A model generated the notes under the pieces. That model did not search any database, was not told the origin of the DNA, and saw nothing but the letters and a program-made list of their open reading frames with translations. A stretch of DNA of 64,000 nucleotides from Nocardioides panacis. Its GTDB lineage: Bacteria; Actinomycetota; Actinomycetes; Propionibacteriales; Nocardioidaceae. Of the stretch, positions 1 to 64,000 are shown one piece after another. The stretch covers positions 186,001-250,000 of the forward strand of contig NZ_CP077062.1 of assembly GCF_019039255.1 (NCBI RefSeq), in the 5' to 3' direction. Made by a program: the position numbers and the translations under genes. Position 1 is the first letter of the stretch. Every line of letters starts with the position of its first letter.

Positions 1-605
1 CGACCAGCTCCAGCTCCAGGTCGAGCGCGGTGAGCTGCTCGACGACCTCGGCGGGCGCGGAGGGGCCGCTGATCACCAGGTCGACGTCGTCGACGGGGCA
101 GATCAGCGCCACCGAGATGACGCCCAGCTTGGAGCCGTCGGTGACCACCACCCGGCGCCGGCCCGAGGCGAGCATCCGCTGCTTCCATGCTGACCTCGGG
201 GAGGTTCACGTTGGTGATGCCGGCGACGGGGTCGATGCCGTTGCAGCCGATGATCGCCAGGTCCGCGTGGATCCGGTCGAGCACCAGCCCGCCCATCGGG
301 TCGACCAGCGAGTGCTGCATCCGGCGCAGCGTGCCCCCGGTGAGCATCACCGTGAACCGGGCGAGGGGCGCCTCGAGCTCGGTGGCGATGGTCAGGCCGT
401 TGGTCACCACGGTCACGCCCTCGAGGTCGGTGCGCTGCACCAGCGCCCGGGCCACCGCGGTGGTGGTGGTGCCCACGTCGAGCACGACCGTCGCGCCGGG
501 CTGCACGAGCTCGGCGGCGCGCCGCCCGATCGCGGCCTTCTCCATGGCGTGCGCGGTGGCAGTCTCCTCGTAGGGCCGCTCCGGCGGCGGTGCGGTGGTG
601 GCCAT
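1..605 (-). pseudogene. DeoR/GlpR-type regulator sensor domain, lacking its HTH, frameshifted, cut by window edge
   Basis: The minus strand encodes the C-terminal sugar-phosphate sensor domain of a DeoR-family repressor. Recognisable pieces are HAMEKAAIGRRAAELV, VVLDVGTTTTAVARAL, VVTNGLTIATEL, LTGGTLRR, and then KQRMLASGRRRVVVTDGSKLG in another frame. The frame changes at 185-186, where deleting one C from TTCCATGCT restores the expected join before KQRML. The first in-frame ATG is at 605. The usual N-terminal winged helix-turn-helix of about 55 residues is not found upstream in any frame, so this is an N-terminal deletion or a decayed gene, apart from the frameshift. The C-terminus lies beyond base 1. 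The family identification is good. Whether it makes a product is unknown; without the HTH it could not bind DNA as a normal DeoR protein does. Confidence 0.7.
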
Positions 606-777
606 CACGCCGGACCACCGGGCCCTTGTCAACAAGCAAGCGATCTCGCAACGTCGGTTTCTCCTCCGAAAGCGCAGCGACCGTGAGCAGGCGGCAACCC
701 GGCACGCCCCGGGACCGAGACGTGCCTCGTCTGAGGTCCTACGACCAAGGTGGGATGGTGGACCGCACCTCGACCCG

Positions 778-796
778 TGGATAAAGGAGTTATCCA
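778..796. promoter_or_regulatory. Perfect 7-bp inverted repeat, possible operator
   Basis: TGGATAA and TTATCCA flank the five bases AGGAG, 28 bases before the start of the histidine-rich protein gene. It lies in an otherwise unexplained intergenic stretch and has the size of a dimeric regulator site. It could equally be a short leader hairpin. The cognate regulator is not identifiable; a metal regulator is only a guess from the downstream gene. Confidence 0.4.
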
Positions 797-823
797 GATC
801 CCCCCACAGTGAGGTGCTCGACG

Positions 824-1180
824 ATGACCCAGCTCCTGAACCGCCCGCGGACCCGGCTCGCCGCCCTGGCCACCACGGCCCTGCTGCTCGCCGGAGGATC
901 CGCGGCGGCCCTGGCCCAGCCCGCGGCCGCCGACGGCTCGCACGACGACCGCGTGGTCCGGGTGGCCTCCGGCGGCGACCACCACTCCCGGCACGCGGAG
1001 CCCGGCGACGACCGGCGTGCCGACCGTCACCACGCCCGTCACCACGCCCGTCACCACCACCGTCACCACGCCCGGCACGGCTCGCACGTCGAGGCCGGCG
1101 ACGACCACGGCCGGCACGGCACGCACGTCGAGTCCGGTGACGACCACGGCCGGCACGGTGGGCACGGCGCCGACGACTGA
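824..1180 (+). CDS. Small secreted histidine-rich protein
   Basis: This 118-residue protein starts with a clear Sec signal peptide: a basic MTQLLNRPRTR, then a hydrophobic run to about residue 33, with likely cleavage near ALAQPAAA. The rest is hydrophilic and holds about 21 histidines. They include HH/HHH clusters around residues 68-85 and two copies of HVE(A/S)GDDHGRHG. There is no catalytic domain. His-rich secreted proteins of this kind commonly bind Zn, Ni or Cu, so metal binding or storage is the natural inference, unproven. ATG 824 is preferred over GTG 809 because GAGG at 811-814 is well placed and the signal peptide begins there. The DNA is internally repetitive (CACCACGCCCGT units), so length variation between strains is likely. 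Confidence 0.75.
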   Translation: MTQLLNRPRTRLAALATTALLLAGGSAAALAQPAAADGSHDDRVVRVASGGDHHSRHAEPGDDRRADRHHARHHARHHHRHHARHGSHVEAGDDHGRHGTHVESGDDHGRHGGHGADD

Positions 1181-1194
1181 GGCGCGCACAGCAC

Positions 1195-1231
1195 GAGGGC
1201 GGTGCGGGACCACTGGTCCCGCACCGCCCTC
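1195..1231. terminator. Bidirectional hairpin terminator between convergent genes
   Basis: An 18-bp perfectly paired inverted repeat (arms 1195-1212 and 1214-1231) with almost no loop sits between the histidine-rich gene and the end of csrA. There is no U-tract, as is usual in high-GC actinobacteria. Its position between two converging stop codons supports termination on both strands. Confidence 0.75.
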
Positions 1232-1249
1232 GGCGTGCGTGCGTCGCGC

Positions 1250-1546
1250 CTAGGGTGCCGGCGGCGTCGAGTCGCCCGCGCCGTCGTCGGCAGGGTTCGC
1301 GTCGGCCGGGGGAGCGGCCTTGCGGGCCGCGAGACGCGCGACCAGGTCGGCGGCGTTGGCCCGCGGCGAGGCAGCCGCCCGGTTGGTCTCGGCCACCTCG
1401 GTGAGCAGCTCCTGCCGCCGCACCTGGATGTGCCGGGGGGCGTCGACCCCGACCCGGACGATGTCGCCGCGCTGCTCGAGGATGGTGATGACGATGTCGT
1501 CCCCGATGACGAGGCTCTCGCCGACGCGTCGGCTCAGCACCAGCAT
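1250..1546 (-). CDS. csrA: Carbon storage regulator CsrA, with C-terminal extension
   Basis: CsrA is a dimeric RNA-binding translational repressor that recognises ANGGA motifs. In Gram-positive flagellates it represses flagellin translation. Residues 1-47 are canonical: MLVLSRRVGE, then GDDIVITIL, then VGVDAPRHIQVRRQEL, including the RNA-contacting Arg44. At 98 residues the protein is longer than the usual 60-75, and the extra tail (from about residue 58) is rich in Ala, Pro and Asp. It is the last gene of flgN-flgK-flgL-fliW-csrA and lies 64 bases after its antagonist fliW. The likely target is the fliC leader at 6069-6108. Confidence 0.95.
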   Translation of the reverse strand: MLVLSRRVGESLVIGDDIVITILEQRGDIVRVGVDAPRHIQVRRQELLTEVAETNRAAASPRANAADLVARLAARKAAPPADANPADDGAGDSTPPAP

Positions 1547-1610
1547 GCAGTCACTCCTGTCGGGTCGACGGCGGGCGGAGATCCGACCCCGCGAGCCCAG
1601 CCTATGCGGG

Positions 1611-2090
1611 CTAGGAGGTCGACGCCGACGACAGGGGGGCGCGCATGGGCAGATCGAGGTCCGCCAGGAGGTACTGGCCGGCTCGCTGGGTGCGGTGGTT
1701 GACCAGCACCGGGGCCAGCAGGTTGGCCGTGGCGGAGTCGGGCGTGTCGCCGAGGGTGACCACCACCAGCGCCAGCAGGTCGCTCTCGTCCTCGATGCCG
1801 AGCTCGGCGGTGACCGACTCGTCGATCTCGGGGGAGTAGTCGGCGAAGAACGACGCCGGGGGCACCACCACGAAGCTCAGGTTGGGGTCGTCGAGGGAGC
1901 GGAGGTCGCAGACCAGGCCCGTGTCGTCGAGGCGCGCGAGCGCGAAACGACGGTCGTCGGGGAAGCCGGCGAGCGGCTGCACCATCTCGAGGACCGGGAT
2001 CCCCGCGGTCGACGAGTCGGCCCGCTCCGGGGTGGCCGTCTCGACGGTGGTCGGGTGGGCGAGCTGCATGGTGTTCTCCGGTCGGCTCAT
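1611..2090 (-). CDS. fliW: Flagellar assembly factor FliW, CsrA antagonist
   Basis: FliW binds CsrA and, alternatively, free cytoplasmic flagellin, so it couples flagellin level to CsrA activity. The protein has 159 residues, with the family core from about residue 30. Typical segments are IPVLEMVQPLAGFPDDRRFAL, DPNLSFVVVPP and LVNHRTQRAGQYLL. The start at 2090 is favoured because its ATG overlaps the flgL stop (ATGA), implying translational coupling; ATG 2069 is an alternative. The gene is followed by csrA, the standard partner order. Confidence 0.95.
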   Translation of the reverse strand: MSRPENTMQLAHPTTVETATPERADSSTAGIPVLEMVQPLAGFPDDRRFALARLDDTGLVCDLRSLDDPNLSFVVVPPASFFADYSPEIDESVTAELGIEDESDLLALVVVTLGDTPDSATANLLAPVLVNHRTQRAGQYLLADLDLPMRAPLSSASTS

Positions 2091-2974
2091 CGCAGGAAGT
2101 CCAGCAGCGTGGGCTGGAGCACCCGAGAGGTGGCACCCAGCGCCGCCTGGTAGGCGACTTCCTGCATCTGCAGGTCGACGATCGCCGAGGCGACGTCGAC
2201 GTTCTCCACGTCGGAGAGCGATTTGGTGTTGTCGAGCTTCGAGCTGGCCAGGGCGCTGGTGGCGGTGTCGATGCGGTTGGCGCGGGTGCCGATGTCGGCG
2301 AGCGCGTTGCGCATCGAGCCGCTGACGGCGTCGAGACGGGTCAGGGTGCCGGAGACCGCCGAGGGGTTGTTCTGCAGCTGGTCGATGGCGTCGGACAGCA
2401 CGGTGAAGAGGTCGTCGGTCCCCGAGGAGAAGGCGGCCGGGCCGGTGACGTTGACCGCCACCGAGACGCCCTTGCCGACCGTGCGGTTGATCGAGTTGGT
2501 GTCGCCGACGTACGCGCCGCTGGCGTCGTAGGCCTGCGGGCCGACCGTGGTGCCACCGAACAGGGGGCGTCCGAGGTGCGTGGTGTTCGCCTCGTCGATC
2601 AGCCCGGACCTGATCTGGGTCAGCTCCGCGGCCAGCGCCGTGCGGGCGTCGGTGCCGGCGCTGCCGGTCGAGGCGCCCTGGACCATCAGGTCACGGGCAC
2701 GTCGGACGCTGTCCAGCATCGAGGTCATCGTGCTGTCGGCCTGGCCGAGCCAGCTCGAGCCGTCGTCGGCGTTGCGGGAGTACTGCGCGTTGGCAGCGAG
2801 GTCTGCTCGGAGTCTCATGGCGTCGTTGGTGCCGGTCGGGGAGTCGGACGGCCGGTTGATGACCCGGCCGGTCGACAGCTTCTCCTGGGCGGTGGAGAGG
2901 CGGCCGAGCCCCAACTGTAGCGAGGACAGCGACCGCTCGACCATCAGCCGCTGGGTGATCCGCGCGCTGCTCAT
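2087..2974 (-). CDS. flgL: Flagellar hook-filament junction protein FlgL
   Basis: FlgL (HAP3) joins the hook-associated FlgK zone to the flagellin filament. The 295-residue protein is flagellin-like: an N-terminal coiled region (ITQRLMVERSLSSLQ, EKLSTGRVINRPSDSP) and a C-terminal helix (VDVASAIVDLQMQEVAYQAALG, ending in LLDFLR). It starts at ATG 2974, sharing a base with the flgK stop, and its own stop overlaps the fliW start. It is part of the FliA-type promoter-driven flgN operon. Confidence 0.95.
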   Translation of the reverse strand: MSSARITQRLMVERSLSSLQLGLGRLSTAQEKLSTGRVINRPSDSPTGTNDAMRLRADLAANAQYSRNADDGSSWLGQADSTMTSMLDSVRRARDLMVQGASTGSAGTDARTALAAELTQIRSGLIDEANTTHLGRPLFGGTTVGPQAYDASGAYVGDTNSINRTVGKGVSVAVNVTGPAAFSSGTDDLFTVLSDAIDQLQNNPSAVSGTLTRLDAVSGSMRNALADIGTRANRIDTATSALASSKLDNTKSLSDVENVDVASAIVDLQMQEVAYQAALGATSRVLQPTLLDFLR

Positions 2975-4341
2975 CAGCGGACCAGTCCGGTGCGGTTGAT
3001 CAGCGTGTCGAGCATCGAGTCCATGGTGGTGAGCACACGGGAGGCGCCCTCGTAGCCACGCTGGGCGGCGAGCAGGTTGACCATCTCCTCGTCGATGTTG
3101 ATCCCGGACAGCGACTCGCGGGAGGCGTCGACCTGGGCGGTGAGCACCGACTGGTTCGCCGCCGTCTGCCGGGCGGACGACACGGTGACGCCGAAACCGG
3201 TGACCAGGTTCCGGTAGGCGGTGCCGCCCATGTCCAGGTTGGCGAGCGCGTTCGCGTTGGTGTTGTCGAGACCGCCCTTGGCCGGGTCCGCCGCCGCGAG
3301 CTTGAGCGGGTCGGTGATGGCGACCTGCAGGGTGGCGGCGGTGGTCCCGCTGAACAGCGGTCCGCCGGCGGCACCGGAGCGGTCCACACCGAGCGCGTGC
3401 TGGGTGTTCACCGCGTTCGCCATCGTGGCCACGAACGAGTCGAGCTTGGTGAGGTAGCCGGGAAGATCGGTGTTCAGCAGCTGCTGGCCGGCGCCGACCT
3501 CGCCTCCGGGGAGCGTGACCGCGGTGCCGTTGACCGAGAACTCCACCGGGTCGGTGGCCGCTCCGGCGAGGTCGGCCGAGCCGGTCACCGTGACGGCGTA
3601 CGCCGTGTTGCCGGTGACCAAAGCCTGCCCGCCCACCTTGACGTCGACGGTGGTGTCCGCGTTGACGGTGACGGCCGCGCCGGTCAGGGAGGCGAGCTTG
3701 AGGGTGAGCTGGTCGCGCTGGTCGAGCAGCGTGCCGGCGTCCGTGCCGCTCAGCGACGCCGAGCGCAGGCCCTTGTTGAGGTCGGCGAGCTGCGCGGCGG
3801 TCTGGTTGACGTCGCTGCCGAGCGCGTCCAGCCGGGTCCGCTGGTCCGCCCACTCGTTGGAGACGGCCTGGGCCTGGGTGGCGATGGTGGAGCGCAGCGT
3901 CTCGGCGCGGGCGAGGAGCTGGGTGCCGGCGGCGCTGTCGCCGGGGGAGTTGGCCACGTCGTGCCAGGCGGACTGGAAGTTGTCGAGGGCCGCGGCGACG
4001 CCGCCCTCGCCGGGCTCGGCGATCGCGGTCTCGAAGCGGACCAGGGAGGCGGAGCGGGTGTCGAGGAAGGAGGAGGCGGAGTGCTCGGCGCGCGAGCGGG
4101 CGTCCATCAGCGGGTCGACCATGCGGGAGACCGAGCTGGGCTCCACGCCGTCGCCGGCACCCTGCCAGCGGGACCAGATCGCGGGCAGCGCCGGGGCGCC
4201 GGTGGCCTGGCCGATGACCTGCCGGCGGGCGTACCCCGCGGTGCCGGCGTTGGCGACGTTGCCGCTGGCCACGTCCATCGCGACCCGGTTGTAGCGCAGC
4301 GCGGACAGCGCGCCGGACAGAGAGGAGAAGGTGCCGCTCAT
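2974..4341 (-). CDS. flgK: Flagellar hook-associated protein FlgK
   Basis: FlgK (HAP1) forms the first junction zone distal to the hook. The protein has 455 residues. The N-terminal rod/hook motif is present (SALSALRYNRVAMDVASGNVANAGTAGYARR). The C-terminal motif is GINIDEEMVNLLAAQRGYEGASRVL. A variable domain lies between about residues 210 and 330. The start lies one base after the flgN stop. FlgN, encoded upstream, is its export chaperone. Confidence 0.95.
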   Translation of the reverse strand: MSGTFSSLSGALSALRYNRVAMDVASGNVANAGTAGYARRQVIGQATGAPALPAIWSRWQGAGDGVEPSSVSRMVDPLMDARSRAEHSASSFLDTRSASLVRFETAIAEPGEGGVAAALDNFQSAWHDVANSPGDSAAGTQLLARAETLRSTIATQAQAVSNEWADQRTRLDALGSDVNQTAAQLADLNKGLRSASLSGTDAGTLLDQRDQLTLKLASLTGAAVTVNADTTVDVKVGGQALVTGNTAYAVTVTGSADLAGAATDPVEFSVNGTAVTLPGGEVGAGQQLLNTDLPGYLTKLDSFVATMANAVNTQHALGVDRSGAAGGPLFSGTTAATLQVAITDPLKLAAADPAKGGLDNTNANALANLDMGGTAYRNLVTGFGVTVSSARQTAANQSVLTAQVDASRESLSGINIDEEMVNLLAAQRGYEGASRVLTTMDSMLDTLINRTGLVR

Positions 4342-4342
4342 G

Positions 4343-4822
4343 TCACAGGCTCCAGTCGACGATGCTGGTGCGGCGGTCGGAGCCCATCGAGCCGTCCGCG
4401 CCGTACGTCGGGGACTTCTCGGTGAGGGAGAGCAGGGTGGCCTGCGCGGCCTGGTAGCCGGCGGTCAGCAGCACGCGGTTGCTCTGCGACATCTCGCTGA
4501 TCTGGGTGGCGACGGTGGTGAACGCCTCGCGGTGGTCGAGCCAGATGGCCCGCCACGGCTCCTCGCTGGCCCCGGCGATGTCCCGCAGGCTGGCGTTCGG
4601 CTCGAGCCCGAGCTCGGCGGCCACCGTGTCGACGGCGATCGCGCGGATCAGCTCGGCGTCGCGGATCTCGTGCAGCACGGTCTCCACCTCGCGGGCAGCG
4701 ACGGCGAGCCAGTGGGTCCGGCCGCTGGTGAGCACGAGCTGCTCCACCTCGAGCTTGAACAGCAGAAGCTCCAGGAGGTCACGCTCGCGCCACAGGATGG
4801 ACGAGAGGTCTTCCGTGGACAT
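4343..4822 (-). CDS. flgN: FlgN-family flagellar export chaperone
   Basis: FlgN proteins keep the hook-associated proteins FlgK and FlgL export-competent. This 159-residue all-helical protein starts at ATG 4822 (MSTEDLSSILWRERDLLELL). It has a conserved early segment LLLFKLEVEQLVL and a hydrophilic C-terminus. The reading frame stays open further upstream to 4972, but that stretch covers the promoter at 4862-4888 and lacks FlgN similarity, so 4822 is chosen. It is the first gene of the leftward operon, directly before flgK, as expected for the chaperone. Confidence 0.85.
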   Translation of the reverse strand: MSTEDLSSILWRERDLLELLLFKLEVEQLVLTSGRTHWLAVAAREVETVLHEIRDAELIRAIAVDTVAAELGLEPNASLRDIAGASEEPWRAIWLDHREAFTTVATQISEMSQSNRVLLTAGYQAAQATLLSLTEKSPTYGADGSMGSDRRTSIVDWSL

Positions 4823-4861
4823 GGCTGGGTGCTCCCTGGTGCCGGTGTTAGGTGACGGACC

Positions 4862-4888
4862 TATCGGCCGTGCCCCCCGCGTCCTGAG
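4862..4888 (-). promoter_or_regulatory. FliA-type promoter of the flgN operon
   Basis: Read on the minus strand, CTCA (4888-4885) is followed by 16 bases and GCCGATA (4868-4862), 40 bases before the flgN ATG. This matches the CTCA-N15/17-GCCGATAA pattern known, from memory, for FliA-dependent promoters of Actinoplanes missouriensis. It also has the same 16-base spacing as the other flagellar promoters in this window. Confidence 0.75.
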
Positions 4889-5231
4889 CAAAAAGGTACA
4901 GAGGATGGCCCGGAAGGCCCAGGTTTCGGGGGAGTGGCCCGAGTGGTCCAGAGCACCCCACCCGAATGCCAACGGTGTGAGTAGTCATGAATGACTACCT
5001 GCTCGTAAAGCCTTTTTGACCGATACGGACTATCAAGCCCCAGAAAACAGGCAGACAACCCAAAAGCCGCGTCATGAACCTGCGAGAACCGGTTCCTTAC
5101 TCATGTGCGCTCCTACCTGACTCCCCCCCCAGTCACCGACCCAGGCCCCCGCGGCGGCCTCGTCGGTCGCCCCCGCCGCGGTCGACGTCGACGACCTGGT
5201 CCGTCGCCACCTCCCGCTCGTCGGTCACGCC
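4889..5231. other. Divergent intergenic region and unassigned N-terminal coding stretch of the sigma factor
   Basis: This region separates the leftward flgN operon from the rightward sigma gene. It holds the 8+8 palindrome at 4981-4998. Just downstream is a relatively AT-rich stretch with ACCGATAC (5019-5026), which resembles a -10 box but lacks a CTCA at the right distance. A 10-bp palindrome GAACCGGTTC lies at 5086-5095. From about 5121 onward the sequence, in the sigma frame, already encodes sigma-like protein (DVDDLVRRHLPLVGHAVRET), so the true sigma start is probably near 5105. Confidence 0.5.
4981..4998. promoter_or_regulatory. Perfect 8-bp palindrome, candidate operator of the sigma gene
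   Basis: GTAGTCAT and ATGACTAC are separated by only two bases (GA). It lies about 105 bases before the earliest plausible sigma-gene start and about 90 bases upstream of the flgN promoter. A perfect 18-bp dyad in a divergent flagellar intergenic region is a good candidate for a master-regulator site. No regulator for it is encoded nearby. Confidence 0.45.
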
Positions 5232-5999
5232 GTGCGCGAGACCATGTCCCGGGTTCCCGGTCACGTGAACCGCGACGACCTGACCTCCGCCGGCATGATG
5301 GCGCTGGTCCAGGCGGCCCAGTCGTTCGACCCGACCCGGGGCGCCGCGTTCTCCACCCACGCCTCCACCCGCATCCGCGGCGCGATCGTCGACGAGCTCC
5401 GCGGGCTGGACTGGGCGAGCCGCTCGGTGCGCCGCCGGGCCCGCCAGGTCGACGACACCCGCGGCCGCATCGCCGCGACCCTGGGCCGTCCGGCCGAGGA
5501 CCACGAGGTGGCCGCCGCCCTGGGCATCGGGACCAGCGAGCTGTCCGCGCACCGTGAGGACGTCGCCCGCGCGTCGGTCGTCTCCCTCCAGGGCTTCGAC
5601 GAGACCGGCATCGACGACCTGCTGCCGGCGCACACCGTCACCCCCGCCGACGAGATCGAGCAGCGCGAGCGGGTGGCCTACCTGCACGACGCGGTCGAGC
5701 ACCTGCCCGAGCGGCTGCGCGTGGTCGTGGAGGGCTACTTCTTCCGCGACCTGCCGATGGCCGAGCTGGCCGCGGAGCTCGGTGTCTCCGAGAGCCGGAT
5801 CTCCCAGCTGCGCGCCGAGGCGATCGTGCTGATGCGCGGCGCGATGAACGCGGCCCTCGAGCCCGAGCTGGCCGAGCGTCACGACCGGCCGCAGGGCTGC
5901 GCCGCACGCCGCAAGGAGGCGTACTACGCCAGCGTGGCCAGCAACCGCAGCTTCGCGGCCCGGCTGACCCACACGCACGTCGCCTCGCACACCGCCTGA
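5232..5999 (+). CDS. fliA: FliA/WhiG-family flagellar sigma factor
   Basis: This sigma-70-family (group 3, sigma-28-like) factor is expected to direct RNA polymerase to late flagellar promoters. Region 2 is visible at the start (DLTSAGMMALVQAAQSFD, FSTHASTRIRGAIVDELRGLDW). Region 3 follows (RGRIAATLGRPAEDHEVAAALG), then region 4 (HLPERLRVVVEGYFFRDLPM, ELGVSESRISQLRAEA). From GTG 5232 it has 255 residues, but sigma-like sequence continues upstream in frame to 5121, where a TGA (5118-5120) blocks it. If one C is removed from the run of eight at 5123-5130, the frame joins GTG 5105, giving about 42 more residues. I therefore suspect the true start is 5105. It lies directly before flagellin. Confidence 0.88.
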   Translation: MRETMSRVPGHVNRDDLTSAGMMALVQAAQSFDPTRGAAFSTHASTRIRGAIVDELRGLDWASRSVRRRARQVDDTRGRIAATLGRPAEDHEVAAALGIGTSELSAHREDVARASVVSLQGFDETGIDDLLPAHTVTPADEIEQRERVAYLHDAVEHLPERLRVVVEGYFFRDLPMAELAAELGVSESRISQLRAEAIVLMRGAMNAALEPELAERHDRPQGCAARRKEAYYASVASNRSFAARLTHTHVASHTA

Positions 6000-6029
6000 G
6001 ACATGCGCCAGAAAAATTCTTCCGAACCC

Positions 6030-6057
6030 CTCAGTTCGGGTCGGCACTTGCCGAAGT
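6030..6057 (+). promoter_or_regulatory. FliA-type promoter of fliC
   Basis: CTCA (6030-6033), 16 bases, then GCCGAAGT (6050-6057), about 60 bases before the flagellin ATG. The spacing and boxes match those before flgN and flgB. The predicted transcript leader would contain the CsrA-like hairpin at 6069-6086. Confidence 0.75.
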
Positions 6058-6068
6058 TCCAGTCATCG

Positions 6069-6108
6069 CGGCCCATGGACGGGCCGTTCGGACTCAATTT
6101 CAAGGAGG
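6069..6108 (+). promoter_or_regulatory. fliC leader with two CsrA-type motifs
   Basis: CGGCCC (6069-6074) and GGGCCG (6081-6086) form a perfect 6-bp stem whose 6-base loop is ATGGAC, presenting AUGGA, an ANGGA CsrA-binding motif. A second ANGGA lies in the very strong Shine-Dalgarno AAGGAGG (6102-6108), seven bases before ATG 6116. In Bacillus subtilis, CsrA represses hag through one site at the Shine-Dalgarno and one upstream in a hairpin; the same arrangement is seen here. csrA and fliW are in the same gene cluster. Confidence 0.65.
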
Positions 6109-6115
6109 AAACATC

Positions 6116-7297
6116 ATGAGTCTTCGCATCAACCAGAACATCGCGGCGATGAACGCGTACCGCAACCTGTCCGTCACGGACGGCCAGATGGCCAAGTCGC
6201 TGGAGAAGCTGTCCAGCGGCTTCCGGATCAACCGGGCCGCGGACGACGCCGCCGGTCTCGCGATCTCGGAGGGCCTGCGCTCCCAGGTCGGTGGCCTCAA
6301 GGTCGCCGTCCGCAACACCCAGGACGGCATCAGCGTCGTGCAGACCGCTGAAGGTGCGCTGACCGAGACCCACTCGATCCTGCAGCGCATGCGTGACCTC
6401 GCCGTCCAGGGCTCGAACGACGGTGGCCTCGACGCCAACGCCAAGTCGAACATCCAGTCGGAGATGGGCCAGCTGAAGGACGAGCTGGACCGGATCGCCA
6501 AGACCACGACGTTCAACGGCTCGAAGCTGCTCGACGGCAACTACACCGGCACCTTCCAGGTCGGCGCCAACGCGGGTGAGACCATCTCGGTCGGCATCGG
6601 CAGCTCGAACAAGGGCATGGACGCAAGCGGCCTCGGCATCGCGGGGGTCGACGTCACGAAGCTTGCTTCGGGCGCCGGCACGGTCGCGGCTGCCACGCAC
6701 GCCGACCCGACCTCCACCACCGCCGGTTCGGTCACGACCACCTCTGGTGGGCTCAACGTGGCCGGTGCCAAGCTCAACGGTTCGATCTCCGTGGGTGGCA
6801 AGACCCTGGACCTGTCCAGCATCCAGCTCGACACGACCGTCGCCACCAACGCGGCTGCCAACGTCACGAAGATCAACGCGGCCCTCGACGGTGCCTTCGG
6901 CGCCGGCAAGGTCGTGGCGAGCACGTCCACCAACGACCTGAAGTTCACCGGCAGCGTCCCGGCGTCGGCCTCCACGAGCGACATCGCGAACGCCGACGTG
7001 GTCTTCACCGGTCAGTCCGGCGCGTCGGCTGCGATCACCTCGATCGACAAGGCGATCCAGACGGTCTCCACCACCCGGGCGAACCTCGGTGCGGTGCAGA
7101 ACCGGTTCGAGCACACCGTCAACAACCTCAACGTCGCGGTCGAGAACCTGTCCGCGTCCGAGAGCCGCATCCGGGACACGGACATGGCCTCCGAGATGGT
7201 GAACTTCACCCGCTCGCAGATCCTGTCGCAGGCCGGCACCGCGATGCTGGCGCAGGCGAACCAGGCGTCGCAGGGCGTCCTCCGCCTGCTCCAGTGA
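6116..7297 (+). CDS. fliC: Flagellin FliC
   Basis: This is the filament subunit, 393 residues. The conserved N-terminal D0/D1 region is present (SLRINQNIAAMNAYRNL, LSSGFRINRAADDAAGLAISE, QDGISVVQTAEGALTE). The matching C-terminal region is NRFEHTVNNLNVAVENLSASESRIRDTDMA in content and ends QASQGVLRLLQ. The variable exposed domain (about residues 165-310) is rich in Ala, Thr and Ser. It is the only flagellin in the window and is preceded by a FliA-type promoter and a strong Shine-Dalgarno. FliS, its chaperone, is two genes downstream, and CsrA/FliW probably control its translation. Confidence 0.97.
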   Translation: MSLRINQNIAAMNAYRNLSVTDGQMAKSLEKLSSGFRINRAADDAAGLAISEGLRSQVGGLKVAVRNTQDGISVVQTAEGALTETHSILQRMRDLAVQGSNDGGLDANAKSNIQSEMGQLKDELDRIAKTTTFNGSKLLDGNYTGTFQVGANAGETISVGIGSSNKGMDASGLGIAGVDVTKLASGAGTVAAATHADPTSTTAGSVTTTSGGLNVAGAKLNGSISVGGKTLDLSSIQLDTTVATNAAANVTKINAALDGAFGAGKVVASTSTNDLKFTGSVPASASTSDIANADVVFTGQSGASAAITSIDKAIQTVSTTRANLGAVQNRFEHTVNNLNVAVENLSASESRIRDTDMASEMVNFTRSQILSQAGTAMLAQANQASQGVLRLLQ

Positions 7298-7317
7298 TGA
7301 AGCTGGGCTGAGGGCGA

Positions 7318-7340
7318 TGCTGCGGCGGGAGGCCGCAGCA
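7318..7340 (+). terminator. Hairpin terminator after fliC
   Basis: TGCTGCGGC and GCCGCAGCA pair perfectly (9 bp) around a 5-base loop, 21 bases after the flagellin stop. A second small hairpin (CCACCGG/CCGGTGG, 7344-7360) follows at once. Confidence 0.7.
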
Positions 7341-7400
7341 CCGCCACCGGTCCCCGGTGGTCACGGGCGCACATCCAGCTCCACCGGAGCAACGACCCGG

Positions 7401-7427
7401 GCCCGCCACGGCATCGCCGTGGCGGGC
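7401..7427 (+). terminator. Strong hairpin between fliC and fliD
   Basis: GCCCGCCACGGC and GCCGTGGCGGGC form a perfect 12-bp stem with an ATC loop. It is the third hairpin in a row in this 167-base gap, so the abundant flagellin transcript is probably insulated from fliD, or read-through is limited. Confidence 0.7.
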
Positions 7428-7464
7428 CTCCGGTCACCTCACCGAGCAGCAAGGAGTGGTCACC

Positions 7465-8811
7465 ATGGCAGGCGGAAGCGTCAGCGGCCTCGTCAGCGGA
7501 CTCGACACCGCGACCATCATCAGCCAGCTGATGCAGGTCGAGGCGGCCCCGCAGACCCTCCTCAAGTCCAAGCTGACCGCCGAGAAGTCCACCGTCAGCA
7601 CCCTCCAGGCCATCAACGCGAAGTTCGCGGCGCTCACCACTCGCGCTCACGACCTCGCCACGGCCGCCGCCTGGTCCCCGACCACGGCGACCAGCAGCTC
7701 CACCCAGGTGCAGGCCACGGCCTCCGCCAGCGCGGTGCCGGGCACGTTGAGCTTCACGGTCCAGAAGTCGGCCAGTGCCTTCTCGATGGCGTTCAACTCC
7801 ACCGCCGGCTCCGCCGACGTGGTCACCACCGGGGGTACGACGGTCCGGCTCGACAAGCTCGACGGCACGACCCCGATCGACATCGAGACCACCGACGGCA
7901 CGCTGACCGGGGTCGTCAACGCCATCAACGCGAAGAACGCCGGTGTCTCGGCGGTCGCTGTGAAGGTCGCCGACAACAGCTACCGGTTGCGCCTCACGTC
8001 GACGACCACCGGGCTCGCCTCCGACTTCGCGCTGACCAACGCGGACGGCTCGTCGCTCCTGGGAGGAGCGACGACCACTTCCGGGAAGGACGCGGAGATC
8101 CTGGTCGGCACGGACACGATCACCTCCTCGACCAACACGTTCACCGGCATCACGCAGGGCCTGGACATCACCCTCAAGCCCGGCACCTCCGCCGGGACCC
8201 AGGTCGACGTGACCGTGGCCCGGGACTCCGCCGGCGTCCAGGCGTCCCTGCAGAGCCTGGTCGACGGGGCCAACGAGATCCTGTCCACCATCGACGGCCT
8301 CACCGCCTACGACCCGACCACCAAGACGTCCGGACCCCTCGCCGGCGACTCGGTGATCCGGGACCTGCGGTCGAAGGTCCTCGACACGGTGACCCGGACC
8401 GCGGACGGCACCTCGATGGCCGGCCTGGGGCTGCAGACCGACCGCAGCGGCAAGATCGTGCTCGACACCGCGAAGTTCGCGGCTGCCTACGCGGCGGACC
8501 CGGCCGGTGTGAGCCAGAAGCTCGGCGCGACGGGCACGGACGCCGTACCCGGCTTCGCAGCGCGGCTCGAGGCGGTCGGGAAGCTGGCCAGCGACTCCGC
8601 CACCGGCAGCCTCAGCCTCAGCATCAAGGGCCACCAGTCGTCGGCGACCACCATGCAGGACGGCATCGATGCCTGGAACATCCGGCTCACGCAGCGGCAG
8701 GACTCGCTCAACCGACAGTTCTCGGCGCTCGAGGTCGCGCTCGGCAAGATGCAGGACCAGGCGTCCTGGCTGACCGGCCAGATCGCCTCGCTGCCGAAGT
8801 CGAGCTCCTAG
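7465..8811 (+). CDS. fliD: Flagellar filament cap protein FliD
   Basis: FliD (HAP2) caps the growing filament and helps flagellin fold at the tip. The protein has 448 residues. The N-terminal FliD signature is GLVSGLDTATIISQLMQVEA. The FliD C-terminal domain includes VQASLQSLVDGANEILSTID and the final coiled part RLTQRQDSLNRQFSALEVALGK. ATG 7465 has AAGGAG eight bases upstream; in-frame starts further up lie inside hairpins and are rejected. It is followed by fliS. Confidence 0.95.
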   Translation: MAGGSVSGLVSGLDTATIISQLMQVEAAPQTLLKSKLTAEKSTVSTLQAINAKFAALTTRAHDLATAAAWSPTTATSSSTQVQATASASAVPGTLSFTVQKSASAFSMAFNSTAGSADVVTTGGTTVRLDKLDGTTPIDIETTDGTLTGVVNAINAKNAGVSAVAVKVADNSYRLRLTSTTTGLASDFALTNADGSSLLGGATTTSGKDAEILVGTDTITSSTNTFTGITQGLDITLKPGTSAGTQVDVTVARDSAGVQASLQSLVDGANEILSTIDGLTAYDPTTKTSGPLAGDSVIRDLRSKVLDTVTRTADGTSMAGLGLQTDRSGKIVLDTAKFAAAYAADPAGVSQKLGATGTDAVPGFAARLEAVGKLASDSATGSLSLSIKGHQSSATTMQDGIDAWNIRLTQRQDSLNRQFSALEVALGKMQDQASWLTGQIASLPKSSS

Positions 8812-8868
8812 CGCTCGATCCACGCACACCACGACACCCGCACGCACACACGGAGAGAAGGAGGAACG

Positions 8869-9243
8869 ATGACCACCACCGCACGTGACACCTACCTCGG
8901 CGGCATGACCAGCACGGCCAGCCCGGCCCGGCTGCTGATCATGCTCTACGACCGGCTCGTCCTGGACCTCCAGCGGGCGATCGAGCTCGGTGACGCCGGC
9001 GAGTTCCTCGGTGCCGGCCGCCAGCTGATGCACGCCCAGGAGATCGTCCTGGAGCTACAGGGCTCGCTCCGGATCGACGCCTGGGACGGTGCCGCCGGGC
9101 TGTCCGGGATCTACTCCTGGCTGCACTCGGAGATGGTGCGGGCGAACGTCCAGCGTGACGTCGCCGCGACCCGGGCCTGCCTCGCCCTCGTCGAGCCCCT
9201 CGCCGACGCGTGGCGCGAGGCGGCCCTGGCCGCCCTCGTCTGA
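8869..9243 (+). CDS. fliS: Flagellin export chaperone FliS
   Basis: FliS binds the C-terminus of flagellin in the cytosol and prevents premature polymerisation. The protein has 124 residues with the family pattern: MTTTARDTYLGGMTS, the LLIMLYDRLVLDLQRA helix, and a C-terminal helix after AATRACLALVEPLADAW. AGAAGGAGG lies four bases before ATG 8869. Its place after fliD is the usual order. Confidence 0.93.
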   Translation: MTTTARDTYLGGMTSTASPARLLIMLYDRLVLDLQRAIELGDAGEFLGAGRQLMHAQEIVLELQGSLRIDAWDGAAGLSGIYSWLHSEMVRANVQRDVAATRACLALVEPLADAWREAALAALV

Positions 9244-9268
9244 CCTCGCCCTCCGACCCGAGGTGACC

Positions 9269-9601
9269 ATGACCGACCAGCCGACCTGGCACACCGCCTG
9301 GGTCTCCGCGCTCGACGAGCTGGAGCTCACGCTGGAGGAGACGACGCGGCTGCTCGCCGGCGGCGACGTCGACGAGGTGCTCTCGGCGACCCCCTGGTCC
9401 CCGCCGGAGCTCGCGGCCCCGCTGCCGTCCGACCTGCTCGTGCGTGCCCAGGGCCTGCTGGCCCGGCAGCAGGAGCTGATGGGGCTGACGGCCGCCGCGA
9501 TGACCGGCAACCGCGACGACGTCGTGCTGCTGGGCAGGGTGAACAGCTACGCCGGCTCGCGCCGTACCGAGCCCGCCGTCTACCTCGACGTCCGCGCCTG
9601 A
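9269..9601 (+). CDS. Unknown small protein after fliS, candidate FliT-like chaperone
   Basis: I do not recognise a family in this 110-residue acidic, mostly helical protein. It holds W-rich MTDQPTWHTAWVSALDELELTLEETTRLL at its start, split here only by its helices, then PSDLLVRAQGLLARQQEL. Gene order fliD-fliS-X places it where FliT, the FliD chaperone, sits in many genomes. Size and helicity fit that role, but there is no sequence proof. The start at ATG 9269 has GAGG at 9260-9263. A terminator follows directly. Confidence 0.6.
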   Translation: MTDQPTWHTAWVSALDELELTLEETTRLLAGGDVDEVLSATPWSPPELAAPLPSDLLVRAQGLLARQQELMGLTAAAMTGNRDDVVLLGRVNSYAGSRRTEPAVYLDVRA

Positions 9602-9604
9602 CCC

Positions 9605-9652
9605 GGTCGTCCGGTTGCGGGGGCGCGGGAGCGCACGCGCAACCGGACGACC
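9605..9652. terminator. Long inverted-repeat terminator after the fliD-fliS operon
   Basis: The 15-bp arms GGTCGTCCGGTTGCG (9605-9619) and its complement (9638-9652) enclose an 18-base GC-rich loop, starting three bases after the stop codon. The GGTCGTCCGGTTG arm recurs in the terminator at 34166-34215. Confidence 0.75.
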
Positions 9653-9679
9653 CGGTGTAGTTAAAGGATCAGCGAACTC

Positions 9680-9706
9680 CTCAGGTCCTTTGTCCCGTTG
9701 CCGACA
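9680..9706 (+). promoter_or_regulatory. FliA-type promoter of the flgB basal-body operon
   Basis: CTCA (9680-9683), 16 bases, GCCGACA (9700-9706), 73 bases before flgB. The boxes agree with the flgN and fliC promoters, with C replacing T or A after GCCGA. If it is used, early basal-body genes are under the same sigma factor as flagellin, unlike the enteric hierarchy. Confidence 0.65.
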
Positions 9707-9778
9707 TGACCTGCAGAGCATGGATCGCTCTCCCCCCGCCGACGGATTGGCGCCCTCGCACCACGGAGACGTCTGTCC

Positions 9779-10138
9779 ATGCTGATTTCCGCTTCCGATC
9801 CTGTCGGCTCGGCGTTGCACAGTGCCCTCGACGGCCTGGCGTACCGGCAGCGGGTCACGGCTGACAACATCGCCAACGTCGACACCCCGGGCTTCACCGC
9901 CTCGACGGTCGACTTCGAGGACTCCCTGCGCGGGGCGCTCGCCGACGGCACGATGTCCCCGGGCGAGGGCCTGCCGACCACGTCGCTGAGCACGGCCCAG
10001 GCCGGCGCCAACGGCAACAACGTGGACCTGGGCGCCGAGACGCTCACCGCGATGCAGGCCACCTTCTCCTACCAGCTGCTGACCCGCGCGGTCGGCGACC
10101 GGTACGGCCTGATCAGCACCGCGATCGGGGGCATGTGA
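9779..10138 (+). CDS. flgB: Flagellar basal-body rod protein FlgB
   Basis: FlgB is a proximal rod subunit next to the MS ring. The protein has 119 residues with the rod-protein signature (YRQRVTADNIANVDTPGFTA) near residue 25. It contains NNVDLGAETLTAMQATFSYQ toward the C-terminus, where family members bear NNVxxExE-type sequences. It is the first gene of a long rightward operon; its stop overlaps the flgC start. Confidence 0.95.
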   Translation: MLISASDPVGSALHSALDGLAYRQRVTADNIANVDTPGFTASTVDFEDSLRGALADGTMSPGEGLPTTSLSTAQAGANGNNVDLGAETLTAMQATFSYQLLTRAVGDRYGLISTAIGGM

Positions 10139-10545
10139 TGGCCCTCTTCGACATGATGAACATCGCGGGCAGCGGCCTGTCGATGCACCAGACCTGGCTG
10201 GACACGCTCTCCTACAACATCTCCAACGTGAACACCGCCCGCGCGACCAGCGGCTCGGCGTTCCAGGCGCAGTACGCCATCGCGCAGAGCGCGGCCGGCC
10301 CCGAGGGCGGCGAGGGCGTGCGCGTCTCCGGCATCGCGCTCGGCGACGCGCAGGGCCGCATGGTCTACCAGCCCGACCACCCGCTCGCCGACGCGAACGG
10401 CTACATCCGCATGCCCGACATCGACCTGGGAAGCCAGATGAGCCAGCTGATCATGGCCCAGCGCGGCTTCCAGGCCCAGGCGTCGGTGCTCCGCAACGCG
10501 CAGGACGTCTACTCCAGCGCCCTCTCGATCGGCAAGCAGTCATGA
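10138..10545 (+). CDS. flgC: Flagellar basal-body rod protein FlgC
   Basis: This proximal rod subunit has 135 residues, starting at ATG 10138 directly on the flgB stop (TGATG). N-terminal motif: MNIAGSGLSMHQTWLDTLSYNISNVNT. C-terminal motif: QMSQLIMAQRGFQAQASVLRNAQDV. These two helices form the D0 coiled coil of rod proteins. It is coupled to flgB upstream and to fliE downstream (4-base overlap). Confidence 0.95.
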   Translation: MALFDMMNIAGSGLSMHQTWLDTLSYNISNVNTARATSGSAFQAQYAIAQSAAGPEGGEGVRVSGIALGDAQGRMVYQPDHPLADANGYIRMPDIDLGSQMSQLIMAQRGFQAQASVLRNAQDVYSSALSIGKQS

Positions 10546-10883
10546 GCATCCCCGCCATCGGCGCCGCCGGGTTCACCCCGATGGTCATGCCCACCCTCCC
10601 GTCGTCCTCGGTCAACAGCGTCGACGCGGCCTCGCAGGCCGGCGCCTCGTCCGGTGCGGCCGGGGCCGACTTCGGCAACCTGCTGTCCAAGGGCCTGGAG
10701 AACCTCCAGGGCCTGCACCAGCAGGCGGACACGCTGGCCGTCAAGGCGGCGACCGGCGACCTGACCGCGATCCACGACTACACGATCACCGCGACCGAGG
10801 CCTCGGTCGCCACCCAGCTCACCACCGCCGTTCGTAACAAGGCCCTCGAGGCCTTCCAGGAGATCATGCGGATGTCCGTCTGA
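10542..10883 (+). CDS. fliE: Flagellar hook-basal body protein FliE
   Basis: FliE joins the MS ring to the rod. The protein has 113 residues. The first 45 are low-complexity, and the family domain follows (FGNLLSKGLENLQGLHQQAD, DLTAIHDYTITATEASVATQL, RNKALEAFQEIMRMSV). The last segment is the strongly conserved FliE C-terminus. It overlaps flgC by four bases and fliF by one base. Confidence 0.93.
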   Translation: MSIPAIGAAGFTPMVMPTLPSSSVNSVDAASQAGASSGAAGADFGNLLSKGLENLQGLHQQADTLAVKAATGDLTAIHDYTITATEASVATQLTTAVRNKALEAFQEIMRMSV

Positions 10884-12469
10884 TGCGCGACCAGATCGTG
10901 GGCCGGCTGCAGTCGCTGCAGCGCTCCTTCGCGGCCTTCACCGCCGGCCAGAAGACCATCGCCGTGATCGGCGGCCTCGCCCTCGTGCTCGGCGCCGTCA
11001 TGGTGTTCCGCTGGGCGTCGACGCCGACCTACGCGCCGCTGTTCACCAGCATGGCGCCCGCCGACGCCTCCGCGGTCGTCGACAAGCTGAACGCCGCGGG
11101 CACGCCGTACAAGCTCTCCGACGGCGGCGGCACCGTGCTGGTGCCGCAGGCCGACGTGTACTCCTCGCGCATCCAGCTCAGCGGTGAGGGCCTGCCGAGC
11201 CAGGGCTCGGACGGCTACGGGATCCTCGACAAGCAGAGCCTGTCGACCTCGCAGTTCCAGGAGCAGACCACCTACAAGCGGGCCATCGAGGGCGAGCTGG
11301 AGAAGACGATCGAGGCGCTCGACTCCGTCGACGCCGCCGTCGTGCACGTCGCGATGCCGCAGGAGGAGCTGTTCTCCACCGACAAGAAGCCGACGACCGC
11401 CTCGGTCCTGGTGCAGACGCACCCCGGTGTGACGCTCGGGTCCCAGCAGGTGCAGGCGATCGTGCACCTGGTCGCCTCCAGCGTCGAGGGCCTCGACCCC
11501 AAGCAGGTCACCGTGACCGACGCCGCCGGCACGGTGCTCTCCGCCGCCGGTGACGGCATCGACTCGGTCGCCGACACCCGCGCCCAGCAGGTCAAGGCGT
11601 TCGAGGACCGCATGTCCGGCTCGGTCGGTGACGTGCTCACCCGCATCGTCGGCCCGGGCAACTCGGCCGTCGAGGTCACCGCCGACCTGAACTTCGACAA
11701 GACGCTGACGCACACCACCCGCTACTTCTACGACCCGAAGATGAAGCCGCTGACCAGCACCACCAGCAAGGAGAAGTACAAGGGCACCGGCGCGGGCAGC
11801 GCGGCGAGCGGCGTGGTCGGCCCCGACGGGCAGCTCGCCCCCGCGACCTCCGGGTCGGGCAGCGGGTCGACGTACGACAAGAAGGCGACCACCGAGGACA
11901 ACGCGATCGACAAGACCGTCGAGCAGCGCGAGGCCGCCCCGGGCAACGTCCGCAGCCTGCACGTCGGCATCGTGATCGACACCCGCTCGCTCGGCGCCTC
12001 CACCCCGCAGGACGTCCAGGCGCTGGTGACCTCCGCGCTCGGCATCAACGCCAAGCGCGGCGACACCGTCACCGTCACCACGATGCCCTTCGACCGCTCG
12101 CAGGAGAAGGCCGCTGCCGCTGCTCTCGCGGCGGCCAAGGCGGCCGACGCCAAGGCCGCGACCACCTCGATGATCAAGACCGGTGGCATCGCCGGCGTCA
12201 TCGCGGCCGCGCTGCTCCTCGCCTGGTTCCGCGGCCGCAAGCGCCGCAAGCTGCGCGACCAGGCCACGACGTACGTCGTCGAGCAGCTGCGGGCGCGCAA
12301 CGACGCCACCGTCGCGCTCCCGCCGAACCCGTCCGCCGCCGAGCTGACCGGCGCGGCTCCCCACCAGCTCCGGATGGCCGCCCGCGACGAGATCGCCGCC
12401 ATGGTGGAGCGCCAGCCCGAGGAGGTCGCGCAGCTCCTGCGCGGCTGGCTCGTCGAGTCGGACCACTGA
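10883..12469 (+). CDS. fliF: Flagellar MS-ring protein FliF
   Basis: FliF forms the membrane-embedded MS ring on which rod, switch and export gate are built. The protein has 528 residues. The first membrane helix is at about 26-43. The periplasmic ring-building part follows (FTSMAPADASAVVDKLNAAG, LDKQSLSTSQFQEQTTYKRAIEGELEKTIE as its core). The second membrane helix is at about 433-451, followed by a basic stop-transfer patch (RGRKRRKLR). The last 25 residues (RDEIAAMVERQPEEVAQLLR) are the FliG-binding tail. Confidence 0.96.
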   Translation: MRDQIVGRLQSLQRSFAAFTAGQKTIAVIGGLALVLGAVMVFRWASTPTYAPLFTSMAPADASAVVDKLNAAGTPYKLSDGGGTVLVPQADVYSSRIQLSGEGLPSQGSDGYGILDKQSLSTSQFQEQTTYKRAIEGELEKTIEALDSVDAAVVHVAMPQEELFSTDKKPTTASVLVQTHPGVTLGSQQVQAIVHLVASSVEGLDPKQVTVTDAAGTVLSAAGDGIDSVADTRAQQVKAFEDRMSGSVGDVLTRIVGPGNSAVEVTADLNFDKTLTHTTRYFYDPKMKPLTSTTSKEKYKGTGAGSAASGVVGPDGQLAPATSGSGSGSTYDKKATTEDNAIDKTVEQREAAPGNVRSLHVGIVIDTRSLGASTPQDVQALVTSALGINAKRGDTVTVTTMPFDRSQEKAAAAALAAAKAADAKAATTSMIKTGGIAGVIAAALLLAWFRGRKRRKLRDQATTYVVEQLRARNDATVALPPNPSAAELTGAAPHQLRMAARDEIAAMVERQPEEVAQLLRGWLVESDH

Positions 12470-12470
12470 C

Positions 12471-13484
12471 ATGACCACGACCCTGAACGAGGCCGGCGTC
12501 CGCAAGGCCGCCATCCTCCTGGTCCAGCTCGGCCAGGACCAGGCCGCCCAGCTGCTGGCGATGCTGCCCGAGGCCGAGGTCGAGGCGATCTCCGCGGAGA
12601 TCCTCGAGCTCGAGGCCCTCGAGGCGGGCGAGACCGAGAGCGTGCTCACGGAGTTCCGCGACCTCAGCACCGCCCGCGCCAACGTGCTGCGCGGCGGCGC
12701 CCAGTTCGCCCGCGCCGTGCTGCAGGAGTCGCTCGGCCACGAGCGGGCCGAGTCGATCATGACCCGGCTCGCGGCGTCAGCCCAGCAGCTCCCGTTCCAG
12801 TACCTGCACCGCGCCGACCCGCGCCAGCTGCTGTCCTTCATCTCCGGCGAGCACCCGCAGGTCATCGCGGTCGTGCTCGCGCACCTCCCCAGCGACAAGG
12901 CCACGCTGGTGCTGTCCGGCCTCGACCCGGAGCGGCAGGCCGACGTGGCGCACCGCATCGCGGTGATGGACCGGACCTCGCCCGAGAGCCTGAAGCGGCT
13001 CGAGGCGGCCCTCGAGCTGAAGATGGGCTCGGTGCTGCAGCCGATGGACATCTCCAAGGTCGGTGGCGTCGACCCGCTCATCCAGATCATCAACCGGTCC
13101 GACCGCGCCACGGAGCGGCTCATCGTCGAGGGCCTCCAGTCCCTCGACCCCGAGCTGGCCGAGGAGATCAAGAGCCGGATGTTCATGTTCGAGGACATCG
13201 TGATGCTGGAGAACCGCGACCTGCAGCAGGTGCTGCGCCAGGTCGACGGCGGCGACCTCGCCCCGGCGATGAAGGGCGTCTCCGACGAGGTGCGCGACAA
13301 GATCACCTCGAACATGTCCGAGCGCGCGGGCCAGACCCTCATCGAGGACATCGACCTGCTCGGCCCGGTGCGGCTGAGCCAGGTCGAGGAGGCCCAGCAG
13401 AAGATCATCCTCGTCATCCGTCGCCTCGAGGACGCCGGCGAGATCGTGCTGAGGAGGGGTGGCGATGACGAGTACGTCGTCTGA
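12471..13484 (+). CDS. fliG: Flagellar motor switch protein FliG
   Basis: FliG is the rotor protein that meets MotA and FliF. At 337 residues it has full family length. The N domain begins GVRKAAILLVQLGQDQAAQLL. The middle domain contains HPQVIAVVLAHLPSDKATLVL with the EHPQ motif. The C-terminal torque domain contains FMFEDIVMLENRDLQQVLRQV and the charged helix with DEVRDKI/ERAGQTL. It lies one base after fliF, and fliH begins inside its end. Confidence 0.96.
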   Translation: MTTTLNEAGVRKAAILLVQLGQDQAAQLLAMLPEAEVEAISAEILELEALEAGETESVLTEFRDLSTARANVLRGGAQFARAVLQESLGHERAESIMTRLAASAQQLPFQYLHRADPRQLLSFISGEHPQVIAVVLAHLPSDKATLVLSGLDPERQADVAHRIAVMDRTSPESLKRLEAALELKMGSVLQPMDISKVGGVDPLIQIINRSDRATERLIVEGLQSLDPELAEEIKSRMFMFEDIVMLENRDLQQVLRQVDGGDLAPAMKGVSDEVRDKITSNMSERAGQTLIEDIDLLGPVRLSQVEEAQQKIILVIRRLEDAGEIVLRRGGDDEYVV

Positions 13485-14169
13485 GCCCGTCGTCCTGCGC
13501 GACCTCCCGGTCGGCGCGGTCGGCACGGCGGACACCGAGCACGAGCTGCGCGACGGCGCCTGGACCCGCTTCGGCGGCACCCGGGTGCTGGGGGACCGCG
13601 CCACCGAGACCACCCTGCGGGGCGTCGCGGAACGGTCCCACCACGCGGCCCGTGCCCAGGGCTTCGCGGCCGGCTGGGCCGAGGGGCAGCGCGCGTCGCT
13701 GGCCCGCAGCACCGCCTCCCGCGACGAGCAGGCCTCCCTGTTCGAGGAGGCCAACCGCCGCGCGGTCGCCCGGCAGGAGGCTGCCGCGTCCGCACTGGCC
13801 GCGGCCGTCGCCCGCTGCGAGGAGACCACCCGGGTGCTGCACGCCGAGCTGACCGACCGTGCGGTCGACCTGGCCCTGGAGATCGCTGCGGCGATCCTCG
13901 GGCGCGAGGTCCGGCTCGCTGCCGACCCGGCGGGTGACGCCCTGCGCCGCGCGCTCGTGTCGGTGCCCCTCGACGTACCCCTGGTGGTGCGGCTGCACCC
14001 CGAGGACCTCGCCGCGCTCGACCCCACGGTCCTCGCCGACCGCCCGGCGACCCTCGTCCCGGACGCCCGCGTCGCCGCGGGCGACGCCGTGGTGGAGACC
14101 GAGGACGGCTGGATCGACTCCGACGTCGCCGGGGCCCTCGCCCGTGTGCGGAAGGTGCTCGGACGATGA
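13465..14169 (+). CDS. fliH: Flagellar export ATPase regulator FliH
   Basis: FliH is the stator-like regulator of FliI. This 234-residue protein has an Ala-rich coiled-coil middle (about 55-125, GFAAGWAEGQRASLARS) and a C-terminal domain related to V/F-ATPase peripheral stalk proteins (ALEIAAAILGREVRLAADP, VVRLHPEDLAALDP). ATG 13465 has GAGGAGG seven bases upstream; GTG 13459 is an alternative. It overlaps the end of fliG by 20 bases and fliI by four. Confidence 0.9.
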   Translation: MTSTSSEPVVLRDLPVGAVGTADTEHELRDGAWTRFGGTRVLGDRATETTLRGVAERSHHAARAQGFAAGWAEGQRASLARSTASRDEQASLFEEANRRAVARQEAAASALAAAVARCEETTRVLHAELTDRAVDLALEIAAAILGREVRLAADPAGDALRRALVSVPLDVPLVVRLHPEDLAALDPTVLADRPATLVPDARVAAGDAVVETEDGWIDSDVAGALARVRKVLGR

Positions 14170-15479
14170 CCGCGCTGCTGGACGACGCCCAGATGGCGCG
14201 GGTGCGGGCGGCTGCCGGCGCGAAGCGCTCCGGCCGGCTGACCGAGCTGCGCGGCCTGCACCTGCTGGTGCGCGGCGTGGACGTGGCCATCGGCGACGTC
14301 GTCGAGGTCGAGGGCAACGACGGCGTCGTGCCCGCCGAGGCCGTCGCCAGCACCCCGGCCGGCACCGTGTGCCTGCCCCTCGGCTCGACCCACGGGCTGC
14401 GGGTCGGTGCCCGCGCCGCCTCCACCGGCGGCCCGCTGCGCGTGCACGTCGGCGAGCAGCTCACCGGCCGGGTGCTCGACGGTCTCGGCCGCCCGATCGA
14501 CGGGGGACCGGCGCTGACCGGCCTCCCGATGGTCTCGGTGGAGAACGCCGCGCCGCACCCGCTCGAGCGCGCCCGGATCGACCGGCAGGTCGGTCTCGGC
14601 GTCCGGGCGCTCGACGCGCTCGTGCCCGCCGGCCGCGGCCAGCGCGTCGGCATCTTCGCCGGCTCCGGCGTCGGCAAGTCCACGCTGCTCTCGATGATCG
14701 CCCGGGGCACCGAGGCCCAGGTGTCGGTGATCGCCCTGGTGGGGGAGCGCGGCCGTGAGGTCCGCGAGTTCCTCGAGAACGACCTCGGTCCCGAGGGCCT
14801 GGCCCGCTCCGTCGTCGTGGTCTCCACCTCGGACGCGCCGCCCGTGGAGCGGCTGCGCGCCGCCTTCGTGGCGACCCGGATCGCCGAGTGGTTCCGCGAC
14901 ACCGGCCGCGACGTCGTGCTGATGATGGACAGCCTCACCCGGGTCGCGATGGCCCAGCGCGAGATCGGGCTGTCCGCGGGCGAGCCGCCGGCCACCCGTG
15001 GCTACCCGCCGAGCGTGTTCGGCATCCTGCCGCGGCTCCTCGAGCGCGCCGGCCCCGGCGCGACGGGCAGCATCACCGGCCTGTACACCGTCCTGGTCGA
15101 GGGCGACGACATGCAGGACCCGATCGGTGACACGGCCCGCTCGATCCTGGACGGCCACATCGTGCTCTCCCGGCGGCTGGCCACCAGCGGGCACTTCCCG
15201 AGCATCGACGTGCTCGAGTCGCTGTCCCGCGTGGTCACCGCGATCACCACCCCCGAGCAGCGCGGCGATGCCGTGACGCTGCGCCGGCTGATGGCCGCGC
15301 ACCGCGACGTCCGCGAGCTGGTCGAGATCGGGGCGTACGCCGCGGGCAGCTCGCCCGACGCGGACCGGGCGATCGCCCTGCTGCCGCGCATCAACGACTT
15401 CCTCCGGCAGGCCGTCGAGGCGCCCACCCCGGCGGGCGAGACCTGGCGGATGCTGCACGACCTGGTGGGTGGAGCATGA
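14166..15479 (+). CDS. fliI: Flagellum-specific export ATPase FliI
   Basis: FliI powers delivery and unfolding of export substrates. It is a 437-residue F1-beta-like ATPase. Walker A (GSGVGKST) is at about 166-173 and Walker B (VVLMMDSLTRVA) near 250. VALVGERGREVREFLE, and then GYPPSVFGILPRLLERAG, are typical of FliI/type III ATPases. It overlaps fliH and fliJ by four bases each, implying coupled synthesis of the FliHIJ complex. Confidence 0.97.
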   Translation: MTALLDDAQMARVRAAAGAKRSGRLTELRGLHLLVRGVDVAIGDVVEVEGNDGVVPAEAVASTPAGTVCLPLGSTHGLRVGARAASTGGPLRVHVGEQLTGRVLDGLGRPIDGGPALTGLPMVSVENAAPHPLERARIDRQVGLGVRALDALVPAGRGQRVGIFAGSGVGKSTLLSMIARGTEAQVSVIALVGERGREVREFLENDLGPEGLARSVVVVSTSDAPPVERLRAAFVATRIAEWFRDTGRDVVLMMDSLTRVAMAQREIGLSAGEPPATRGYPPSVFGILPRLLERAGPGATGSITGLYTVLVEGDDMQDPIGDTARSILDGHIVLSRRLATSGHFPSIDVLESLSRVVTAITTPEQRGDAVTLRRLMAAHRDVRELVEIGAYAAGSSPDADRAIALLPRINDFLRQAVEAPTPAGETWRMLHDLVGGA

Positions 15480-15919
15480 GCGCCGCCGCCGACGACCGCG
15501 CGCTGAACGCCGTGCGCCGGGTCCGCGACTCCCGCGAGCAGGACAGCCGCTTTGGCCTGCAGCACGCGCTGAACGCCGTACGACGGCGGCAGGGCGAGCT
15601 GCGCGAGGCCCGGGAGCGCCGCGCCGCCGCACCGTCGTTCGCGTTCGGGTCGACCGCCGAGTTCGTCGCGCACCTCGGCCAGCTGGCCGCGCTCGCGGAG
15701 CAGGAGGCCCGGGCCGCGGAGCGCGTCGAGGGCAGCCGCCTGGTCGCCGACGAGGCCACCCGGCGCTGGCAGCAGGACCGGCAGCAGGTGCGGGTCGTGG
15801 ACCTGCTCCTGGAGCGTCGCGCCGAGGTGCGCGCCGCGGAGCGTCGCCGGCACGAGGCGCACGAGCTCGACGACCTGGCGACCCAGTCCTGGCTCCGGAA
15901 CCGGGAGGCGGTCTCATGA
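15476..15919 (+). CDS. fliJ: Flagellar export protein FliJ
   Basis: FliJ is the coiled-coil stalk within the FliI ring. This 147-residue protein is almost entirely charged helix (RVRDSREQDSRFGLQHALNAV, then many RxxE and QxxxR heptads) and ends LDDLATQSWLRNREAVS. Sequence identity within the family is always low, so the call rests on length, coiled coil and its exact place between fliI and the next flagellar gene. Confidence 0.88.
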   Translation: MSAAADDRALNAVRRVRDSREQDSRFGLQHALNAVRRRQGELREARERRAAAPSFAFGSTAEFVAHLGQLAALAEQEARAAERVEGSRLVADEATRRWQQDRQQVRVVDLLLERRAEVRAAERRRHEAHELDDLATQSWLRNREAVS

Positions 15920-16893
15920 GCGTCGCCGACGTCGCCAGCCGGATCCAGCAGATCCAGGGCCAGATCGCGCTGCTCTCGCCGAGCACCACTGCCAGCCCCG
16001 CCTCCAGCGCCGCGTTCGCCAGCGCGCTCGCGGGCGCGACCGGAGCCACCGGCGACACCACCGTGTCGGCCGACCTCTCCGGCGCGGCCACCACAGGCGC
16101 CTCGACGGGCGGCCAGGCGGTCGTCGACGAGGCCGAGAAGTACCTCGGCGTGCCCTACGTCTGGGGCGGCACCAACCCGGCGACCGGCCTGGACTGCTCG
16201 GGCCTGGTGCAGCACGTCTACGAGAAGTTCGGCGTCGACCTGCCCCGCGTCTCCTACCAGCAGGCCACCGCCGGCACCCAGGTCGCCAGCCTGGCCGAGG
16301 CCCAGCCGGGTGACATCCTGGCGTTCGGCAGCCCGGTGCACCACGTCGCGATCTACATGGGCGACGACAAGATGATCGAGGCGCCGCGGCCCGGCAAGAA
16401 CGTGCAGGTCTCCCCGGTCTACGAGACCCCCACCCACATCCGCCGGGTGCTCCCGGAGACCGCGGCCGCCACGGCGACCGGTGTCGCCGGCCCGGGCACG
16501 GTCGCCGGCTCCACGCCGTACGCCTCGCTGTTCTCCGGAGCCGCGCAGAAGTACGGCGTCCCGGCCACCCTGCTCGCCGCGGTGGCGCACCAGGAGTCCG
16601 GCTTCGACGCGAGCGCCACCAGCCCGGCCGGTGCGCAGGGCCTGATGCAGCTGATGCCGGCGACCGCCCGCGGTCTCGGCGTCAACCCGCTCGACCCGGC
16701 CCAGGCGGTCGACGGGGCCGCCAAGCTGCTGCGCGGGCTGATCGGGGAGTTCGGCACGGTCGACAAGGCGCTGGCCGCCTACAACGCCGGCCCCGGCGCC
16801 GTGCACCGCTACAACGGCATCCCGCCCTACGCCGAGACCCGCCGCTACGTGCCCGCAGTCCTCGCCTACCAGAAGGTCCTGGAGAACGCATGA
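15916..16893 (+). CDS. Dual peptidoglycan hydrolase: NlpC/P60 peptidase plus lytic transglycosylase
   Basis: This 325-residue cytoplasm-start protein has no obvious signal peptide. After a FliE/FlgJ-like 60-residue leader comes an NlpC/P60 (C40) domain (about 65-178): YLGVPYVWGGTNP, then GLDCSGLVQH with catalytic Cys94, and HHVAIYMG with His143. A lytic transglycosylase (SLT) domain (about 200-320) follows: AHQESGF with Glu227, AQGLMQLMPATA, and AYNAGPGAV. Its location between fliJ and fliK, with overlapping stops and starts on both sides, argues that it opens the wall for the rod or hook, probably exported by the flagellar apparatus itself. It would play the role of FlgJ of proteobacteria. 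Confidence 0.9.
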   Translation: MSVADVASRIQQIQGQIALLSPSTTASPASSAAFASALAGATGATGDTTVSADLSGAATTGASTGGQAVVDEAEKYLGVPYVWGGTNPATGLDCSGLVQHVYEKFGVDLPRVSYQQATAGTQVASLAEAQPGDILAFGSPVHHVAIYMGDDKMIEAPRPGKNVQVSPVYETPTHIRRVLPETAAATATGVAGPGTVAGSTPYASLFSGAAQKYGVPATLLAAVAHQESGFDASATSPAGAQGLMQLMPATARGLGVNPLDPAQAVDGAAKLLRGLIGEFGTVDKALAAYNAGPGAVHRYNGIPPYAETRRYVPAVLAYQKVLENA

Positions 16894-18164
16894 CGATCAC
16901 CCCGCTCGCGCCGGCCCCGGCCGCACCGGCCCCGGGCAGCACGCCCACGTCGGCCGGCCGGCCCGGCAGCGCGGCGGCCGCCCTCTTCGGGCTGCTCGTC
17001 GACCAGCACCTGGGCACCGCCGAGGGAGCTGCGCCCGACCCGGCGGCCGCCTCCGCCACCGCGGCCAGCGCGGCGACCGCCCCGGCGACCACCCCGGCCA
17101 CCGTGCCGGCGGCCGGTCCCGCCGGCACCCCCCTCGCCGTCCCGGCCGCCGTCACCGGCGCCGCGGGTGACACGGTCGAGGAGGACGCGGACGACACGGC
17201 CGCCGACGCCGACGGATCCACCCCCACAGCTCCCGACGCCACGGCGTCGGGTGGGCTCGCCGCCCTCGCCGGGTTCCCGGTGGTCGCACTCCCGGTCCTC
17301 TCCCAGACCGCGACCCCCACCCAGGGCGGGCACGACGAGCCGGCTGGTTCCCGCTCGGAGGCGTCGGGCACCGTCGACGCCTCCGAGCCCACCGGTGCCA
17401 CCGTCACCTCCGCGGTCGGCACGGACCCGGCGACCGCTGTCGTCACCGGGCAGTCCAGCGCCGCGACCCCCGACCAGGCCATCACCCAGACCACCGGGGC
17501 GCCGGTCGTGGACCCGTCCGCCACGGCCCCGGCCCCGTCCGCCTCGTCGGCCGCTGGTGTCTCCGCCGCCGGCCTCACCCCGGTGGTCGCGACCACGACC
17601 ACGGGCGGGACGACCGCGACGCCGGCCCCGGCGGACGCGGCCACCCGCTCCGCGGTGCTCGACCAGGTGCTCCCCGCCCTCCCGCGCGTCGTGCTCCGCG
17701 GCGACGGCACCTCCCGGCTCACGCTGAAGCTGCACCCGGCCGATCTCGGCGAGGTGCACGTCACCGTGACCGTCCGCGGTCAGGAGGTCGACGTCACGCT
17801 GGCGGCCGGCGCCCGGGCCCGCGAGGCGCTCAGCGAAGGCTCCTCCCGGCTGCGCGGCCTGCTCGAGGGCATCGGCCACACCACCGGCCAGGTGGTGCTG
17901 CGCGACCTGCCCGGCGGCTCCGCCCCGGTCCAGCCGGCCGTCGGGCAGCAGCCCGCGGGCACCGGTCCGCACGCCGGCGGCCAGTCGTCCGGCCAGGCCG
18001 GCGGACAGGGCCAGGCCGACGACCGGGGGCAGGGCTTCGGCCGCCCCGCCGGGCTCGACGGCGGCCCCGCCGGCCGCGAGGGCGACTCCTCCACCCACCT
18101 GCGTCCGTCCGGGACCGTACGGCACCAGCCGTCGGCCGCGGCCGGCATCGACGTCACGATCTGA
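16890..18164 (+). CDS. fliK: Flagellar hook-length control protein FliK
   Basis: FliK measures the hook and switches export specificity at FlhB. The protein has 424 residues. About 240 residues are Ala/Pro/Thr-rich low-complexity, as in other FliK proteins. The conserved Flg_hook domain follows at about 270-345: SRLTLKLHPADLGEVHVTVT, then VDVTLAAGARAREAL, SRLRGLLEGIGH. A Gly/Gln-rich tail ends the protein. It is followed 11 bases later by flgD, the hook scaffold. Confidence 0.9.
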   Translation: MTITPLAPAPAAPAPGSTPTSAGRPGSAAAALFGLLVDQHLGTAEGAAPDPAAASATAASAATAPATTPATVPAAGPAGTPLAVPAAVTGAAGDTVEEDADDTAADADGSTPTAPDATASGGLAALAGFPVVALPVLSQTATPTQGGHDEPAGSRSEASGTVDASEPTGATVTSAVGTDPATAVVTGQSSAATPDQAITQTTGAPVVDPSATAPAPSASSAAGVSAAGLTPVVATTTTGGTTATPAPADAATRSAVLDQVLPALPRVVLRGDGTSRLTLKLHPADLGEVHVTVTVRGQEVDVTLAAGARAREALSEGSSRLRGLLEGIGHTTGQVVLRDLPGGSAPVQPAVGQQPAGTGPHAGGQSSGQAGGQGQADDRGQGFGRPAGLDGGPAGREGDSSTHLRPSGTVRHQPSAAAGIDVTI

Positions 18165-18175
18165 AGGGCAACCAC

Positions 18176-18613
18176 ATGAGTGTCTCCTCCACCGAGGGTG
18201 TCGGGACGTCGTACTTCGGTACGCCGGCCACCACCCAGACCAGCGGCACCGGCAGCACCGGCACCTCGACGACCGACGTGAACAAGGACATGTTCTTGAA
18301 GCTGATGGTCGCCCAGCTGAAGAACCAGGACCCGATGAACCCCACGGACTCCTCGCAGTTCCTGGCCCAGACGGCGCAGTTCACCTCGCTGGAGAAGCTC
18401 GACTCGGTCGCCCAGCAGACCGGGCAGGCGCTCACCGCGCAGATGGCCTTCGGCGCCAGCAGCCTGGTCGGCCGCTCGGTCACCTACTCCGACGCGGACG
18501 GCGTCGAGACCGCAGGCAAGGTCGACTCCGTCCGCTTCACCGCCACCGGACCCGTTCTCGGAGTCGGCGGTGCCGAGGTAGCCCTCGCCAGCGTCGTCAA
18601 GGTCCAGTCCTGA
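18176..18613 (+). CDS. flgD: Flagellar hook capping protein FlgD
   Basis: FlgD caps the growing hook. This 145-residue, short form contains the FlgD N-terminal core KDMFLKLMVAQLKNQDPMNP and SSQFLAQTAQFTSLEKLDSV. After that it keeps only a reduced C-terminal part (LVGRSVTYSD, VDSVRFTATGPVLGVGG). Proteobacterial FlgD has a further Tudor/Fn3 domain that is absent here, as in several Gram-positives. It lies between fliK and the hook gene. Confidence 0.93.
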   Translation: MSVSSTEGVGTSYFGTPATTQTSGTGSTGTSTTDVNKDMFLKLMVAQLKNQDPMNPTDSSQFLAQTAQFTSLEKLDSVAQQTGQALTAQMAFGASSLVGRSVTYSDADGVETAGKVDSVRFTATGPVLGVGGAEVALASVVKVQS

Positions 18614-18685
18614 CCCACCCCTAGCCCCGCCCGACTCCACACCGGCCTCGCCCGAGGCCACCGGCCTTCCTCGAAGGGAACCACC

Positions 18686-19537
18686 ATGCTTCGCTCGCTC
18701 TTCTCCGCGATCAGCGGCCTCCGCGCCAACCAGTTCATGCTCGACGTCACCGGCAACAACATCGCCAACGCCAACACGGTCGGCTACAAGGCCAGCAACG
18801 TGGTGTTCCAGGACACGCTCAGCCAGATGCTCACCGGGGGTGCCGCCCCGAACGCGAACAGCGGCGGTACGAACCCGATCCAGGTCGGGCTCGGCGTGCA
18901 GGTCGGCGGGGTCTCCTCGAACTTCGGCCAGGGCTCGGCCCAGGTGACCGGCAAGGCGACCAACCTGATGATCGCCGGCGACGGCTTCTTCACCGTGCAG
19001 CGCAACGGCGAGAACCTCTTCACCCGGGCCGGTGCCTTCGACTTCGACTCGGTCGGCAACCTGGTGACCCCGGACGGCGACATCGTCCAGGGCTACGCCG
19101 CGGACGCGACCGGCGCGATCACCGCGTCCGGCACGCCGACCGACATCAGCATCCCGGACGTGGCCACCGAGAACGCCACGAACCCGCTGAAGTCCTACAA
19201 CATCGGCCCGGACGGCGTGATCACCGGCGTGTTCAGCGACGGCACCAAGCGCCCGCTGTTCCAGATCGCGCTGGCCAACTTCGCCAACCCGGGCGGCCTG
19301 GACAAGATCGGCGACACCTCGTTCCGGTCCAGCACCAACTCCGGCGCGATCCAGTACGGCGCCCCGGCGACCGGCCGCCGCGGCGCGATCACCGGCGGCC
19401 AGCTGGAGATGTCGAACGTCGACCTGGCCCAGGAGTTCACCAACCTGATCATCGCCCAGCGTGGCTTCCAGGCCACCTCGCGCGTGATCACCACCTCGGA
19501 CCAGGTGCTCGAGGAGCTCGTCAACATCAAGCGCTGA
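18686..19537 (+). CDS. flgE: Flagellar hook protein FlgE (FlgE/F/G family)
   Basis: This is the only hook/distal-rod-type protein in the window, 283 residues. The N-terminal motif is LFSAISGLRANQFMLDVTGNNIANANTVGYK in content. The middle FlgE/F/G part is LMIAGDGFFTV with LFTRAGAFDFDSVGNL. The C-terminal motif is DLAQEFTNLIIAQRGFQATSRV. Being after flgD favours FlgE; the length is close to FlgG (about 260), so one gene could serve both. AAGGGAACC precedes the ATG. A 7-bp palindromic hairpin (GGCCTCG/CGAGGCC, 18644-18659) lies in the gap before it. Confidence 0.88.
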   Translation: MLRSLFSAISGLRANQFMLDVTGNNIANANTVGYKASNVVFQDTLSQMLTGGAAPNANSGGTNPIQVGLGVQVGGVSSNFGQGSAQVTGKATNLMIAGDGFFTVQRNGENLFTRAGAFDFDSVGNLVTPDGDIVQGYAADATGAITASGTPTDISIPDVATENATNPLKSYNIGPDGVITGVFSDGTKRPLFQIALANFANPGGLDKIGDTSFRSSTNSGAIQYGAPATGRRGAITGGQLEMSNVDLAQEFTNLIIAQRGFQATSRVITTSDQVLEELVNIKR

Positions 19538-19550
19538 CGCAGGAGGGCGT

Positions 19551-19582
19551 CCCGCCCGGCGGACCACGGTCCGCCGGACGGG
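19551..19582 (+). terminator. Hairpin terminator after flgE
   Basis: Arms 19551-19565 and 19568-19582 pair over 15 positions with one mismatch, 13 bases after the flgE stop. It separates the flgB-flgE operon from the promoter at 19596. Confidence 0.7.
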
Positions 19583-19595
19583 CACCCCCGAACCC

Positions 19596-19623
19596 TTCAG
19601 GTCCGGAGCTCTCCGGCCGATGA
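19596..19623 (+). promoter_or_regulatory. Probable FliA-type promoter of flbD-mot-fli operon
   Basis: TTCA (19596-19599; the consensus has CTCA), 16 bases, then GCCGATGA (19616-19623), 57 bases before the flbD ATG. The -10-like box is excellent and the spacing identical to the other sites; the -35-like box has one mismatch. It rules out a start codon at 19620. Confidence 0.6.
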
Positions 19624-19679
19624 GAACAGCGCAGGCCAAGGACGGCCTCCGCGCTCGACCGCACAAGGATGGTGCACAG

Positions 19680-19946
19680 ATGATCTCGCTCACCCGTCTC
19701 ACGGGGGCCCCGTTCGCCCTCAACCCGGATCTGGTGGAGCGCGTCGACTGCACCCCGGACACGGTCATCACCCTCGTCGACGGCACGAAGTACCTCGTGT
19801 CCGAGTCGCTCGACGACGTCGTCGACACGGTCCTGGACTTCCGCGCCCGGATCATCGCCACGGCGAGCGCCTTCGAGCGCAACGAGGCCACCACCGCGCG
19901 TCGCAGCCGCCTCACCTCCGTCCCGCTCGAGCCGAGGACCGTCTGA
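19680..19946 (+). CDS. flbD: FlbD-family flagellar protein
   Basis: Flagellar FlbD-family proteins are small proteins of unclear function found next to motA in Gram-positive and spirochaete flagellar operons (not the Caulobacter response regulator of the same name). Residues 1-60 match the family: MISLTRLTGAPFALNPDLVE, VDCTPDTVITLVDGTKYLV, SESLDDVVD. A C-terminal Arg/Thr-rich tail follows, for 88 residues in all. The start is ATG 19680, because upstream ATGs overlap the promoter. The stop overlaps the motA start by one base. Confidence 0.88.
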   Translation: MISLTRLTGAPFALNPDLVERVDCTPDTVITLVDGTKYLVSESLDDVVDTVLDFRARIIATASAFERNEATTARRSRLTSVPLEPRTV

Positions 19947-20719
19947 TGGACAAGGCAGCCCTGATCGGGGTGGGCGGTGGTCTCGGGATCATCATCGCCG
20001 CGAACGTCCTGGAGGGCGGCAACCCCGCCTCCCTGCTGATCCTCCCCGCGATGCTCCTGGTCTTCGGCGGCACCATCGGTGCCGCGGTCGCCGGCGGCAC
20101 GATGGACGACACCAAGGCAGCCGTCAAGGCGCTGGTGCGGGCGTTCACCTGGAAGCCCTCGCCCGCCGGCGAGCTGGTCCCGGTCGTGGTGAAGCTGGCC
20201 GACAAGGCCCGCCGCGAGGGCCTGCTGACCCTGGAGGACGCGCTCGCCGACGTCGACGACGACTTCCTCAAGCGGGGCGTGAGCCTCGCCGTGGACGGCA
20301 CCGACCCCGAGGAGCTCCGCGAGATCCTCGAGTCCGAGGTGCACGCGAAGAAGGCCGCAGACAAGCACGCCGCCAAGTTCTTCAACGACATGGGCGGCTA
20401 CGCCCCGACGATCGGCATCATCGGCACCGTCATGGGCCTGGTGCACGTGCTGGAGAACCTGTCCCAGCCCGACAAGCTCGGCCACCTGATCGCGGGCGCG
20501 TTCGTGGCCACCCTGTGGGGCGTGATGACCGCGAACATGATCTGGCTGCCCGTGGGCAGCCGGCTCACCCGGCTCAGCCAGATCGAGGCCGCCCGGATGG
20601 AGATGGTCATCGAGGGCGTGCTGGCCGTGCAGGCCGGCGCCAACCCGCGGGTCGTCGCCCAGCGGCTGAACTCGCTGCTGCCGGTGCACGAGCGCGACGT
20701 CGAGCAGAAGGCCGCCTGA
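19946..20719 (+). CDS. motA: Flagellar motor stator protein MotA
   Basis: MotA is the proton-channel stator subunit that pushes on FliG. The protein has 257 residues and four membrane helices: two near the start (LIGVGGGLGIIIAANVL, LLILPAMLLVFGGTIGAAVAGG), and two around 155-205 (GYAPTIGIIGTVMGLVHVL with the channel proline, HLIAGAFVATLWGVMTANMIWLP). The cytoplasmic loop has the RREGLL and ADKHAAKFFNDMGG segments. It is next to motB. Confidence 0.95.
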   Translation: MDKAALIGVGGGLGIIIAANVLEGGNPASLLILPAMLLVFGGTIGAAVAGGTMDDTKAAVKALVRAFTWKPSPAGELVPVVVKLADKARREGLLTLEDALADVDDDFLKRGVSLAVDGTDPEELREILESEVHAKKAADKHAAKFFNDMGGYAPTIGIIGTVMGLVHVLENLSQPDKLGHLIAGAFVATLWGVMTANMIWLPVGSRLTRLSQIEAARMEMVIEGVLAVQAGANPRVVAQRLNSLLPVHERDVEQKAA

Positions 20720-20720
20720 C

Positions 20721-21605
20721 ATGGGCTCTCGACGCAAGCGGGAGGAGGAGCCCGAGGAGCACGGCAACCACGAGCGGTGGCTGGTCAGCTACGCGGACAT
20801 GATGACGCTGCTGATGGTGCTGTTCATCGTGATGTTCGCGATCAGCCAGGTCGACCAGCGCCGGTTCGAGATGCTCAAGGACGGCATGGCCGCCGGGTTC
20901 GGCAACTCCGCGTCGCCCTTCCAGGGCAGCGAGGGGACGATGAGCGCCGACGGCATCAAGCCCCTGGACCCGGTCCGGCCCGACTCGCCCTCGACGGACG
21001 TCGCCAGGAGCGGCGCCCGCGCCGCGGCCGACCGGGCCGCGGCCGCCGACGACAACTACGACAAGGCGGCGAAGGAGGTCACCAGCCTCGAGGCGCTGCA
21101 GAAGCGCATCGAGAAGGCGCTGAGGGCCAAGGGCTACCTCGACGACGTCGCGATGAAGATCGACCAGCGGGGACTGAGCATCAGCCTGGTCTCCCGGCAC
21201 ATCGTCTTCCGGGCCAACGAGGCCGACCTGTCCCCGCGCGGCCAGCAGGTGCTCGACGTGCTGGCGCCGGTGATCCGGTCCCTGCCCAACCACATCGACG
21301 TGGACGGGCACACCAACCAGGTCAAGGTGAAGCCGAAGTACTACCCGACGGACTGGGAGCTCTCGGCCGCCCGGGCGGTGACGGTGCTGCGCTACCTCGA
21401 CGAGCGCGGCGACGTACCCGCCAAGCGGATGGCCGCGGTCGCCTACGGCCACGAGCGTCCCCTGCGCGACCCGGCGCTGCCGGGCGCCGCAGCCCTGAAC
21501 AAGCGCGTCGACCTGGTCGTCGTGTCCGCGGCCCCCGAGGCCGCCCGCAAGCTCTTCCAGACGGTCCTGAGGGACCACCGCAACCCCGCCGGACGAGGAA
21601 CCTGA
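20721..21605 (+). CDS. motB: Flagellar motor stator protein MotB
   Basis: MotB is the peptidoglycan-anchored stator subunit. The protein has 294 residues: a basic/acidic N-terminus, then one membrane helix with the proton-accepting Asp26 in SYADMMTLLMVLFIVMFAIS. An OmpA-like wall-binding domain spans about 150-280 (HIVFRANEADLSPRGQQVLD, IDVDGHTN, WELSAARAVTVLRYL, NKRVDLVV). It lies one base after motA, and fliL follows directly. Confidence 0.95.
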   Translation: MGSRRKREEEPEEHGNHERWLVSYADMMTLLMVLFIVMFAISQVDQRRFEMLKDGMAAGFGNSASPFQGSEGTMSADGIKPLDPVRPDSPSTDVARSGARAAADRAAAADDNYDKAAKEVTSLEALQKRIEKALRAKGYLDDVAMKIDQRGLSISLVSRHIVFRANEADLSPRGQQVLDVLAPVIRSLPNHIDVDGHTNQVKVKPKYYPTDWELSAARAVTVLRYLDERGDVPAKRMAAVAYGHERPLRDPALPGAAALNKRVDLVVVSAAPEAARKLFQTVLRDHRNPAGRGT

Positions 21606-21606
21606 C

Positions 21607-22059
21607 ATGAGTGTCGTCGACATCGCCAAGCCCGCCGCCGAAGCAACCGGCGAGGCGCCCGCCCCGAAGGGCGGCAAGAAGAAGCTGATCCTGATCCTGG
21701 TGGTCGTGCTGGTCGCGGCCGGGGCCGGCTACTGGTTCTTCATGAAGCCCGCCAGCGGCGCCGAGAAGGCCCCCGAGCCCGGCATCGTGGTGAAGCTGGA
21801 CGCGATCCAGATCAACCTCGCCGACGACCACTACCTCAAGGTCGGGATCGCCCTGCAGGCCAGCAAGGACGCGGGGGAGGAGCTCGACGGCAGCAAGGCG
21901 CTGGACGAGACCATCTCCCTGTTCAGCGGCCAGAGCATGGAGGACCTGTCCCGCCGGGCGTTCCGCGACAAGATGAAGAAGAACCTCGAGCACCGCCTGG
22001 ACGAGGCCTACGAGGGCGAGGTGATCGGGGTCTACTTCACGGACTTCGTCAGCCAGTAG
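21607..22059 (+). CDS. fliL: Flagellar basal body-associated protein FliL
   Basis: FliL is a single-pass membrane protein surrounding the stator. The protein has 150 residues: a short Ala/Pro/Lys-rich cytoplasmic leader, a membrane helix at about 28-47 (KKLILILVVVLVAAGAGYWF), and a periplasmic domain with VVKLDAIQINLADDHYLKVGIALQ. It ends with the family pattern of a negatively charged helix and VYFTDFVSQ. It sits between motB and fliM. Confidence 0.92.
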   Translation: MSVVDIAKPAAEATGEAPAPKGGKKKLILILVVVLVAAGAGYWFFMKPASGAEKAPEPGIVVKLDAIQINLADDHYLKVGIALQASKDAGEELDGSKALDETISLFSGQSMEDLSRRAFRDKMKKNLEHRLDEAYEGEVIGVYFTDFVSQ

Positions 22060-22135
22060 CGCTCGACACGACACGCTCGGGGTGGTCTCCGGACCGCCCC
22101 GCCCGCGGCGACGCACAATCCGCCGAAAGATTTTG

Positions 22136-22163
22136 CTCAGGTGACCGGGTCGCCGACCGATAC
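22136..22163 (+). promoter_or_regulatory. Weak FliA-type promoter before fliM
   Basis: CTCA (22136-22139), 16 bases, ACCGATAC (22156-22163). The spacing is exact, and the -10-like box differs only in its first base. It lies in the 111-base gap before fliM but ends only eight bases before GTG 22171, which would give a nearly leaderless mRNA. I therefore rate it below the other sites. Confidence 0.35.
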
Positions 22164-22170
22164 AGGACCC

Positions 22171-23134
22171 GTGACCGACACCAGCACCCCCTCCCGGCGG
22201 GCGGACGCGCCGTCCTCCGAGCGCCGCCGTCGGTCCCGCTCGACCGGTGTGGTGTCGTCCTACGACTTCCGTCGCCCGGTCAACCTGTCGCGGGAGAACT
22301 CGCGCACCCTGCACCTCGTCTTCGAGACCTTCGGCCGCCAGGCGTCCACGGTGCTGACGTCCGCGCTCCGCTCGGTCTGCCACGTCGAGCTCACCTCCGT
22401 GGACCAGGTGGCCTACTCCGACTACGTGGGCTCGCTCGGCGACCCGACGTACATGAGCGTGTTCTCGATGGAGCCGGTGACCCAGAAGGCGGTCCTCGAG
22501 ACCCCGCTCGCGGTCACCATGACCTGCATCGACAACCTGCTCGGCGGCCGGGGGGACCGGACCGCAGCCGGAGCGGCCCCTGACCGACCTGGAGGACGCC
22601 GTCATCGGTCGCCTCTACGAGAAGCTGGTCGACGAGGTGCGGGTCGCCTTCGAGAACCTGGTGCCCCTGGAGCCGACCATCACCGGCGTGGAGTACAGCC
22701 CGCAGCTGGCCCAGGTCGCCGGCGCGTCCGACATGATGATCGTGGCGCGCTTCCTGCTGGTGCGGGGCGTCCACGAGCACCCGCTCTCCCTGTGCATCTC
22801 GTTCTCCGGCCTGCTGCCGTTCCTCAAGGTCGCCGACTCCGCCGACAACGTGAGCGACCGGGACCGTGCCCGCCGCCAGGAGGCCCGCACCCGGCTCACC
22901 GCAGGTCTGCAGGAGATCCCGGTCGACGTGTCCGTGCGGTTCCGCGCGACCGGTGCCGACCCGATGGAGCTCGCCGGCCTGCAGGTCGGCGACGTGGTCC
23001 GGCTCGCGCACCCCTCCCAGGCCCCTCTCGACGTGACCGCTGCCGACGTCGTGTTCGCCCATGCCACCCCCGGCCTGCAGGGGCGGCGTCTCGCCGCCCT
23101 CGTCGTCGCGCCCTCGAACCAGGAGAACTCATGA
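22171..23134 (+). CDS. fliM: Flagellar motor switch protein FliM (one-base frameshift)
   Basis: FliM receives CheY-P and forms the C-ring. The N-terminal part has YDFRRPVNLSRENSRTLHLV and FETFGRQASTVL. After IDNLLGGRG the frame breaks at the run of six G (22550-22555). With five G it continues TGPQPERPLTDLEDAVIGRLY, then VPLEPTITGVEYSPQLAQVA and a SpoA-type C-terminal domain, for 320 residues. The length and both halves are normal, so I read this as an assembly error. GTG 22171 is preferred; GTG 22141 is an alternative. The N-terminal EIDAL-type CheY-binding motif of other FliM proteins is not evident. It overlaps fliN by four bases. Confidence 0.9.
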
Positions 23135-23877
23135 CCACCGCCCAGGTGCCCACCGGCGAGCCGTGGATGCAGGGGCTCGAGGACAACGTCGTCCCCGCAG
23201 CCGCCGCCGTGGCGCAGCTCCTGCCGTCCGCCCAGCCGCTCACCGCGGGCCAGCCGATGACGCCGGCCGACCTCGACCTCGCACCCTGGCCCGCCGCCGG
23301 CGTCGCCTCCCTGTCGACCGGGGCCGGCTCGTCCATCGCCGTGCTGGTCGGCGCCGACCTGACCGACGCGCTCGCCGCCGCCCCCGACGGGGGCCTCGAG
23401 CTCGCCGCCGCGATCCAGCCCGCGCTGGACGCGGCCGCCGACGCCCTGCAGGGTGCCGCCGGAGCGGGTCGCAGCGTCACCGGACCCGAGCTGGCCGCCC
23501 TGGTCTCCCACGCCACGGTCGCCGTGCCGCTCCTCGCCGGCGGCGTGACCGCCGCGGTGCTGGTGCTCACGCTCGACCGTCGCGGCGCGAACCGGCCGTT
23601 CACCTCCCCGGCCGCCCTGGCCAGCGCCGCCCGCGGCGTGGAGCTGCTGCACGGCGTCGCCATGGAGGTCACCGTCGAGCTCGGCCGCACCCGGATGTCG
23701 GTGCGCGAGCTGCTCGCGCTCTGCCCCGGGGACGTCCTCGAGCTGGACCGCGCCGCCGGCAGCCCGGCGGACCTGCTCGTCAACGGCCGGCTCATCGCCC
23801 GCGGTGAGGTGGTCGTCGTCGACGAGGACTTCGCCCTGCGGGTGACCGAGATCGTCGCCCAGTCCAACGCGAGCTGA
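23131..23877 (+). CDS. fliN: Flagellar motor switch protein FliN
   Basis: FliN forms the lower C-ring. The C-terminal SpoA domain is clear (about 175-245): AMEVTVELGRTRMSVRELL, PGDVLELDRAAGSPADLLVN, GRLIARGEVVVVDEDFALRVTEIV. At 248 residues it is longer than simple FliN (100-140). The extra N-terminal 165 residues contain Ala-rich stretches reminiscent of the CheC-like part of FliY, without its clear phosphatase motif. AGGAGAACTC precedes ATG 23131. It overlaps the fliM stop. Confidence 0.92.
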   Translation: MTTAQVPTGEPWMQGLEDNVVPAAAAVAQLLPSAQPLTAGQPMTPADLDLAPWPAAGVASLSTGAGSSIAVLVGADLTDALAAAPDGGLELAAAIQPALDAAADALQGAAGAGRSVTGPELAALVSHATVAVPLLAGGVTAAVLVLTLDRRGANRPFTSPAALASAARGVELLHGVAMEVTVELGRTRMSVRELLALCPGDVLELDRAAGSPADLLVNGRLIARGEVVVVDEDFALRVTEIVAQSNAS

Positions 23878-23879
23878 CC

Positions 23880-24422
23880 GTGCTGGAGCTCGGGGTCCGC
23901 GTCGTCATCAGTCTCGGGGTCGTCCTCGGCCTGTTCTGGACGATCGCCCGCATCGGCTCGCGCAAGGTCGGCGGCCGGGACCGCTCGCTGGTGCGGGTGC
24001 GCAGCCGACAGGCGCTCAGCCGGGGCTCGTCCCTGGCCGTCGTCGAGGTCGGCAGCCGGGTACTGGTCGTCGGCGTCAGCGACGCGGGCGTCCGGCTGCT
24101 CACCGAGCTGGACCCGTTCGAGCTGGAGACCGACGTCTCCGACCTGACCGAGCTGCCCGCCGAGGCCACCGTCCTCCGGGCGGACGCGCCGGCCCGTCCG
24201 CTGTCCCGCCGGGCCACGCGGTCCTCCGGCCGGCCGGCCCGTTCCGCCACTCGCCCCGCGGCCCGGATCGCCCCGCGCCCCGCCACCCGTGCGGCCGACG
24301 ACGCCTCCGCCCTCGGCGGATCGCTGCTCGCCCCCGCCACCTGGAAGCAGGCCTGGTCCGCCGCCACCGGCACCCGGTCGTACGTCGGCACCCACGCGTC
24401 GGTCCCCGGGAGCACCGAGTGA
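23880..24422 (+). CDS. fliO: Flagellar biosynthesis protein FliO
   Basis: FliO assists assembly of the FliP ring. The 180-residue protein has one N-terminal membrane helix (LGVRVVISLGVVLGLFWTIAR). A small beta-rich FliO domain follows (VRVRSRQALSRGSSLAVVEVGSRVLVVGV, then LLTELDP), and after that a long, Arg/Ala-rich, probably disordered tail. Its place between fliN and fliP confirms the call. It starts at GTG 23880, two bases after the fliN stop. Confidence 0.85.
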   Translation: MLELGVRVVISLGVVLGLFWTIARIGSRKVGGRDRSLVRVRSRQALSRGSSLAVVEVGSRVLVVGVSDAGVRLLTELDPFELETDVSDLTELPAEATVLRADAPARPLSRRATRSSGRPARSATRPAARIAPRPATRAADDASALGGSLLAPATWKQAWSAATGTRSYVGTHASVPGSTE

Positions 24423-25328
24423 CCGTGCCCGCCCCGGGCCGCCGCCTGATCCGGCTGCTGCTCGCCCTGCTGTTCGGTGCCCTGGTGGCGCTGCTGCCGC
24501 TGGCCGGCGCGAACGCCGCGGTGCACGCCCCCGCCGGCGCAACGGTCACCGCCACCGTGGCCGGCCCAGCGGCCGGCGCCTCGGTGAGCACCTCGCCGGT
24601 GCCCGCGGACCCGCGCGGCCCGGTCGGGCCGACCGGCCCGAAGGCCGGCACCGGTGACGGCGACGTGACCGTGAACTTCAACGACATCACCAAGAAGCCC
24701 AGCACGCCGATCCTGACCCTGCTCGGGCTGACGCTGCTGTCCCTGGTGCCCGCGATCCTGCTGACCTGCACGAGCTTCACCAAGATCCTGGTCGTCCTCG
24801 GGCTCACCCGCAACGCGCTCGGCCTGCAGCAGATCCCGCCCAACCAGGTGCTCGCCGGCCTCGCGCTGTTCCTCAGCCTGTTCATCATGAGCCCGGTGCT
24901 CAAGCAGATGAACGCCGAGGGCGTGCAGCCCTACCTGAGCGGTGCGAAGACCCAGACGCAGGCGTTCCAGGACGGCGTCGAGCCGCTGCGCGGCTTCCAT
25001 GCTCAAGCAGACCGGTGACAAGGAGATCGCGCTGCTCACCGACGTGGCGCACCGGGCCAAGCCGGAGAAGCCGTCGGACGTCGCGCTCACCACGCTCATC
25101 CCGGCCTTCATCCTGAGCGAGCTCAAGCAGGCGTTCATCATCGGCTTCATGATCTTCATCCCGTTCCTGGTCATCGACATCGTGGTCAGTGCCGGGCTGA
25201 TGTCGCTGGGCATGATGATGATGCCGCCGGTCATGGTGTCGCTGCCCTTCAAGCTCCTGCTGTTCGTCCTCGTCGACGGCTGGGCGCTGATCATCAAGGC
25301 ACTCGTGCAGAGCTACGGAGGCGGCTAG
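24419..25328 (+). CDS. fliP: Flagellar export gate protein FliP (one-base frameshift)
   Basis: FliP forms the core of the FliPQR export gate. It has a cleavable signal peptide (about 1-34), a 45-residue linker, then FliP proper: PILTLLGLTLLSLVPAILL, SFTKILVVLGLTRNALGLQQ, PPNQVLAGLALFLSLFIMSPV. The frame then breaks in TTCCATGCT at 24997-24998; without one C it reads RGFMLKQTGDKEIAL as in all FliP proteins. It continues LIPAFILSELKQAFIIGF and FPLVIDIVV-type helices to ALVQSYGGG. The restored length is 302 residues. The indel is probably artefactual, because the remainder is intact and the system is otherwise complete. Confidence 0.92.
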
Positions 25329-25330
25329 CC

Positions 25331-25600
25331 ATGACCGACAGCGACGTCATCGAGATCGCCCTGCAGACCATGGTGGTCGCCCTCAAGCTCTGCGCACCGG
25401 TGCTGATCCCCGCCCTGGTGATCGGCTTCGTGATCTCCCTGTTCCAGTCCATGACGCAGATCCAGGAGTTCACCCTGGCGTTCGTCCCGAAGCTGATCGG
25501 GGTGGGCCTGTCCCTGCTGATCTCCGGCAACTGGATGCTGCACACGCTCATCGACTACACGAACGACCTGTTCTCCCGCCTGCCGGGACTGCTCGGCTGA
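25331..25600 (+). CDS. fliQ: Flagellar export gate protein FliQ
   Basis: This 89-residue protein has two membrane helices (VVALKLCAPVLIPALVIGFVIS, and LIGVGLSLLISGNWMLHTLI). The family motif QSMTQIQEFTLAFVPKL lies between them. FliQ packs around the FliP-FliR core. It starts two bases after fliP and overlaps the fliR start by one base. Confidence 0.95.
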   Translation: MTDSDVIEIALQTMVVALKLCAPVLIPALVIGFVISLFQSMTQIQEFTLAFVPKLIGVGLSLLISGNWMLHTLIDYTNDLFSRLPGLLG

Positions 25601-26367
25601 TGGTCGTGACCATCGCGGGCGCCCCCGTGATCGCCTACGTGCTGGCCTCGGTCCGGCTCGTCGCGTGGCTGCTGGTGGCCCCGCCGTTCTCGTCCAAGGC
25701 GGTGCCGACGCTGGCCAAGACCCTGCTGGCCCTCGGCATGGCCTTCGCCGTCGTGCCCGGCATGGACCAGGGTGGCATCCCCGAGGACACCGCCGCGCTG
25801 ATCGGGCTCGCCCTCCAGGAGGCGCTGATCGGCGCCTCGATGGGCTTCGTGACCTTCCTGGTGTTCTCCGCGATCCAGGCCGCCGGCGACCTCATCGACG
25901 TGTTCGGCGGCTTCAGCCTCGCCGCCGCGTTCGACCCGCTGTCGCAGAACATGAACTCCGTGCACGGGAAGCTCTTCTCGATGCTCGGCATGATGCTGCT
26001 GTTCACCAGCAACCTGCACCTGCTGGTGATCGGGGGGCTGCTGCGGTCGTTCGAGACGATGCCGGTCGGCACCGCGTGGCAGCCCTCCAGCGTGACGGAG
26101 GTGGTCACCGTGGCGTTCTCGATGTTCTTCGCCGCCGCCGTGCAGATCGCGCTCCCGCTGATCGGGGTGCTGTTCCTGGCCGACCTGGGCCTCGCGCTGC
26201 TGACCCGCGTGGCGCCGCAGCTGAACGCCATCGGCATCATGTTCCCGGCCAAGATCGGGCTGACCCTGCTGATGGTCGGTGTGTCCTTCGCGGTGCTGCC
26301 GGACGCGACGCTGCGGCTGCTCGAGACCCTGTCCCAGGCGATGACCGCCTTCGTGAGCGCCTCGTGA
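25600..26367 (+). CDS. fliR: Flagellar export gate protein FliR
   Basis: FliR completes the FliPQR gate. The 255-residue protein has about six hydrophobic segments. Family features include LVAPPFSSKAVPTLAKTLLAL, GFVTFLVFSAIQAAGDLIDVFGGF, ALLTRVAPQLNAIGIMFPAKI. The order fliQ-fliR-flhB is standard. Confidence 0.95.
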   Translation: MVVTIAGAPVIAYVLASVRLVAWLLVAPPFSSKAVPTLAKTLLALGMAFAVVPGMDQGGIPEDTAALIGLALQEALIGASMGFVTFLVFSAIQAAGDLIDVFGGFSLAAAFDPLSQNMNSVHGKLFSMLGMMLLFTSNLHLLVIGGLLRSFETMPVGTAWQPSSVTEVVTVAFSMFFAAAVQIALPLIGVLFLADLGLALLTRVAPQLNAIGIMFPAKIGLTLLMVGVSFAVLPDATLRLLETLSQAMTAFVSAS

Positions 26368-26385
26368 ACGCCGGGACGCCCGCCC

Positions 26386-27549
26386 GTGGCTAGCGAGGAC
26401 AAGTCCGAGAAGGCGACTCCCAAGAAGCTCAAGGACAGTCGCAAGGAGGGCCGGGTCGCCCGCACCCAGGAGCTCGGCGCCTGGGCCTCGATCCTGGCGG
26501 TCGCGCTGTCCATCCAGACGATGACCTCGATCGGGATGGGCAAGGTCCAGGCCCTGCTGACCACCACGCTGCGGATGATCGTCTCGCCCGACCCGCACGA
26601 CATGCTCCAGCTGCTCCGGGAGGGCAGCGGCCTCGCGCTCATGCTGTCCCTGGCCATGGGGGCCGGGGTGATGGTGATCGGGGTGGCCTCCGCGGTCGCC
26701 CAGGGCGGGCTGTTCTTCGCCACCAAGTCGATGAAGCCCAAGTGGTCGCGGCTCAACCCCCTGGAGGGCATCAAGCGGATCTTCGGCCCGCACGCCCTCT
26801 GGGAGGGCGTGAAGATGCTGCTGAAGAGCGCGCTGGTCGGCTTCTTCGTCTGGCGCGCGATCGTCGGCCTGATGCCGCTGGTCGGCGGTCTCGTCCCGCT
26901 GCCGGTGGCGATGCAGATCGCCGGGTCGGCGGCCACCGGGCTGATGCGCGACGTCGCGCTCGCCGGCCTCGTCGCCGCCGGGGCGGACTACGCCGTGCAG
27001 CGCCGGCGCACCGGCAAGCAGGTCCGGATGACCAAGAAGGAGGTGCGCGACGAGCACAAGCAGAGCGAGGGCGACCCGATGATGAAGGGCCAGATCCGCT
27101 CGCGCCAGCTCGCCTCCGCGCGCAACCGGATGATGGCCGACGTACCGCTGGCGGACGTGGTGCTGGTGAACCCCACCCACGTCGCCGTCGCGCTGCGCTA
27201 CGACCCCACCAAGGGCACCCCGCGGGTGGTCGCCAAGGGCGCCGGCGTGGTCGCCGCCCGGATCCGGGAGATCGCGGAGACCAGCAAGGTCGCCATGGTC
27301 GAGGACGTCCCGCTGGCCCGCGCGCTCTACACCGGGTGCGAGGTCGGTCACGAGATCCCGCCGCAGCTCTACCAGGCCGTCGCCCAGGTCCTCGCGTTCG
27401 TGCTCAGCATGCGCGCCACCGGCGCGCCCGCAGGCCGGCACCGGAGCCCGCGCACCGGGTTCGAGCCGATCCCCGACGTGCCCCGCGCCGGGCGCCGGGT
27501 GCGGCCGGTCCCCGTCGACTCCTCAGGTCTGGCCGCCGTCGGCCGATAG
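26386..27549 (+). CDS. flhB: Flagellar export switch protein FlhB
   Basis: FlhB sets substrate specificity of the export gate and is processed by FliK signalling. The protein has 387 residues. It starts EDKSEKATPKKLKDSRKEGRV, the canonical N-terminus. Four membrane helices follow, and then a cytoplasmic domain with the self-cleavage motif NPTH (Asn262) in VVLVNPTHVAVALRYDP. It ends VPLARALYTGCEVGHEIPPQLYQAVAQVLAFV and a 40-residue proline-rich tail. The start is GTG 26386. Confidence 0.95.
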   Translation: MASEDKSEKATPKKLKDSRKEGRVARTQELGAWASILAVALSIQTMTSIGMGKVQALLTTTLRMIVSPDPHDMLQLLREGSGLALMLSLAMGAGVMVIGVASAVAQGGLFFATKSMKPKWSRLNPLEGIKRIFGPHALWEGVKMLLKSALVGFFVWRAIVGLMPLVGGLVPLPVAMQIAGSAATGLMRDVALAGLVAAGADYAVQRRRTGKQVRMTKKEVRDEHKQSEGDPMMKGQIRSRQLASARNRMMADVPLADVVLVNPTHVAVALRYDPTKGTPRVVAKGAGVVAARIREIAETSKVAMVEDVPLARALYTGCEVGHEIPPQLYQAVAQVLAFVLSMRATGAPAGRHRSPRTGFEPIPDVPRAGRRVRPVPVDSSGLAAVGR

Positions 27550-27649
27550 GACCCGCGAGCCAGGACGGCGCGCGCGCAACACACCACGGACGGTGCCACC
27601 GACACTCGTGTTCGCCTCCCCCCGGGGAGGTCCGTGAAAGGCCAGCTCC

Positions 27650-29726
27650 GTGTCGCACATCCAGAACGCGGCCCACTCCACCCGGCTCCCGGGTCGCGGC
27701 GCCGTGATCGGCGTCCCGATCGCCGTCGTCGGCATCGTGGTGATGCTCGTCGTACCGCTGCCCCCGGTGCTGCTGGACGTGCTGATCGCCTTCAACATCA
27801 CCTTCGCACTGCTGGTCCTGCTCACCGCGATGTTCGTGCACCGGGCGCTGGACTTCTCCTCGTTCCCGGCCCTGATCCTGGTCGCCACCCTGTTCCGCCT
27901 CGCGCTCAACGTCAGCGCCAGCCGGCTGGTGCTGCTGGACGGGTACGCCGGCAAGGTGATCGACACGTTCGGCCACTTCGTCATCGGCGGCTCGCTGATC
28001 GTCGGCATCATCGTGTTCTCGATCCTGGTGGTCATCCAGTTCGTGGTGGTCACCAACGGTGCGGGCCGGGTCGCCGAGGTCGGCGCCCGCTTCCACGCTG
28101 GACGCGATGCCCGGCAAGCAGATGGCCATCGACGCCGACCTGAACTCCGGCCTGATCGACGACGACGAGGCACGCCGCCGACGGGCCGACGTCTCCGGCG
28201 AGGCCGACTTCTACGGCGCGATGGACGGCGCCTCGAAGTTCGTCAAGGGCGACGCGATCGCCGCCATCATCATCACGGTCGTCAACCTGCTGGGCGGCTT
28301 CACCGTCGGCATCGTGCAGAAGGGCCTCTCGTTCTCCGAGGCCATGCACACCTACAGCCTGCTGACGATCGGTGACGGCCTGGTCTCCCAGGTGCCCGCG
28401 CTGCTGCTCTCGGTGGCCACCGGCCTGATCGTGACCCGGGCGACCGGCGGCACGGACATGGGCACCGACCTGGTCGGCCAGCTGACCCGCTACAAGCAGC
28501 CGATGCGGATCGCCGGCTTCGGCGCGCTCGGCCTGTGCCTGATCCCCGGCATCCCCAAGCTCCCGTTCCTGCTCGCCGGCGGCGCCATGATGCTGCTCTC
28601 CTCGCGCCACCAGAGCGCGCCGGACACCGGCCCCGAGCCCACCGCCGCCGAGCTCGCGCTGCCGTCCCCGGACTCGGTCGAGGCGATCATCGAGGACATC
28701 CGGGTCGACCCGCTGGAGATCGAGCTGGCGGCCGACCTGATCGACCTGGTCGACAAGGGCGCCGGGGGAGACCTGCTGGACCGGGTCAAGTCGCTGCGCC
28801 GCAAGGTCGCGACCGACCTGGGCGTCGTGGTCCCGCCGGTGCGCACCCGCGACAACCTGGACCTGCCCCTGCACACCTACGCGATCCGGCTCTTCGGCGT
28901 CGAGGTCGCCCGCGGCGAGGCGCCCCCCGGCACCGTGCTCGCGATCGGCGACCGCCTCGACGGACTTGTCGGTCGGCCCACCGTGGAGCCGGTGTTCGGC
29001 CTGGCCGCCATGTGGGTCCCGGCCGAGCTGGCCAACCGGGCCGAGCTGCTCGGCGCGACGGTCGTCGACCGGTCCTCGGTGCTCACCACCCACCTCGCCG
29101 AGGTGGTGCGCAGCTACGCCGCCCAGCTCCTGGGCCGCGAGGAGGTCAAGATGCTGACCGACGCCGTACGCCGCACCCACCCGTCCGCCGTCGACGAGCT
29201 GACACCCGCGCTGCTCAGCCTCGGCGAGATCCAGCAGGTCCTGCAGTCGCTGCTCGACGAGAGCGTGTCGATCCGCGACCTGGCCCGGATTTTCGAGGCG
29301 CTGTCCACCCGCGCCCGGGTCAGCAAGGACCTCGACGGCCTGGTCACCGCGGCCCGCGAGACCCTCGGGCTGGCCGTCGTCGCGCCGCACCTGCGCGACG
29401 GCACCCTGCCGGTGCTCAGCTTCGACCCGAGCCTGGAGCAGCGACTGCTCGAGGCGCTGCGGGTCACCGAGGGCGGCGGCTTCCTCGCCCTGGACGTCGA
29501 GCTCTCGCAGGCGCTGATGAACGACCTCACGGCGCGCAACCGGCAAGCCGAGGAGCAGAACATCTCCGCGGTCCTGGTCTGCGCCCCGCAGGTGCGGCCC
29601 GCCGTCCGCCGGCTCGTGGCCACCTCCCTGCCCCGGCTCCCCGTGCTGTCGTACGGCGAGCTGAGCGGCCCGATCCAGATCCAGTCCGTCGGCGTCGTCG
29701 GGGGCCAGGCCCCCGTGCTCGCCTGA
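27650..29726 (+). CDS. flhA: Flagellar export apparatus protein FlhA (one-base frameshift)
   Basis: FlhA is the large export-gate component with a ninefold cytoplasmic docking ring. The first part has VVPLPPVLLDVLIAFNITFALLVLL in content and FPALILVATLFRLALNVSASRLVLL. The frame breaks at TTCCACGCT (28093-28094). Without one C it reads [20 protein letters not shown], the FHIPEP signature found in every FlhA. The C-terminal cytoplasmic domain then runs to 29726, for 691 residues in all. AAAGG lies eight bases before GTG 27650. A perfect hairpin (CCTCCCC/GGGGAGG, 27615-27630) sits in the gap after flhB. Confidence 0.93.
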
Positions 29727-29764
29727 CCCGTCCGCCCGCCCCGACCACCTGACGTGAGGTCCCG

Positions 29765-30010
29765 ATGAACGTGTTCGCCGCACCGGTCATGCTCGCCGCC
29801 GCCGCGGTCAGCGCACCTGCCTTCTGGGGGGCGTTCGTCGACGGGACCACCGAGCCGATGACCGCGTTCACCCGCTTCGCCGTCTGCGCGCTGCTCGCCT
29901 GGGCCGGGATGTCCGTGGTGCTGATGCTCGTCGGACCGGCGCCCCGGCAGGAGCCGAGCGCCCTGGACGGCGCCCAGGACCCCTCGTCCGCGGAGTCCGC
30001 CCCCGTCTGA
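29765..30010 (+). CDS. Small membrane protein after flhA, function unknown
   Basis: This 81-residue protein has two hydrophobic segments (VFAAPVMLAAAAVSAPAFWGAF, and FAVCALLAWAGMSVVLMLVG) and a short acidic tail. I do not recognise a family. It is 38 bases after flhA in the same direction and may be the last gene of the flagellar operon. Small two-helix proteins do occur at this place in actinobacterial flagellar clusters, but no role can be assigned. Confidence 0.6.
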   Translation: MNVFAAPVMLAAAAVSAPAFWGAFVDGTTEPMTAFTRFAVCALLAWAGMSVVLMLVGPAPRQEPSALDGAQDPSSAESAPV

Positions 30011-30037
30011 CCCCGTCTGACCCCGTCTGCCCCCCGT

Positions 30038-30125
30038 CGACCCGGGCCCCGTGCAACCCCGACCCGGGCCCCGTACGACGCCGACCCGGGCCGGAGCTCA
30101 CCTCGACCCGGGCCAGGTGAGGTCG
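30038..30125. repeat. Four tandem units of exactly 22 bp with CGACCCGGGCC core
   Basis: The core CGACCCGGGCC starts at 30038, 30060, 30082 and 30104, an exact 22-base period; the other 11 bases of each unit differ. The core contains the palindrome CCCGGG. The array lies between the converging ends of the flagellar operon and the nuclease gene, in a 285-base non-coding stretch. It is preceded by three GACCCCGTCTG-type 10-base repeats (about 30001-30030). Bases 30126-30295 show nothing else I can assign. Confidence 0.6.
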
Positions 30126-30295
30126 CGCGGCAGCCGCAGGCCCGGCGGTGCACGTCGAGACGCGGCCGCGGGTTCGGGCGCGAGGAACGCCGTCGGCCAC
30201 GGACCGTCGCCCACCGGTTCTCCTCCCACACGAGCGTGCGGCTGCACCGGCCGTCGGCGGACAGCAGGCCGGCCACCCTGCCGGCGCGGGACGGG

Positions 30296-31519
30296 TCAGC
30301 CGGTGGCGGCGGCGGGGAAGGTGCCCGCGTCGATGCTCGCGCGGGTCGACACCACGGGGTGGTCGGTGGTCCGGTCCACGAGCGGGCTGCGGTCCTCGTC
30401 GTAGGACGAGAAGCGCACCCCGGGGGACCCGAAGACCCAGTCGACGGCCCGCGGCTCCTGGGCGTCGCACCCGCCGGCGCCGTTGCTGCCGCCGCGGGCC
30501 GCGACCATCGAGGTCCCGGACGTCAGTGCGCAGAAGTAGCTGTCCCGCTCGTTCATGTCGCCGGTGAGGAACACCGGGATGCCGGTGGCGGTGAGCCGGT
30601 TCATCAGCGCGACCTCGACCGCGGTCGCCTGGTCCCGCCAGCGCTGCTGGCCGTGGTAGCGCCGGGTGTCGGCCGGGTTGTGGACGTTGGCGAAGTACGC
30701 CGTCAGGCCGGTCGCCCGGTGCCGCAGCAGGACCACGGGCATCCGGCGACGGTTGCCGTCGAAGTAGGGGACCGAGAACGTCTCGGGGCGGACCAGCTCC
30801 CACACCGACGAGCGCCAGGCCACCGAGTTCTCGGCCTCGCGGGGGGTGAGCCGGGTGCCGGGGTAGACGTCGTAGCCGGGGCTGAGCCGCTGCAGCTCGC
30901 GCAGCTGGTCGGACTGCAGCTCCTGGAACCCGACGACGTCGACGTCGTGCCGGCCGAGCAGGTCGACCACGCCCGCCATCCGGGTCACCCCGGACTGCTT
31001 GCCGCGGGCGCCGCCCCGGGTGTGGCTGCTGCCGAGCACGTTGAACGAGCTGATCGTGAAGTCGGCGGTCGGGCCGCCGGGCGTCGGCGGGGGCGTCGTA
31101 CCGGGCGTGGGGTCCGGCGTCGGGACGACCGGGTCGGTCCACGGGTCGCTGCCCGGGGCGGGGGCCACCGTCGAGGACGGTACGTCGGAGGGCGGGACCC
31201 AGGGGACGTACCCGTTGTCGAGGCTGCCCGGGTCCGGCAGGCCGGCGGTCGCGAGCCAGGCTGCGAGGTCGGCGTCGCGGGCGGAGGCACTGGGCGCCCG
31301 GGCCGTGGTGGCGGCCGGACGGGCCACGGGGGTGGGCCGCGCGGTGATCGTCACGGCGACCGTGGGCTGGCGCAGGGGCAGCTGCGCGGAGGTGCTGTCC
31401 GAGACCGGGCGCGGGGGCGCGGGGTCGCCGCCCCACGCGCCGAGGAGGACCGAGCCCAGCAGGACGCCGGTCAGCGCGACGGCTGCTCCCGCGGTCGTCG
31501 TGGCGGTCGCTCGGCTCAA
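30296..31519 (-). CDS. Secreted endonuclease/exonuclease/phosphatase-family protein
   Basis: The 407-residue protein begins with a signal-anchor-like hydrophobic segment (about 8-30, AGAAVALTGVLLGSVLLGAW). A long Pro/Thr/Ala-rich linker runs to about 145, followed by an EEP domain. Motifs: ISSFNVLGSSH, VVGFQELQ (metal-binding Glu), VHNPAD, LTGDMNERD (catalytic Asp-Asn), VDWVF, and the final TDHPVV (catalytic Asp-His). Members include DNase I-like nucleases and lipid phosphatases; the substrate cannot be told. It is outside the cell or on the wall. A FliA-type promoter lies 49 bases upstream, so it may be made together with the flagellum. Confidence 0.85.
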   Translation of the reverse strand: MSRATATTTAGAAVALTGVLLGSVLLGAWGGDPAPPRPVSDSTSAQLPLRQPTVAVTITARPTPVARPAATTARAPSASARDADLAAWLATAGLPDPGSLDNGYVPWVPPSDVPSSTVAPAPGSDPWTDPVVPTPDPTPGTTPPPTPGGPTADFTISSFNVLGSSHTRGGARGKQSGVTRMAGVVDLLGRHDVDVVGFQELQSDQLRELQRLSPGYDVYPGTRLTPREAENSVAWRSSVWELVRPETFSVPYFDGNRRRMPVVLLRHRATGLTAYFANVHNPADTRRYHGQQRWRDQATAVEVALMNRLTATGIPVFLTGDMNERDSYFCALTSGTSMVAARGGSNGAGGCDAQEPRAVDWVFGSPGVRFSSYDEDRSPLVDRTTDHPVVSTRASIDAGTFPAAATG

Positions 31520-31567
31520 CTCGTTCTCCAGCGCAGGTCGGGGCGCCCGGGCAGGCGCTCCCTCGAA

Positions 31568-31594
31568 GATCGGCCGGGACGACCCGGTCCTGAG
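31568..31594 (-). promoter_or_regulatory. FliA-type promoter of the secreted EEP-family gene
   Basis: On the minus strand CTCA (31594-31591) is followed by exactly 16 bases and GCCGATC (31574-31568), 49 bases before the start at 31519. Boxes and spacing are as good as those of flgN and fliC, although the gene is not a structural flagellar gene. Confidence 0.65.
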
Positions 31595-31650
31595 GAGTTG
31601 CCGGGCGCCGATTGGGTGATCGACGGGCGGTCGGGGACGATGGGGGCGAG

Positions 31651-34161
31651 ATGTCTCTCCTCGACCGCCTTCCCGCCGACTCGGACGACGCCGACGCGCT
31701 GTTCGAGGCGTTCGGCACCTGGGCCGAGGAGCAGGGCCTGAGCCTCTACCCCGCGCAGGAGGAGGCCCTGATCGAGGTCGTCACCGGCGCGAACGTCATC
31801 CTCAGCACCCCCACCGGCACCGGCAAGAGCCTGGTCGCCACCGGGGCGCACTTCGCGGCCCTGGCCCGCGGCCAGCGCACCTTCTACACCGCACCGATCA
31901 AGGCGCTGGTCTCGGAGAAGTTCTTCGCGCTGATCGCGGTCTTCGGCCCCGACAACGTCGGCATGCTGACCGGCGACGCGGCGGTCAACGCGCAGGCGCC
32001 GATCATCTGCTGCACCGCCGAGGTGCTCGCCAACATCGCCCTGCGGGAGGGGGCGAGCGCGGACATCGGCCAGGTGGTGATGGACGAGTTCCACTTCTAC
32101 TCCGAGCCGGACCGCGGCTGGGCCTGGCAGGTCCCGCTCATCGAGCTGCCGCAGGCGCAGTTCGTGCTGATGTCCGCGACGCTCGGCGACGTCACCCGGT
32201 TCGTGGACGACCTGAGCCGCCGTACCGGACGCAACACCGCGGTCGTCAGCAGCGCGACCCGGCCGGTGCCGCTGACCTACCTGTGGGCGCTCACCCCGAT
32301 GCACGAGACGATCGAGGAGCTGCTGACCACCCACCAGGCCCCGGTGTACGTCGTGCACTTCACCCAGGCCTCGGCGCTCGAGCGGGCGCAGGCGCTCACC
32401 AGCATCAACGTGTGCACCCGCGAGGAGAAGGACAAGATCGCCGAGCTGATCGGCGGCTTCCGGTTCAGCCCGGGGTTCGGCAAGACCCTGTCCCGGCTGG
32501 TGAAGCACGGCATCGGCGTGCACCACGCCGGCATGCTCCCGAAGTACCGCCGGCTCGTCGAGCAGCTCGCGCAGGCCGGCCTGCTCAAGGTGATCTGCGG
32601 CACCGACACCCTCGGCGTCGGCATCAACGTGCCGATCCGCACGGTCGTGTTCACCGGGCTGAGCAAGTACGACGGGCGTCGCCAGCGGATGCTCAAGGCG
32701 CGCGAGTTCCACCAGATCGCCGGCCGCGCGGGGCGGGCCGGCTTCGACACCGCGGGCACCGTCGTGGTCCAGGCCCCCGAGCACGTCGTGGAGAACCACC
32801 GGCTGGTGCTCAAGGCCGGCGACGACCCCAAGAAGCTCAAGCGGGTGCAGCGCAAGAAGGCGCCCGAGGGCCAGGTGACCTGGAGCGAGGACACGTTCGA
32901 CCGGCTGGTCGTCGCCGAGCCCGAGGCGCTGGTCTCCCGGATGCGGGTCACCCACGCGATGCTGCTCAACGTGATCGCCCGGGAGGGCGACCCGTTCGTG
33001 GCGATGCGCCGGCTGCTGCGCGACAACCACGAGGACCCGCGCTCGCAGGTCCGGCTGGTCCGCCGGGCGATCGCGCAGTACCGCGCGCTGCTCGCCGCCG
33101 GTGTCGTCGAGCGCATCGACCCGCCCGGTCCCGACGGCCGCACCGTGCGGCTCGTCGCGGGGCTGCAGCTCGGCTTCGCGCTGAACCAGCCGCTGTCGAC
33201 GTACGCGCTGGGCGTCTTCGACGTGCTCGACCCCGAGGTGCCGACGTACGCCCTCGACGTCGTCTCCGTCGTCGAGGCCACCCTGGAGGACCCGCGGCCG
33301 GTGCTCGGCGCGCAGGAGCACAAGGCGCGCGGCGAGGCGGTCGGGGAGATGAAGGCCGACGGCATCGAGTACGACGAGCGCATGGAGCTGCTCGACGAGG
33401 TGTCCTGGCCCAAGCCGCTGCAGGACATGCTCGAGCACACCTACGAGGTCTACCGGCGCAGCCACCCGTGGGTCGCCGAGGACGCGCTGTCCCCGAAGTC
33501 GGTGGTCCGCGACATGTACGAGCGCGCGATGACCTTCGCGGAGTACGTCGCGTTCTACGGCCTGACCCGGTCCGAGGGGCTGGTGCTGCGCTACCTCGGC
33601 GACGCCTACCGGGCGCTGCGGCAGACCGTCCCGGACAGCGTGCGAACCGACGACCTCGAGGACATCGTGGAGTGGCTCGGTGCCGTGGTGCGGCAGACCG
33701 ACTCGAGCCTGCTCGACGAGTGGGAGCAGCTCAGCGACCCGACCCGCGTGCTGGAGAAGGACGTCGTCCCGCCCGAACCGGAGAACATCACCGCCAACGA
33801 GCGCGCGTTCACCGTGCTGGTCCGCAACGCGCTGTTCCGCCGGGTCGAGCTGGCCGCGCTGAACCGCTGGCACCAGCTCGGCGAGCTCGAGGCCGAGGCC
33901 GGCTCGACGATGACCGCCGAGGACTGGCGCGAGTCGCTGGCGTCGTACTTTGCGGAGTACGACGCGATCGACACCGGCCCGGACGCGCGCGGGCCGCGGA
34001 TGCTGCTGGTCGAGAAGGTCGGCCGTGCCTGGGAGGTCCAGCAGGTCGTCGGCGACCCGGAGGGCAACCACGACTGGCGGATCACCGCGACCGTCGACCT
34101 CGACGCGTCCGACGCCGAGGGCGAGCTGGTCCTGGACGTCACCGGCCTCGTCCAGCTCTAG
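31651..34161 (+). CDS. DEAD/DEAH-box helicase with DUF3516
   Basis: This 836-residue superfamily 2 helicase is of the Ski2-like type common in actinobacteria. Visible motifs: TPTGTGKS (53-60), YTAPIKALVSEKFF, VMDEFHFYSEPDRGW (motif II, DEFH), LMSATLGD, GVHHAGMLPKYRRLVEQL, and QIAGRAGRAGFDT (motif VI). The C-terminal 400 residues are the DUF3516 region. It probably acts on RNA or on structured nucleic acids; no substrate is known to me. ATG 31651 is preceded by GGGGGCGAG. It is followed by a strong terminator. Confidence 0.93.
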   Translation: MSLLDRLPADSDDADALFEAFGTWAEEQGLSLYPAQEEALIEVVTGANVILSTPTGTGKSLVATGAHFAALARGQRTFYTAPIKALVSEKFFALIAVFGPDNVGMLTGDAAVNAQAPIICCTAEVLANIALREGASADIGQVVMDEFHFYSEPDRGWAWQVPLIELPQAQFVLMSATLGDVTRFVDDLSRRTGRNTAVVSSATRPVPLTYLWALTPMHETIEELLTTHQAPVYVVHFTQASALERAQALTSINVCTREEKDKIAELIGGFRFSPGFGKTLSRLVKHGIGVHHAGMLPKYRRLVEQLAQAGLLKVICGTDTLGVGINVPIRTVVFTGLSKYDGRRQRMLKAREFHQIAGRAGRAGFDTAGTVVVQAPEHVVENHRLVLKAGDDPKKLKRVQRKKAPEGQVTWSEDTFDRLVVAEPEALVSRMRVTHAMLLNVIAREGDPFVAMRRLLRDNHEDPRSQVRLVRRAIAQYRALLAAGVVERIDPPGPDGRTVRLVAGLQLGFALNQPLSTYALGVFDVLDPEVPTYALDVVSVVEATLEDPRPVLGAQEHKARGEAVGEMKADGIEYDERMELLDEVSWPKPLQDMLEHTYEVYRRSHPWVAEDALSPKSVVRDMYERAMTFAEYVAFYGLTRSEGLVLRYLGDAYRALRQTVPDSVRTDDLEDIVEWLGAVVRQTDSSLLDEWEQLSDPTRVLEKDVVPPEPENITANERAFTVLVRNALFRRVELAALNRWHQLGELEAEAGSTMTAEDWRESLASYFAEYDAIDTGPDARGPRMLLVEKVGRAWEVQQVVGDPEGNHDWRITATVDLDASDAEGELVLDVTGLVQL

Positions 34162-34165
34162 GGCC

Positions 34166-34215
34166 GGGTCGTCCGGTTGAGCGCGCGCCCCGGCGCACCG
34201 GCAAGCGGACGACCC
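34166..34215. terminator. Inverted-repeat terminator between convergent genes
   Basis: GGGTCGTCCG (34166-34175) and CGGACGACCC (34206-34215) pair perfectly around a 30-base GC-rich loop, starting four bases after the helicase stop and facing the end of the acyl-CoA dehydrogenase gene. It shares the GGTCGTCCGGTTG segment with the terminator at 9605. Confidence 0.7.
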
Positions 34216-34235
34216 GATCCGCCGGAGTCGCCGGG

Positions 34236-35426
34236 TCAGACGAAGGCGCTCTCCCCGGTGATCGCCCGGCCGACGATCAGGGTGTTGATCTCGCGGGTGC
34301 CCTCGTAGGAGTAGATCGCCTCCGCGTCGGCGACGAACCGGCCGACGTGGTGCTCGAGCAGGATGCCGTTGCCGCCGAGCACCTCGCGGGCCCAGCCGAC
34401 GGTCTCGCGCATCCGGGCGGTCGTGAACGCCTTGGCCAGCGAGGCGTGCTCGTCCTTGACCAGCCCGGCGTCCTGGAGCTGGGAGACCCGCACGCACATC
34501 GCGGTGGAGGCGACCACGTTGGAGAGCATCTTGACCAGCAGGTCCTGGACGAGCTGGAAGCCGGCGATCGGCTGGCCGAACTGCTGGCGCTCCAGCGTGT
34601 AGCGCAGCGCGTGCTCGTAGGCGCCGCGGGCGCAGCCGGTGGCCTGCCAGGCGACGCCCATCCGGGTCACCTTGAGGACCTTGGCGGTGTCCTCGAAGGA
34701 GCTCGCACCCTGCAGCCGGTTCGCCTCCGGCACGCGTACGCCGGCCAGGTGGATCTCCGCGTTCTGCACCACGCGCAGCGCGATCTTGTCCTGCGTGACG
34801 TCGAAGGTCATCCCCTCGGCGCCCTTCTCGACCACGAACCCCTTGACCTGGTCGTCGGCCTCGTCGCGGGCCCAGATCACCACCAGGTCGGCGAAGGACG
34901 CGTTGCCGATCCACTTCTTCTCGCCGTCGAGCACCCACTCGTCGCCCTCGCGCCGGGCCGTGGTCGCCAGGCCGCCGGCGATCCCCGAGCCGACCTCGGG
35001 CTCGGTCAGGCCGAAGGCGCCGATCAGCTCCATCCGGGCCATCGCCGGCAGCCAGCGCTCGCGCTGCTCGTCGGAGCCGCACAGCTGGACCGACCCCATC
35101 GCGAGGCCGCCGTGCACCCCCATGAAGGTCTGCATCGAGGCGTCGACCCGGGCCATCTCCATCGCGACCATGCCGTCCAGCAGGCTGCTGCGGCCGGGGC
35201 AGCCCGGTCCGTCGTACTGGAGACCGGCGATGCCGAGGTCGGCGAGGCCGGGGACCAGCTCGTGCGGGAACTCCGCGCGGGTCCAGAAGCCGTTGATCAC
35301 CGGCTCGACGTGGGTCAGCATGAACTCGCGCACCCGCTCGACGAGCTTGCGGTCCTCGTCGTCGAGGAGCAGCTCGAAGCCGAGGAAGTCGGAGTCGGGG
35401 GTGTCGGACAGGTCCAGGTCGCTCAT
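34236..35426 (-). CDS. Acyl-CoA dehydrogenase
   Basis: This FAD enzyme oxidises acyl-CoA to trans-2-enoyl-CoA. It has 396 residues, full family length. Landmarks: AFGLTEPEVGSGIAGGLATTARR (FAD/substrate loop), WVLDGEKKWIGNASFADL, RQQFGQPIAGFQLVQDLLVKML, and YSYEGTREINTLIVGRAITG with the catalytic Glu of the SYEGT motif, as in glutaryl-CoA-type enzymes. It is the last gene of the PHA operon, two bases after phaZ on the minus strand, so it may process acyl-CoA released from stored polymer. Substrate chain length cannot be told. Confidence 0.9.
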   Translation of the reverse strand: MSDLDLSDTPDSDFLGFELLLDDEDRKLVERVREFMLTHVEPVINGFWTRAEFPHELVPGLADLGIAGLQYDGPGCPGRSSLLDGMVAMEMARVDASMQTFMGVHGGLAMGSVQLCGSDEQRERWLPAMARMELIGAFGLTEPEVGSGIAGGLATTARREGDEWVLDGEKKWIGNASFADLVVIWARDEADDQVKGFVVEKGAEGMTFDVTQDKIALRVVQNAEIHLAGVRVPEANRLQGASSFEDTAKVLKVTRMGVAWQATGCARGAYEHALRYTLERQQFGQPIAGFQLVQDLLVKMLSNVVASTAMCVRVSQLQDAGLVKDEHASLAKAFTTARMRETVGWAREVLGGNGILLEHHVGRFVADAEAIYSYEGTREINTLIVGRAITGESAFV

Positions 35427-35427
35427 G

Positions 35428-36294
35428 TCACTCCGTCTGGTCGGGGACGTCGGTGAGGAAACGCTCGATCACCGGGGCCAGGTCCCGGGCCTCGGTGAGG
35501 ATGCCCAGGTGCCCGCCGCGGTACACGTGCAGACGGGCGCGCGGCACCAGCCGGGCGATCATGCGGGCGTTGACGAGCGGCACGATCGGGTCGTCGTCGC
35601 CGCCGAGCACCAGCGTGGGCTGGGCCAGGAGCGGCAGGAACGGCAGGCTCGACCAGCCGGTGGTCGCGGCCAGCTGGTAGTAGTAGCCGCGCTTCGGTCC
35701 GGACCGGGTGGTGGCGTGCAGCAGCCGCGCGCCGGCCTCCGGGTCGTCGCGCATGGTGCCGCCGTAGATCTCCGCGGCGATGCTCCGGGCGTACGCCGGG
35801 TCGCGGTGCCGCCGCGGGGTGAGCATCTTGGCGAGCACCTGCGGGTGTGCCGGGACCATCAGCGACCCGGTGCCGGTGGCCACGAGCACCACGCGGCGCA
35901 CCCGGCGGCGCGACTGCAGCGCGAGCTGCTGGGCGAGCGCGCCGCCCCACGACAGGCCGAGCACGTCGAACTCCCGGTGCCCCAGCCGGGCCACCAGCGC
36001 GGTCACCCAGGACGACAGCGCGGCCATCGAGTAGGGGAACGGGGGAGCCGGCGACCCGCCCACCCCTGGTACGTCGAACCGGATCACGCCCCGGTCCGGG
36101 TCGAGGGCGTCGACCAGCGGCTGCAGCGCCTCCAGGCTCGCGCCGATCCCGTTGCACAGCAGCAGCGGCGGCGCGTCTGCGAGCCGGCCGCGGCCGGGGC
36201 GGAGGCTGACCCGCACCTGGATGCCGCGGACCGCGATGGTGCGGAGCCGGTCGCGGCTCACGGCGCGCAGCCGGGGCTCAGCGGTCGAGGACAT
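35428..36294 (-). CDS. phaZ: Intracellular poly(3-hydroxyalkanoate) depolymerase
   Basis: This 288-residue alpha/beta hydrolase closely follows the medium-chain-length PHA depolymerase family: LLCNGIGASLEALQPLVDAL, RFDVPGVGGSPAPPFPYSM, GLSWGGALAQQLALQ (nucleophile Ser115), YGGTMRDDP, RGYYYQLAATTGWSSLPFL, LVLGGDDDPIVPLVNARM and the catalytic His in RGGHLGILTEA. It hydrolyses stored polyester granules. It overlaps the end of phaC by 17 bases, so synthesis and breakdown enzymes are coupled. Confidence 0.92.
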   Translation of the reverse strand: MSSTAEPRLRAVSRDRLRTIAVRGIQVRVSLRPGRGRLADAPPLLLCNGIGASLEALQPLVDALDPDRGVIRFDVPGVGGSPAPPFPYSMAALSSWVTALVARLGHREFDVLGLSWGGALAQQLALQSRRRVRRVVLVATGTGSLMVPAHPQVLAKMLTPRRHRDPAYARSIAAEIYGGTMRDDPEAGARLLHATTRSGPKRGYYYQLAATTGWSSLPFLPLLAQPTLVLGGDDDPIVPLVNARMIARLVPRARLHVYRGGHLGILTEARDLAPVIERFLTDVPDQTE

Positions 36295-38017
36295 AGGTGC
36301 CTGGCGCGTCGCAGACCGGCTCGTAGGCGGCGGAGCCCAGGCGACGGGGCTTGTTGCGCTCCGGTCCGGTGCGCTCGGCCAGCCACCCGACGTAGTCGTC
36401 CCACCAGCTGCCCTTGACCTTGGAGGCGGCCGCCAGCCAGGCCTGGCTGTCCGCCGGGTTCCGGTCCGCGGTCTGGAAGCTCGCCTTGGGGTTGCCGGGC
36501 GGGTTCACCATCGAGGCGATGTGGCCGCTCGTGGAGAGCACGAACTTGGACCGGCCGCCGAGCAGCTGCGTGGTCCGGTAGCAGGACTCCCACTTGCACA
36601 GGTGGTCGGCGATGCCTGCCACGACGTAGGAGTCGGTGTCGACCTTGCCGAGGTCCACGTCGCTGCCGAGCATCCGCGCGCCGTCCGGCCGGGTCAGCCC
36701 GTTGGAGATGGCGAGCTCCATGAAGTCGCGGTGCATCGCGGCGGTCATCCGGACCGGGTCGGCGTTCCAGTAGAGGATGTCGAACGCCTTGGGGGCGTGG
36801 CCCAGCAGGTAGTTGTTGACCCAGTAGTTCCAGATCAGGTCGTTGGGTCGCAGCCAGGCGAACACCTCGGCGAGCGAGCGGCCGTCGAGGTAGCCCTTCT
36901 CCTGCGACGCCTTGACCGAGGCCGCCGCGGCCTTGCGGGAGAGCAGCGCGCTGGGCAGGCCGGCCTGCTCCTGGTCGAGCACCGTGACGGCCAGGCTGAA
37001 CGCGGCCACCCGGTCGAGCTCGCCGGTCGCGGCGAGGTGCCCCATCACCATCGAGCTGAGCATCCCGCCCGAGCAGATCCCGAACAGCGCGACCTGGTCG
37101 GCCCGGGCGATCTTCTGCGCGGCGGTCATCGCCTCGAGGATCGCCTGCCCGTAGCTGTCGACGCCCCAGTCGGCGTGCCGGGCGTCCGGGTTGCGCCAGG
37201 AGATGCAGTAGACCTGCTGGCCGTTGGCCACCAGGTGCTCCACCAGGCTGCGCTCCGCGGCCAGGTCGATGACGTAGTACTTGTTGATCGTCGGCGGCAC
37301 GATGAGGAGCGGGACGGTGCGCACCTTGGGGGTCTGCGGGGTGTACTGGATCAGCTCGAACATGTCGGTGCGGAGCACCACCGCGCCGGGCGTCACCGCG
37401 ATGTCGGTGCCGACCTCGAAGGCGTCGGGCTCCACCATCGAGGGCACCCGCGGGGCACTGGCGAAGTCGCGCACGAAGCGCCGGCCGCCCTCGACGAGGT
37501 TGCCGCCGCCGGTGTCCACGATCCGCTTGAGCACCTTGGGGTTCAGGAAGGGGTTGTTGCTGGGCGCGGACGCCTCGACGAGGTTGTCGACGATGAACCC
37601 GATCCGCTGGTCGTCGCCCCAGTCGAGCTCGGCGTCCTGGACCAGGCCCCGCGCGGTCTCGCCGACGGCGAGGTAGGTCTGCAGCGTGCGGCGGAGCATC
37701 GGGTTCTTGGCCCAGCCCTCGTCGGAGAAGCGCCGGTCCTTCTCGTGCGGGGCCAGCTCGGAACGGCCCGCCCCCACCCGGGCCAGCTCGACGGCGAGGT
37801 CCTTGGTCCGGCCGGCCACCTTGCCCGGCCGCCGGGCGAGGTGCGTGGTGAACCGGACGCCGGACATGCCGGGCACGAACCGCCGCAGCGGGCTGCGGGC
37901 CGCGTCCCCGAGCAGCAGGTCGAGGGGGGCGGCGGAGTCGGTGCCGTCGGCGGTGTCGTCGGCCTCGCGCATCCGGCCGTCGGCCTGCTCGGACGCGGGC
38001 GTCGTGGCGGCGCTCAC
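36278..38017 (-). CDS. phaC: Polyhydroxyalkanoate synthase
   Basis: PHA synthase polymerises 3-hydroxyacyl-CoA on granule surfaces. The 579-residue length fits class I/II synthases, which act without PhaE or PhaR. The lipase-like box is GICSGG with the nucleophile Cys315. Other landmarks are [68 protein letters not shown] in content, the catalytic Asp in [10 protein letters not shown], and the His in [15 protein letters not shown]. Together with a medium-chain-type PhaZ and an acyl-CoA ligase it suggests medium-chain polymer, but this is inference. It overlaps the ligase stop by four bases. Confidence 0.93.
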
Positions 38018-39516
38018 GCGTCGTCACCCTCGGGTGCGCTGACCTCGCGGCGCAGGATCTTGCCGGTCGGGCCCTTCGGGAGCTCCTCGACGATCCAGAG
38101 GTGGCGGGGGTACTTGTAGGCCGCCAGCCGCTCCTTGGCGAACTCCCGCAGCTCGTCCTCGCTGACCTTCTGGCCGGCCTTGAGCGCGACGGCGGCGCCG
38201 ACCTCCTCGCCGAGGTCGTCGTGCGGGACGCCGACGACGGCCACCTCGGCCACCGCCTCGTGCTCGTAGAGCGCCTCCTCGACCTCGCGCGGGTAGACGT
38301 TGTAGCCGCCCCGGATGATCAGGTCCTTCTTGCGGTCGACGATGAAGAAGTAGCCGTCCTCGTCCTGCTTGGCCATGTCGCCGGAGCGGAACCAGCCGTC
38401 CGGGATGGCCTCCTGGGTGGCCTCCTCGCGACCCCAGTAGCCCTTCATGACGTTCTCGCCGCGGATCGCGATCTCGCCCACCTCGCCGTCCGGGGTGTCC
38501 TTGCCCTCGTCGTCGACGAGCTTCATCTCCACCCCCCGCACGGGTACGCCGATGGAGCCCGGCTTGCGCTCGAGGTCGGGACGGTTGAACGAGGCGACCG
38601 GGGAGGTCTCGGAGAGGCCGTAGCCCTCCAGCACGATGCAGCCGAACTGCTCCTCGAACTTCTTCATCACCTCGACGGGCATCGCGGAACCGCCGGAGAT
38701 GCAGGTGCGCAGGCTGGAGACGTCGAAGGACGCGGCGTCCTCGACGTGCAGCATGCCGGCGTACATCGTGGGGACGCCCTCGAAGACCGTGACCTTGTCG
38801 CGGCCGATCACCTCGAGCGCCTTCTTCGCGTCGAAGCGGGGGATCAGGGTCAGGCAGGCGCCGGCGGTGACCGCGGCGTTCAGCCCGCAGGTCAGGCCGA
38901 AGCAGTGGAACAGCGGCAGGCAGCCCATCACGACGTCCTCGTCGGACAGCTCGACGAGGGTCTCGGCGCTGGTCGAGGCGTTGGTGGCGAGGTTGTGGTG
39001 GGTGAGCTCGGCGCCCTTGGGCTGACCGGTGGTGCCCGAGGTGTAGAGCAGCACGACCGTGTCGTCGTCGTCGCGGTCGACGACCTCGTCGTCCGGCTCG
39101 TGCCGGGCGAGCAGCTCCAGGAACCCGTCGGCCTCGACGGGGATGCAGTCGATGCCGACGGTGGAGGCCGCCTTGCCGGCCTCGTCGGCCATCGCCTCCC
39201 ACGCGAAGACGACCGAGGCACCGGAGTCCTCGAGGTAGTACTGCACCTCGCGCGCCTTGAGCAACGGGTTCATCGGCACGACGACCGCGCCCGCGGCGAG
39301 CGCGCCGTAGAACAGCACCGGGAACGGCGGCACGTTCGGCAGGACCAGGCCGACCCGGTCGCCGGGGCCGACCCCCTTGCTCTTCAGCAGCGCGGTGACC
39401 CGGCGGGCGCCGTCGAGCAGCTGGTCGTAGCTCAGCACCAGCTCGTCGAGCCGCACGGCCGGGCGGTCGCCGTGGTCGCGGGCCGCGGTGGTGAGGTTCT
39501 GGGCAAGGTTGGTCAC
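38014..39516 (-). CDS. Long-chain fatty acid-CoA ligase (AMP-binding)
   Basis: This ligase activates a fatty acid to acyl-CoA through an acyl-AMP. It has 500 residues. Motifs: [21 protein letters not shown] (AMP-binding P-loop), [69 protein letters not shown], and the catalytic Lys in [13 protein letters not shown] 39516 is chosen because GGAGG lies before it and the protein begins [20 protein letters not shown] like its family; the frame stays open upstream without similarity. It is the first gene of the PHA operon and likely supplies or recycles acyl-CoA. Confidence 0.9.
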
Positions 39517-39751
39517 TGTCGCCTCCGGTGCTGCGGTGGTCGAGGGGCGTGCGGACGGCTGTCCCGGTCGGCCCAGGTCGTCCGGTCCACCTACCCACTG
39601 TGGCGGCGACCACACTCCGGGCGCCGGATGGTGGACCCTGGCCAGCGCGCCCACGCCGGTGCCAGGGTGAGTCACAGGGGTATCAGGAGTCGCCGCACCC
39701 GCTCCTGTCCGACGTACACGCATCGAGACTCGAACAGAGGCGGAGGCAGGC

Positions 39752-41383
39752 ATGTCGCAGGCACGCATGAAGCACGGCTCGGAGAGCTTCTTCATCGAGG
39801 GGGAGGGCCTGCTCACCACGCAGGTCGGCGGACGCACCGGGGACGAGGCCGACCCGGTCAGCGAGTCGGAGACGCCGCGGGCCCCCGCGCCGCGGGCGCT
39901 GGCCGCCGACGCCGCGCCGCCGTTCCGGTTCTCCCGGGTCGGCCCCAGGGGCACCGCCCTGGGCGCGGCGGCGACCAGGAAGCTGGCCCGCGCGATGGTC
40001 GTCGGCGGCGGGGGACCCGGCGACGTGCCGGCCGGCTACACCTACCTCGGCCAGTTCATCGACCACGACCTGACCATGGACCGCACCGACGTGATGTTCG
40101 GTGACGACGTCCGCCCCGTCGACCTGCTGCAGGGCCGGTCCCCGCGCCTCGACCTCGACTCGCTCTACGGCAACGGCCCCGGCGACGCGGCGTCCGCGAA
40201 GTTCTACTCCGACGGCCTGCACCTCAAGACCGGTACGACGCTCGCGGTCCCGCCGGACCGCGCGAAGCCCGGCCACGACCTGCCCCGGGTGGGGAAGGGG
40301 TCCAGCAAGGCCGCGAAGCGCACGGCCCTGGTCCCTGACCTGCGCAACGACGAGAACCTGGTGGTCGCCCAGACGCACGTGGCGATGATCCACTTCCACA
40401 ACCGGGTGCTCGACAAGCTGCCGGTGTCCGTGCCGCCCACCGAGCGGTTCACCCGGGCGCGCAAGCGCGTGACGCTGCACTACCAGTGGATGATCCGGCA
40501 CGACTACCTGCCGCGGATCTGCCAGAGGAGCGTCCTCGACGACGTGTTCGCGAGCGGCCGCAAGCTCGTCGAGCCGGATGCGCCGCCGGCCTCGATCCCG
40601 ACGATGCCCGTCGAGTTCTCGGTCGCGGCCTTCCGGCTCGGGCACAGCATGGTGCGCGCGACCTACAACTGGAACCGGCGCTTCCCCGGCACCGCCGGCT
40701 CGCTGGACTTCCTGTTCGCGTTCTCCGGCACCAGCGGCGACATGTTCGGCGACGTCCGGCTGCCCAGCAACTGGATCGCGGACTGGCGGCGGATGTACGA
40801 CTTCCCGGCCGGTGGCCGGCCGGGACTCGCGGCGCCCGGCAGCAACGTCAACCACGCGATGCGGATCGACACCCGGCTCACCGACCCCCTGGCGGACCTG
40901 CCGCTGGGCTCGTTCGGCGGCGACGCCTCGATCCCCGACGGGGACCTGCGGCGCAACCTCGCGTTCCGCAACCTGGTGCGCGCCAACATGGTCCGGCTCG
41001 CCAGCGGCCAGCAGATGGTCACCCGGCTGAAGGCCCGGGGCGTCGACGTCACCGCGCTGACCCGCGCGCAGATCCTGGACGGCGCAGGCGGCGCCCGGCT
41101 GGACCACCTGACCGCGGCGGAGAAGAACGCGGTGGTCGCCCGGACCCCGCTGTGGTTCTACGTGCTGCGCGAGGCCGAGCTGAACGACGGGCGGCTCAGG
41201 GGCGTCGGCGCCCGGATCGTGGCCGAGACGTTCCACCGGGCGATGGAGGGCAGCCGGTTCTCGATCGTGCGGAACCCGGAGTTCCGGCCGTCCCTGGGGC
41301 GCGACGACACGACGTTCGAGATGACCGACCTGCTGTTCTTCGCGTTCGGCGGCAAGGCCGGGATCAACCCGCTGGGCGGCTGA
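39752..41383 (+). CDS. Animal-type haem peroxidase family protein
   Basis: This 543-residue protein belongs to the peroxidase-cyclooxygenase superfamily. Key sites: [14 protein letters not shown] (distal His and neighbouring Asp), [11 protein letters not shown] (calcium-binding loop), [18 protein letters not shown] (proximal haem His), and a normal C-terminal end near [14 protein letters not shown]. No signal peptide is visible, so it may be intracellular or leave by another route. The start is ATG 39752, after GGCGGAGGCAGGC. The gene is divergent from the PHA operon. Substrate is unknown; halide or organic-radical chemistry is possible for the family. Confidence 0.88.
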
Positions 41384-41394
41384 ACTTCCACCGG

Positions 41395-41594
41395 GTGCGC
41401 ACGGCGATCCAGGAGAACGCCAGCCGGGGCGACCGGGTGCGCTACCCGTTCTGGGAGTCGCACGCGGTGCACGTCGAGGGGGGCTCGTGGAGTTCGAGGC
41501 CGCCTCGCGGGCCAGCGAGCTCGGCCACTACGTCACGGTGCACCTGGTCGCGCAGCGCGCCGGCGTCCCGGGGCAGCGGGTCTCGGTGGACTGA
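41395..41594 (+). CDS. Small unknown coding remnant with frameshift
   Basis: Between the peroxidase and the thioesterase, a GTG at 41395 opens VRTAIQENASRGDRVRYPFW ESHAVHVEGG. At the run of six G (41478-41483) the frame must shift to give LVEFEAASRASELGHYVTVH LVAQRAGVPGQRVSVD and a stop at 41594. Both halves look like real protein in composition, and a one-base gain (or two-base loss) joins them into about 66 residues. I recognise no family. It could also be a decayed gene. Confidence 0.4.
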
Positions 41595-41625
41595 GCCGGC
41601 CCGACCCGCCGGTAGGGTCCGGCGG

Positions 41626-42459
41626 GTGAGCACCGAGTTCGACCGCGGCATCGCGGTCACCGCCCGACCGTCCGCGCCCGCGACGTACGACACGGAGCTC
41701 GGTGCCGGCTGGCAGATCGGCGCCGGCGTCAACGGCGGCCTGCTGCTGGCCACCCTGGGCAACGCGCTGGGCTCCACGTTCGCCGCGGACGGCGGCCACG
41801 TCGACCCGGTCTCGATCAGCGCCTACTACCTCTCCGCGTCGCGCCCCGGGCCGGCCGTGGTCAGCACCGAGGTGCTGCGCGCCCGTCGCAGCATGTCCAC
41901 CGGGTCGGCGTCCCTGCTGCAGACCGACGACGACGGCGGCAGCGTCGAGCGGATCCGGGCGCTGGCGACGTACGGCGACCTGGCGGGCCTGCCCGACGAC
42001 GTGCGCACCACCGCCACCCCGCCGGACCTCCCGCCGCCCGACCGGTGCGTCTCGGCCGCGGACGCCCCGCCGTCCTTCATGGCGCAGGCCGGGCTGCTGG
42101 AGCGGCTCGACCTGCGGCTGGACCCGGCGTACGTCGGCTGGGCGGTCGGCAAGCCGTCCGGCACCGGCCGGATCCAGGGGTGGCTGCGGATGGCCGACCC
42201 GCGCGAGCCCGACCCGCTCCTGCTGCTGCTCGCCGTCGACGCGCTGCCGCCGGTGACGTTCGACCTCGGCCTGCTCGGCTGGACGCCGACCCTGGAGCTG
42301 ACCGTGCACCTGCGGGCGAGGCCCGCGCCGGGCTGGCTGCGGGTGGTCGCCTCCACGCGGAACCTGGCCGGTAGCTTCCTCGAGGAGGACGCCGAGGTCT
42401 GGGACTCCGACGACCGGCTGGTCGCCCAGTCGCGCCAGCTCGCCCGCGCGCCGCGCTGA
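41626..42459 (+). CDS. Acyl-CoA thioesterase (TesB-like, double hotdog)
   Basis: The 277-residue protein has two hotdog-like halves. The first shows WQIGAGVNGGLLLATLGNAL, HVDPVSISAYYLSASRPGPA and TEVLRARRSMSTGSASLLQ. The second shows GWLRMADPREPDPLLLLLAVDALPP and LGLLGWTPTLELTVHLRA. This pattern belongs to the thioesterase-like superfamily (TesB/4HBT_3) that hydrolyses acyl-CoA. The start is GTG 41626. The natural substrate is unknown. Confidence 0.85.
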   Translation: MSTEFDRGIAVTARPSAPATYDTELGAGWQIGAGVNGGLLLATLGNALGSTFAADGGHVDPVSISAYYLSASRPGPAVVSTEVLRARRSMSTGSASLLQTDDDGGSVERIRALATYGDLAGLPDDVRTTATPPDLPPPDRCVSAADAPPSFMAQAGLLERLDLRLDPAYVGWAVGKPSGTGRIQGWLRMADPREPDPLLLLLAVDALPPVTFDLGLLGWTPTLELTVHLRARPAPGWLRVVASTRNLAGSFLEEDAEVWDSDDRLVAQSRQLARAPR

Positions 42460-42466
42460 CCGCCGC

Positions 42467-42823
42467 TCAGATCCCGTTGAACCGTGCGGTCTCGATGGCC
42501 GCCTGCGCCCGCAGGGACACCGGCCACGAGGCGACGAACCCGTCCATGGCAGCGTCCCACGGCGGGGTGGCGGACACGAAGTCGCTGGCGACGGCGTCCG
42601 CGAGCGCCTCGTCCCCGTCGCCCAGGGCCCGGTCGACGAGCGCGAGCAGCCGGTCCAGGGCGGAGGTCTGCTGCAGCACGAACAGCTCCAGCGCCCGGTC
42701 GCGCAGCAGCCCCATCAGCACGAACTCGTCGCCGCCGGGCAGGTGCGCGAGGTGCGCCCGCAGCAGGTCGCGCACCTCCGGTACGTCGCGGCGCAGCGCC
42801 TCGACCAGGTCCTCCAGGCTCAT
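42467..42823 (-). CDS. Unknown 118-residue helical protein
   Basis: The protein starts MSLEDLVEALRRDVPEVRDLLRAHLAHLPG and ends VSLRAQAAIETARFNGI. It is acidic, Leu-rich and probably all-helical, without membrane segments. I recognise no family. The start at 42823 overlaps the end of the next upstream gene (42820) by four bases, so the two are translated together. Confidence 0.65.
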   Translation of the reverse strand: MSLEDLVEALRRDVPEVRDLLRAHLAHLPGGDEFVLMGLLRDRALELFVLQQTSALDRLLALVDRALGDGDEALADAVASDFVSATPPWDAAMDGFVASWPVSLRAQAAIETARFNGI

Positions 42824-43938
42824 GCCGTGCCTCGCAGGAACCGGCCCCGGGGCATCGCGTAGACGTAGCGCGCGCCGGGGTACTCGCTCAGCGACCAGAG
42901 CTGGTCGCGGGCGGGCCAGTAGGTGATGTCCTCGGGGCCGACCGACAGCTGCCACCGGTGCTCGACCAGCTCGCCCGGCCGGCCGACCCACACGCTGCCC
43001 AGGCGGTACCGCCCGCGGCTGGTGGTGACGAACCAGGTGCCGTCGACCACGGTCGCGCCCTGCATCCCGGGGACGCCGCCGTCGTCGAGGGTGAGCGGGA
43101 CCGAGCGGCCGTCCGGCTCGGCGTGCAGCAGCGAGGACACCGGGTCGATCCCGTAGCGCACCAGGCGGGTGGACATCTCGCCCCGGCCGTACTCGCCGGC
43201 GACGAGCCGGTGCGGGCTGGTGCTCCGGTCCAGCGACGCGAACGAGTAGCGCAGCTGGTCCGTGCCGTGGCCGGCGTGCGCGTCGTAGGTGAAGCGCACC
43301 GGGAGCAGGTAGCGGTAGCCGAACGCGTCGACCCGGTCGCCGGTCACCCGCAGCCGGGTCGCGTCGCCGGCCGGCGCCCGCACGATGTCGTCGAGCCGGA
43401 ACGAGCTGAACCCGCGCGCGGTGCCGGCGACGTGCACGTGGTCGCCGTGCCAGACGATCCCGCCGGCGTGCACGGTCACCGGGCGTACGTCGACCGAGCC
43501 GTCGTCGCGCAGGAACGGCTCCACGAGGAGCACGTGGCGGTAGCGCAGGTCCGAGGGGTCGGTCAGGTCCACCAGCGTCAGCCGCGCGCCGTGCGAGCAG
43601 CCGTCCACCTCGTGGGAGTAGGAGCTGGTCATCAGGAGCTGCCGGCCGTCGACGTCGTCACCCGCCCCACCGGTGGCCGAGTCGGCCGACGTGGTGATGC
43701 CCTGCGGCCACCAGCGCGGCGAGCGCATGTCCTCGCGGTCCCACCGGAAGCCCCACACGGCCGCCGGCGCCGGCACCCGCACGGCGCGCGCCCGGCGGTC
43801 CAGGTCGCCGAGCACCCCGCGCAGCCCGACGCGGCCGCCCAGCCGGTCGGCGAGCGCGTCGACCTCCGCGGCGCGGTCCGCGCCGCGCAGCAGGTGCACG
43901 CCTGCGTGCTGGCCGGGGCGCGGCTCGGGAGGCTCCAC
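42820..43938 (-). CDS. Unknown beta-rich protein, possible propeller
   Basis: This 372-residue protein has many short strands and repeated WxxD/GxxW-type blades. A typical early segment is WGFRWDREDMRSPRWWPQGITTSAD, followed by LLMTSSYSHEVDGCSHGARLTLVDL and AGGIVWHGDHVHVAGTARG. Similar unannotated proteins occur in many actinobacteria, in my recollection, and a beta-propeller fold is likely. There is no signal peptide and no catalytic motif I can name. It is coupled to the 118-residue gene downstream. Confidence 0.65.
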   Translation of the reverse strand: MEPPEPRPGQHAGVHLLRGADRAAEVDALADRLGGRVGLRGVLGDLDRRARAVRVPAPAAVWGFRWDREDMRSPRWWPQGITTSADSATGGAGDDVDGRQLLMTSSYSHEVDGCSHGARLTLVDLTDPSDLRYRHVLLVEPFLRDDGSVDVRPVTVHAGGIVWHGDHVHVAGTARGFSSFRLDDIVRAPAGDATRLRVTGDRVDAFGYRYLLPVRFTYDAHAGHGTDQLRYSFASLDRSTSPHRLVAGEYGRGEMSTRLVRYGIDPVSSLLHAEPDGRSVPLTLDDGGVPGMQGATVVDGTWFVTTSRGRYRLGSVWVGRPGELVEHRWQLSVGPEDITYWPARDQLWSLSEYPGARYVYAMPRGRFLRGTA

Positions 43939-43973
43939 CTCGACAGTCTGACGGAAGCCGTGAAAATGGCATC

Positions 43974-45113
43974 ATGCGGACCGTGCCTTCCTCGCCAGCC
44001 GCCGACGTCCTGGTGGTCGGTGCTGCGGTCGTGCGGCACGGTCGCGTGCTGGCCACCCGGCGCACGCATCCTCCGGAGGCCGCCGGGAGGTGGGAGTTCC
44101 CGGGCGGCAAGGTCGAGCCGGGGGAGGAGCTCGCCGCGGCGGTGGTCCGCGAGGTCCGCGAGGAGCTCGGCTGCGGGGTGGTGGTGACCCGGGTGCTCGA
44201 CGGGGCCCAGCCGGTCAAGCCGGGCTACACCCTGCGGGTCGCGGTGGCCGAGCTGGTGGACGGCGAGCCGGTGCCGCGCGAGCACGACCTGCTGCGCTGG
44301 CTCGGCCCCGAGGAGCTCGACGTGGTGCCCTGGCTGGCGCCGGACCTGCCGTTCCTCGCCGAGCTGCGCGAGCTGCTGCTCGACGGCCACCCCCTGGAGG
44401 GCGGCAACGTCGGAGGCGCGGTCCGGATCGGGCACACCGTGCGCCGCCCGACCGGGCCGTGGACCCCCGCGGTGCACCGGCTGCTCGACCGGGTGCGCGG
44501 GCTGCGGGCGGTGCCGCAGGTGCTGGGCGTCGACGCCCGGGGCCGCGAGGTGCTGACCTACCTGCCCGGCACGATCGTCGACCTGGACGACGCCGTGCTC
44601 TCCGACGCGCAGCTCGAGGACCTCACCCGCTGGACCCGCGAGCTGCACGACGCGGTCGACGGGTTCGTCGGCGAGGGGCCCTGGCGGTTCTTCCCGGTCG
44701 ACGGCGCGCACCTGGTCGGGCACAACGACGTGGCGCCGTACAACGTGGTGTTCGCGAGGGACCGGGTCGCCGGCGTCTTCGACTGGGACCTGGCCGGCCC
44801 GACCACCCGGCTCTTCGAGCTGGCGCACCTGGCCTGGAGCGGCGTGCCGCTGTTCCGGGAGACCCCGCCGGCCGACGTGGCGCGGCGCCTCGAGCTGATG
44901 GCCGCGACGTACGGCGGCGGGGTGAGCGCGCGGCAGATCCTGCACACCGTGCCGGTCCTCAAGCAGGTCGGGGTGGACGGCATCCGGGCCTGGATCGAGG
45001 CCGGGGACCCGGCCGGCGTCGCGCAGGCGGCCGTCGGCGAGCCGGCGCGCACCGAGCGGGCCGTGGCCGCCCTGGCGGCGCGCGTGCCCGCGATCGAGGA
45101 GGAGCTGTCGTGA
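43974..45113 (+). CDS. Fusion of NUDIX hydrolase and aminoglycoside-phosphotransferase-like domain
   Basis: Residues 1-130 are a MutT-like NUDIX domain with a complete box (GKVEPGEELAAAVVREVREELG), preceded by WEFPGGK. Residues about 145-379 are an APH-like kinase domain: GAVRIGHTVRRPTGPWTPAV, EVLTYLPGTIVDLDD, then the catalytic loop GHNDVAPYNVVF and the DWD metal motif in AGVFDWDLAGPT. The N-lobe of the kinase is short and lacks an obvious glycine loop. The first half would sanitise (d)NTPs such as 8-oxo-dGTP; the target of the kinase half is unknown. The single frame and absence of a break show a true fusion. Confidence 0.85.
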   Translation: MRTVPSSPAADVLVVGAAVVRHGRVLATRRTHPPEAAGRWEFPGGKVEPGEELAAAVVREVREELGCGVVVTRVLDGAQPVKPGYTLRVAVAELVDGEPVPREHDLLRWLGPEELDVVPWLAPDLPFLAELRELLLDGHPLEGGNVGGAVRIGHTVRRPTGPWTPAVHRLLDRVRGLRAVPQVLGVDARGREVLTYLPGTIVDLDDAVLSDAQLEDLTRWTRELHDAVDGFVGEGPWRFFPVDGAHLVGHNDVAPYNVVFARDRVAGVFDWDLAGPTTRLFELAHLAWSGVPLFRETPPADVARRLELMAATYGGGVSARQILHTVPVLKQVGVDGIRAWIEAGDPAGVAQAAVGEPARTERAVAALAARVPAIEEELS

Positions 45114-45407
45114 CGGTCCGGGCGGTGCTCTACGAGGAGGACGACGCGCGCGCGGTCGCGGCCCGGCTGCGGGCGAGCGGCTTCGAGGCGTCCGTCGCGC
45201 GGGAGCGGTTCGCGGGCGAGGACGACGACGAGGACCACCCCTGGACGGTGCTCACCGACAGCGCCGGTGTTCATGGTCGAGGTGGTCGTCGAGGAGCACG
45301 ACGGCTGGGTCGACGACGCGCCGCCGGACAGCCCGGCCGCACCCGCCGCGCCGCTCGACCTCCCGGACGGGCCACGTCGGGTCAAAGGGCACTTCCGGGC
45401 GCCCTAG
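45110..45407 (+). CDS. Small unknown protein with one-base frameshift
   Basis: GTG 45110 opens TVRAVLYEEDDARAVAARLR ASGFEASVARERFAGEDDDEDHPWTVLTD; near 45260 the frame must lose one base (or gain two) to continue APVFMVEVVVEEHDGWVDD and a proline-rich end at 45407. The restored protein has 98 residues with an alternating strand-helix-strand pattern, as in small ferredoxin-like domains. I recognise no family. It overlaps the fusion gene stop by four bases, and mshB begins 11 bases later. Confidence 0.6.
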
Positions 45408-45417
45408 AGTTGGAGCC

Positions 45418-46323
45418 ATGGACCAACGGATGCTGCTCGTGCACGCCCACCCCGACGACGAGACCATCGGCCAGGGCGCGACCATGGCCAAGTACGTCGC
45501 CCGGGGCACCCAGGTCACCCTGGTGACCTGCACCCTCGGCGAGGAGGGCGAGGTGCTGGTGCCCTCCCTGGAGCACCTCGCGGCCGACAAGACCGACGCG
45601 CTCGGCGAGCACCGCGTCACCGAGCTGGCCAACGCCATGAAGGAGCTCGGGGTCACCGACCACCGGTTCCTCGGCGGGGCCGGCCACTACCGCGACTCCG
45701 GGATGATGTGGGACGAGCAGCGGCGTGCCGTCGCCCGTGCCGAGACCAAGGAGGGCACGTTCTGGCGCGCCGACCTCCTGGAGGCCTCGGACCTGCTCGT
45801 CGACATCATCCGCGAGGTCCGCCCGCAGGTGCTGGTGACCTACGACCAGTACGGCAACTACGGCCACCCCGACCACATCCAGGCGCACCGGGTCGCGACG
45901 TACGCCACCGCGCTGGCCGCCGTCACGTCCTACCGCCCCGAGCTCGGCCCGGCCTGGGACATCGCCAAGGTCTACTGGGGCGCGATGTCGATGAACCGGA
46001 TGCGGGAGGGCCTGCGGGCGCTGCGCGCGGCCGGCGACACCACGTCCTTCGAGGGCATGGACCCCGAGGGCGAGATGCCGCCGTTCATGGTCCCCGACGA
46101 CCAGCTGTCGGCCGTGGTCGAGGCCGACGAGTTCGCCGAGGCGAAGATGCGGGCCATGAAGGCGCACGCCACCCAGATCTCGGTCGACGGCCCGTTCTTC
46201 GCGCTGTCGAACAACATCGGCAACCAGGTGTGGGGCACCGAGTTCTACCGGCTCGCCAAGGGCGTGCAGGGACCGACCAACGAGGCCGGTCTCGAGACGG
46301 ACCTGTTCGCGGGTCTTGACTAG
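45418..46323 (+). CDS. mshB: N-acetyl-glucosaminyl-inositol deacetylase (mycothiol biosynthesis)
   Basis: MshB removes the acetyl group from GlcNAc-Ins in mycothiol synthesis. The 301-residue protein has the zinc motif HAHPDDETIGQGA (His11, Asp14) and a third ligand in YGHPDHIQAHR. The MshB-typical CTLGEEGEVLVPSLEHLAAD and FLGGAGHYRDSGMMW distinguish it from the amidase Mca. It has normal length. Its stop lies inside the start of the DUF6113 gene. Confidence 0.93.
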   Translation: MDQRMLLVHAHPDDETIGQGATMAKYVARGTQVTLVTCTLGEEGEVLVPSLEHLAADKTDALGEHRVTELANAMKELGVTDHRFLGGAGHYRDSGMMWDEQRRAVARAETKEGTFWRADLLEASDLLVDIIREVRPQVLVTYDQYGNYGHPDHIQAHRVATYATALAAVTSYRPELGPAWDIAKVYWGAMSMNRMREGLRALRAAGDTTSFEGMDPEGEMPPFMVPDDQLSAVVEADEFAEAKMRAMKAHATQISVDGPFFALSNNIGNQVWGTEFYRLAKGVQGPTNEAGLETDLFAGLD

Positions 46324-46658
46324 GGCGCTGCGCCACCTGGCCGCACTGCTGGTCGGACTCGTCGTCGGCGTCGCGTCGGTGGCGGTGCACCGCTCGGCGT
46401 TCCCCCCTCGGGCTGCTCCTCGCGGCGGTCACGACCTACGCCGTGCCGTGGTGGCTGCTGCGCTCGTCGGCCCCGCGGACGGCGACGACCTACGCCGTCG
46501 GCTGGCTGGCCGTGCTCGGCGTGGCGGTCGCGGGCCGCCCCGAGGGCGACTTCGCGGTCGCCCAGGACCTCGAGGGGATCGCGTTCCTCGTGGTGGGTCT
46601 CGGGTTGGTCGCCGTGGCGCTCGCCGGGATCACTGGCGGACGCGGTTCGGGCACGTAG
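46316..46658 (+). CDS. DUF6113-like small membrane protein (one-base frameshift)
   Basis: TTG 46316 overlaps the mshB stop. The protein has four hydrophobic segments: LAALLVGLVVGVASVAVHRS, then after the run of six C (46402-46407) read as five, FPLGLLLAAVTTYAVPWWLL, ATTYAVGWLAVLGVAVAGR and GIAFLVVGLGLVAVALAGI. The restored length is 113 residues. A DUF6113-type protein next to mshB is common in actinobacteria (recollection). No function is known. Confidence 0.75.
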
Positions 46659-46667
46659 GGTCTGCTC

Positions 46668-48380
46668 GTGAGCGACGAGCCGTACCGCACCAGCGACCGC
46701 CGCGTGATCCCGGCCCTGATGCTGGGCCTGGTCGCACTGTTCGGCGCGGTGTACGTCGCCGGCTACTTCTTCACCTCCGACCGCATCCCCCGGGGCACGA
46801 CGGTCAGCGGCGTCGAGATCGGCGGCCTGACGCCGGTCGCCGCGCAGGCCCGGTTGCGCACCGGCCTCGAGCAGCGGGCCACCGACCCGGTCCGGGTCGT
46901 CGCGAACGGCGAGCCCGCGAGCATCGACCCGACCGGCGCCGGTCTCTCGGTCGACGTGCCGGCCACGGTCGCGCAGTCGGGCGGCGGCCGCAGCTGGGAG
47001 CCGGGCCGCATGTGGGACTACTTCGCCGGCGGCAGCGACGAGGACGCGGTCGTCCGCGTGGACCGCGACGCCCTGGACCGGGCGGTCGCCGAGGTGGCCG
47101 ACGAGGTCGACGTACCAGCGGTGGAGGGGTCGGTCGCGTTCGCGGGCGGGGAGGCCGTCGCGAAGTACCCCGAGAAGGGCACGGTCGTCGACCGGGACGC
47201 CGCGGCCGACGCGGTCACCGGGGCCTTCCTCGGCGCGGGCGACCCCGTCGAGCTGCCCACCGTCGAGGCGGACCCGCAGGTCGGCAAGGACGCGGTCAGC
47301 CGCGCGATGGAGGGCTTCGCCAACCCGGCGGTGTCCGCGTCCGTCGTGGTCGCGCTCGCCGGCGAGGGCGTCTCGCTGCAGCCCGAGGACTTCACGCCGG
47401 CGCTGTCGATGACGCCCGTCGACGGCGAGCTCGAGCCGGTGCTCGACGGCGCGGTGCTGGTCGACGCGCTGGGTCCGCGGATGCGCACGATCGCCCGCTC
47501 GCCCCGGGACGCGTCGTTCCGGATCGTCCGCGGGGTGCCGGAGGTGGTGCCGTCCCGGGTCGGCGTGACGTTCGACCCGGCCGACGTGACCGGCCGGTTC
47601 CTCGACGTGCTCACCAGGACCGGCGCCGACCGGCGGCTCGACGTCGCCAGCGTCGAGGCCCCGCCGGACTTCACCACCGAGGCGGCGAACGCGCTCGGCG
47701 TGACCGAGCGGGTCTCCTCGTTCACCACGAGCTTCCCCTACGCGTCGTACCGGAACCAGAACCTCGGGCGGGCCGCGGAGCTCATCGACGGCACCCTGCT
47801 GAAGCCCGGCGACACCTTCAGCCTCAACGACACGGTCGGCGAGCGGACCGCCGCGAACGGCTTCACCAAGGGCTTCGTGATCAGCGACGGGGTGTTCAGG
47901 GAGGACTTCGGCGGCGGCGTCAGCCAGGTCGCGACCACGACGTTCAACGCCGCCTTCTTCGCCGGGCTCGAGGACGTCGAGCACAAGCCGCACTCGTTCT
48001 ACATCGACCGCTACCCGGTCGGCCGAGAGGCCACCGTCGCGTGGGGCGCGGTCGACCTGCGCTTCCGGAACACCACGCCGTACGGCGTCTACGTCCGGGC
48101 CTCCGTCGACCCGTCGAGCCCGTCGCGGCAGGGCGCCATGCACGTGTCGATGTACTCCACGAAGTACTGGGACATCAAGGCCGAGCAGTCCGCGCGCTAC
48201 AACGAGACGGCGCCCGAGACCCGGCAGCTCAGCGGACCGGAGTGCGTGCCGAACACCGGCTACGGCGGCTTCGACATCGACGTCTACCGCCTGTTCTACA
48301 AGGCCGGGTCCTCGAAGCTGGACCACCGGGAGACCATGCACACCCGCTACACCCCGTCGGACTCCGTCGTCTGCTCCTGA
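46668..48380 (+). CDS. VanW-family protein with peptidoglycan-binding domains
   Basis: This 570-residue protein has an N-terminal membrane anchor (about 14-36, VIPALMLGLVALFGAVYVAGYFF). A peptidoglycan-binding_4-type region follows (GTTVSGVEIGGLTPVAAQARL and a second unit about 150 residues later). The VanW domain is near the C-terminus: SSFTTSFPYASYRNQNLGRAAELIDG, GDTFSLNDTVGERTAANGF, GGGVSQVATTTFNAAFFAGL, FYIDRYPVGREATV. VanW is associated with wall-remodelling and vancomycin clusters, but its activity is unproven. It acts outside the membrane. Confidence 0.88.
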   Translation: MSDEPYRTSDRRVIPALMLGLVALFGAVYVAGYFFTSDRIPRGTTVSGVEIGGLTPVAAQARLRTGLEQRATDPVRVVANGEPASIDPTGAGLSVDVPATVAQSGGGRSWEPGRMWDYFAGGSDEDAVVRVDRDALDRAVAEVADEVDVPAVEGSVAFAGGEAVAKYPEKGTVVDRDAAADAVTGAFLGAGDPVELPTVEADPQVGKDAVSRAMEGFANPAVSASVVVALAGEGVSLQPEDFTPALSMTPVDGELEPVLDGAVLVDALGPRMRTIARSPRDASFRIVRGVPEVVPSRVGVTFDPADVTGRFLDVLTRTGADRRLDVASVEAPPDFTTEAANALGVTERVSSFTTSFPYASYRNQNLGRAAELIDGTLLKPGDTFSLNDTVGERTAANGFTKGFVISDGVFREDFGGGVSQVATTTFNAAFFAGLEDVEHKPHSFYIDRYPVGREATVAWGAVDLRFRNTTPYGVYVRASVDPSSPSRQGAMHVSMYSTKYWDIKAEQSARYNETAPETRQLSGPECVPNTGYGGFDIDVYRLFYKAGSSKLDHRETMHTRYTPSDSVVCS

Positions 48381-48383
48381 CCA

Positions 48384-48433
48384 GCGCTGGTTGAGGTGCC
48401 CGAGGCGCTAGCCGAGGGCCTCGAAACCTGGTC
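48384..48433. repeat. REP-like repeat, half unit
   Basis: The stretch GCGCTGGTTGAGGTG...GAGGGCCTCGAAACCTGGTC (50 bases) recurs almost unchanged at 48908-48957. It lies directly after the VanW gene and ends inside the stop codon of the GIY-YIG gene. Confidence 0.75.
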
Positions 48434-48725
48434 ACTCGGTCGCGCGGCTCTGGCCCCGCCGTGAGAGACCCGGAAGGTCGTCGAACCGGCCCTCGATCAA
48501 GGCGATCCTCTTGGCCCGGCTCCAGCCCTGCACCCGCTTCTCCATCGCGTAGGCCTCGGCGATGGAGTCGTACGCCGCGTGCCACCTGAGCCGGACGGGG
48601 CGACGTCGGCGGGTGTACGCGGCGCCCAGTCCCTCCTGATGCTCGGACAGGCGGCGCTCGAGGTCCCAGGTGCTCCCGACGTAGAACGACTTGTCTCGGC
48701 ACTCGAGGATGTAGACGAAGGGCAT
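48432..48725 (-). CDS. GIY-YIG single-domain nuclease
   Basis: This 97-residue YhbQ/UvrC-N-like domain contains FVYILECRDKSFYVGSTWDLERRLSEH (GIY-YIG core with YIL...FYVGST and the Arg of DLERRL), AAYTRRRRPVRL, and the catalytic Glu in YAMEKRVQGWSRAKRIALIE. Such stand-alone domains are predicted DNA-processing nucleases. ATG 48725 is the natural start, although the frame remains open upstream through repeats. It is bracketed by REP-like repeats on both sides. Confidence 0.88.
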   Translation of the reverse strand: MPFVYILECRDKSFYVGSTWDLERRLSEHQEGLGAAYTRRRRPVRLRWHAAYDSIAEAYAMEKRVQGWSRAKRIALIEGRFDDLPGLSRRGQSRATE

Positions 48726-48801
48726 GGGACAGCGTGTCCGCTGATCCCGGCAGGGACAACGGCGGTCTCCTCTGTCTGTGGACAGCGACCTGGTGCGGGG
48801 T

Positions 48802-49015
48802 GGTTTCGAGGCTCGCTGCGCTCGCACCTCAACCAGCGTTGGTCGAGGTGTCCGAGGCGCTGGCCGGTCTCGCGTTGGTTGAGGTGTCCGAGGCGCTGGC
48901 CGGTCTCGCGTTGGTTGAGGTGTCCGAGGCGCTGGCCGAGGGCCTCGAAACCTGGTCCGTCGCGAAGGTGCGGGTGGTCTCGAGGCTCGCTGCGCTCGCA
49001 CCTCGACCAGCGTTT
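48802..49015. repeat. REP-like patch with 36-bp tandem repeat and flanking inverted copies
   Basis: The patch opens with GGTTTCGAGG-CTCGCTGCGCTCGCACC (48802) and has three units of exactly 36 bp starting at 48836, 48872 and 48908 (GCGTTGGTTGAGGTGTCCGA, then GGCGCTGGCC). It then turns back through GGGCCTCGAAACC and has a second GGTCTCGAGGCTCGCTGCGC copy at 48976. GAGGCTCGCTGCGCTCGCAC elements of this sort are dispersed in Nocardioides-like genomes (recollection). This and the adjacent unassigned bases fill 48726-49022. Confidence 0.75.
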
Positions 49016-49022
49016 GGCGGGG

Positions 49023-49614
49023 CTAGAGGACGCGCACGGTGACCCGGTCGGGGGGCGCCGAGCGGGAACCAGCGCCGCCACGCGTCGTACAGCTCGTGCA
49101 GGTCGCCCGGTGAGAGCTTCACGCAGCCGTAGGACCGGTAGTCGTTGACCTTCGGGTACTCCCAGCGGCACAGCTGGTCGCCCCGGGTGTCCGCGCACTG
49201 CCGGTTGCCGGCGCCCTGCTCGGAGTGGATGAACAGGTCGGTGCGCATCGTGCCGTGGGCGCAGGTCTTCTGGCCGAGGTAGATCGCCCGGCCCTTGATC
49301 AGGTTGCCGTGGTAGTCCGCGAACAGCCGCGGCCGGTAGGTCCCGTCCGGCAGCCAGCCGCGGTTGCGTGCGCAGGAGTCCGTCGCGTTGCGGAAGTAGC
49401 CGGACCCGGCCCGCCACTCCAGCCGCTGCAGGGACGTGCGGTGGCTGCCGGTGCCGCGGAACACCTCCCAGGTCAGCGTCGAGCGGAAGGTGTCCCGGTA
49501 GTTCTTGTGGAAGGTGATCACCGCGTAGCGCGCGGAGCCCTCCGCGGTGGCCGCCGGCGCGACGGTCAGGCCGGCGACCAGCGCCAGCATCAGCAGCGCG
49601 AGGCGGGTGCGCAC
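49023..49614 (-). CDS. Secreted L,D-transpeptidase (YkuD) with one-base frameshift near the end
   Basis: This protein cross-links or modifies peptidoglycan. It has a signal peptide (about 1-24, ending PAATA), and a YkuD core: TSLQRLEWRAGSGYF, DLFIHSEQGAG, RSYGCVKLSPGDL with the catalytic Cys. After WFPLGAP the run of six G on the plus strand (49050-49055) throws the frame into the REP repeats, giving a spurious tail with repeated ARPASASDTSTN. With five G it ends DRVTVRVL and a stop at 49023, at 196 residues. It starts at GTG 49614, just after the GNAT gene stop. Confidence 0.85.
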
Positions 49615-49615
49615 G

Positions 49616-50608
49616 TCAGGCCCCCTGGGCGAGGTAGCGGTAGGTGTGGTGGGTGCGGAAGCCGAGCCCGGCGTAGAGCGCGAGCCCGGGTGCGTTGTCG
49701 CCGCGGACCTGGAGGTACGCCGTGCCGGCACCGCGCTCGGCGGCCCACTCGAGGAGCTCGGCCATCACCACGAGCGCCAGGCCGCGGCGCCGGTGGTCGA
49801 CCGAGACCCACACGTCGGTGATGCCGGCCCAGTCGCCGTCGGCGGCCACCCGGCCCTTGGCGACGACCACGCCGTCCTCGACGACGGAGACGAAGCCGAC
49901 CTCGGCCGGCCCCTCGAGCACGGCGACCGCGTCGGCCGGGTGCGCCCGGGCGCGCGCGTCGTTGGCCAGCCAGCCGGGACCCGCCGTCTGGCTCACCAGC
50001 GCAGTCGGTGCGGACGGCGGCAGCAGCCGGCGCACGGCGCGGGAGGCCTGGGCGACGGAGGCCAGCTGCAGCTCGGAGTCGGCCTCGCCGGGCCGTGCGG
50101 TCCGCCAGCCGGCGTCCGCGAACCGGTCCCCGGTCTCCGAGCCGACGACGACCTGGGCCCAGGCCGGGAGATGGTGCCCGGCGTAGAACGCGACCACCCG
50201 GTCCAACGCCTCGCCGAACGGCACGCCGGGGTCGCCGATCGCCATCACGGAGTTGGCCCGCGCGCTGAAGCCGCCGGACGCGCGCAGCAGCCAGTCGCCG
50301 AGGTCCTCGGTGTGCACCGCCGGCCACGAGGCGTTCGACAGCAGGCAGGCCTGCTCCGCGCTGACCCGCATGCGGGGCGAGGGACGCGGCGGGACCGGCT
50401 TGCCGGACACCACGTCGGCCAGCGCGATCTCGGTGAGGGCGCCGTCCTCGGAGCGGACCGTGAGCACCGGCGGCGACCAGGTCTCCAGCACCCCGAGCAG
50501 GTCGGTCATCGCGGGCCCGCCGGAGGGGCCGGTGCGGCCGGGCAGCACCCGTCGCACGACCACCCGCAGGCCGACGCAGTGCGGCCCGAGGCCGGGGGGA
50601 GAGCTCAT
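49616..50608 (-). CDS. GNAT-family N-acetyltransferase
   Basis: The 330-residue protein has its acetyltransferase domain in the C-terminal half: VWVSVDHRRRGLALVVMAELLEWAAERG (acetyl-CoA-binding motif A, RRRGLA) and YLQVRGDNAPGLALYAGLGFRTHHTYRYL. The N-terminal 180 residues resemble the unannotated part found in actinobacterial two-domain GNATs (WPAVHTEDLGDWLLRASGGFSARANSV). The acceptor is unknown. It is followed by the L,D-transpeptidase with almost no gap and is divergent from fdxA. Confidence 0.88.
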   Translation of the reverse strand: MSSPPGLGPHCVGLRVVVRRVLPGRTGPSGGPAMTDLLGVLETWSPPVLTVRSEDGALTEIALADVVSGKPVPPRPSPRMRVSAEQACLLSNASWPAVHTEDLGDWLLRASGGFSARANSVMAIGDPGVPFGEALDRVVAFYAGHHLPAWAQVVVGSETGDRFADAGWRTARPGEADSELQLASVAQASRAVRRLLPPSAPTALVSQTAGPGWLANDARARAHPADAVAVLEGPAEVGFVSVVEDGVVVAKGRVAADGDWAGITDVWVSVDHRRRGLALVVMAELLEWAAERGAGTAYLQVRGDNAPGLALYAGLGFRTHHTYRYLAQGA

Positions 50609-50713
50609 GGGACCGAGGGCTTTCGTCTTGCGTGGCGGGGTTCGGTGCGAGGTGCGCCGGACGTGATACTAGGCTGTGAAGGACCACCACAGAGCTTTAT
50701 CGGGAGGAACAAG

Positions 50714-51040
50714 GTGACCTACGTCATCGCCCAGCCCTGCGTCGACCTGAAGGACCGGGCCTGCGTCGACGAGTGCCCCGTCGACTGCATCTACGAGGGC
50801 AAGCGGATGCTCTACATCCACCCTGACGAGTGCGTCGACTGCGGTGCGTGCGAGCCGGTCTGCCCGGTCGAGGCGATCTTCTACGAGGACGACACCCCGG
50901 AGCAGTGGAAGGACTACTACAACGCCAACGTCGACTTCTTCGACGACCTCGGCTCGCCCGGTGGTGCGGCCAAGCTCGGCGTGATCGACAAGGACCACCC
51001 GCTTATCGCGGCGCTGCCCTTCCCGCAGAACGCCGAATGA
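50714..51040 (+). CDS. fdxA: Ferredoxin FdxA (3Fe-4S/4Fe-4S)
   Basis: This 108-residue actinobacterial seven-iron ferredoxin is an electron carrier. Cluster ligands: ACVDECPVDCIYEGKRMLY and CVDCGACEPVCPVEAIFYED. The start is GTG 50714, with GGGAGGAACAAG before it. Its stop overlaps the dapC start (ATGA), the conserved fdxA-dapC order of actinobacteria. Confidence 0.95.
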   Translation: MTYVIAQPCVDLKDRACVDECPVDCIYEGKRMLYIHPDECVDCGACEPVCPVEAIFYEDDTPEQWKDYYNANVDFFDDLGSPGGAAKLGVIDKDHPLIAALPFPQNAE

Positions 51041-52191
51041 CCTCCAGCCACGACGACGCGCCGCCCACCGCACCCTGGTGGGCGGCGCGTTCGGTTTCCA
51101 CCTCGCTGCCGGACTTCCCGTGGGACCACCTCACGGCGTACGGCGACCGCGCGCGGGCGCACCCCGACGGCCTCGTCGACCTCTCGGTGGGCACGCCGGT
51201 CGACCCCACCCCCGAGGTCGTGCAGCAGGCCCTGGCGGCGGCCGCCGACTCGCCGGGGTACCCGCTCACCGTCGGCCGCGCGGACACCCGGCAGGCGGCC
51301 GTCGACTGGCTGGCCCGCAGCTTCGGGGTGACCGGGCTCGACGTCACCGGGGTGCTGCCGGTGATCGGCTCCAAGGAGCTGATCGCCTCGCTGCCCCTGC
51401 ACCTCGGGCTGGGCGCCGGTGACGTCGTGGTGCAGCCGGCGCTGGCCTACCCGACCTATGAGGTGGGCGCCCGGCTGGCCGGGGCCCGGGCCGTGGCGAC
51501 CGACTCGCTGACGTCCGTCGGCCCGGAGCGGGTGAAGCTGGTCTGGCTGAACTCGCCGTCCAACCCGACCGGACGGGTGCTGCCGGTCGACCACCTGCGC
51601 AAGGTGGTCGCGTGGTGCCGGGAGCGCGGCGCGCTGCTGGTCTCCGACGAGTGCTACCTGGAGATGGCGTGGGAGGGCGAGCCGCCCGTCTCGGTGCTGC
51701 ACCCCGACGTCTGCGACGGCGACCACACCGGGATCCTCTCGGTGCACTCGCTGTCCAAGCGCTCCAACCTGGCCGGCTACCGCTGCGCCTTCGTGGCCGG
51801 CGACCCGGCCGTCGTCGGCGAGCTGCTCGCGGTGCGCAAGAACCTCGGCCTGCAGATGCCCGGCCCCCAGCAGCACGCGATGCGGGTGGCGCTCGAGGAC
51901 GACGCGCACGTGGCCGTGCAGCACGCCCGGTACGCCCGGCGCCGTGCCGACCTGCGGGCGGCGCTGGAGGGTGCCGGGTTCCGCGTCGACGCCTCCGAGG
52001 CGTCGCTCTACCTGTGGGTGACCCGCGGCGAGCCCTGCTGGGACACCGTCGGCTGGCTGGCCGACCGGGGCATCCTGGTCGCGCCGGGGGAGTTCTACGG
52101 GCCGTCCGGCGCCGAGCACGTGCGGGTGGCGTTCACCGTCACCGACGAGCGGGTGGCGGCCGCCGTACGACGCCTGGCCGACCGGGACTGA
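51037..52191 (+). CDS. dapC: Succinyldiaminopimelate aminotransferase
   Basis: DapC transaminates N-succinyl-2-amino-6-ketopimelate in the lysine/diaminopimelate pathway, using PLP. The protein has 384 residues of fold type I. Features: VDLSVGTPVDPTPEVVQQAL, LVWLNSPSNPTGRVL, LLVSDECYLEMAW, and the PLP lysine in SVHSLSKRSNLAGYRCAF. It is coupled to fdxA; dapD and dapE are within 4 kb, which supports DapC over other class I aminotransferases. Confidence 0.9.
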   Translation: MTSSHDDAPPTAPWWAARSVSTSLPDFPWDHLTAYGDRARAHPDGLVDLSVGTPVDPTPEVVQQALAAAADSPGYPLTVGRADTRQAAVDWLARSFGVTGLDVTGVLPVIGSKELIASLPLHLGLGAGDVVVQPALAYPTYEVGARLAGARAVATDSLTSVGPERVKLVWLNSPSNPTGRVLPVDHLRKVVAWCRERGALLVSDECYLEMAWEGEPPVSVLHPDVCDGDHTGILSVHSLSKRSNLAGYRCAFVAGDPAVVGELLAVRKNLGLQMPGPQQHAMRVALEDDAHVAVQHARYARRRADLRAALEGAGFRVDASEASLYLWVTRGEPCWDTVGWLADRGILVAPGEFYGPSGAEHVRVAFTVTDERVAAAVRRLADRD

Positions 52192-52200
52192 GGACCGGGC

Positions 52201-52473
52201 TCAGCCGGCCTGCTCGTAGCCGGGCATCGGGATCGCGCTGACGATGGGGGTGCGCATCGGGGCGGCGGCGAACACGCGGACCGCGGAGACGCTGCCCATC
52301 CGGACCACGGCGTGCTCGGCGTCGTCGGAGTGCAGCACCACGCCGTGCCCGTCGACCGCGGCGACCCGGCCGGTGAGCCACTGGCCCTCGACGAGGACCT
52401 GCACGGCGACGTTGTTGTCGTGCGCGCGGTTGAGCGCGGTCCCGATCGTGTAGAGAACCGAGTCACTGAACAT
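52201..52473 (-). CDS. Small beta-rich protein, possibly Sm-like (copy 1)
   Basis: This 90-residue protein begins with a short helix (YTIGTALNRAHDN) followed by strands: VAVQVLVEGQWLTGRVAAVDGHGVVLHS, then EHAVVRMGSVSAVRV. The order helix, V-L-x-G-x-x-x-x-G-x-V-x-x-V-D-x-x-x-V-x-L, and a final V-R-M-x-S-V-x-A-V strand is what an LSm/Hfq fold shows. This is a hunch from pattern, not a match to a known family. A close paralogue lies at 52702. The start is ATG 52473. Confidence 0.65.
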   Translation of the reverse strand: MFSDSVLYTIGTALNRAHDNNVAVQVLVEGQWLTGRVAAVDGHGVVLHSDDAEHAVVRMGSVSAVRVFAAAPMRTPIVSAIPMPGYEQAG

Positions 52474-52701
52474 GAGCTACCCCCTGGAGGTCGTGAGGAT
52501 GGCCCTCGACCCCTCGATTGGCACCGGGAGGGGAGTACCCCCCAGGTCATGCCCTCATCGTGGTCCCCGGGCCCCGTCCGGCGCATCGGCCTCCCGTCCC
52601 GGACCGGCTGGCCGAACGCCGGGGTGATGACCCGAAAGGACTAGATAGCCGGGCTTATCCGTATTGCGGCTTTTGTCGTGGTTGCCCGATGCGGCGGACG
52701 G

Positions 52702-53004
52702 TCAGGGCGTCGCGCCGCGGGGCGCCGGCATCAGCGCCGCCGCCGGGTCGACCGGCGGCGAGAACGGCGCCCGGGTGGAGACCCGGACCGCCGCGACGCT
52801 CTCCATCCGGACCACCGCGTGCTCCGATCCGTACCCCGTGGCGGAGCCGGCGGAGGAGTCGAGCACCACGCCGTGCCCGTCGACGGCGAGCACCTGGCCG
52901 CCGAGCCACTGGCCCTCGACGAGGACCTGGACCCCGAGCTGGTTGTCGCGGGCGCGGTTCAGTGCCGTGCCGATCGTGTAGATCATGGAGTCGCTGCTCA
53001 TCAT
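52702..53004 (-). CDS. Small beta-rich protein, possibly Sm-like (copy 2)
   Basis: This 100-residue paralogue of the protein at 52201 has the same helix (YTIGTALNRARDN) and strands (VQVLVEGQWLGGQVLAVDGH GVVLDS, EHAVVRMESVAAVRV). An insertion of eight residues lies between strands, and there is a proline-rich tail. The two share roughly two thirds of residues over the first 75. The start is ATG 53004 (or 53001), after a GGGGGGACC. The two genes are separated by 228 bases, in which I see no clear promoter or coding sequence. Confidence 0.65.
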   Translation of the reverse strand: MMSSDSMIYTIGTALNRARDNQLGVQVLVEGQWLGGQVLAVDGHGVVLDSSAGSATGYGSEHAVVRMESVAAVRVSTRAPFSPPVDPAAALMPAPRGATP

Positions 53005-53143
53005 GGTGTGGTCCCCCCCACTGGTCGTCTCGCAGAACACCCGCCAGGCCCCCCTGTGCGCGCGTGGGTCCAGCCTCGCGGTCGGTCCCCACGCCGTCAA
53101 CGACATCCAGGTCAAATAACGCGAGAGGGACGAACCGGAAGGA

Positions 53144-54121
53144 TCACGGGACGTCGACGTGCACGTGGTCGCGGTGCTCCAGGATCCTGCGGTCCCCGGG
53201 GGCGTTGCCCGGGTCGTAGTCGCGCCAGCCCTGCTCGGAGCGGGCCCCGGCGGTCCAGATCCGCTTGTCGAAGATGACGTGGTCGATCTCGAGCCGGGAC
53301 GCGTGCGCGACCAGGTACGACGCGATCGCCCAGCCGGTGCGCTTGTGGGCGGCGCTGATCGGCCGCACGAAGACGTCGATCGCGCGGCCCTCGTAGTGCG
53401 CCGAGCCCTTCATGTGGCCGGTCGAGACGCCGCCTGCGTCGTACCCCCCGAGCGGCAGCGCGCCGAACGCCTTGCGCAGGTCGCGGCGGACCCGGTCGGC
53501 GCGCGGCGTCAGTCCGTTGCGGCCGGGTGCCTGGGACGCGGCCGAGCCGGGGTCGTCGACCACGCAGCTGAACCGGGCCCGGCTGTAGCCGCTGAGCGCC
53601 GAGGCCAGGGCCCGGCTGTCGGCGGCGTGGTCCTCGTAGGCCTCCGGGAAGCCGGATCGCTGCACCTCCTGCGCCGCCTCGGTGATCCGCATCGTCTGGT
53701 AGCCGTCGACCTTCACCAGCGCGTCGTAGAACTTGTTCACTGCGTAGTACGGGTCCTGGATCTGCGCCGCGGTCCCCCAGCCCTGGGAGGGCCGCTGCTG
53801 GAAGAGCCCGAGGGAGTCCCGGTCGCCGTGGTCCAGGTTGCGCAGCTTGCTCTCCTGGTAGGCGGTGGCCAGCGCGATCGAGGCGGCCCGCGCCGGCAGC
53901 CCGCGCCGGACGCCGACCGCGACGATCGTGGTGGCGTTCTCGGCCTGCTCGGTGGACAGGTCGACGACCACGCCGCCGACGCTGGCCCGGCAGCCCTCGG
54001 GGTCGGGGAGCGGCCCCACGCCCCGGTCGTAGAGCGCGAACACGCCGGCTGCCACGGCGAGGCAGGCGAGCAGCACGACCGCGGCCCGGGCGGGACCGCT
54101 GCGCCGTCGCCTAGTTGGCAT
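53144..54121 (-). CDS. Membrane-anchored wall protein: lysozyme-like plus M15-like domains
   Basis: The 325-residue protein has an N-terminal membrane helix ([21 protein letters not shown]). A lysozyme/SLT-like part follows (about 60-190): [38 protein letters not shown], in which the Glu of YQES and the LFQQRP motif match transglycosylase-like proteins. A C-terminal part shows [19 protein letters not shown] and a final HRDHVHVDV, resembling peptidase M15 metal ligands. Cell-wall cleavage is likely but unproven. It overlaps dapD by 11 bases. Confidence 0.7.
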
Positions 54122-55091
54122 GCAGGTCGGCGTTCAGCGCGATCCCGTCGCCGCCCCACGCGGCCGCCTCGACGGCACCGGTCGTGGAGTTGCGGCGGAA
54201 CAGCACGTTGCTGGCCCCGGAGAGCTCGGAGGCCTTGACCACCCGGGCGTCGGCGCCCAGGACGCTCACCTTGGTGCCGGCGGTGACGTAGCAGCCGGCC
54301 TCGACCACGCAGTCGTCGCCGAGCGAGATGCCGATGCCGGCGTTCGCACCGATCAGGCAGCGGCGGCCGACGGAGATGACCTCCTTGCCGCCTCCGGACA
54401 GCGTGCCCATGATCGAGGCGCCGCCGCCGACGTCGGAGCCGTCCCCGACGACCACGCCCGCGCTGATCCGGCCCTCGACCATCGAGGCGCCCAGCGTGCC
54501 GGCGTTGTAGTTCACGAAGCCCTCGTGCATGACGGTGGTGCCCTCGGCCAGGTGCGCGCCGAGCCGCACGCGGTCGGCGTCGGCGATCCGCACGCCGGTC
54601 GGCAGCACGTAGTCGGTCATCCGCGGGAACTTGTCGACGCCGAGCACCGTCACCCGGCCGCGGGCCTCGGTCAGCCGGAGCCGGGTGGCCTCGAAGCCGT
54701 CGACCGCGCAGGGGCCGGCGTCGGTCCACACGACGTTGGCGAGCAGCCCGAAGACGCCCTCCAGGCTGACCGTGTGCGGGGCGACCAGCCGGTGGCTGAG
54801 CAGGTGCAGCCGCAGCCAGGCGTCCTGCGGGTCGGCCGGCGGTGCCTGCAGGTCGGTGACCACGGTGCGGACCACCCGGCGCCGTACGCCGCGCACCTCG
54901 TCGACCCCCTCGAGACGGGCCAGCTCGACGGGGGAGCCCGGGACGTCGTCGGGGGCGCCCAGCCGCGGGGACGGGTACCACGTGTCGAGGACCCCGCCCT
55001 CACCCTCCACGCCGGCGTACGTCGCGAGGCCGTCGCCCCAGGCAGCGGTCGGGGCGTCGGTCGGGGCGGTGTCGGCAGTCGAGGAGGTCAC
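54111..55091 (-). CDS. dapD: Tetrahydrodipicolinate N-succinyltransferase
   Basis: DapD succinylates tetrahydrodipicolinate, the step before DapC. The protein has 326 residues of the actinobacterial type: [54 protein letters not shown], and a left-handed beta-helix of hexapeptide repeats around [24 protein letters not shown]. It is divergent from dapE with 64 bases between starts, so both may share a control region. Confidence 0.93.
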
Positions 55092-55155
55092 GGCTCAACG
55101 CTACCCAAGGCGGTGCGAAGGGGTCCGGACCGGGACGGCTGGTTGGATGGGGCCC

Positions 55156-56220
55156 ATGCATCTAGATCTCACCGTGGACGCCGCCCAGCTGACCGAGGAC
55201 CTGGTCAACATCGAGTCGGTCAGCGGCAACGAGCAGAAGATCGCCGACGCGATCGAGACGGCCCTGCGCGGGCTGGACCACCTGGAGGTGCAGCGTTTCG
55301 GGCAGACCGTCGTCGCCCGCACCCGGCAGGGCCGCGCCGAGCGGGTGGTGATCGCCGGGCACATCGACACCGTGCCGCTGAACGCGAACCTGCCCGCCCG
55401 CCGGGACGCCGAGAACCTGCACGGCCTGGGCACCTGCGACATGAAGGCCGGCGTCGCGATCGCGCTGAAGCTCGCCGCGACGATGCCGGTCACCAACCGC
55501 GACATCACCTACCTGTTCTACGAGTGCGAGGAGGTCGAGGCCGAGCGCAACGGCCTCCAGCTGCTCGCCGAGAGCAACCCCGACCTGCTGCAGGCCGACT
55601 TCGCGATCCTGATGGAGCCCTCCGACGCGGTCGTCGAGGCGGGCTGCCAGGGCACCCTGCGGGTCGACGTACGCACCACCGGCGTGCGCGCGCACTCCGC
55701 GCGCTCCTGGACCGGCGTCAACGCGATCCACGCCGCCGGCGAGGTGCTGGCCCGGCTGAACGCCTACGAGGCCCGCCGGCCGGTCATCGACGGGCTGGAG
55801 TACCACGAGGGCCTGAACGCGGTCTACATCTCCGGCGGCGTCGCCGGCAACGTGCTGCCCGACGAGTGCGTGGTCTCGGTCAACCACCGGTTCGCTCCGG
55901 ACCGCTCGGTCGAGGAGGCCTACGCGCACATGCGCGAGGTCTTCGACGGCTTCGAGATCGAGCTCAGCGACTCGGCACCGGCGGCGATGCCCGGGCTGTC
56001 CGTGCCGGCCGCCGCGGCGTTCCTGGAGGCCGTGGGCGGGACCGCCAACCCCAAGTTCGGGTGGACCGACGTCGCACGGTTCAGCGCCCTCGGCGTCCCC
56101 GCGGTGAACTTCGGCCCCGGCGACCCGCACCTCGCGCACAAGCAGGACGAGTTCGTCCCGCTCGCGCACATCGCGACCGTCGAGCGGCAGCTCCGGTCCT
56201 GGCTGGGGGAGGGAACATGA
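55156..56220 (+). CDS. dapE: Succinyl-diaminopimelate desuccinylase
   Basis: DapE hydrolyses N-succinyl-LL-diaminopimelate. The 354-residue M20 metallopeptidase has VVIAGHIDTVPLNANLPA (metal His, Asp), LHGLGTCDMKAGVAIAL, YECEEVEAERNGL (catalytic Glu and metal Glu), AHSARSWTGVNAIHAAGEVL, and GPGDPHLAHKQDEFV (metal His). The start is ATG 55156; ATG 55147 is possible. Its stop overlaps the next gene. Confidence 0.92.
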   Translation: MHLDLTVDAAQLTEDLVNIESVSGNEQKIADAIETALRGLDHLEVQRFGQTVVARTRQGRAERVVIAGHIDTVPLNANLPARRDAENLHGLGTCDMKAGVAIALKLAATMPVTNRDITYLFYECEEVEAERNGLQLLAESNPDLLQADFAILMEPSDAVVEAGCQGTLRVDVRTTGVRAHSARSWTGVNAIHAAGEVLARLNAYEARRPVIDGLEYHEGLNAVYISGGVAGNVLPDECVVSVNHRFAPDRSVEEAYAHMREVFDGFEIELSDSAPAAMPGLSVPAAAAFLEAVGGTANPKFGWTDVARFSALGVPAVNFGPGDPHLAHKQDEFVPLAHIATVERQLRSWLGEGT

Positions 56221-57008
56221 GCAACCACGTCCCGGAGCGCTTCCGTGGCCGCACGGTGATGCGGCGCGACCAGATCGACTCCAGCACCACCGACCAGCGG
56301 CTGCTGGACTCCCGCGGCTCGGCGGACTGGCTGCACACCGACCCGTGGCGGGTGCTCCGCATCCAGAGCGAGTTCGTGGAGGGCTTCGGCACGCTGGCCG
56401 ACCTCGGCCCGGCGATCTCGGTGTTCGGCTCGGCCCGCACCTCCGTGGACGACCCGGCGTACGCCGCCGCCGAGGCGATCGGCGCCCGGCTGGTCGCGGC
56501 CGGCTTCGCGGTGATCACCGGCGGCGGCCCCGGGGTCATGGAGGCGGCCAACAAGGGTGCCTGCGAGTCCGGCGGCATCTCGGTCGGGCTCGGCATCGAG
56601 CTGCCCTTCGAGGCCGGCCTCAACGCGTACGTCGACCGCGGGCTGAACTTCCGCTACTTCTTCGCGCGCAAGACGATGTTCGTGAAGTACGCCCAGGGCT
56701 TCATCGTCCTGCCGGGCGGCTTCGGCACCTTCGACGAGCTGTTCGAGGCGCTCACGCTCGTGCAGACCCAGAAGGTCACGTCGTTCCCGATCGTGCTGGT
56801 CGGCACGGCCTACTGGTCCGGACTGGTCGACTGGCTGCGCTCCACGGTGCTGGCCGACGGCAAGATCTCCGAGGCCGACCTGGACATGTTCGTGGTCACC
56901 GACGACGTCGACGAGGCGGTCGCGGTGATGGTCCGCGCCCAGCGGGCCCGGGCCAGCAACGCTCCCGGGGCCGGCGAGACGCCGACGGACGCGGAGCAGC
57001 CCGACTAG
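56217..57008 (+). CDS. LOG-family protein (TIGR00730, nucleoside-monophosphate phosphoribohydrolase)
   Basis: This 263-residue Rossmann-fold protein has AISVFGSARTSVDDPAYAAA, VITGGGPGVMEAANKGACE, FFARKTMFVKYAQGFIVLPGGFGTFDELFEALTLVQT. The PGGxGT and RK motifs mark LOG proteins that release free cytokinin-type bases from their 5'-monophosphates; in bacteria the substrate may be AMP or CMP-like. A LOG gene after dapE is conserved in actinobacteria. It starts at ATG 56217, four bases into the dapE stop. Confidence 0.9.
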   Translation: MSNHVPERFRGRTVMRRDQIDSSTTDQRLLDSRGSADWLHTDPWRVLRIQSEFVEGFGTLADLGPAISVFGSARTSVDDPAYAAAEAIGARLVAAGFAVITGGGPGVMEAANKGACESGGISVGLGIELPFEAGLNAYVDRGLNFRYFFARKTMFVKYAQGFIVLPGGFGTFDELFEALTLVQTQKVTSFPIVLVGTAYWSGLVDWLRSTVLADGKISEADLDMFVVTDDVDEAVAVMVRAQRARASNAPGAGETPTDAEQPD

Positions 57009-57031
57009 GCAGGCGTCTCTACGATCGGTGC

Positions 57032-57334
57032 ATGACGTGGTTGTTCGCCGTGATCGTGGTCGCCGTGATGGGCGGCATCGCCGTGGTGGCCGCCGGCGCC
57101 GGCGGCTCGATGGCGGAGTCCTTCGACGACCGCCCGGACGCCCGGGTGCCGGCCGAGGGTCCGCTGACCGCCCAGGACCTGCGCCGGGTCCGGTTCTCCA
57201 CGGCCGTGCGGGGCTACCGGATGTCCGAGGTGGACGCGCTGCTCGACCGGCTCGCCGCCGAGCGCGAGCCGCGGCCCGGGTCCGACGACCGGCCTCACGA
57301 CCCGGCCCGGCCGGCCGACGACACCGGGGCCTGA
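57032..57334 (+). CDS. DivIVA-domain small membrane protein
   Basis: This 100-residue protein has an N-terminal membrane helix (TWLFAVIVVAVMGGIAVVAAG). A DivIVA-type segment, LTAQDLRRVRFSTAVRGYRM SEVDALLDRLAAE, is followed by a disordered acidic tail. DivIVA segments recognise curved or polar membrane. It is 23 bases after the LOG gene and one base before the next. Confidence 0.88.
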   Translation: MTWLFAVIVVAVMGGIAVVAAGAGGSMAESFDDRPDARVPAEGPLTAQDLRRVRFSTAVRGYRMSEVDALLDRLAAEREPRPGSDDRPHDPARPADDTGA

Positions 57335-57335
57335 G

Positions 57336-57809
57336 GTGCGCACCCGCCTCGAGCGGAGCGTCGACATCGACGTGCCCGCCGACGAGGTCTGGCAGCACGT
57401 CACCGACTGGCCCCGCCAGGACGAGTGGATCCCGCAGACGCGGGTGGAGAACGTCGACGACGCCCGGAGCCTGGGCGGCCGGTTCCGGGCCTGGAGCGGG
57501 ATCGGCCCGGTCGGCTTCTGGGACCCGATGACGATCACCGCCTGGGAGCGCACCGCCGACGGCGGGGGCCGCTGCGAGGTGCTGCACCGCGGCGCGGTCG
57601 TGAAGGGCGAGGGCGAGTTCTCCGTGGTGGCCCGCGGCGAGCACGCGAGCACGTTCGTGTGGGCCGAGGTGGTGGTGATCCCCTTCGGCGCGCTGGGGGC
57701 GGCCGGCTTCCGCGTCGTACGCCCGGTCGTGGAGTGGCTGCTCGACAAGGGACTCGGCACCCTGCGGGGCCAGGTCGAGCGGGAGAGCGCGGCTCGCCGG
57801 GGCCGCTGA
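57336..57809 (+). CDS. SRPBCC-family protein (polyketide cyclase/START-like)
   Basis: This 157-residue protein has the start pattern LERSVDIDVPADEVWQHVTDW, with DEWIPQTRVENVDD, WEVLH-like strands and a long C-terminal helix (VRPVVEWLLDKGLGTLRGQV) that closes the hydrophobic pocket. It should bind a small lipophilic ligand; the ligand is unknown. The start is GTG 57336, in the same run as the DivIVA gene. Confidence 0.85.
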   Translation: MRTRLERSVDIDVPADEVWQHVTDWPRQDEWIPQTRVENVDDARSLGGRFRAWSGIGPVGFWDPMTITAWERTADGGGRCEVLHRGAVVKGEGEFSVVARGEHASTFVWAEVVVIPFGALGAAGFRVVRPVVEWLLDKGLGTLRGQVERESAARRGR

Positions 57810-57856
57810 CCCCGTAGAACGTGCGGGGAGGGCTCCGCGTCGGGCATGCTCGCCCC

Positions 57857-58270
57857 GTGACTCCGTTGCTCATCACCTGGGTGCTGACCGTGCTCGCGGC
57901 CGTCGTGGTCGTGCTGACCCGCGTCCGGCTCTCCCGCGAGGACGGCGACGCGGCCGGCCGCATCGCGATCCCCAAGGCCGTCCTCCACCTGCACACGATC
58001 GCCGGCGTCCCGGCGCTGGTCGTGTGGGTGGCCTTCCTGCTGACCGGCACGACCGTGCTCGGCGTGGTCGGCCTGCTGCTGTGGTGGGTGACCGTCGTCG
58101 CCGGGCTGCTGGTGCTGGCCCGGTGGTTGCCCGCCAAGGGCCGGCACTCCTCCGGACCGGCCACCGACAGCTGGGGCGAGGGCCCGGGCCTCTCGGTGCT
58201 GGCGCACGTCGGGCTGCTGGTCGGGACCGTGATCTGGACCGTCTTCCTCGCCCTCGACAAGATCCCCTGA
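57857..58270 (+). CDS. Four-helix membrane protein, unknown function
   Basis: The 137-residue protein has membrane segments LLITWVLTVLAAVVVVL, VPALVVWVAFLLTGTTVLGVVGLLLWWVTVVAGLLVLA (two) and VLAHVGLLVGTVIWTVFLAL. The His in LHLHTIAG and in LAHVG could be haem or metal ligands, but that is speculative. GTG 57857 is preferred since the first helix starts there; GTG 57821 is an alternative. Confidence 0.7.
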   Translation: MTPLLITWVLTVLAAVVVVLTRVRLSREDGDAAGRIAIPKAVLHLHTIAGVPALVVWVAFLLTGTTVLGVVGLLLWWVTVVAGLLVLARWLPAKGRHSSGPATDSWGEGPGLSVLAHVGLLVGTVIWTVFLALDKIP

Positions 58271-58273
58271 CCG

Positions 58274-59072
58274 GTGCCCCGCCCGCTGCGCACGGTCCTG
58301 CCCGTCCTGCTGCCCGTCCTGCTGCCCGCCCTGCTACTGGGCGTGCTGGGTGTGTTGGGAGTCGTCCAGCCGGCCGCCGGCGCGACCGGCGGCCCGGCGG
58401 CGCGGTCCGGTCCCGCGCGTCCGGCGGTCGTCGAGACGCGGGTGATCGGGCGTTCGGTGCAGGGCCGGCCGATCCGCGCCTACCGGGTCGGTGACCCGGC
58501 GTCGGCGAACCGGGTGGTGGTGATGGCCACCCTGCACGGCGACGAGCCGCGGACCCGGCTGCTGCTGGCCGCCGTCCGGGACGGCCGCCCGGTCCGCGGC
58601 ATCGACCTGTGGCTCGTCCCGGTCGCGAACCCCGACGGGCTGGCCCGCGGGACCCGCCGCAACGCGCACGGCGTGGACCTGAACCGCAACTACCCCTACC
58701 GCTGGGCCGACCTCGACGGGCACTACGAGTCCGGCCCGCGCGCGGGCTCCGAGCCCGAGACCCGGGCGCTGATGGCGTTCTTCGACGAGGTGCGCCCCCC
58801 GCTGGGTGGTGAGCTTCCACCAGCCCCTCGACGGCGTCGACGTGTCCAGCCCGGAGTCCCGCCCGTTCGCGCGTCGGCTGGCGCGCTCGCTGCACCTGCC
58901 CCGCAAGCCGCTCACCTGCGGCGGCGTCTGCCACGGCACGTTCACCCAGTGGTTCATGGCCCGGCACGCCGGGGTCGCCGTCACCGCGGAGTACGGCCGG
59001 CACCCGGGCCGGCACCGGATGACGGTGACCGCTCCGCGCCAGCTGCTGCGGGTGCTGGGCGCCTCGCGCTGA
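58274..59072 (+). CDS. Secreted zinc carboxypeptidase (M14) with one-base frameshift
   Basis: The protein has a signal peptide with a long leucine-rich core (about 5-40), then an M14 domain: VMATLHGDEPRTR (zinc His and Glu), VANPDGLARGTRRNAHGVDLNRNYPYRW. The run of six C (58795-58800) shifts the frame; with five C it reads RPRWVVSFHQPLDGVD (third zinc His) and goes on to VTAEYGRHPG with the catalytic Glu. The restored length is 265 residues. It likely trims wall peptides or exogenous peptides. Confidence 0.85.
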
Positions 59073-59091
59073 GCGGCGCTACCGTGGGTCG

Positions 59092-59415
59092 ATGCTGAGC
59101 ATCAGGACGATCTGCCTGCACGCCGACGACGCGGAGCGGGGGGCCGGCTTCTGGTCCTCGGCCCTCGGCTACGCGCCCCATCCCCAGGCGCCCGACGTGC
59201 TGCTGCCGCCGGACGGCGGTCCCCGGGTGGGGCTGTACGGCGACGTGGTGCACGTCGACCTGTCCACCTCCGGTCCCGAGGACCAGCGGGCCGAGGTGGA
59301 GCGGCTGGTGTCGCTCGGTGCGCAGCGCGTGGAGGACTGGCCCTACCCGAAGGACCCGGACTTCGTCGTGCTCCGTGACCCCGAGGGCAACCTGTTCTGC
59401 GTGCTGGACCACTGA
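59092..59415 (+). CDS. VOC-family (glyoxalase-like) protein
   Basis: This 107-residue single-module protein of the vicinal-oxygen-chelate superfamily has RTICLHADDAERGAGFWSSALGY, VVHVDLSTSGPEDQRAEVERLVSLGA, VVLRDPEGNLFCVLD. A metal His and Glu are present at the usual places. Substrate is unknown; related proteins are often annotated as glyoxalase-like or resistance proteins without proof. ATG 59092 follows the carboxypeptidase by 20 bases. Confidence 0.85.
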   Translation: MLSIRTICLHADDAERGAGFWSSALGYAPHPQAPDVLLPPDGGPRVGLYGDVVHVDLSTSGPEDQRAEVERLVSLGAQRVEDWPYPKDPDFVVLRDPEGNLFCVLDH

Positions 59416-59422
59416 GACCGGC

Positions 59423-60196
59423 TCAGAACGTCGCCTTCACCCAGGCCGTGGGGCCCATCACGATCCGCGGCGACGCCGACGGGTCGAGCCACCGCACCAG
59501 CCACCGGACGTCGCCGAGTGGCGCGGCCACGCACCCCGCGGTGTAGCGGCTGCGCTGCACGTGCAGGAAGATCCCGCCTCCCCGCCGGGTGTCCGCGGGT
59601 CGGGTGGCGACGTACTGGCGGCGCTGGGGGGACCAGTGCGCGCCCTGGGGCAGGTTGAAGCCGAGCACCACCGCGTGGGCGTACTCGTAGCCGTAGGACG
59701 CCAGCCGCTCGTGGTAGTCGGCGCGCCAGTGCGAGCCCGCGGCCCGGGACGGCTGGTAGACGTTGTACGTCGCCGGGTCGCGCGGCTCGTAGGGCCAGAC
59801 GTCGTCGCCGTCGACGTGCGTGTAGGGCAACCGCGCCCCGGGGTCGGCCCGGTTGCCGAAGGCCGCGGGCAGCGCGAACCGGCCGGCCGGGGTGGTGCCG
59901 GTGTTCTGCCGGCGCTGGGCGGCGCGCACCCAGCCGTTCCAGCCGAGCCGGACCCGGACCGGTCCGCGCACCCGGCGCCAGCCGGAGCCGTCGCGCTCCC
60001 AGGCGCTGAGCGAGGCCCGGGTGTCCGACCAGCGGCCGCTGGTGACCGTGACGAGCTGGCGCACGCCGGGCCCCACCGCGAGGTACGACGGGAGGGGCCG
60101 GGTCGCGGCGCCCGCGGTCGGGACCGTGACGGGAGCGGCGAGCAGCAGGGCGAGCGCCACGACCGGACCGAGCAGCGTGGCGGCCGCCCGGCGCAC
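59423..60196 (-). CDS. Secreted L,D-transpeptidase family protein
   Basis: The 257-residue protein has a signal peptide (about 2-32, ending AGAAT) and a YkuD-like domain. Features: NTGTTPAGRFALPAAFGN, HVDGDDVWPYEPRDPATYNVY, and the catalytic stretch GIFLHVQRSRYTAGCVAAPLGDV with His and Cys. It starts at GTG 60196, directly on the stop of the enoyl-CoA hydratase gene. The second L,D-transpeptidase of the window. Confidence 0.85.
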   Translation of the reverse strand: MRRAAATLLGPVVALALLLAAPVTVPTAGAATRPLPSYLAVGPGVRQLVTVTSGRWSDTRASLSAWERDGSGWRRVRGPVRVRLGWNGWVRAAQRRQNTGTTPAGRFALPAAFGNRADPGARLPYTHVDGDDVWPYEPRDPATYNVYQPSRAAGSHWRADYHERLASYGYEYAHAVVLGFNLPQGAHWSPQRRQYVATRPADTRRGGGIFLHVQRSRYTAGCVAAPLGDVRWLVRWLDPSASPRIVMGPTAWVKATF

Positions 60197-60987
60197 TACC
60201 GGCCCTCGAAGACGGGCTTCTGCTTGGCCACGAACGCGTCGACGGCGTTGCGGTGGTCCGCGGTGCCGCCGGTGAGCGCCATCATCTCGGCCTCGAACGC
60301 GAGCGAGGAGACGAAGTCGTGGCCGGCGCTGTACTCCAGCGAGCGGCGGATCGCGCCGTAGGACACCGTCGGTCCCTCGGCGAGGCGGCGAGCCAGCCCG
60401 GCCACCTCGTCGGCCAGGCCGTCGCCGGGCACGACCGTGGTCGCCAGCCCGAGGGCCAGCGCCTCGTCGGCCTTGATGGTGCGCGGGAAGTAGAGCAGCT
60501 CGAGGGCCTTGGCGCGGCCGACCAGCTTCGGCAGCGTCCACGACGAGCCGGTGTCGCAGGACAGCGCGATCCCGCTGAACGCCAGGTTGAAGCCGGCGGT
60601 CTCGGCCACCACCCGGAAGTCGCAGGCGAACGCCAGGCTCGCGCCGGCACCGGCGGCCACGCCGTTCACCGCCGCGACGACCGGCTTCGGCATCGTGGCC
60701 AGCGCGGTCACCGTCGGGTTGTAGTGGTCCGGCACGGTGCGGAACAGCGCGTCCGAGGAGCTGTCGTTGAGGATCGTCACGTGCTCCTTGAGGTCCTGGC
60801 CGACGCAGAACGCCCGCCCGGTCCCGGTGAGCACCACGCAGCGCACCGCGTCGTCGCCCGACGCCTCGAGCACCGTGTCGCGCAGCGCCACCTTGGTCGC
60901 GACGTCCAGGCTGTTCATCGCGTCGGGGCGGTTCAGGGTGATCGTCGCGACACCGTCGGTCACGGCGTACAGCACGGGCTCGGTCAT
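60196..60987 (-). CDS. Enoyl-CoA hydratase/isomerase family protein
   Basis: This 263-residue crotonase-fold protein has TITLNRPDAMNSLD, VVLTGTGRAFCVGQDLKEH, AAVNGVAAGAGASLAFACDFRVV (oxyanion hole), and a Cys-Asp containing ALSCDTGSSWTLPKLVG where many hydratases have Glu. The PaaG-like pattern and the upstream paaX suggest phenylacetate or related aromatic-acid degradation, but the other paa genes are absent here. It overlaps paaX by one base. Confidence 0.88.
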   Translation of the reverse strand: MTEPVLYAVTDGVATITLNRPDAMNSLDVATKVALRDTVLEASGDDAVRCVVLTGTGRAFCVGQDLKEHVTILNDSSSDALFRTVPDHYNPTVTALATMPKPVVAAVNGVAAGAGASLAFACDFRVVAETAGFNLAFSGIALSCDTGSSWTLPKLVGRAKALELLYFPRTIKADEALALGLATTVVPGDGLADEVAGLARRLAEGPTVSYGAIRRSLEYSAGHDFVSSLAFEAEMMALTGGTADHRNAVDAFVAKQKPVFEGR

Positions 60988-61850
60988 CAGCGGGCTCCAG
61001 TCTGGTCTCTCACGGGGGCGTGCGGGTGCGGGGGGTCTGGGGCGTCGGGGGCGGTGCCGGCCAGGCAGGCGTCCACGAAGCGGGACGCCGCCGGCTGCAG
61101 CCGCGCGGCCTCCTCGGCGAAGAACGTAGCCGCCCCGTGCCCGGCCCAGTCGGCCGGCAGCAGCACGGCCGGCAGGCCCGGGTCGGTGAACAGGAACTTG
61201 CGCCACTCGTGGACGAGGACCGAGCGTACGGCGAACGCCCGCTCGTCCGGCGCGGCGGCCTCGACGCCGGCGAGCTCCGAGGCGGGGTCGTCGAGCAGCC
61301 GCTCGGCGAACCGCCGCCAGGCACCGTACGCCGCGGAGAGCCGGTCGAGGTCCCAGGCCGACCGGGCCCGCTCGGCGGGCGCCCCGTCCTGGGCCCGGAA
61401 CCGGGCGAACCCGGCCCCCTCGGCCTCCAGCAGCCGGTCGGCCTCCGGGGAGGCGACGGGGCTGATCCAGGTGCTGTCCGACAGCGCGGCGTACCCCAGG
61501 AACGACAGGCCGCTGCGCACCCGGTCCCGCGCCGAGCGGTGCGCGACCGGGTCCAGCACCAGCAGGTCCCAGGCGCCGTCCCAGGTGGCCTCGCGGGTCC
61601 GGTAGATCCGGCCGGCCGCGTCGTCGAGCCGCTCGCGGGCCCGTCCGGTCAGCGCGTACCCGGGTCCCGACTCCAGCCGGACCGGCTCCAGCCAGCCCTG
61701 CCGCACCATCCGGGAGACGGCGGTGCGGACCGCCGGCGGCGCGATCTCCAGGGGGGCGAGCAGCCGGACCAGAGCGGCCACCGGGGCCCGGTCGCCGCGG
61801 GTCCGCAGGTGGTCGCCGAAGAGGTCGAAGAGCGCGGACCGGGCGTGCAC
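60987..61850 (-). CDS. paaX: PaaX-family transcriptional regulator
   Basis: PaaX proteins repress phenylacetate genes and are relieved by phenylacetyl-CoA. The 287-residue protein starts at GTG 61850 (HARSALFDLFGDHLRTRGD) with a winged-helix domain: VAALVRLLAPLEIAPPAVRTAVSRMVRQGWL. The PaaX C-terminal region is WDGAWDLLVLDPVAHRSARDRVRSGLSFLGYAALSDSTWISP in content. Reading to ATG 61922 is possible but unlikely because it covers the promoter of the divergent DUF3117 gene. It heads the paaX-hydratase-L,D-transpeptidase run. Confidence 0.88.
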   Translation of the reverse strand: MHARSALFDLFGDHLRTRGDRAPVAALVRLLAPLEIAPPAVRTAVSRMVRQGWLEPVRLESGPGYALTGRARERLDDAAGRIYRTREATWDGAWDLLVLDPVAHRSARDRVRSGLSFLGYAALSDSTWISPVASPEADRLLEAEGAGFARFRAQDGAPAERARSAWDLDRLSAAYGAWRRFAERLLDDPASELAGVEAAAPDERAFAVRSVLVHEWRKFLFTDPGLPAVLLPADWAGHGAATFFAEEAARLQPAASRFVDACLAGTAPDAPDPPHPHAPVRDQTGAR

Positions 61851-61978
61851 GCCGACGAGTCTGCCGCACGACCTTCGGCTGGTTGGCCGTGGCGCGGGGG
61901 GAATATGGGGGATAATGGCCACAGAAACGCAGCAGCGCCGCGATCAGGGGCGCATCGATCACAGGAAGAGGTGTGCGC

Positions 61979-62146
61979 ATGGCGGCGATGAAGCCGCGGA
62001 CGGGCGACGGCCCGCTCGAGGTCACGAAGGAGGGGCGCGGCATCGTGATGCGGGTGCCCCTCGAAGGTGGTGGCCGCCTGGTGGTCGAACTCAACGCTGA
62101 CGAGGCCAAGGCACTCGGCGAGGCGCTCGACGCCGTCGTCGGCTGA
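61979..62146 (+). CDS. DUF3117 small protein
   Basis: This 55-residue actinobacterial protein starts MAAMKPRTGDGPLEVTKEGR and ends LNADEAKALGEALDAVVG. It is nearly invariant across actinobacteria and its function is unknown. ATG 61979 is preceded by AGGAAGAG. It lies between paaX (divergent) and leucyl aminopeptidase, followed by a strong terminator. Confidence 0.93.
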   Translation: MAAMKPRTGDGPLEVTKEGRGIVMRVPLEGGGRLVVELNADEAKALGEALDAVVG

Positions 62147-62167
62147 CCCTCGTCCCTGCACGACGTC

Positions 62168-62203
62168 AGGACCCCGTCCGCTCCCCGGAGCGGGCGGGGT
62201 CCT
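62168..62203 (+). terminator. Hairpin terminator after DUF3117 gene
   Basis: Arms of 17 bases (62168-62184 and 62187-62203, one G-T pair) around a two-base loop, 21 bases after the stop, followed by TCGCGTTC. No other feature is seen between it and the next gene. Confidence 0.8.
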
Positions 62204-62290
62204 CGCGTTCCCGCCGCCGCAGGTAGGGTCGGGGCACCCGAGCCCCGCGGCATGCGTCGCAGCTCGTACGTCGATGCAGAAGGAGGCGCC

Positions 62291-63826
62291 GTGGCGCTGC
62301 CCACCCAGGTGTCGCCGCCGCAGGTCGCGGTCAGTGACGTCGCCCCGTCCGCCGTCGTCGGCGCCGACGTCGTCGCGATCCCCGTGCTTCCCGGGCCCGA
62401 CGGGCCCACCCTCGGTCCCGGTGCCGCCGAGCTCCTCGACGAGCTCGACGCGGACCTGTTCGGCCTCCTCGACGCGTTCTCGGTCACCGGTGCGGTCGGC
62501 GAGGTCGTCGAGCACCCGGTCCTCGACACCACCGGGCTGAGCAACCCCGACCTGCGGGTGCTGCTGCTCGTCGGGGTCGGCGACGGCACCCCCGACGACC
62601 TGCGGCGCGCCGGCGCGACGCTGGCCCGGCGGACCCGTGGCCGGCTGTCGGTCGCGACCTCGCTGGCGGCGCTGTGCGACGACGCCGGCATCCGGGCGCT
62701 CGTCGAGGGCCTGGTGCTCGGCTCCTACGAGTTCCACTGGCGCTCCGACGGGCCGTCGACGCAGCCCGTGGGCCGGGTCGTGCTGGCCGGCCTCGTCGGC
62801 GCGGACGACCGCCGGGACGTCGTACGACGGGCGCTGGCGGTGGCCGGTGCCGGCTGGCGGGCGCGCACGCTCGCGCTCGTGCCCTCCAACGTGAAGAACC
62901 CCGTCTGGCTGGCCGAGCAGGCCTCCGAGGCAGCCACCGCGGCCGGCCTGCAGGTCAAGGTCTGGGACGAGAAGGCGCTGGCGGCCGACGGCTTCGGCGG
63001 GATCCTCGGGGTCGGCCAGGGCTCCGACAACCCGCCCCGGCTGGTGCGGCTCGACTACACCCCGAAGCGCGGCGGCCGGAAGGCCCCGCACGTCGTGCTG
63101 GTCGGCAAGGGCATCACCTTCGACACCGGTGGCCTCTCGATCAAGCCGCGCGACAACATGATGACGATGAAGCGGGACATGACCGGCGCCGGCGTCGTGC
63201 TCGCGGTGATGGCCGCGCTGGCCGACGTCGACTGCCCGGTGCGGGTGACCGGCCTGCTGCCGCTCGCCGAGAACTCCGTGGGCGCCCGCTCGACCCGGCC
63301 CGGCGACGTGCTGACGCACTTCGGCGGTCGCACCACCGAGGTCACCAACACCGACGCCGAGGGCCGGCTGGTGCTGGCCGACGCCCTCGCCTACGCGGTC
63401 GCGGAGCTCGAGCCCGACGTCCTCGTCGACATCGCCACGCTGACCGGGGCGATGAAGACCTCGCTCGGCCAGAAGACCGGCGGCTTCTTCGCCACCGACG
63501 ACGCGCTCGCGGCCACGCTGCGGACCGCCTCGCTGGCGAGCGGCGAGCCGCTGTGGCGGATGCCCCTGGTGGCCGACTACGAGGAGCGGATCTCCTCCAA
63601 GGTCGCCGACGCCGACAACGCCGGCGGCGGCCCGGGCGCGATCACCGCCGCGCTGTTCCTGCAGCACTTCACCGGCGGCCTGCCGTGGGCGCACCTCGAC
63701 GTCGCGTCCGTCGGGGACTCCCCGGTCGACGAGTACGAGTACAGCAAGGGCGCCACCGGCTTCGGGGCCCGCGTCCTGCTGTACTGGCTGGAGCAGCGCG
63801 AGCCGCTGGCCGGGGTCCAGGGCTGA
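62291..63826 (+). CDS. pepA: Leucyl aminopeptidase (M17)
   Basis: This 511-residue cytosolic hexameric exopeptidase has the normal length. The C-terminal catalytic half has GKGITFDTGGLSIKPRDNMMTMKRDMTGAG (metal Lys, Asp), LLPLAENSVGARSTRPGDVL, and the M17 signature NTDAEGRLVLADAL (metal Asp, Glu and Arg). Start GTG 62291 is preceded by AGGAGG with four-base spacing. Removes N-terminal residues during protein turnover. Confidence 0.94.
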   Translation: MALPTQVSPPQVAVSDVAPSAVVGADVVAIPVLPGPDGPTLGPGAAELLDELDADLFGLLDAFSVTGAVGEVVEHPVLDTTGLSNPDLRVLLLVGVGDGTPDDLRRAGATLARRTRGRLSVATSLAALCDDAGIRALVEGLVLGSYEFHWRSDGPSTQPVGRVVLAGLVGADDRRDVVRRALAVAGAGWRARTLALVPSNVKNPVWLAEQASEAATAAGLQVKVWDEKALAADGFGGILGVGQGSDNPPRLVRLDYTPKRGGRKAPHVVLVGKGITFDTGGLSIKPRDNMMTMKRDMTGAGVVLAVMAALADVDCPVRVTGLLPLAENSVGARSTRPGDVLTHFGGRTTEVTNTDAEGRLVLADALAYAVAELEPDVLVDIATLTGAMKTSLGQKTGGFFATDDALAATLRTASLASGEPLWRMPLVADYEERISSKVADADNAGGGPGAITAALFLQHFTGGLPWAHLDVASVGDSPVDEYEYSKGATGFGARVLLYWLEQREPLAGVQG

Positions 63827-63904
63827 CGAGGTGCACGGTCCGCTGGTCGCCGGCCGGCGGGTCCGCGCGCCGCGCCGCTGCGTCGTACGCCTGAGGCGGG
63901 TGGG

Positions 63905-64000
63905 ATGACGCTCCGGCTCTCCGAGCCCGACCCGGCGCTGCAGGCGTCGTACCTCGGTGCGCTGGCGGAGCTCACCGCCGAGGGCAACGGGCACTTCCTG
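63905..64000 (+). CDS. Partial GNAT-like protein, cut by window end
   Basis: ATG 63905 opens MTLRLSEPDPALQASYLGAL AELTAEGNGHFL up to the last base. The beginning resembles GNAT acetyltransferases of the type LRLxEPxPxLxxSxxxAxxE. Only 32 residues are visible, so the family call is tentative. Confidence 0.55.
   Translation, partial: MTLRLSEPDPALQASYLGALAELTAEGNGHFL

Follow-up and report, generated by a model that had tools for sequence, protein, structure and literature searches.

The window analyzed here, a stretch of 64,000 nucleotides from the genome of Nocardioides panacis, contains a flagellar gene cluster with a FliA-like sigma factor gene, and a minus-strand gene for a protein of the endonuclease/exonuclease/phosphatase (EEP) family that is preceded by a predicted FliA-type promoter (Table 1). 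The family assignment comes from the only Pfam match in the protein, to PF03372, which scores 54 bits where the cut-off is 24.5. The EEP gene is a single intact open frame with GGAGAA just ahead of its TTG start codon, and a divergent helicase gene begins on the opposite strand at approximately 31651. An earlier note on this DNA had described the product as secreted; the N-terminal hydrophobic segment that such a label calls for is visible by eye in the translation, though the protein may be tethered to the membrane instead of freely released.

Table 1. Features of the EEP locus and of the flagellar cluster in the window
Feature	Position	Strand	Remarks
EEP-family gene, 407 aa	30296..31519	-	N-terminal hydrophobic segment, Pro/Thr-rich linker, C-terminal EEP domain
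Predicted 5' leader	31520..31567	-	GGAGAA shortly upstream of the start codon; read from the sequence itself
FliA-type (sigma-28-like) predicted promoter	31568..31594	-	-35-like CTCAGGACC; 16 nt from CTCA to the -10-like GCCGATC
FliA-like sigma factor, proposed regulator	5232..5999	+	Profile match from about 5196; no ATG/GTG/TTG in frame before 5232
Comparable promoter	4862..4888	-	Before 4343-4822 (flgN-like by position, no NCBIfam match), which heads flgK/flgL-resembling genes
Weaker comparable promoter	6030..6056	+	Before flagellin
Comparable promoter	9680..9706	+	Before flgB-like gene (by eye)
Comparable promoter, one -35 mismatch	19596..19622	+	Before small flbD-like and motA/motB-like genes (by eye)
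Comparable promoter	27522..27548	+	At the end of flhB, ahead of flhA

Profile searches identified flagellin, FlhA, FlhB, FliR, FliM/FliN, FliL, FliP, FliW, CsrA, and FliA in the cluster, while flgN, flgK, flgL, flgB, flbD, motA, and motB were named from the look and position of their sequences. Membership of a FliA regulon presupposes a FliA gene in the same genome, and one is present here, although its frame may be broken near the start: the region 5121-5232 offers no canonical in-frame start codon, and a run of eight C residues lies alongside at 5123-5130. Two further genes, flhA (27650-29726) and fliM (22141-23134), are each split between two frames in this assembly. These breaks were read from the DNA itself, the frame translations, and the split Pfam matches; they may be sequence errors, or else FliA or motility may have been lost in this strain. 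The frame of the EEP gene, by contrast, is unbroken.

The predicted promoter, CTCAGGACCGGGTCGTCCCGGCCGATC at 31594-31568 on the minus strand, was the sole exact CTCA-N16-GCCGATC in the window in a string search. Its presence ahead of the EEP gene, as proposed in the earlier note, was thereby confirmed, and both its orientation and its distance of 49 nt from the TTG start suit a promoter for that gene. The further statement that this was the only nonflagellar gene with the exact motif holds but understates the case, as the flagellar genes of the window have no exact copy either; their sites end in GCCGATA or GCCGATG or carry mismatches. The exact string is by itself not significant, with 0.07 occurrences expected in the window and at least one found in 7 of 100 window shuffles. 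When up to two mismatches to the motif were allowed, the window gave 68 matches against 36.7 expected, a number that no shuffle reached. A scan of 29700-31700 with a strict sigma-70 consensus gave no match and had little power, as shuffles of the same GC-rich stretch also gave next to nothing.

A search of the whole genome (4,901,775 bases) for CTCAGGWC-N9-13-GCCGAT gave five occurrences, compared with one for the reversed control. They precede the flgN-like gene, flhA, the EEP gene, a cheA-like operon with Hpt and HATPase domains by profile, and one gene for an exported-looking protein. The last of these encodes at least 654 residues with no Pfam match and lies behind CTCAGG-N17-GCCGATG (L032 4625-6731; G000:C1:4272624-4274730), which makes it a candidate second nonflagellar member of the FliA regulon. 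A looser search allowing three mismatches was discarded as too noisy, with 161 and 146 matches against 103 and 101 for the reversed patterns.

The window was then scored with matrices. An outside matrix, built from 23 flagellar and chemotaxis sites of other genomes and to which neither this genome nor any EEP gene contributed, ranked the EEP site first in the window (23.4); the best window site without a flagellar gene behind it reached 16.7. This ranking should be read with the origin of the matrix in mind: the 23 sites were picked by hand from the look of the downstream protein, similar ones (L191, L240, L241, and L254) were left out, and the pattern used to collect them was written so as to admit the last base of the window site. 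With a matrix from six flagellar or chemotaxis sites of this genome, the EEP site came only sixth among window sites (18.7), barely above an in-gene site at 50725-50751 (18.2). By the genome count and by both matrices, the EEP site thus resembles the organism's own flagellar promoters.

The same class of motif was followed into related bacteria. CTCANGWY-N12,13-GCCGATV gave, in sums, 97 matches against 13 for the reversed pattern in 14 flagellated genomes, and 15 against 2 in seven unflagellated genomes, where the excess includes CTCAAG-N17 sites. The downstream genes, judged by the N-termini of their products, included flagellin, fliD, flbD-like, flhA, flgN-like, and cheA- or cheB-like genes; profile matches added genes for GGDEF/EAL proteins, for a histidine kinase, and for a family 6 glycosyl hydrolase. 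Because flagellar and chemotaxis genes stand behind the matches, the motif class is taken to be FliA-type. Exported-looking proteins were also seen behind FliA-type sites of flagellated relatives (L217 1430-2500, L211 1148-2527, and L216 1264-2487); these are the family 6 glycosyl hydrolase, a protein whose OmpA match falls below the threshold, and a protein with no assigned family.

Across 294 genomes of the family, an EEP match (1e-40) was found in 157 and FlhA in 108; both occurred in 72, EEP alone in 85, FlhA alone in 36, and neither in 101, where some FlhA-negative calls may be genes missed in incomplete genomes. Upstream regions were scanned for 124 EEP genes from 84 of the 157 EEP-bearing genomes, which leaves nearly thirty of the listed EEP matches and all unlisted ones outside the scan, L013 and L027 among those outside; six mostly weaker loci (L011, L012, L020, L026, L029, and L030), scanned but kept apart from the 124, gave nothing above 10.0. 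With a strong site defined as a score of at least 16.5 within 600 nt upstream, a threshold set after the scores were seen, strong sites preceded 10 of 71 EEP genes in 46 FlhA-positive genomes (the window gene included, nine genomes in all) and none of 53 in 38 FlhA-negative genomes. The difference gives a one-sided Fisher value of 0.0028 with kinship ignored. A Markov null produced no site at 16.5 and three at 15 in 1488 sequences, and over 1000 nt the antisense control gave 0/124 at 17 or above and 2/124 at 15 or above, the reversed control 0/124 and 1/124.

The site is therefore found before EEP genes of flagellated and not of unflagellated relatives, carried by a minority of genes: 61 of the 71 genes in flagellated genomes and 114 of all 124 have no strong site, nor do two other homologous copies in the window's own genome (L014 and L021). 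The earlier note had suggested looking for a conserved motif before the same gene in flagellates, and that expectation was borne out for this minority and not for most of the genes. Since most scanned EEP genes lack the site and 85 of the 157 EEP genomes have no FlhA, EEP enzymes do not need FliA and, as judged from the genomes, have no inherent tie to motility. Seven changes in the state of the site are needed on a quick EEP tree. Four of the strong-site genomes (G262, G274, G302, and G305) are close relatives, and the supported branches leave four independent pairs, too few for a sign test.

These comparisons bear on whether a sigma-28-like string merely happens to fall upstream of the EEP gene. 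The shuffles that contained the exact string are what such an accident would look like, but the genome-wide rarity, the orientation, the distance, the top rank under the outside matrix, and the recurrence in relatives all speak against it, and we consider chance very improbable. The claim that a FliA-type promoter drives the EEP gene is well supported by the genome count, the outside matrix, and the recurrence, and the window gene is likely to be under FliA control.

The individual strong sites (in the window genome, G000, and in G001, G006 with two genes, G081, G235, G262, G274, G302, and G305) differ in their arrangement. An ordinary promoter-to-gene layout was seen for the window gene, for G081, and for the first gene of the G006 tandem set, whereas transcripts of the second G006 gene and of the G001 gene would have almost no leader if their sites are used; in G001 the site has the CTCAAG-N17 form. 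The single clade of G262, G274, G302, and G305 accounts for four of the ten sites, which are situated some 160 nt upstream of the start, in three cases at a position within the end of the upstream reading frame; across the clade the promoter positions are kept and the spacer is variable, and a second element that looks promoter-like by eye lies in between. The weakest is that of G235, 261 nt from the start and overlapping the beginning of a divergent gene. At the place of the G006 site, G004 retains GCCGATG and part of a -35 element, which score a sub-threshold 12.4 (15.1 with a WhiG-class matrix). An unflagellated sister gene in G254 has no site, which is weak evidence because the entire upstream region is rearranged, and the upstream region of G081 aligned poorly with those of G120 and G129. 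At L115, L099, L109, and L113 a second conserved element, TCGGGTAGAGT, stands downstream of the FliA-type site and ahead of the EEP start; it is perhaps a housekeeping promoter.

In addition to the FliA-like gene of the window, the genome carries a WhiG-like gene elsewhere (G000:C1:2449606-2450235), and the element might be read mainly by that sigma factor, with the EEP gene tied to a developmental or pilus program instead of flagella. Among the matches listed for the 294 genomes, the two sigma classes were split by score (at least 213 against at most 201 bits). Of the nine genomes in which an EEP gene has a strong site, six encode both sigma factors, and a distinct motif class goes with the presence of the WhiG-like gene: CTCAAG-N17-GCCGATV gave 17 sites in 9 of 12 genomes with that gene and none in seven that lack it (the reversed pattern had none in any of the 19), a count that is not independent, because the class had been noticed in an earlier search that already covered 17 of those 19 genomes. 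Pilus-type genes, for a type II/IV secretion ATPase and two GspH/N-methylation proteins, stand behind three of the 17 sites, and EEP genes behind another three, in G302, G001, and G004; the G302 protein is 38% identical to that of the window over 261 aligned positions, and the G004 protein is of a more distant kind. Among the remaining sites, some lie before unrelated genes or before the gene of a SpoIID protein, some have no called gene behind them, and one is inside a long reading frame that encodes an unrelated protein. The set, with loci L353, L208, L354, L352, L192, and L362, is a candidate WhiG-like regulon.

Several observations nevertheless weigh against WhiG-like control of the window element. 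It has CTCAGG with N16, and its score is higher under a FliA matrix (18.5) than under the WhiG-class one (16.0), although the two overlap, the cheA-like site receiving 19.8 with the latter; the exact CTCAAG-N17 form is absent from the window genome; and in four unflagellated WhiG-bearing genomes (G003, G005, G254, and G120) the scanned EEP genes have no strong site. Three of the nine strong-site genomes, G305, G081, and G235, have EEP sites and FliA-class matches and no WhiG-class matches, which points to FliA. We regard a mainly WhiG-like reading of the window element as unlikely. FliA is the best candidate for this site, and a WhiG-like input is possible in some relatives.

The nature of the enzyme was approached through its sequence and a structural model. 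Residues N160, E200, H280, D321, N323, D386, and H387 are invariant in an alignment of the EEP protein with its homologs (14 homologs), and we take these acidic, Asn, and His residues to be the active-site residues expected of the family. A model of the EEP domain (residues 146-407 alone, from 31 sequences) had a pLDDT of 95.1. The nearest solved folds were Bacteroides EEP proteins (Z 27.6 to 26.0), followed by TDP2, nocturnin, and others; sphingomyelinases matched at lower values than the other EEP entries (Z 22.5 for human neutral sphingomyelinase and about 20 for bacterial ones). The solved structures closest in sequence are the Bacteroides proteins 3mpr and Bt3783 (4c1r), which also rank among the closest in fold. 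At approximately 20% identity, and with Bt3783 named a mannosyl-6-phosphatase, the substrate does not transfer. NCBIfam gave no family for the EEP protein or for two of its paralogs. The fold neighbors span nucleases, phosphatases, and lipid hydrolases, so that the fold does not fix the substrate. The protein is probably a metal-dependent phosphohydrolase; we judge nucleic acid or another phosphodiester to be its likeliest substrate, with phosphosugar or phospholipid also possible. The nuclease or lipid phosphatase activity and the matrix-loosening role put forward earlier are guesses.

The observations can be joined in a single scheme. The 27-bp element would serve as a promoter for the FliA encoded in the same cluster. 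Once FliA is active during flagellar assembly, RNA polymerase would start near 31560 and produce the EEP mRNA, and the protein would be exported by means of its N-terminal hydrophobic segment. The catalytic domain would then lie outside the membrane on the long Pro/Thr-rich linker, either tethered or released, and motile cells would gain an extracellular activity that cleaves phosphate esters. Cells thus probably make the enzyme on becoming motile, and with good confidence we favor the joint reading of a FliA-driven promoter and an exported EEP phosphohydrolase in motile cells.

A different view of the purpose is compatible with this reading of the promoter. The enzyme might mainly scavenge phosphate or other nutrients, its use of FliA being an accident of timing in a few lineages. 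The family is common in genomes without flagella (85 of the 157 with EEP), and the site is missing from 114 of the 124 genes scanned, as scavenging would have it. Set against this are the roughly seven changes of site state on the tree and the second promoter class, which stands before pilus-type genes and also before EEP genes. We consider scavenging a plausible account, although we lean away from it. A broader proposal is that the exported EEP family of the Nocardioidaceae has repeatedly been recruited both to FliA (flagella, CTCAGG-N16) and to WhiG-like programs (type IV pili, CTCAAG-N17), because cells on the move would need to cleave some phosphate-containing polymer outside the cell, for example DNA or a phosphate-bearing glycan, in order to escape from a matrix or pass through it. 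This is offered tentatively, as a rather doubtful extension of the data. If the scheme and the extension are correct, the flagellar regulon of a large and little-studied group of soil bacteria would gain an exported phosphohydrolase, a rule for the promoters of two related sigma factors within a single family would be suggested, and a link between the onset of motility and remodeling of the surroundings would become testable.

An exported hydrolase linked to FliA is known in principle elsewhere and is not new as such. The flagellar sigma factor SigD of Bacillus subtilis drives genes for exported autolysins, which are cell-wall hydrolases and not EEP enzymes. Our literature search found no EEP enzyme under FliA in the Nocardioidaceae, and none behind the second, WhiG-associated promoter class of that family. 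The earlier statement that no such link had been described accordingly stands for EEP enzymes in these bacteria and fails for FliA-linked exported enzymes at large: according to the available portion of PMC6687942, Serratia phlA and shlA depend partly on FlhDC/FlhD and FliA. PhlA resembles the present case as an exported hydrolase whose gene is co-regulated with late flagellar genes, but it is another enzyme from another phylum and leaves the cell through the flagellar export apparatus (PMC6687942, same portion). The window protein, unlike PhlA, apparently has its own N-terminal export segment.

The Vibrio nuclease Xds is likewise exported, has a C-terminal EEP domain, and is linked to biofilm detachment; it also has LTD and OB domains, of which the OB domain is needed for activity along with EEP, and the available part of PMC6746945 mentions no FliA control of xds. 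Pfam found neither an LTD nor an OB domain in the window protein. The FliA-family sigma factors of Actinoplanes missouriensis are also actinobacterial and act beyond flagella, but in sporangium formation, dormancy, and dehiscence, and no EEP target is named in the accessible text of these reports (PMC13293333, PMC11064477). The Actinoplanes matrix hydrolases GimA and GimB are described in the sections available as activated by TcrA (PMC12691653). Nocardioides was noted, in the part of PMC4255298 at hand, to have a WhiG ortholog and flagellar genes, and the simpler WhiG-bearing actinobacteria reviewed there to encode no FlgM-like protein. As a further observation on the family itself, EEP genes occur both in tandem arrays and as broken copies in this genome and in relatives (L033 3843-5526, L035, L023/L002, and G023:C1:1251953-1257803), which suggests a fast turnover of the family.
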